A stretch of DNA of 12,401 nucleotides from an uncultured Alphaproteobacteria bacterium (GTDB taxonomy: Bacteria; Pseudomonadota; Alphaproteobacteria; RF32; CAG-239), in NCBI GenBank assembly GCA_946618745.1, contig CAMOLN010000009.1:1-12401 (forward strand). The letters run 5' to 3'. The notes below the pieces were generated by a model. That model made no database searches and was not told the origin of the DNA. It worked only from the letters and a program-made list of their open reading frames with translations. Shown piece by piece: positions 1-12,401 of this stretch (its first letter is position 1; each line of letters starts with the position of its first letter). The translations under genes and the position numbers were made by a program.

Positions 1-248
1 CACAAAACCCTCATCTTACTCAAAAAGATGTTGAAAGAGTGGTTAACGTAATTTTCAATAGCATTTCTGCCGCTTTGGTAAACGGAGATAGAATTGAATT
101 TCGCGGATTCGGAACTTTTTCAGTCAGAACCCGTTCGGCACGTATTGCTAAAAATCCTCGCACCGGTGCTCAAGTAAAAGTTGAAGAGCGCAAACTTCCT
201 CATTTCAAATGTGGAAAAAATCTTTTTGATGAACTCAATAAAAAATAA
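1..248 (+). CDS. ihfB: Integration host factor beta subunit (HU/IHF family), 5' end missing
   Basis: Small DNA-bending protein; with IHF-alpha it forms a heterodimer that sharply bends DNA in replication, recombination and transcription. The window opens inside the gene: the reading frame is open from base 3 and starts QNPHLTQKDVERVVN, the usual beginning of the second IHF-beta helix, so the true start lies before base 1. A GTG at 39 is only an internal valine codon. Visible motifs are GDRIEFRGFGTFSVR (the body of the beta sheet) and ARIAKNPRTG, the arm tip whose proline intercalates DNA. The C-terminus PHFKCGKNLFDEL matches the family's PHFKPGKEL. About 81 residues are present of a usual 94-105. 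The NPHLT stretch and its place before lapA favour IHF-beta over HU. It is followed 31 nt later by lapA, the usual alphaproteobacterial order. Confidence 0.93.
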   Translation, partial: QNPHLTQKDVERVVNVIFNSISAALVNGDRIEFRGFGTFSVRTRSARIAKNPRTGAQVKVEERKLPHFKCGKNLFDELNKK

Positions 249-279
249 ATAACCTCCAACCGCCAAAAGGAATATTGCG

Positions 280-684
280 ATGTTTTTTTTCAAAATATTA
301 CTGGGACTCCCGTTGATTGTTATATTATTGGTTTTTGCCTTTGTTAACAATGACATGACTGTTTTCAGTCTATGGCCCACCGATATTGAGATAACCATTT
401 CCCAAAGTGTAATGATAATTGCTTTATATTCTTTAGGTTATATCGCCGGTTGGTTTTTTACTTGGTTATCTTATTCGCCAGTTCGCCGAGCTTTACGCAA
501 TCAAAAAAAACAAAATCGCAAAATAACCAAAGAACAGGAAAAACTTTCTAAAGAAGTTGAAGGTTTGCGTGGTAATATTGACGAGCTTAAGGCTGCGGTT
601 CCTACTGAAGAAAAAAGCGGAATGTTTAGTCGTTTTCGCAAAATATTTAAATCGAAATCTAACGAAATTAAAGAAAGTTTATAA
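280..684 (+). CDS. lapA: LapA-domain inner-membrane protein
   Basis: 134-residue membrane protein of the LapA (DUF1049) family. In E. coli LapA works with LapB in control of lipopolysaccharide synthesis through LpxC turnover; in alphaproteobacteria the role is presumed from homology. Two hydrophobic segments are visible, at about residues 5-22 and 43-64, joined by a short loop (VNNDMTVFSLWPTDIEI). They are followed by a charged segment at about 70-106 rich in K, E, Q and L that should form a coiled coil, then a basic tail. An AGGA stands about 8 nt before the ATG, which supports this start. The gene sits between ihfB and accD, as in many alphaproteobacteria, and its TAA stop abuts the accD ATG, so the two are very likely translationally coupled. 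The family call rests on size, two-segment topology, coil and gene order. Confidence 0.82.
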   Translation: MFFFKILLGLPLIVILLVFAFVNNDMTVFSLWPTDIEITISQSVMIIALYSLGYIAGWFFTWLSYSPVRRALRNQKKQNRKITKEQEKLSKEVEGLRGNIDELKAAVPTEEKSGMFSRFRKIFKSKSNEIKESL

Positions 685-1536
685 ATGAACTGGATTTCCG
701 AATTTGTCCGCCCCAAGATAAAAAAAACTTCAACTAAAGAAGTTTCCGATAATTTATGGACCAAATGTCCGGAATGCGGGCAAATGCTTTTTAATAAAGA
801 GTTGGAAAAAGATTATTATATTTGTTCTTTTTGCAATCATCACCTAAGATTGCCGATTGAAAACAGATTTAAAATGCTTTTTGATAATTCGCGTTATCGT
901 TTGATAAATTTACCTAAAGTTCAAGACGATCCGCTGAATTTTAAAGATACCAAAAGATACATAGATCGTTTGAGAGCTTACCGTCGCGCTTCTCATACCG
1001 ACGACGCCTTATCAGTTGCCGTAGGTAATATTGATTCTATCAGAACCGTGATAGGAGCTTTAGATTTTAGCTTCATGGGCGGATCAATGGGTATAGCTGT
1101 AGGTGAAGGCATAGTCAAAGCTTGCGATTTTGCCGCAAAAACATCAGCTCCCCTAATCCTAATAGCAGCTTCCGGCGGAGCACGTATGCAAGAAGGTATG
1201 TTATCATTAGTTCAAATGGCTCGTACCACCGCAGCAATTAGTTCTTTTAAAGAAAATGGATTACCTTATATATCCGTCATGACCGACCCCACCACCGGAG
1301 GAGTATCTGCTTCTTTTGCCATGTTAGGCGACATTAATATTGCCGAACAAGGAAGTATTATCGGATTCGCCGGTGCAAGAGTCATCGAACAAACTCTGCG
1401 AGAAACCTTGCCCGAACATTTTCAAAAAGCCGAATATTTGCGTGACCACGGAATGATTGATATTGTTGTAAATCGCATGGATCTAAGAGACACTTTAGCT
1501 CGTATACTAAAACTACTCACGTCTAAAACAAATTAA
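685..1536 (+). CDS. accD: Acetyl-CoA carboxylase carboxyltransferase beta subunit
   Basis: Beta subunit of the carboxyltransferase half of bacterial acetyl-CoA carboxylase. With AccA it moves the carboxyl group from carboxybiotin-AccB to acetyl-CoA, giving malonyl-CoA for fatty acid synthesis in the cytoplasm. The N-terminal zinc ribbon is intact: CPEC at 28-31 and CSFC at 47-50 (four cysteines). The crotonase-like core shows FMGGSMG at 130-136, SGGARMQEG at 163-171 (oxyanion-hole glycines), TDPTTGGVSASFA at 200-212 and GFAGARVIEQT at 227-237. At 283 residues it is close to the family norm of 280-305. The ATG starts directly after the lapA TAA with no separate leader, so it probably depends on coupling; AAAGAAAG upstream is a weak ribosome site. 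No accA lies in the window. Neither trp genes before it nor folC after it are present. Confidence 0.97.
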   Translation: MNWISEFVRPKIKKTSTKEVSDNLWTKCPECGQMLFNKELEKDYYICSFCNHHLRLPIENRFKMLFDNSRYRLINLPKVQDDPLNFKDTKRYIDRLRAYRRASHTDDALSVAVGNIDSIRTVIGALDFSFMGGSMGIAVGEGIVKACDFAAKTSAPLILIAASGGARMQEGMLSLVQMARTTAAISSFKENGLPYISVMTDPTTGGVSASFAMLGDINIAEQGSIIGFAGARVIEQTLRETLPEHFQKAEYLRDHGMIDIVVNRMDLRDTLARILKLLTSKTN

Positions 1537-1550
1537 GGATTCTTTCATCC

Positions 1551-3032
1551 ATGTTGTCACTAAAACATATTTCAATCAACTCTTTCAACGAAAGCATCAT
1601 CTACCTGCACAAAGATTGCGAAGCTTACAAAGTTGATGAAATAAACAATATGACTAAAGTTGAAGTTCATGGAGGAGCTTCCCCCATATTTGGTTTTTTG
1701 GAAATTATTGATGATGATAGCATTTTGAGCACCAACGAACTCGGCCTGAATAATGAAGCATTTCAGTTAATTAATTTACCGGAAGGTGCTGATGTCAGTT
1801 TAACCATCGCTCCACAACCTCCTTCACGCCCCTTTATTAAACGAAAAATGCTCGGCAATATTCTTTCCGAAACAGAATATGCAGCTATTATAAACGATAT
1901 CGGCAACCATCGCTATTCTAACATTGACACTGCTGCTTTTTTAGTTGCTGCAGGCTCATTTATGACTGCACCGGAAACCTTATCTTTAACCCAATCTCTG
2001 GTTGGTAACAAGGTTTTTCACTGGGATAATGAAAATATCGTAGTAGATCACCATTGTTTAGGAGGTATCCCCGGAAACAAAACCGATATAATCATCACCG
2101 CAATAGTGGCTGCTTATGGCTTACCGATTCTTAAAACCGCTTCACGTTCCATAACTTCATGCGCCGGTGTAGCTGATACCTTTTCTGTTTTGGCTAATGT
2201 TGATATTGATGAGCAAAAAATCCGCCAGTTGCTTGAAAACGAGCGCGGCGTAATTGTTGATTATAATACCTTGCCCTTGGTTTCTGCTTGCAAATTGATT
2301 TCATCAGTCGAACGAACTCTCGGCATCTCACAACAGCATAATATTGTATCAGAAATTCTTGCTATAAAATTAGCCTCCGGCATAACTAATCTGGTACTAG
2401 ATATTCCCGTCGGCCCGACTTCTCGTATAAAATCAATCGAAAATGCCGTGCAAATTCGCAAACTGGTTGAATACATAGGAGACATGTTATCTCTGAAAAT
2501 TGATGCCGTAATAACAGACGGTAGCGAACCTATCGGTAATGGAGTAGGCGCAGTATTGGAAGCTCGTGATGTAATGAAAGTTTTACGCAATCGTGATGAT
2601 GCACCACAGGATCTTAAAGAAAAATCTCTGTTTCTTGCCGGACGTATTTTGGAGTTTGATCCCAAATTACGCGGAGGACAAGGATATCATGTTGCCAAAG
2701 AAATTCTGAATTCCGGCCGTGCACTTGAAGCAATTAACCGCATCATTTATAATCAAGGTAAAGCTCCGCAAGCACGCCTGGGCAATCTAACTCGCGAAAT
2801 AACTGCCGATCGTTCGGGAACAGTCCAAAGCATAAACAACCAACGCATTAATCACCTTGGTATTCTTGCCGGTGCTGGTCAATATGCCGGAGCTGGATTT
2901 GATTTGCTTAAAAAAGTCGGAGACTCTGTCACTGCCGGAGAAACATTATATATTATACACTCAACCAATTCCAATGATTTAGCTATGGCTAACTCAGCCA
3001 TCGATAGTGACAATGGCTATGAAATAAAATAA
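1551..3032 (+). CDS. Long-form nucleoside phosphorylase-II (thymidine/AMP phosphorylase-like) family protein with altered active site
   Basis: 493-residue homologue of the archaeal AMP phosphorylase / bacterial 'putative thymidine phosphorylase' family, which splits nucleosides or nucleotides with phosphate. Residues 1 to about 95 form the extra N-terminal domain of this long form. The core follows, with LGGIPGNKTD at 170-179, SRSITSCAGVADT at 198-210, LVLDIPVGPTSRIKS, TDGSEPIGNGVGAVLEARD from 322, and a C-terminal domain with GAGQYAGAGFDLLKKVGD. By eye against E. coli thymidine phosphorylase and family consensus, the phosphate ligands differ: Lys84 is His167 (DHHCLGG instead of DKHxxGG), Ser113 is Ala197 and Thr123 is Val207. 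The base-binding Ser186 and Lys190 align with Glu268 and Ile272. The reading frame is intact and full length, so it is not a decaying gene. AAGGA precedes the ATG by about 11 nt. It follows accD after 14 nt and meets the minus-strand gene 8 nt past its stop. The family is sure; classical phosphorolysis is doubtful. Confidence 0.85.
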   Translation: MLSLKHISINSFNESIIYLHKDCEAYKVDEINNMTKVEVHGGASPIFGFLEIIDDDSILSTNELGLNNEAFQLINLPEGADVSLTIAPQPPSRPFIKRKMLGNILSETEYAAIINDIGNHRYSNIDTAAFLVAAGSFMTAPETLSLTQSLVGNKVFHWDNENIVVDHHCLGGIPGNKTDIIITAIVAAYGLPILKTASRSITSCAGVADTFSVLANVDIDEQKIRQLLENERGVIVDYNTLPLVSACKLISSVERTLGISQQHNIVSEILAIKLASGITNLVLDIPVGPTSRIKSIENAVQIRKLVEYIGDMLSLKIDAVITDGSEPIGNGVGAVLEARDVMKVLRNRDDAPQDLKEKSLFLAGRILEFDPKLRGGQGYHVAKEILNSGRALEAINRIIYNQGKAPQARLGNLTREITADRSGTVQSINNQRINHLGILAGAGQYAGAGFDLLKKVGDSVTAGETLYIIHSTNSNDLAMANSAIDSDNGYEIK

Positions 3033-3040
3033 TCCGCAAA

Positions 3041-4726
3041 TTACTTCGGCATATATATTTCAAACAAAGCATTTTCATAAACCAAATTATTTTTATATGC
3101 CTGTCTCAAATTTATTGCCTTAGTAGATTTATTTTCTTTATTGATAACCAACCAATCTCCTTTTTCCGGCAAAGGTTTAGGAACCAGCGGAAAATAAATA
3201 AGCGGAATATTATTAAATATTTTCAACTTTTGTGTAATATTGCGATCTAAATAATGCACGTCTGATTTTATTACAAAAATTCTATCATTAAAATAATAGC
3301 GATAAGCTGTCGACCACGTCTCAATAATCCACTGCCACAAAGTCTTTGTAACATAAGGTCCTTCTAAAATAAAAACAGGATTAACGGTTTTTGGCTTGGT
3401 ATGGTCAGCCATATATTCAGCAACTTCACGATAATATACCCCTTTATTTTGCCGATGAAACATCATATCGGTCTGAACACTGTAAACTATCAATAATACC
3501 CCAAAAACCCCTAACAGTTTTTTATTATCAATATATTCAAAAAGATATGCCAAAACAAACAATGTTGATGTAAGCATATAATAACTTTTACCGGCTAAAT
3601 GCGGTGTTGAAGGCGACAACTTAAATATTACAACAATCGCAACAGCTGTGCAAATCGCCCCAACCAACAATCCTGATCGAAACATCGGATTGTTTTTTTC
3701 ACTGTAAAACTTAATTAATCTATAAACAGCTATACCGACAGCAACCGCCATCAAAATCAATTCCAACCTATAACTCACCAATTGTTGTAACAATGTTTGC
3801 TTATTGGCCGAAAGATAAAAATTAGCACCATTTTGCAAAATCTCAAATATTACCACATAGCATAACAAACTTAACGATAATAAAAATTCTATAGGCATTA
3901 TTTGAATAATTCTCCACGGCTTTAACAAGCTCTTCATAACAATTTTTTCCGTTATGACATTATAAATCAACGAGGTCAATACTATACCTGAATAGAAAAT
4001 TATACAGGTTTCTTTTGTATAAATCGCAATATTTGCAAACAATATAAAAAATGCTGCCCACTTTAACTGATGCGTTCTGCAATATTTACGAGCAAAAATC
4101 AATCCCAACATTAAAGCTATTATCATATCCCTTTCCGGAAAAATAATATTTGCCGTTTGTAACAAAGTCGGCATTACCAACAAAATAGCTATCATCCATA
4201 ATTTTTTTGCCACCGGAATATAATTAAAAAATGCCGCCAATGCCCACGCAACCAACATCGTTTGAAACAAAACGAATATCTTTATTACAATGATATTCTG
4301 CGTAATCGCATACAAACTTGATAAATACCATGACCCCAGCGGTATAACCCGAATATAATCAAAACTGGCAACCAGCCCGAATCGCATTGAACGAGTGGTA
4401 TTTATAGCCATTAAATCATAATTTTCAAACAGTGAATTTTCTAATGTTAAAATATACACTTCTGTAAATATAATTGCAGCAATAACCGCTACCAATGCAA
4501 CCCAATCTGATGCCTTTTTATAATCAAAAACATATATTTTATCACTAAAACAGTCTGCATATAACTTTTTATTGCTTAAACAGTTACGCAAAAAAATCAT
4601 ACTCACGGCTAGCACTAGAGCCACAACCCCTAAATAAAACAGCCATGGGCGTGTCGATAAATAAGTATAATTAAATTTCAAAAAATTTTGCCATATATTA
4701 TCTTGCAACCAAGGAAGCTCAAACAT
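3041..4726 (-). CDS. Polytopic membrane protein, probable GT-C-fold glycosyltransferase
   Basis: 561-residue integral membrane protein with about 12 hydrophobic segments, for example at residues 28-46, 73-94 and 140-165, and several more to about residue 420, then a soluble C-terminal part of roughly 130 residues. That architecture, with an acidic first outer loop (ENYDL, then MRFGLVASFDYIR), resembles GT-C enzymes that take a sugar from a polyprenyl-phosphate donor on the outer membrane face. No named family signature was recognised, so the function is inferred from topology and neighbours. The frame can start at TTG 4729, but the ATG at 4726 is preferred: AGGAG lies 7 nt before it and only 4 nt before the TTG. 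The ATG overlaps the end of the upstream glycosyltransferase by 8 nt (ATGTTTGA), so the two are coupled. It could instead be an oligosaccharide polymerase or a flippase-like protein. Confidence 0.6.
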   Translation of the reverse strand: MFELPWLQDNIWQNFLKFNYTYLSTRPWLFYLGVVALVLAVSMIFLRNCLSNKKLYADCFSDKIYVFDYKKASDWVALVAVIAAIIFTEVYILTLENSLFENYDLMAINTTRSMRFGLVASFDYIRVIPLGSWYLSSLYAITQNIIVIKIFVLFQTMLVAWALAAFFNYIPVAKKLWMIAILLVMPTLLQTANIIFPERDMIIALMLGLIFARKYCRTHQLKWAAFFILFANIAIYTKETCIIFYSGIVLTSLIYNVITEKIVMKSLLKPWRIIQIMPIEFLLSLSLLCYVVIFEILQNGANFYLSANKQTLLQQLVSYRLELILMAVAVGIAVYRLIKFYSEKNNPMFRSGLLVGAICTAVAIVVIFKLSPSTPHLAGKSYYMLTSTLFVLAYLFEYIDNKKLLGVFGVLLIVYSVQTDMMFHRQNKGVYYREVAEYMADHTKPKTVNPVFILEGPYVTKTLWQWIIETWSTAYRYYFNDRIFVIKSDVHYLDRNITQKLKIFNNIPLIYFPLVPKPLPEKGDWLVINKENKSTKAINLRQAYKNNLVYENALFEIYMPK

Positions 4727-5543
4727 CAATTTGCTCCTTTACCATAAATTTAAGTCTCAATTTTTCTGCTATAACCAACCAATAAGGATAAAAGAACTTT
4801 ATTTTTTTACCGAATTTATCAGCCAATTCTTTTTTAATTTTCCTGTCAGCAATCATCATTTCATGTTTTTTCAATAATGACCAATTATCCCCATGCAAAC
4901 TATATTTAACCAATATTTGCGGAATATTGGCTAAAGTTAATTTTTTTTCCATAGCTTGTCTCACAAAATCATAATCCTCTGCCGGAGAATATTCTTCACG
5001 ATATTTTATATTCAAATCATTAAACACTTCCCGGCGATACATAATTGTAGGGTGCATTAACACATTACCCTTCCATAAATCGTTCCAATCCGGTCTCAGC
5101 GGATGACACCATACCCATCCTAAATTAGTTATTAATCTACGCCAAAGTGAAGCACCTTTTGGACATAACAATTCAAACCAACTTCCCGTCATCGCTACAT
5201 CTTTATGCCTATCTAAAAAATCAACTTGAACTTTTAACCGATTGGGTTTGCAAATATCATCATGATCCAAAACGGCAATATATTCCCCTTTTGCCATATC
5301 AATCAGCTTATTACGCGTAACCGATATACCCAAGTTGCTATTATTTCGAACATATTTTATACGTTTATCATCAAATGATGCAATTATCTTTTCGGTCTCA
5401 TCTGTTGAAGCGTCATCACATAATATCAATTCAAAATCATCATAAGTCTGCGCCAAAACAGCAGAAATAGTCTCTTTTATAAACTTTTCGCCGTTATAAA
5501 CCGGAACTAAAACAGATACTTTAGGATGCGAAGTTGTTAACAT
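4719..5543 (-). CDS. Family 2 glycosyltransferase (GT-A fold)
   Basis: 274-residue cytoplasmic glycosyltransferase that should move a sugar from a nucleotide-sugar donor to an envelope glycan acceptor. The N-terminus KVSVLVPVYNGEKFIKETI begins the GT-A Rossmann-like fold. LILCDDASTDET at about 39-50 holds the nucleotide-binding acidic pair, VLDHDD at 91-96 is the metal-binding DxD-type motif, and AEDYDF at 188-193 supplies the probable catalytic base (the ED motif of family GT2). There is no transmembrane segment; the tail is basic. Sugar and acceptor cannot be told from sequence. The ATG has no clear Shine-Dalgarno; the leader is about 30 nt from the predicted promoter in the divergent gap. 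It is the first gene of a two-gene minus-strand unit with the GT-C-like membrane protein, which overlaps its end. Confidence 0.88.
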   Translation of the reverse strand: MLTTSHPKVSVLVPVYNGEKFIKETISAVLAQTYDDFELILCDDASTDETEKIIASFDDKRIKYVRNNSNLGISVTRNKLIDMAKGEYIAVLDHDDICKPNRLKVQVDFLDRHKDVAMTGSWFELLCPKGASLWRRLITNLGWVWCHPLRPDWNDLWKGNVLMHPTIMYRREVFNDLNIKYREEYSPAEDYDFVRQAMEKKLTLANIPQILVKYSLHGDNWSLLKKHEMMIADRKIKKELADKFGKKIKFFYPYWLVIAEKLRLKFMVKEQIDV

Positions 5544-5579
5544 GACATAAAAACTTTATACATTTACAAAATTTACTGT

Positions 5580-5608
5580 ATAATATGACTCAATTCATTT
5601 ATTGTCCA
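5580..5608 (-). promoter_or_regulatory. Predicted sigma-70-type promoter for the minus-strand glycosyltransferase pair
   Basis: Read on the minus strand, TGGACA (5608-5603) and TATTAT (5585-5580) are separated by 17 nt, each one mismatch from consensus. Transcription would start near 5573, about 30 nt before the glycosyltransferase ATG. A perfect TATAAT on the plus strand (5579-5584) overlaps the same bases and could serve the divergent methyltransferase gene, but it has no convincing -35 element. Confidence 0.45.
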
Positions 5609-5636
5609 TAACAAAAAATATTTTATCAGAACAACC

Positions 5637-6458
5637 TTGCTATATTGTAAAAAAATTAATTTAGACAACCATAATGACAGCTTAACTCAGATATATAATT
5701 TTATACCTGCAGAAGCTACAGTGCTGGATATTGGTTGTGCCACTGGAAGCCTTGCCTTCCCTTTGGTAAAAAATAAAAATTGTAAACTAATTGGTCTTGA
5801 TTTTAATCCTGAAAGCATCTCTGCATGTAAAAAACTTAAAATCTTCGACGAGATATTTTTATATGATATGAATAATTTCAATCTTAAAGATTTTGAAAAA
5901 TATATCGGATATTTTGATTATATAGTATGCGCTGATATTTTAGAACATTTAGTATTTCCTGAAAAAATTTTAAATAAAATAATTCCCCTACTTAAAAATA
6001 ATGGTTATATAATTATATCTCTACCCAATATAGCTCATGCCAGCATAAAAGCAAATTTGCTTCTTGATGACTTTACCTATACTGAAATGGGCATATTGGA
6101 TAAAACGCACTTACATTTTTACACCTATAAAAATATTGCAAAGATGCTAACTAATTGTAATTTAAAAATAGTTCAAGCTGATACGGTTACTTTACCGGTT
6201 AACGGATGGCAACCCCACAAAATTACCGAGCTCCCTGAAAAAATTCGTGAATTCATAACCAGCGATAAACATTCGCATATTATGCAGTATGTCATGCTTT
6301 GCCAAACAACCTCTAAATCAACCGATCATAATCTTAAAATTCTTGATTCGCTTAGACTAAAATCAAATATATCAAATAATATAATATATTCCGTTAAACG
6401 ATTTTTAATGTTAAGGACACCCAACCTCATTAAATATCTAGAAAAAATAAAAAAATAG
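5637..6458 (+). CDS. Class I SAM-dependent methyltransferase (Methyltransf_23 type)
   Basis: 273-residue methyltransferase using S-adenosylmethionine; the acceptor is unknown, but the context suggests a sugar or lipid-linked glycan. Motif I is VLDIGCATG at 29-37; LIGLDFNPES at 51-60 has the acidic residue for the SAM ribose (D55); VCADILEHL at 97-105 and YIIISLPNIAH at 124-134 are the later core strands. The N-terminal KINLDNHNDSLTQI resembles methyltransferases in polysaccharide loci. The start is unsure: this TTG has no Shine-Dalgarno, no ATG exists between it and the upstream in-frame stop at 5586, and the next ATGs would remove the SAM motif. An ATT at 5601 is a less likely start. The gene looks more AT-rich than the flanking housekeeping genes, which may mean transfer. 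Its stop overlaps the ribosome-binding site of the next gene. Confidence 0.83.
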   Translation: MLYCKKINLDNHNDSLTQIYNFIPAEATVLDIGCATGSLAFPLVKNKNCKLIGLDFNPESISACKKLKIFDEIFLYDMNNFNLKDFEKYIGYFDYIVCADILEHLVFPEKILNKIIPLLKNNGYIIISLPNIAHASIKANLLLDDFTYTEMGILDKTHLHFYTYKNIAKMLTNCNLKIVQADTVTLPVNGWQPHKITELPEKIREFITSDKHSHIMQYVMLCQTTSKSTDHNLKILDSLRLKSNISNNIIYSVKRFLMLRTPNLIKYLEKIKK

Positions 6459-6461
6459 GAG
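6457..6461 (+). promoter_or_regulatory. Ribosome-binding site of the DPM1/GtrB-like gene
   Basis: AGGAG lies 6 nt before the ATG at 6468 and overlaps the TAG stop (6456-6458) of the methyltransferase. This indicates coupled translation of the two genes and fixes the downstream start. Confidence 0.75.
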
Positions 6462-6467
6462 AAATCC

Positions 6468-7412
6468 ATGCAAAAACTTGCCATCATACTTCCCTGTTAC
6501 AACGAACAAGAAATCTTGCCCAAAACTATCAAGACCATGGACAAGTTGCTAAATAAACTGATAAACTCAAAGCAAATATCCTCTTCCAGCCAGATTTGCT
6601 TTGTTAACGACGGATCTAAAGACAAGAGCTTAAAAATAATTACAGACATCTGCTCCGAAAATAAACATTTTAGCTGCATTAATTTATCTCGAAACTTTGG
6701 TCATCAGGGAGCAATCCTGGCGGGAATGAATGAAATTTCCGCCGACATCTATGTTACTATTGATGCTGACTTGCAAGATAACCCCGATTGCATTTGCGAA
6801 ATGCTTAATAAAATCAACGACGGATTTGACATCGTTTATGGCGTCCGCGATTCTCGAGATACTGACAGTTGGTTTAAACGAACCACCGCTGTTTGCTATT
6901 ACCGCTTACTCAAATTTTTAGGAGTAAATATCGTATATAATCATGCTGACTTTCGTATGATGACCAAACGCGCCGTCGAAACGCTTAAACAATTTCCTGA
7001 ACGAAATTTATTCTTACGAGCCATAATTCCTTTAGTAGGTTTTAAGTCGGCTCAGGTTTATTATGATCGCACCAAACGTCAAGCCGGAGAAAGTAAATAT
7101 CCTCTTCCCAAAATGATGGCTTTGGCTTGGAACGGCATATCCAATTTTTCAATTGTCCCTCTACGTCTGGTAACTTTCAGCGGATTTCTTATTTGCTTCA
7201 TGAGTTTTATATTTTTATGTTATGTTATTTACAATTGGTCTGCTAAAGGAACTATTGTCGGCTGGGCATCTTTGGTAACCATCATCACCATTTTCAGCGG
7301 CGTGCAAATGATATCCTTGGGAATTATCGGAGAATATTTGGCAAAAGTTTTCATCGAAGTCAAAAAACGTCCGCTTTATATTGTCGAATCTAAAATTAAC
7401 ATCGAAGATTAA
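6468..7412 (+). CDS. Polyprenyl-phosphate glycosyltransferase, DPM1/GtrB-like
   Basis: 314-residue family 2 glycosyltransferase of the dolichol-phosphate mannose synthase-like group (GtrB, ArnC, CsbB relatives). These enzymes link a sugar from a nucleotide donor to undecaprenyl phosphate on the cytoplasmic membrane face. The GT-A domain has IILPCYNEQE at 6-15, FVNDGSKD at 45-52, LSRNFGHQGAI at 73-83, and the metal-binding DADLQD at 99-104. RQAGESKYP at 204-212 is the conserved loop near the lipid phosphate. Two membrane segments follow, at about 235-257 and 263-288, then an amphipathic tail (EYLAKVFIEVKKRPLYIVE), the standard GtrB layout. The sugar cannot be read. In Gtr systems the product feeds a flippase (GtrA) and a polytopic GT-C transferase; the membrane protein at 3041-4726 could be that transferase, but no GtrA is present here. 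Its stop overlaps the end of the convergent TrmN6-like gene by 3 nt. Confidence 0.92.
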   Translation: MQKLAIILPCYNEQEILPKTIKTMDKLLNKLINSKQISSSSQICFVNDGSKDKSLKIITDICSENKHFSCINLSRNFGHQGAILAGMNEISADIYVTIDADLQDNPDCICEMLNKINDGFDIVYGVRDSRDTDSWFKRTTAVCYYRLLKFLGVNIVYNHADFRMMTKRAVETLKQFPERNLFLRAIIPLVGFKSAQVYYDRTKRQAGESKYPLPKMMALAWNGISNFSIVPLRLVTFSGFLICFMSFIFLCYVIYNWSAKGTIVGWASLVTIITIFSGVQMISLGIIGEYLAKVFIEVKKRPLYIVESKINIED

Positions 7413-8149
7413 ACAGATTTTCCTTCGCGTAATACCTTATCTGCCAAATCGCTATGTTTACCATCCGCATTATGCACATATAACGGAGCATGAATCATCA
7501 ATGGTGCTCTTGAATCCTTTTGTGCCCTAACTATAACTCTTTTGGCCTTGTCATCACTCGGTTTGGAAAAAATCGGAAAAACCTCGATTTTTCCCAACCT
7601 TCCATGAATATCAGCTAAAATATATTCTAACATTTCTGCCCGATTTATCATATAGAATCTTCCCTGTGGGCGCAATGCTTTCAAACAAAAATCAATCCAC
7701 CTGTCAAAAGCATTTCTATTAAAATTATGTGCTTTAGCTTTGCTTTCATTTGGTGAGGGCATATCGCCCATCGAATATGGAGGGTTCGAAATAACATGAT
7801 TAAAACTGCACGGCTTATATCGTTTATTTAGTATATCAATTTCAGTAAATTTGACATTATCAAATCCATTTGCCGCAGCACTTGTGTTTGCTGCTTCTAC
7901 CAACTCTTTTTGCAACTCCACCCCTTCAATCAACAGATTCTTATCCTTAAATCTTGACGCTAGGCATAATGCTATTACTCCGGTTCCTGCTCCAACATCC
8001 AATATTACATCATTTTTCTTAACATCTTTCACCGCTGCAGCTAACCAAACCGCATCAGTCGAGGCGTGATACAATCCCTCAGGTTGATATATTTTAACCG
8101 TTCTATTCAGTAAGTAATCACAATTACCTTCAATCATAACTCTTTCCAT
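7409..8149 (-). CDS. TrmN6-like tRNA/N6-adenine methyltransferase
   Basis: 246-residue SAM-dependent methyltransferase of the TrmN6 (YfiC) / HemK-like group. The characterised E. coli enzyme methylates N6 of A37 in tRNA-Val1; substrate identity here is inferred. The N-terminal stretch RTVKIYQPEGLYHASTDAVW is the typical lead-in (compare 'QP..GYR...D..LLAA'). Motif I is ILDVGAGTG at 49-57, VELQ (77-80) is the ribose-binding acidic strand, and SNPPY at 121-125 is the catalytic NPPY of N6-adenine and glutamine methylases. Length fits the family. Two starts are possible: this ATG, which overlaps the upstream gene by 16 nt, or the ATG at 8137 (residue 5), which forms an ATGA overlap with the upstream stop and has GGAAAGAG just before it. 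The second gives 242 residues and may be correct. It is the last gene of the minus-strand operon. Confidence 0.85.
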   Translation of the reverse strand: MERVMIEGNCDYLLNRTVKIYQPEGLYHASTDAVWLAAAVKDVKKNDVILDVGAGTGVIALCLASRFKDKNLLIEGVELQKELVEAANTSAAANGFDNVKFTEIDILNKRYKPCSFNHVISNPPYSMGDMPSPNESKAKAHNFNRNAFDRWIDFCLKALRPQGRFYMINRAEMLEYILADIHGRLGKIEVFPIFSKPSDDKAKRVIVRAQKDSRAPLMIHAPLYVHNADGKHSDLADKVLREGKSV

Positions 8150-8874
8150 GTTATAGCCGCACGAGCCAACTCACGAGCATTCTCTCCTTTTGCTCTTATG
8201 CTATGTGTAGATTTATCTCCGATCATTGAAGTAACAACTTCAATATCCTCACCTATAAAACCTTCCTTTTTAAAATTAACTTCAATTTTCGCCGGAGTAT
8301 GTGTTTTATGCCAAGCATTATCAACTGCTTCACCTGCCCATAAAACATAAACTGCATTATTAATATGATGATTTATATCAATATCATCATAACGCACCCT
8401 ATATTTATAATATTCCAAATCATCTAAAGGCTCACTGATTTTTGCAAAATCTGTTTCCAAAACATGCTCATCAATCGCCGTATATCCTTGCAATGTATCC
8501 GGAATAGATAACGGACGTTTCTTATCCAAACTGATTAACAACCACCTGCTCGCCGATTTAATTATTGATTCCCCCTTTTCATCGCAAATCTCAAAATCTC
8601 TGCGTGCCGCTAATTTTCCTGCCAAAGAAGGCCAAGTTTGTAAAACTATTTTTTCATCAACCTTGGGCAAACGTTTTATCTCGATTACATAATCATTTCC
8701 CACCCATGTCATATTATTCTTAATACAAAATTCCATTCCAAAACCGCGCCGCGCCGCATCTTTAGTCGCTGCATCTTGCAAAATATTCATTAAGGTTACC
8801 AAACGAAGATTATTATTTTGATCTCCCTCATAAGAACGAATTGAATAATTTTCTTTCAATTTATCAAATTCCAT
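8134..8874 (-). CDS. Acyl-ACP thioesterase-like protein (double hotdog)
   Basis: 246-residue member of the acyl-ACP thioesterase family (PF01643; plant FatA/FatB and bacterial relatives), which frees fatty acids from acyl carrier protein. The first hotdog repeat carries MTWVGNDYVIEIKRLP at 55-70, then TWPSLAGKLAARRDFEI and SRWLLISLDKKRPLSIP. The second has VRYDDIDINHHINNAVYV at about 160-177. The proposed catalytic set of the family is present: D166, N168 and H170 in DINHH and E204 in FKKEG. The residue after that Glu is Gly, where plant enzymes have Cys. The open frame runs on to 9036, but the start is set at 8874: GGAG stands 7 nt before this ATG, and the extra 54 residues lie wholly inside the upstream gene and match nothing in the family. 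It overlaps the RNase J-like gene by 11 nt and the TrmN6-like gene by up to 16 nt. Confidence 0.86.
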   Translation of the reverse strand: MEFDKLKENYSIRSYEGDQNNNLRLVTLMNILQDAATKDAARRGFGMEFCIKNNMTWVGNDYVIEIKRLPKVDEKIVLQTWPSLAGKLAARRDFEICDEKGESIIKSASRWLLISLDKKRPLSIPDTLQGYTAIDEHVLETDFAKISEPLDDLEYYKYRVRYDDIDINHHINNAVYVLWAGEAVDNAWHKTHTPAKIEVNFKKEGFIGEDIEVVTSMIGDKSTHSIRAKGENARELARAAITWKEL

Positions 8875-10354
8875 GTTTTTTCTCCATTTTATATTCAATA
8901 ATCTTAAATTTCTGCATGGTTCTTCTTTTGCTGTAAGTATTGCGAATACTGCCATGCCCGGCTGTCGGACATTGCAAAGTCTTAACCATCTTACCGTCTT
9001 TTTGCGAAACCATCCAAACTGCAGGCTTTTTTTCAACTAATTTATATTCATTTTTTCCAAACTTATACAGCATATTATTATGTGGTAACGGATTTATCAG
9101 ATTAAAACCGGCCAATTGTCCCACTTCATAAAATTCTTCCAATACAAAATCCGGACAATGCGTCGGAATATAAACTGCTTTATTCATAATTTGCTTTAAT
9201 ATTTGCCAATCGCCCATAAAAGCATGCCCCGATCCGCGCAATAACGGCTCATCAACCACTGATATAGTTTTAATACCCTTATTTTCGGCTTGCTTTTTCA
9301 AAGACGCATAACGCAATCGCGCAGTTATAAACATCAAAGCATCTCTTGAGTTTATCCAATATTTATCTTCTAATTTACGATAAGTCCCGATTATTACAAA
9401 TTTACTTCCCAGTTGTCCCAAATCATTCGGTAATTTTTCAAAAACCTTGATACGATTCTTAGCTATCGCTTCAAAATCAATTCCATATTTAAACAACAAG
9501 CGCAAATAATTATAAAAATCTTCATCACCGTGAAAAGCTACATTAAATCCTAATTTTAATGCAACTAAAAAAGCTACTATATACATCTCCACATGGGTCG
9601 GATACACTGTCATATAAATTTTCTTTTTACGAAAATGCTTAATTAACCCGATAAATTTTTTATAAACATCGCTTTCTCGATAAGCGATTCCTTCATGATC
9701 AATCTCACAAAAATCCCCGACCACATAATTAATCTTTTCTGCCATCTGGCGCAACCGCTTAACGTTAGTTGGCTTTTTAAAAAACGTCGAATTATCAAGC
9801 TTCATATCTCCGCTGTGATAAACCGTAACTTTATTAAAACTCAACAAAAAACCATAAGCATCAAAACAAGTATGAGAAGCACTCAAAACCTCAATTTTTA
9901 AACGTCCGAAACGTTTTATATCTCCATTTTTAATAACCACAAAGCGCGGTCTCTGTTTCTGCGAAATTTTGTAAAAATCATACAGGTCATCCAACACTAT
10001 TTGCGTATATCTTCCACCGTAAAGTGTCGGCAATTTATAACCTGCCCGCAAATAATGGACTAATCCGTTCAAATGATCAGGATGGGAATGAGTTAGAAAA
10101 ATTGCTTTTAATCCGTTGTTTTTATCTTTCAATAATGCGGTAATATCAGGCACAGCTGCAACTGCACCATCAACGCCTAACGCCTGATAATTATCAAATT
10201 TTCCCACATCTATTAATAATGAAGTTTTAACCGTCTTATTTTCTCTTTGCTCGACACAGGTATACTGATAACAATGACCGCTTATTTGATCAATATTATT
10301 GCCGCCCAACGGCCGCCAGTACAAACCTGTGTCCAGCATAGAGTTTCTTTCCAT
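8864..10354 (-). CDS. RNase J-like metallo-beta-lactamase/beta-CASP protein
   Basis: 496-residue metallo-hydrolase whose layout follows RNase J, a 5'-3' exo- and endoribonuclease. The metal site looks complete: D49 (LLIDVG), HSHPDH at 89-94, H161 (SASHT) and D183 (HSGDMKLD, as in RNase J HTGDFKFD). The beta-CASP motifs are also traceable: D214 (VVGDF), SGHA at 375-378 and PTH at 397-399. Two RNase J hallmarks are lost: the TGSQGEP stretch is replaced by IIGTYRKLEDKYW (from 321), and PxHGE is replaced by PTHCPDF. This suggests a divergent relative, perhaps with another RNA or nucleic acid substrate, not the housekeeping RNase J. The start ATG lacks a good ribosome site; ATG 10339 (residue 6), with GGAAAG about 7-9 nt before it, is an alternative. 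It begins 14 nt after the lytic transglycosylase stop. Confidence 0.72.
   Translation of the reverse strand: MERNSMLDTGLYWRPLGGNNIDQISGHCYQYTCVEQRENKTVKTSLLIDVGKFDNYQALGVDGAVAAVPDITALLKDKNNGLKAIFLTHSHPDHLNGLVHYLRAGYKLPTLYGGRYTQIVLDDLYDFYKISQKQRPRFVVIKNGDIKRFGRLKIEVLSASHTCFDAYGFLLSFNKVTVYHSGDMKLDNSTFFKKPTNVKRLRQMAEKINYVVGDFCEIDHEGIAYRESDVYKKFIGLIKHFRKKKIYMTVYPTHVEMYIVAFLVALKLGFNVAFHGDEDFYNYLRLLFKYGIDFEAIAKNRIKVFEKLPNDLGQLGSKFVIIGTYRKLEDKYWINSRDALMFITARLRYASLKKQAENKGIKTISVVDEPLLRGSGHAFMGDWQILKQIMNKAVYIPTHCPDFVLEEFYEVGQLAGFNLINPLPHNNMLYKFGKNEYKLVEKKPAVWMVSQKDGKMVKTLQCPTAGHGSIRNTYSKRRTMQKFKIIEYKMEKKHGI
8882..8885 (-). promoter_or_regulatory. Ribosome-binding site deciding the thioesterase start
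   Basis: GGAG on the minus strand, 7 nt before the ATG at 8874 and inside the last codons of the RNase J-like gene. It selects this ATG over the longer open frame that reaches 9036. Confidence 0.7.
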
Positions 10355-10368
10355 TCAATAAAAACAAA

Positions 10369-11109
10369 CTACAGCTTCTCCGCTTTACGCAAATGATATT
10401 CAGCCAATTTTGCTTCACGCCAAGCATTTGCCGAAACGGACAGCTTAGATCTGAGATTGTTTTTATTTTTAGCAAAACGAATGGGTTTTTCAAGTTTTTT
10501 TCTGCTCTTTACACGTTTATCAACAGTTTTCGCTTTCATGCCCACTTTCAGCATACCGCGATAAACTTCCGACAACTTTTGAGCATAAATATTTGCTTTT
10601 TCAGGCAAACTGGAGTGATAAGCCGCAGCAGCCTTATTCCAATCATGCCCTTTCTGCACATATAGTTTTTTTACAAATTTAGCCCCATATTCCATATTTT
10701 TATATGGGTTAAAAGCATCTTCCAAATTCTTGAAAGCATCAGGATGATAAACCAAATTAATTTGCATACATCCTACATCAATACTTTTGATTCCCTCTGC
10801 TTGAAAACGCTTAACAGCTGCAATAGCCTCACGTTTACTGTCAAAGAAATACCCCTTGCCTTGAGCATTAACCGTCCAAGGCCAAGCTGTTTTCTTCTTG
10901 GAAACCTCATCCCAACGTCCGGTTTCGACATTAGTAATAGTATTAAGTAGGTGTCTTTTAATTTGGAATTTGTCTTCATACCGCCGAGCAGCAACCGAAC
11001 AAACTTCTCTATCACTAACATAATGAGGATAATCCGAAGCCTCTACCGGCTGACTGAACATCAGCAACAATAACAAAAACATTAAAAAATTTGATACGAA
11101 AAGTCGCAT
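10369..11109 (-). CDS. Secreted lytic transglycosylase (SLT family)
   Basis: 246-residue exported enzyme that cuts the MurNAc-GlcNAc bond of peptidoglycan with formation of 1,6-anhydro-MurNAc. A signal peptide is clear: MRLF, a leucine/phenylalanine-rich core to about residue 19, then QPVEA with probable cleavage after A24. The catalytic domain has NVETGRW at 60-66 with E62 as the likely acid, AWPWTVNAQGKGYFF at 75-89, IDVGCMQINLVYHPDAF at 110-126, and AAAYHSS at 161-167, a pattern frequent in alphaproteobacterial transglycosylases near flagellar or type IV secretion genes; none of those genes is seen here. The last 60 residues are strongly basic and low in complexity, possibly for wall or nucleic acid contact. 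AGGGG lies about 9 nt before the ATG. It is the first gene of a likely four-gene minus-strand operon; a promoter and two CtrA-like boxes lie upstream. Confidence 0.9.
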   Translation of the reverse strand: MRLFVSNFLMFLLLLLMFSQPVEASDYPHYVSDREVCSVAARRYEDKFQIKRHLLNTITNVETGRWDEVSKKKTAWPWTVNAQGKGYFFDSKREAIAAVKRFQAEGIKSIDVGCMQINLVYHPDAFKNLEDAFNPYKNMEYGAKFVKKLYVQKGHDWNKAAAAYHSSLPEKANIYAQKLSEVYRGMLKVGMKAKTVDKRVKSRKKLEKPIRFAKNKNNLRSKLSVSANAWREAKLAEYHLRKAEKL

Positions 11110-11135
11110 CCCTCTGTTCCCCTAAATCTGTCACA

Positions 11136-11163
11136 AGTATCCCTTATGCAACAAATATGCCAA
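11136..11163 (-). promoter_or_regulatory. Predicted promoter of the lytic transglycosylase operon
   Basis: On the minus strand TTGGCA (11163-11158; one mismatch from TTGACA) and GATACT (11141-11136; four of six matches to TATAAT) are 16 nt apart. The start of transcription would be near 11129, 20 nt before the ATG at 11109, leaving room for the AGGGG ribosome site. Confidence 0.4.
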
Positions 11164-11205
11164 TTTCAACTTGCTTAACGACACCAGCGGATAAACAACC
11201 CGAAT

Positions 11206-11220
11206 TTAAGGTTAAGTTAA
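11206..11220. promoter_or_regulatory. CtrA-like box, TTAA-N7-TTAA (proximal)
   Basis: TTAAGGTTAAGTTAA matches the TTAA-N7-TTAA core of the alphaproteobacterial cell-cycle regulator CtrA, with a further TTAA inside the spacer. It lies about 43 nt upstream of the predicted -35 of the lytic transglycosylase promoter, in a non-coding gap. Binding is inferred; no ctrA gene is in the window. Confidence 0.4.
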
Positions 11221-11274
11221 ACACTTGTTTCTGCTCCGACAACCGAACAAAAACACAACTCGCTAAACGATTTA

Positions 11275-11289
11275 TTAACGAGTCGTTAA
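11275..11289. promoter_or_regulatory. Palindromic CtrA-like box enclosing a GANTC site (distal)
   Basis: TTAACGAGTCGTTAA is a perfect 7-1-7 palindrome and also fits TTAA-N7-TTAA. GAGTC at 11280-11284 is a GANTC site of the kind methylated by CcrM in alphaproteobacteria. It lies 166 nt before the lytic transglycosylase ATG and 25 nt past the stop of the upstream N-formylglutamate amidohydrolase gene. An alternative is an operator for another dimeric regulator. Confidence 0.45.
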
Positions 11290-11313
11290 AAAAACAAGCG
11301 TCTTATAACATAT

Positions 11314-12198
11314 TTATTTATTAAAATCCAGCAAAAAATTTCCCAAATTCATTATTGCCTCACTCATATCATCGGCAACTCTTTGAAATTGCGCTGTTTT
11401 ATTATAATTTTTTTCATTCATATATAATTTACGATTAACTTCCAACTGCAAGGTATAAATCTTGCGACGTGGCTGACAATAATTAAATGTTATATAAGCT
11501 CCTGAATAAGGCTTATTACACTCAACTCTGTAATTTTTGCTTTCTAATTCACCTTTTACAAAAGCCGAAACCTCCTCCGGACAACTTTCATCAAACAAAT
11601 TACAAATGCAAAAATCCAATTGTCGATTTTCGTTCATAATATTGCAAATCATCGACGGCATCGAGTGACAATCAACTATATAACAATAACCGAAATTTTT
11701 AACACATTGTTCCACTAACTTCGTCAATTTTTTATGATAAACATCATAAACCATCTTAATTCGCTCTTGTGCTTCATTATAATTAAGCAATCCGTCATAA
11801 ATATTTTTGGTCGGATAAACCACCCTGTGCAACACTCCTAATCCGACTCTGCACCGACGTGAATTTACATCATTTCGTTTAGGTGCATTATAAAACATCG
11901 AGTCATCAAGCTCAATTTTATCACGATTTACATCAACAAAAGTGCGGGATATATTCATACTTATCAACGGCATTCCGGCATCTGACGCCTGACGCACCAA
12001 CTCAGTAACATAACAATCCTCTGAAGATCGCAATTCTTTTTCCGATAACGCAACATTTTCTAAAAACTCACGAGGAAAAACCTCCCCGGCATGCGGAGAA
12101 GACAACACAATCGGATATTTGGCATTTTTAAGATTAAATTCATCTAACACCTTCAATAAACTGTAATCAACCTTAAAATCTATTCTTTTGTCATTCAT
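11314..12198 (-). CDS. N-formylglutamate amidohydrolase family protein
   Basis: 294-residue zinc hydrolase of the FGase family (PF05013). HutG-type members split N-formyl-L-glutamate in histidine breakdown; other members have unknown substrates, and no hut genes are in the window. Motifs seen (numbered from this start): SSPHAGEVFP at 33-42, SSEDCYVTEL at 58-67, SRTFVDVNRDKIELDD from 84, then IVDCHSMPS, KPYSGAYITFNYCQP and LQLEVNRKLYMNE, covering the metal ligands and substrate-binding residues expected for the family. The open frame extends to TTG 12243, with ATGs at 12231, 12222 and here. This ATG is preferred because GGAG (12211-12208) stands 9 nt before it, while a perfect minus-strand TATAAT (12235-12230) overlaps the ATG at 12231 and would place that codon upstream of the transcript. 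A start at 12231 adds 11 residues. Confidence 0.85.
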   Translation of the reverse strand: MNDKRIDFKVDYSLLKVLDEFNLKNAKYPIVLSSPHAGEVFPREFLENVALSEKELRSSEDCYVTELVRQASDAGMPLISMNISRTFVDVNRDKIELDDSMFYNAPKRNDVNSRRCRVGLGVLHRVVYPTKNIYDGLLNYNEAQERIKMVYDVYHKKLTKLVEQCVKNFGYCYIVDCHSMPSMICNIMNENRQLDFCICNLFDESCPEEVSAFVKGELESKNYRVECNKPYSGAYITFNYCQPRRKIYTLQLEVNRKLYMNEKNYNKTAQFQRVADDMSEAIMNLGNFLLDFNK

Positions 12199-12229
12199 CA
12201 ATCCATGCTCCAAAGAAACCATTGGCGAC

Positions 12230-12235
12230 ATTATA
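12230..12235 (-). promoter_or_regulatory. Possible -10 element of the N-formylglutamate amidohydrolase gene
   Basis: A perfect TATAAT on the minus strand, about 32 nt before the preferred ATG at 12198. No good -35 hexamer is seen 16-18 nt further upstream, so this is tentative; its position supports the shorter protein. Confidence 0.3.
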
Positions 12236-12273
12236 TCCCGCAATAATTAAATATTCACTAACACAAAAAACTC

Positions 12274-12302
12274 TTGCAATTAATTTTAATATATATTATT
12301 TA
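12274..12302 (+). promoter_or_regulatory. Possible promoter of tRNA-Val
   Basis: TTGCAA (12274-12279) and TATTTA (12297-12302) are 17 nt apart in a very AT-rich stretch. Transcription would start about 8 nt before the tRNA. The hexamers match only four and three of six bases, so the call rests mainly on spacing and place. Confidence 0.3.
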
Positions 12303-12316
12303 GATGAACATATCTT

Positions 12317-12393
<77 letters not shown>

Positions 12394-12401
12394 ATAAAAA
12401 A

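Follow-up and report, generated by a model that had tools for sequence, protein, structure and literature searches.

A long-form nucleoside phosphorylase-II homologue of small-genome alphaproteobacteria with replaced phosphate and base ligands

In E. coli thymidine phosphorylase (DeoA) we take Lys84, Ser113 and Thr123 to be the phosphate ligands and Ser186 and Lys190 to be the base ligands. The archaeal AMP phosphorylase (4ga5) aligns with a Val in the Lys84 position and an Asn in the Ser95 position. Among long forms from alphaproteobacteria, those termed canonical here carry K167, H168, T207, S268 and K272 in 26/26 cases and S197 in 25/26, the sole exception being a Thr in L023; these 26 were drawn from the 30 best-scoring loci, the 4 others being altered, and represent the high-scoring end. 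The terms canonical, window-like and scrambled are our own groupings. For human thymidine phosphorylase, the excerpted part of PMC2719695 reports that the K115A mutant remains active and that H116F, H116K, R202S, R202E and S217G are without activity, and human Ser217 can be matched to E. coli Ser186 through the offset between His116 and His85 in the same excerpt.

The gene described here encodes a protein of this family in which most of these ligands differ. We favour, with a probability of roughly 55%, that it is a pseudo-phosphorylase or a protein becoming one, with the ligands replaced and the fold and gene kept. No literature joining the term pseudoenzyme with thymidine phosphorylase was found.

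The gene and its family

The window, meaning the whole stretch of 12,401 nucleotides that was analysed, comes from a lineage in which RF32 is presumably the order and CAG-239 the family. The features of interest are the following.

685..1536, forward strand: accD, 14 bp upstream of the phosphorylase gene on the same strand
1551..3032, forward strand: altered long-form nucleoside phosphorylase-II protein, 493 aa (NF003338 / PRK04350)
1551..1820, forward strand: N-terminal domain of the long form, residues ~1-90; the 4ga5 alignment starts at residue 1
2040..2090, forward strand: phosphate loop, residues 164-180 (VVDHHCLGGIPGNKTDI), with H167, H168 and D179, from alignments and conservation
2127..2183, forward strand: glycine-rich loop, residues 193-211, with Ser113 replaced by A197, Thr123 by V207, and with C204, from alignments and conservation
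2334..2378, forward strand: base-binding helix, residues 262-276, with Ser186 replaced by E268 and Lys190 by I272, from alignments and conservation
2433..2762, forward strand: residues 295-404, of all large blocks the most conserved one in both altered lineages, from relative entropy and gain-of-constraint sites

The uninterrupted frame of 493 residues noted in the preliminary description is indeed open from 1551 to 3032. The accD stop overlaps an AAGGA (1535-1539) that could plausibly serve the phosphorylase gene as its ribosome site. An antisense ORF at 2261-2665 on the reverse strand was considered as a source of conservation and rejected: pooled pS there was 0.50 in ten pairs, the same as elsewhere, so that no constraint is visible at the nucleotide level. 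Further along the reverse strand, 3041-4729 encodes a 562-aa protein that looks membrane-bound by eye, overlaps a family 2 glycosyltransferase gene and has no match in Pfam or NCBIfam. At 8134-10354, also on the reverse strand, the listed ORFs for an acyl-ACP thioesterase and an RNase J-like MBL protein share 173 bases; residue 59 is the first one in the Pfam match of the thioesterase, whose true start is therefore probably further downstream.

Family membership rests on the NF003338 whole-protein score of 483.4 bits, which passes the curated cut-off of 434 and counts against a pseudo-phosphorylase. The scores for PF02885, PF00591 and PF07831 were 26.2, 27.6 and 32.3 bits against cut-offs of 26, 27 and 27, thus just to modestly above. 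The protein fails both equivalog cut-offs, with 346.6 against 535 for AMP phosphorylase (TIGR03327) and 101.6 against 570.7 for DeoA (TIGR02643). Its predicted structure has the fold with the long-form N-terminal domain, as in AMP phosphorylase, and short phosphorylases align to it only from about residue 88-91, after that domain. From the canonical NF003338 ligand set (Lys, His, Ser, Thr, Ser, Lys) it keeps the His alone.

The same genome encodes a separate short DeoA (G000:C29) with all ten E. coli residues that were checked (Lys84, His85, Ser86, Ser95, Ser113, Arg115, Thr123, Arg171, Ser186 and Lys190), as do five further DeoA genes taken from genomes with an altered long form (6/6 in all). 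Ordinary thymidine phosphorolysis should therefore not need the altered protein. Three genomes (G095, G212 and G307; for example G095:C24:11992-15877) have two neighbouring short DeoA-like genes besides the long form, one of each pair being more divergent (~136-143 vs 210-216 bits to NF003338).

Ligand positions in the altered proteins

Aligned to E. coli DeoA, Lys84 becomes H167, His85 is H168, Ser86 becomes C169, Ser95 D179, Ser113 A197, Thr123 V207, Ser186 E268 and Lys190 I272. All five replacements named in the preliminary description (H167, A197, V207, E268 and I272) are borne out by this alignment; the list in that description overlooked the change of Ser95 to D179, an Asp in 156/156 close homologues. 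Retained are H168, the equivalent of the catalytic His85, together with G171/G172, D209 and K273. The Lys84 replacement, correct in itself, carries no information, because AMP phosphorylase, an active enzyme family, has a Val there and human K115A is active in the excerpt of PMC2719695.

One explanation for such a protein is an ordinary NMP phosphorylase in which the replacements are tolerated, K195, K177 and D179 hold the ligands and phosphorolysis is normal. The activity as a family of AMP phosphorylase without the Lys84 and Ser95 equivalents speaks for this, as do the active human K115A and the presence of K195 in 154/156 window-like and 33/34 scrambled proteins. Ser113, Thr123 and Lys190 are however kept in AMP phosphorylase and in the canonical proteins (25, 26 and 26/26) and replaced here, the window protein has a Glu (E268) at the position equivalent to human Ser217, where the S217G mutant was inactive in the same excerpt, and the inferred pathway partners described below are gone. 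We regard normal phosphorolysis as improbable.

Window-like proteins (n = 156) were collected from two protein searches, taking the best 120 listed in each, and are part of all relatives. H168, G171, G172, D179, D209 and K273 occur in every one, V207 in 154, C204 and I272 in 152 each, A197 in 143 and R199 in 133. Position 167 is H in 127, F in 24, C in 3 and Y in 2, and position 268 is Ser in 127 and E in 29, so that the complete H/A/V/E/I set is found in 27/156. The changes of Ser95 to Asp and Thr123 to Val are near-fixed in these proteins and not drifting. Across 190 altered proteins Lys was found at position 167 or 272 in none. In the 71 altered loci, Asp179 was present in 66, His168 in 59 (lost in 12), Val207 in 56 (Thr in 5, Ala in 5), Ile272 in 49 (Lys in 2), Ala197 in 41 (Ser in 5) and Glu268 in 6. 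Single ligands are retained in a few altered members, Lys190 in L022 and L126 and Thr123 in L022, L089, L121, L127 and L129, which counts against the pseudo-phosphorylase. Taken together the counts from both sets indicate that Val207, Ile272 and Asp179 mark the relatives of the window protein and that Glu268 is a recent addition.

With H168, the glycine pair and D179 invariant, the window protein may have a binding or catalytic site that was re-tuned, and the pocket of its lineage, which is not random, would suit a re-tuned active or binding site just as well as a pseudo-phosphorylase. An enzyme of new specificity, with the pocket re-tuned to another nucleotide, a sugar phosphate or an anion, and with glycosyl transfer through His168 kept in the window protein and lost later in some other lineages, is a possible explanation, which we consider less likely than the pseudo-phosphorylase. 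It is favoured by the six residues without exception in the window-like proteins, by the near-constancy of V207, C204 and I272, and by the near-fixed Asp and Val. Against it, with an Asp at a phosphate position and the Thr, Ser and Lys ligands gone, Pi is a less likely co-substrate.

The scrambled set, consisting of L118 and its 33 best matches (n = 34), also speaks against this explanation, since this nested lineage retains the gene with 23/34 proteins lacking the catalytic His, which is present in 156/156 window-like proteins. G171 is lost in 19/34 and G172 in 33/34, Val, Ile, Leu or Ala stands at position 197, and position 272 holds Asn, Thr, Ser or other residues; 11/34 still carry His168. 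His168 is also lost in L126, L127, L129 and L130, altered proteins outside the window's family. That lineages with many members lacking the His retain the gene favours a non-catalytic role. The predicted fold is intact in altered proteins: the model of L118 shows a full-length AMP phosphorylase fold with a pLDDT of 91.9 and a TM-score of 0.93 to 4ga5. In L118 and its relatives position 172 has become Asp/Glu in 31/34 and position 171 Asp in 18/34; with D166 and D179 these residues make up an acidic cluster, a putative cation site.

Phylogeny, gene neighbourhood and selection

A tree was inferred with IQ-TREE from 54 of 104 sequences with the active-site columns removed. Partial, interrupted or duplicate entries (L024, L131, L138, L139 and identical proteins) were removed from the tree and counts; L085 and L087 duplicate L023 and L022. 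The 35 altered sequences formed a single clade (UFBoot 100). A clade in which the five residues are fixed had been anticipated in the preliminary description, and the clade was recovered; the fixation was not, since position 167 varies and E268 is recent. The window's family comprises 26 of the sequences (UFBoot 100), and nested within it is the scrambled group of 10 sequences (UFBoot 86), or of 7 sequences with UFBoot 100 when L119, L121 and L122 are left out. Branching order within the window's family is poorly supported, with several low values. The nearest canonical relatives were L063/L064 (the same as L135 and L136), with weak support (UFBoot 53). Their gene lies inside an hrcA-grpE-phosphorylase-dnaK-dnaJ locus, has a canonical pocket and is accompanied in one of them by a Prs paralog.

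Canonical genes have characteristic neighbours, a beta-CASP RNase and/or a PRPP-synthetase paralog being found in 23/26 loci when 1.5 kb flanks were searched. A domain scan of one RNase, that of L068, gave PF10996 and PF07521, and a scan of one paralog, that of L072, gave NF005537. In L066, L067, L068, L072, L078, L081, L083 and L086 the three genes form a cassette of beta-CASP RNase, long-form phosphorylase and PRPP synthetase paralog. This gene order suggests that the canonical cassette is a route in bacteria from RNA through NMP and ribose-1,5-bisphosphate to PRPP.

Neither partner was found beside the gene in 71 altered loci, 28/70 of which were fetched at less than 5 kb and the rest longer, nor in the 60 wider altered loci, some of which are duplicates of one genome. 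This loss of partners is a further point against a new specificity. In whole genomes, from sets that were chosen and not random, a beta-CASP RNase was present in 7/8 canonical vs 0/15 altered genomes, and a PRPP-synthetase paralog of at least 38% identity in 5/7 canonical vs 0/15 altered genomes, where the best match had 31%. One canonical genome (G081) lacks both partners. The window genome (G000) gave no match to the partner RNase family. The MBL protein at 8864-10354 was considered as the lost partner and rejected, its resemblance being to RNase J (TIGR00649, 76.9 bits against a cut-off of 400).

The altered genes have other neighbours, with dnaK in view in 43/71 and accD in 31/71 altered loci. 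In the window dnaK is not beside the phosphorylase gene, and 16/60 wider altered loci are without a chaperone gene in view, including L031-L033, three from among the nearest relatives of the window. The dnaK neighbourhood is a lead and not proof of partnership. A search for a CIRCE/HrcA operator near the gene in 68 loci of at least 6 kb, allowing up to 4 substitutions, gave a single match, ~4.5 kb off in the canonical L137. In L037, L044, L049, L050, L056-L060 and L149 an open frame that by eye looks like a Gfo/Idh-type oxidoreductase comes directly after the phosphorylase gene and before dnaK. A few record titles, one naming roe deer cecum, suggest that many hosts of the gene are gut bacteria.

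Purifying selection was strong in most close pairs measured. Ten window-like pairs (dS 0.14-1.8) gave dN/dS values of 0.009-0.029, and for the scrambled pair L117/L118 the value was 0.037. It was not low in the altered pair L123/L148 (0.114, dS 1.37), a point against the pseudo-phosphorylase, and reached 0.109 and 0.165 in two canonical pairs. Of 23 pairs, window/L003 (0.023, dS 5.1), five with infinite dS and three with saturated dS (>2; L115/L117 0.073, L121/L122 0.149 and L126/L130 0.093) were set aside. In five matched window-like pairs the phosphorylase was about as constrained as accD (0.006-0.024 vs 0-0.032). Such constraint despite the loss of ligands suggests a different, perhaps non-catalytic job now.

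The opposite explanation, a decaying gene heading for loss and kept by history alone, is already disfavoured and we consider it highly improbable. Whole genera of the family are without the long form (none in 12 g227, 2 g231 and 5 g232 genomes), so the gene is not universally needed, and in another family the long form (G094, L138) is broken by a stop. Against decay stand the low dN/dS of the ten window-like pairs, accD-like in five, and the sampling of the order, in which 68/100 genomes encode the long form and 0/68 have an internal stop, which also argues against chance or a single assembly error. Of 22 genomes of the same genus besides the window's, 19 have it complete, 1 has it cut at a contig end and in 2 it was not found. 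The earlier claim of selection, not decay, fits these values.

Conservation by region and a possible non-catalytic role

Conservation was compared at 21 pocket positions, chosen by us among the ligands of the E. coli and human enzymes and the residues next to them. In canonical proteins these positions vary far less than the remainder (entropy 0.30 vs 1.46, p = 2e-8). In window-like proteins the entropy of the pocket is slightly lower than that of the rest, without significance (0.42 vs 0.70, p = 0.07, n = 156; 0.46 vs 0.63, p = 0.13 in a second data set), and in scrambled proteins it is more variable than the rest (1.43 vs 0.79, p = 8e-4). Relative entropy of the pocket was 0.21, 0.63 and 1.59 in the canonical, window-like and scrambled proteins respectively. 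The block of residues 244-276, which includes the base side, went from 0.42-0.57 to 1.43-1.45 in altered proteins and now evolves faster than the protein mean, which again disfavours a new specificity. Inversely, residues 295-404 were at 0.63-0.72 in both altered lineages vs 0.90-1.10 in canonical proteins, and within them block 346-404 fell from 1.04-1.10 to 0.63 in both. The gain-of-constraint sites are no more than suggestive of a putative new binding surface, since divergence is lower in the altered set (mean pairwise identity 0.59 vs 0.50).

For the favoured pseudo-phosphorylase, gene order suggests that the ancestor would have been an NMP phosphorylase whose cassette also held a beta-CASP RNase and a PRPP synthetase. 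One clade of small-genome alphaproteobacteria would then have lost the partner genes and exchanged the ligands for phosphate and base, with fold and gene retained for a job that may be independent of phosphorolysis. Acting as a scaffold or regulator, the protein would probably do this job through its fold and through the surface near residues 295-404, and in the window lineage the remaining pocket (H168, G171, G172, D179, C204, D209 and K273) may still serve as a sensor that binds a ligand. The simplest account would place the phosphorolysis-independent function already in the common ancestor of the altered lineages. More tentatively still, and with somewhat less confidence than the new specificity, a nucleotide phosphorylase could have moved into the hrcA-grpE-dnaK-dnaJ locus and been rebuilt as a non-catalytic nucleotide- or stress-sensing scaffold, losing its RNA-salvage partners, with the site re-tuned (H168, D179, C204, V207 and I272) and then abandoned in the nested lineage, and with a new surface at 295-404. 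The suggestion of the preliminary description, a dead regulator or a new ligand or reaction, holds in that either alternative fits; the part built on a fixed five-residue set and on Lys84 does not.

One family offers a graded series, from canonical genes with partners through canonical genes in the chaperone locus and the near-fixed altered pocket to the scrambled pocket, with the full-length frame retained throughout and strong purifying selection in most close pairs measured. Existing sequences therefore allow each step in the evolution of this possible pseudoenzyme to be tested. The evolutionary pattern is well supported and the mechanism is a proposal. The automatic label thymidine phosphorylase is doubtful on the altered genes, which would have consequences for metabolic models of these alphaproteobacteria.

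Among known systems the closest is the NF003338 / PRK04350 long-form 'thymidine phosphorylase', which the window protein matches over its whole length with the same three Pfam domains and the N-terminal domain. It differs from the canonical members (n = 26) by H, V, E, I and A for K167, T207, S268, K272 and S197 (25 of them), by the Asp for Ser95, and by the absence of the RNase or PRPP-synthetase gene beside the gene. The T. kodakarensis AMP phosphorylase (4ga4/4ga5/4ga6) retains Ser113, Thr123, Ser186 and Lys190 where the window protein has A197, V207, E268 and I272. E. coli DeoA (TIGR02643) is 24% identical to the window protein, and with anthranilate phosphoribosyltransferase TrpD the alignment is confined to model residues 88-410 with an identity of 16-19%.
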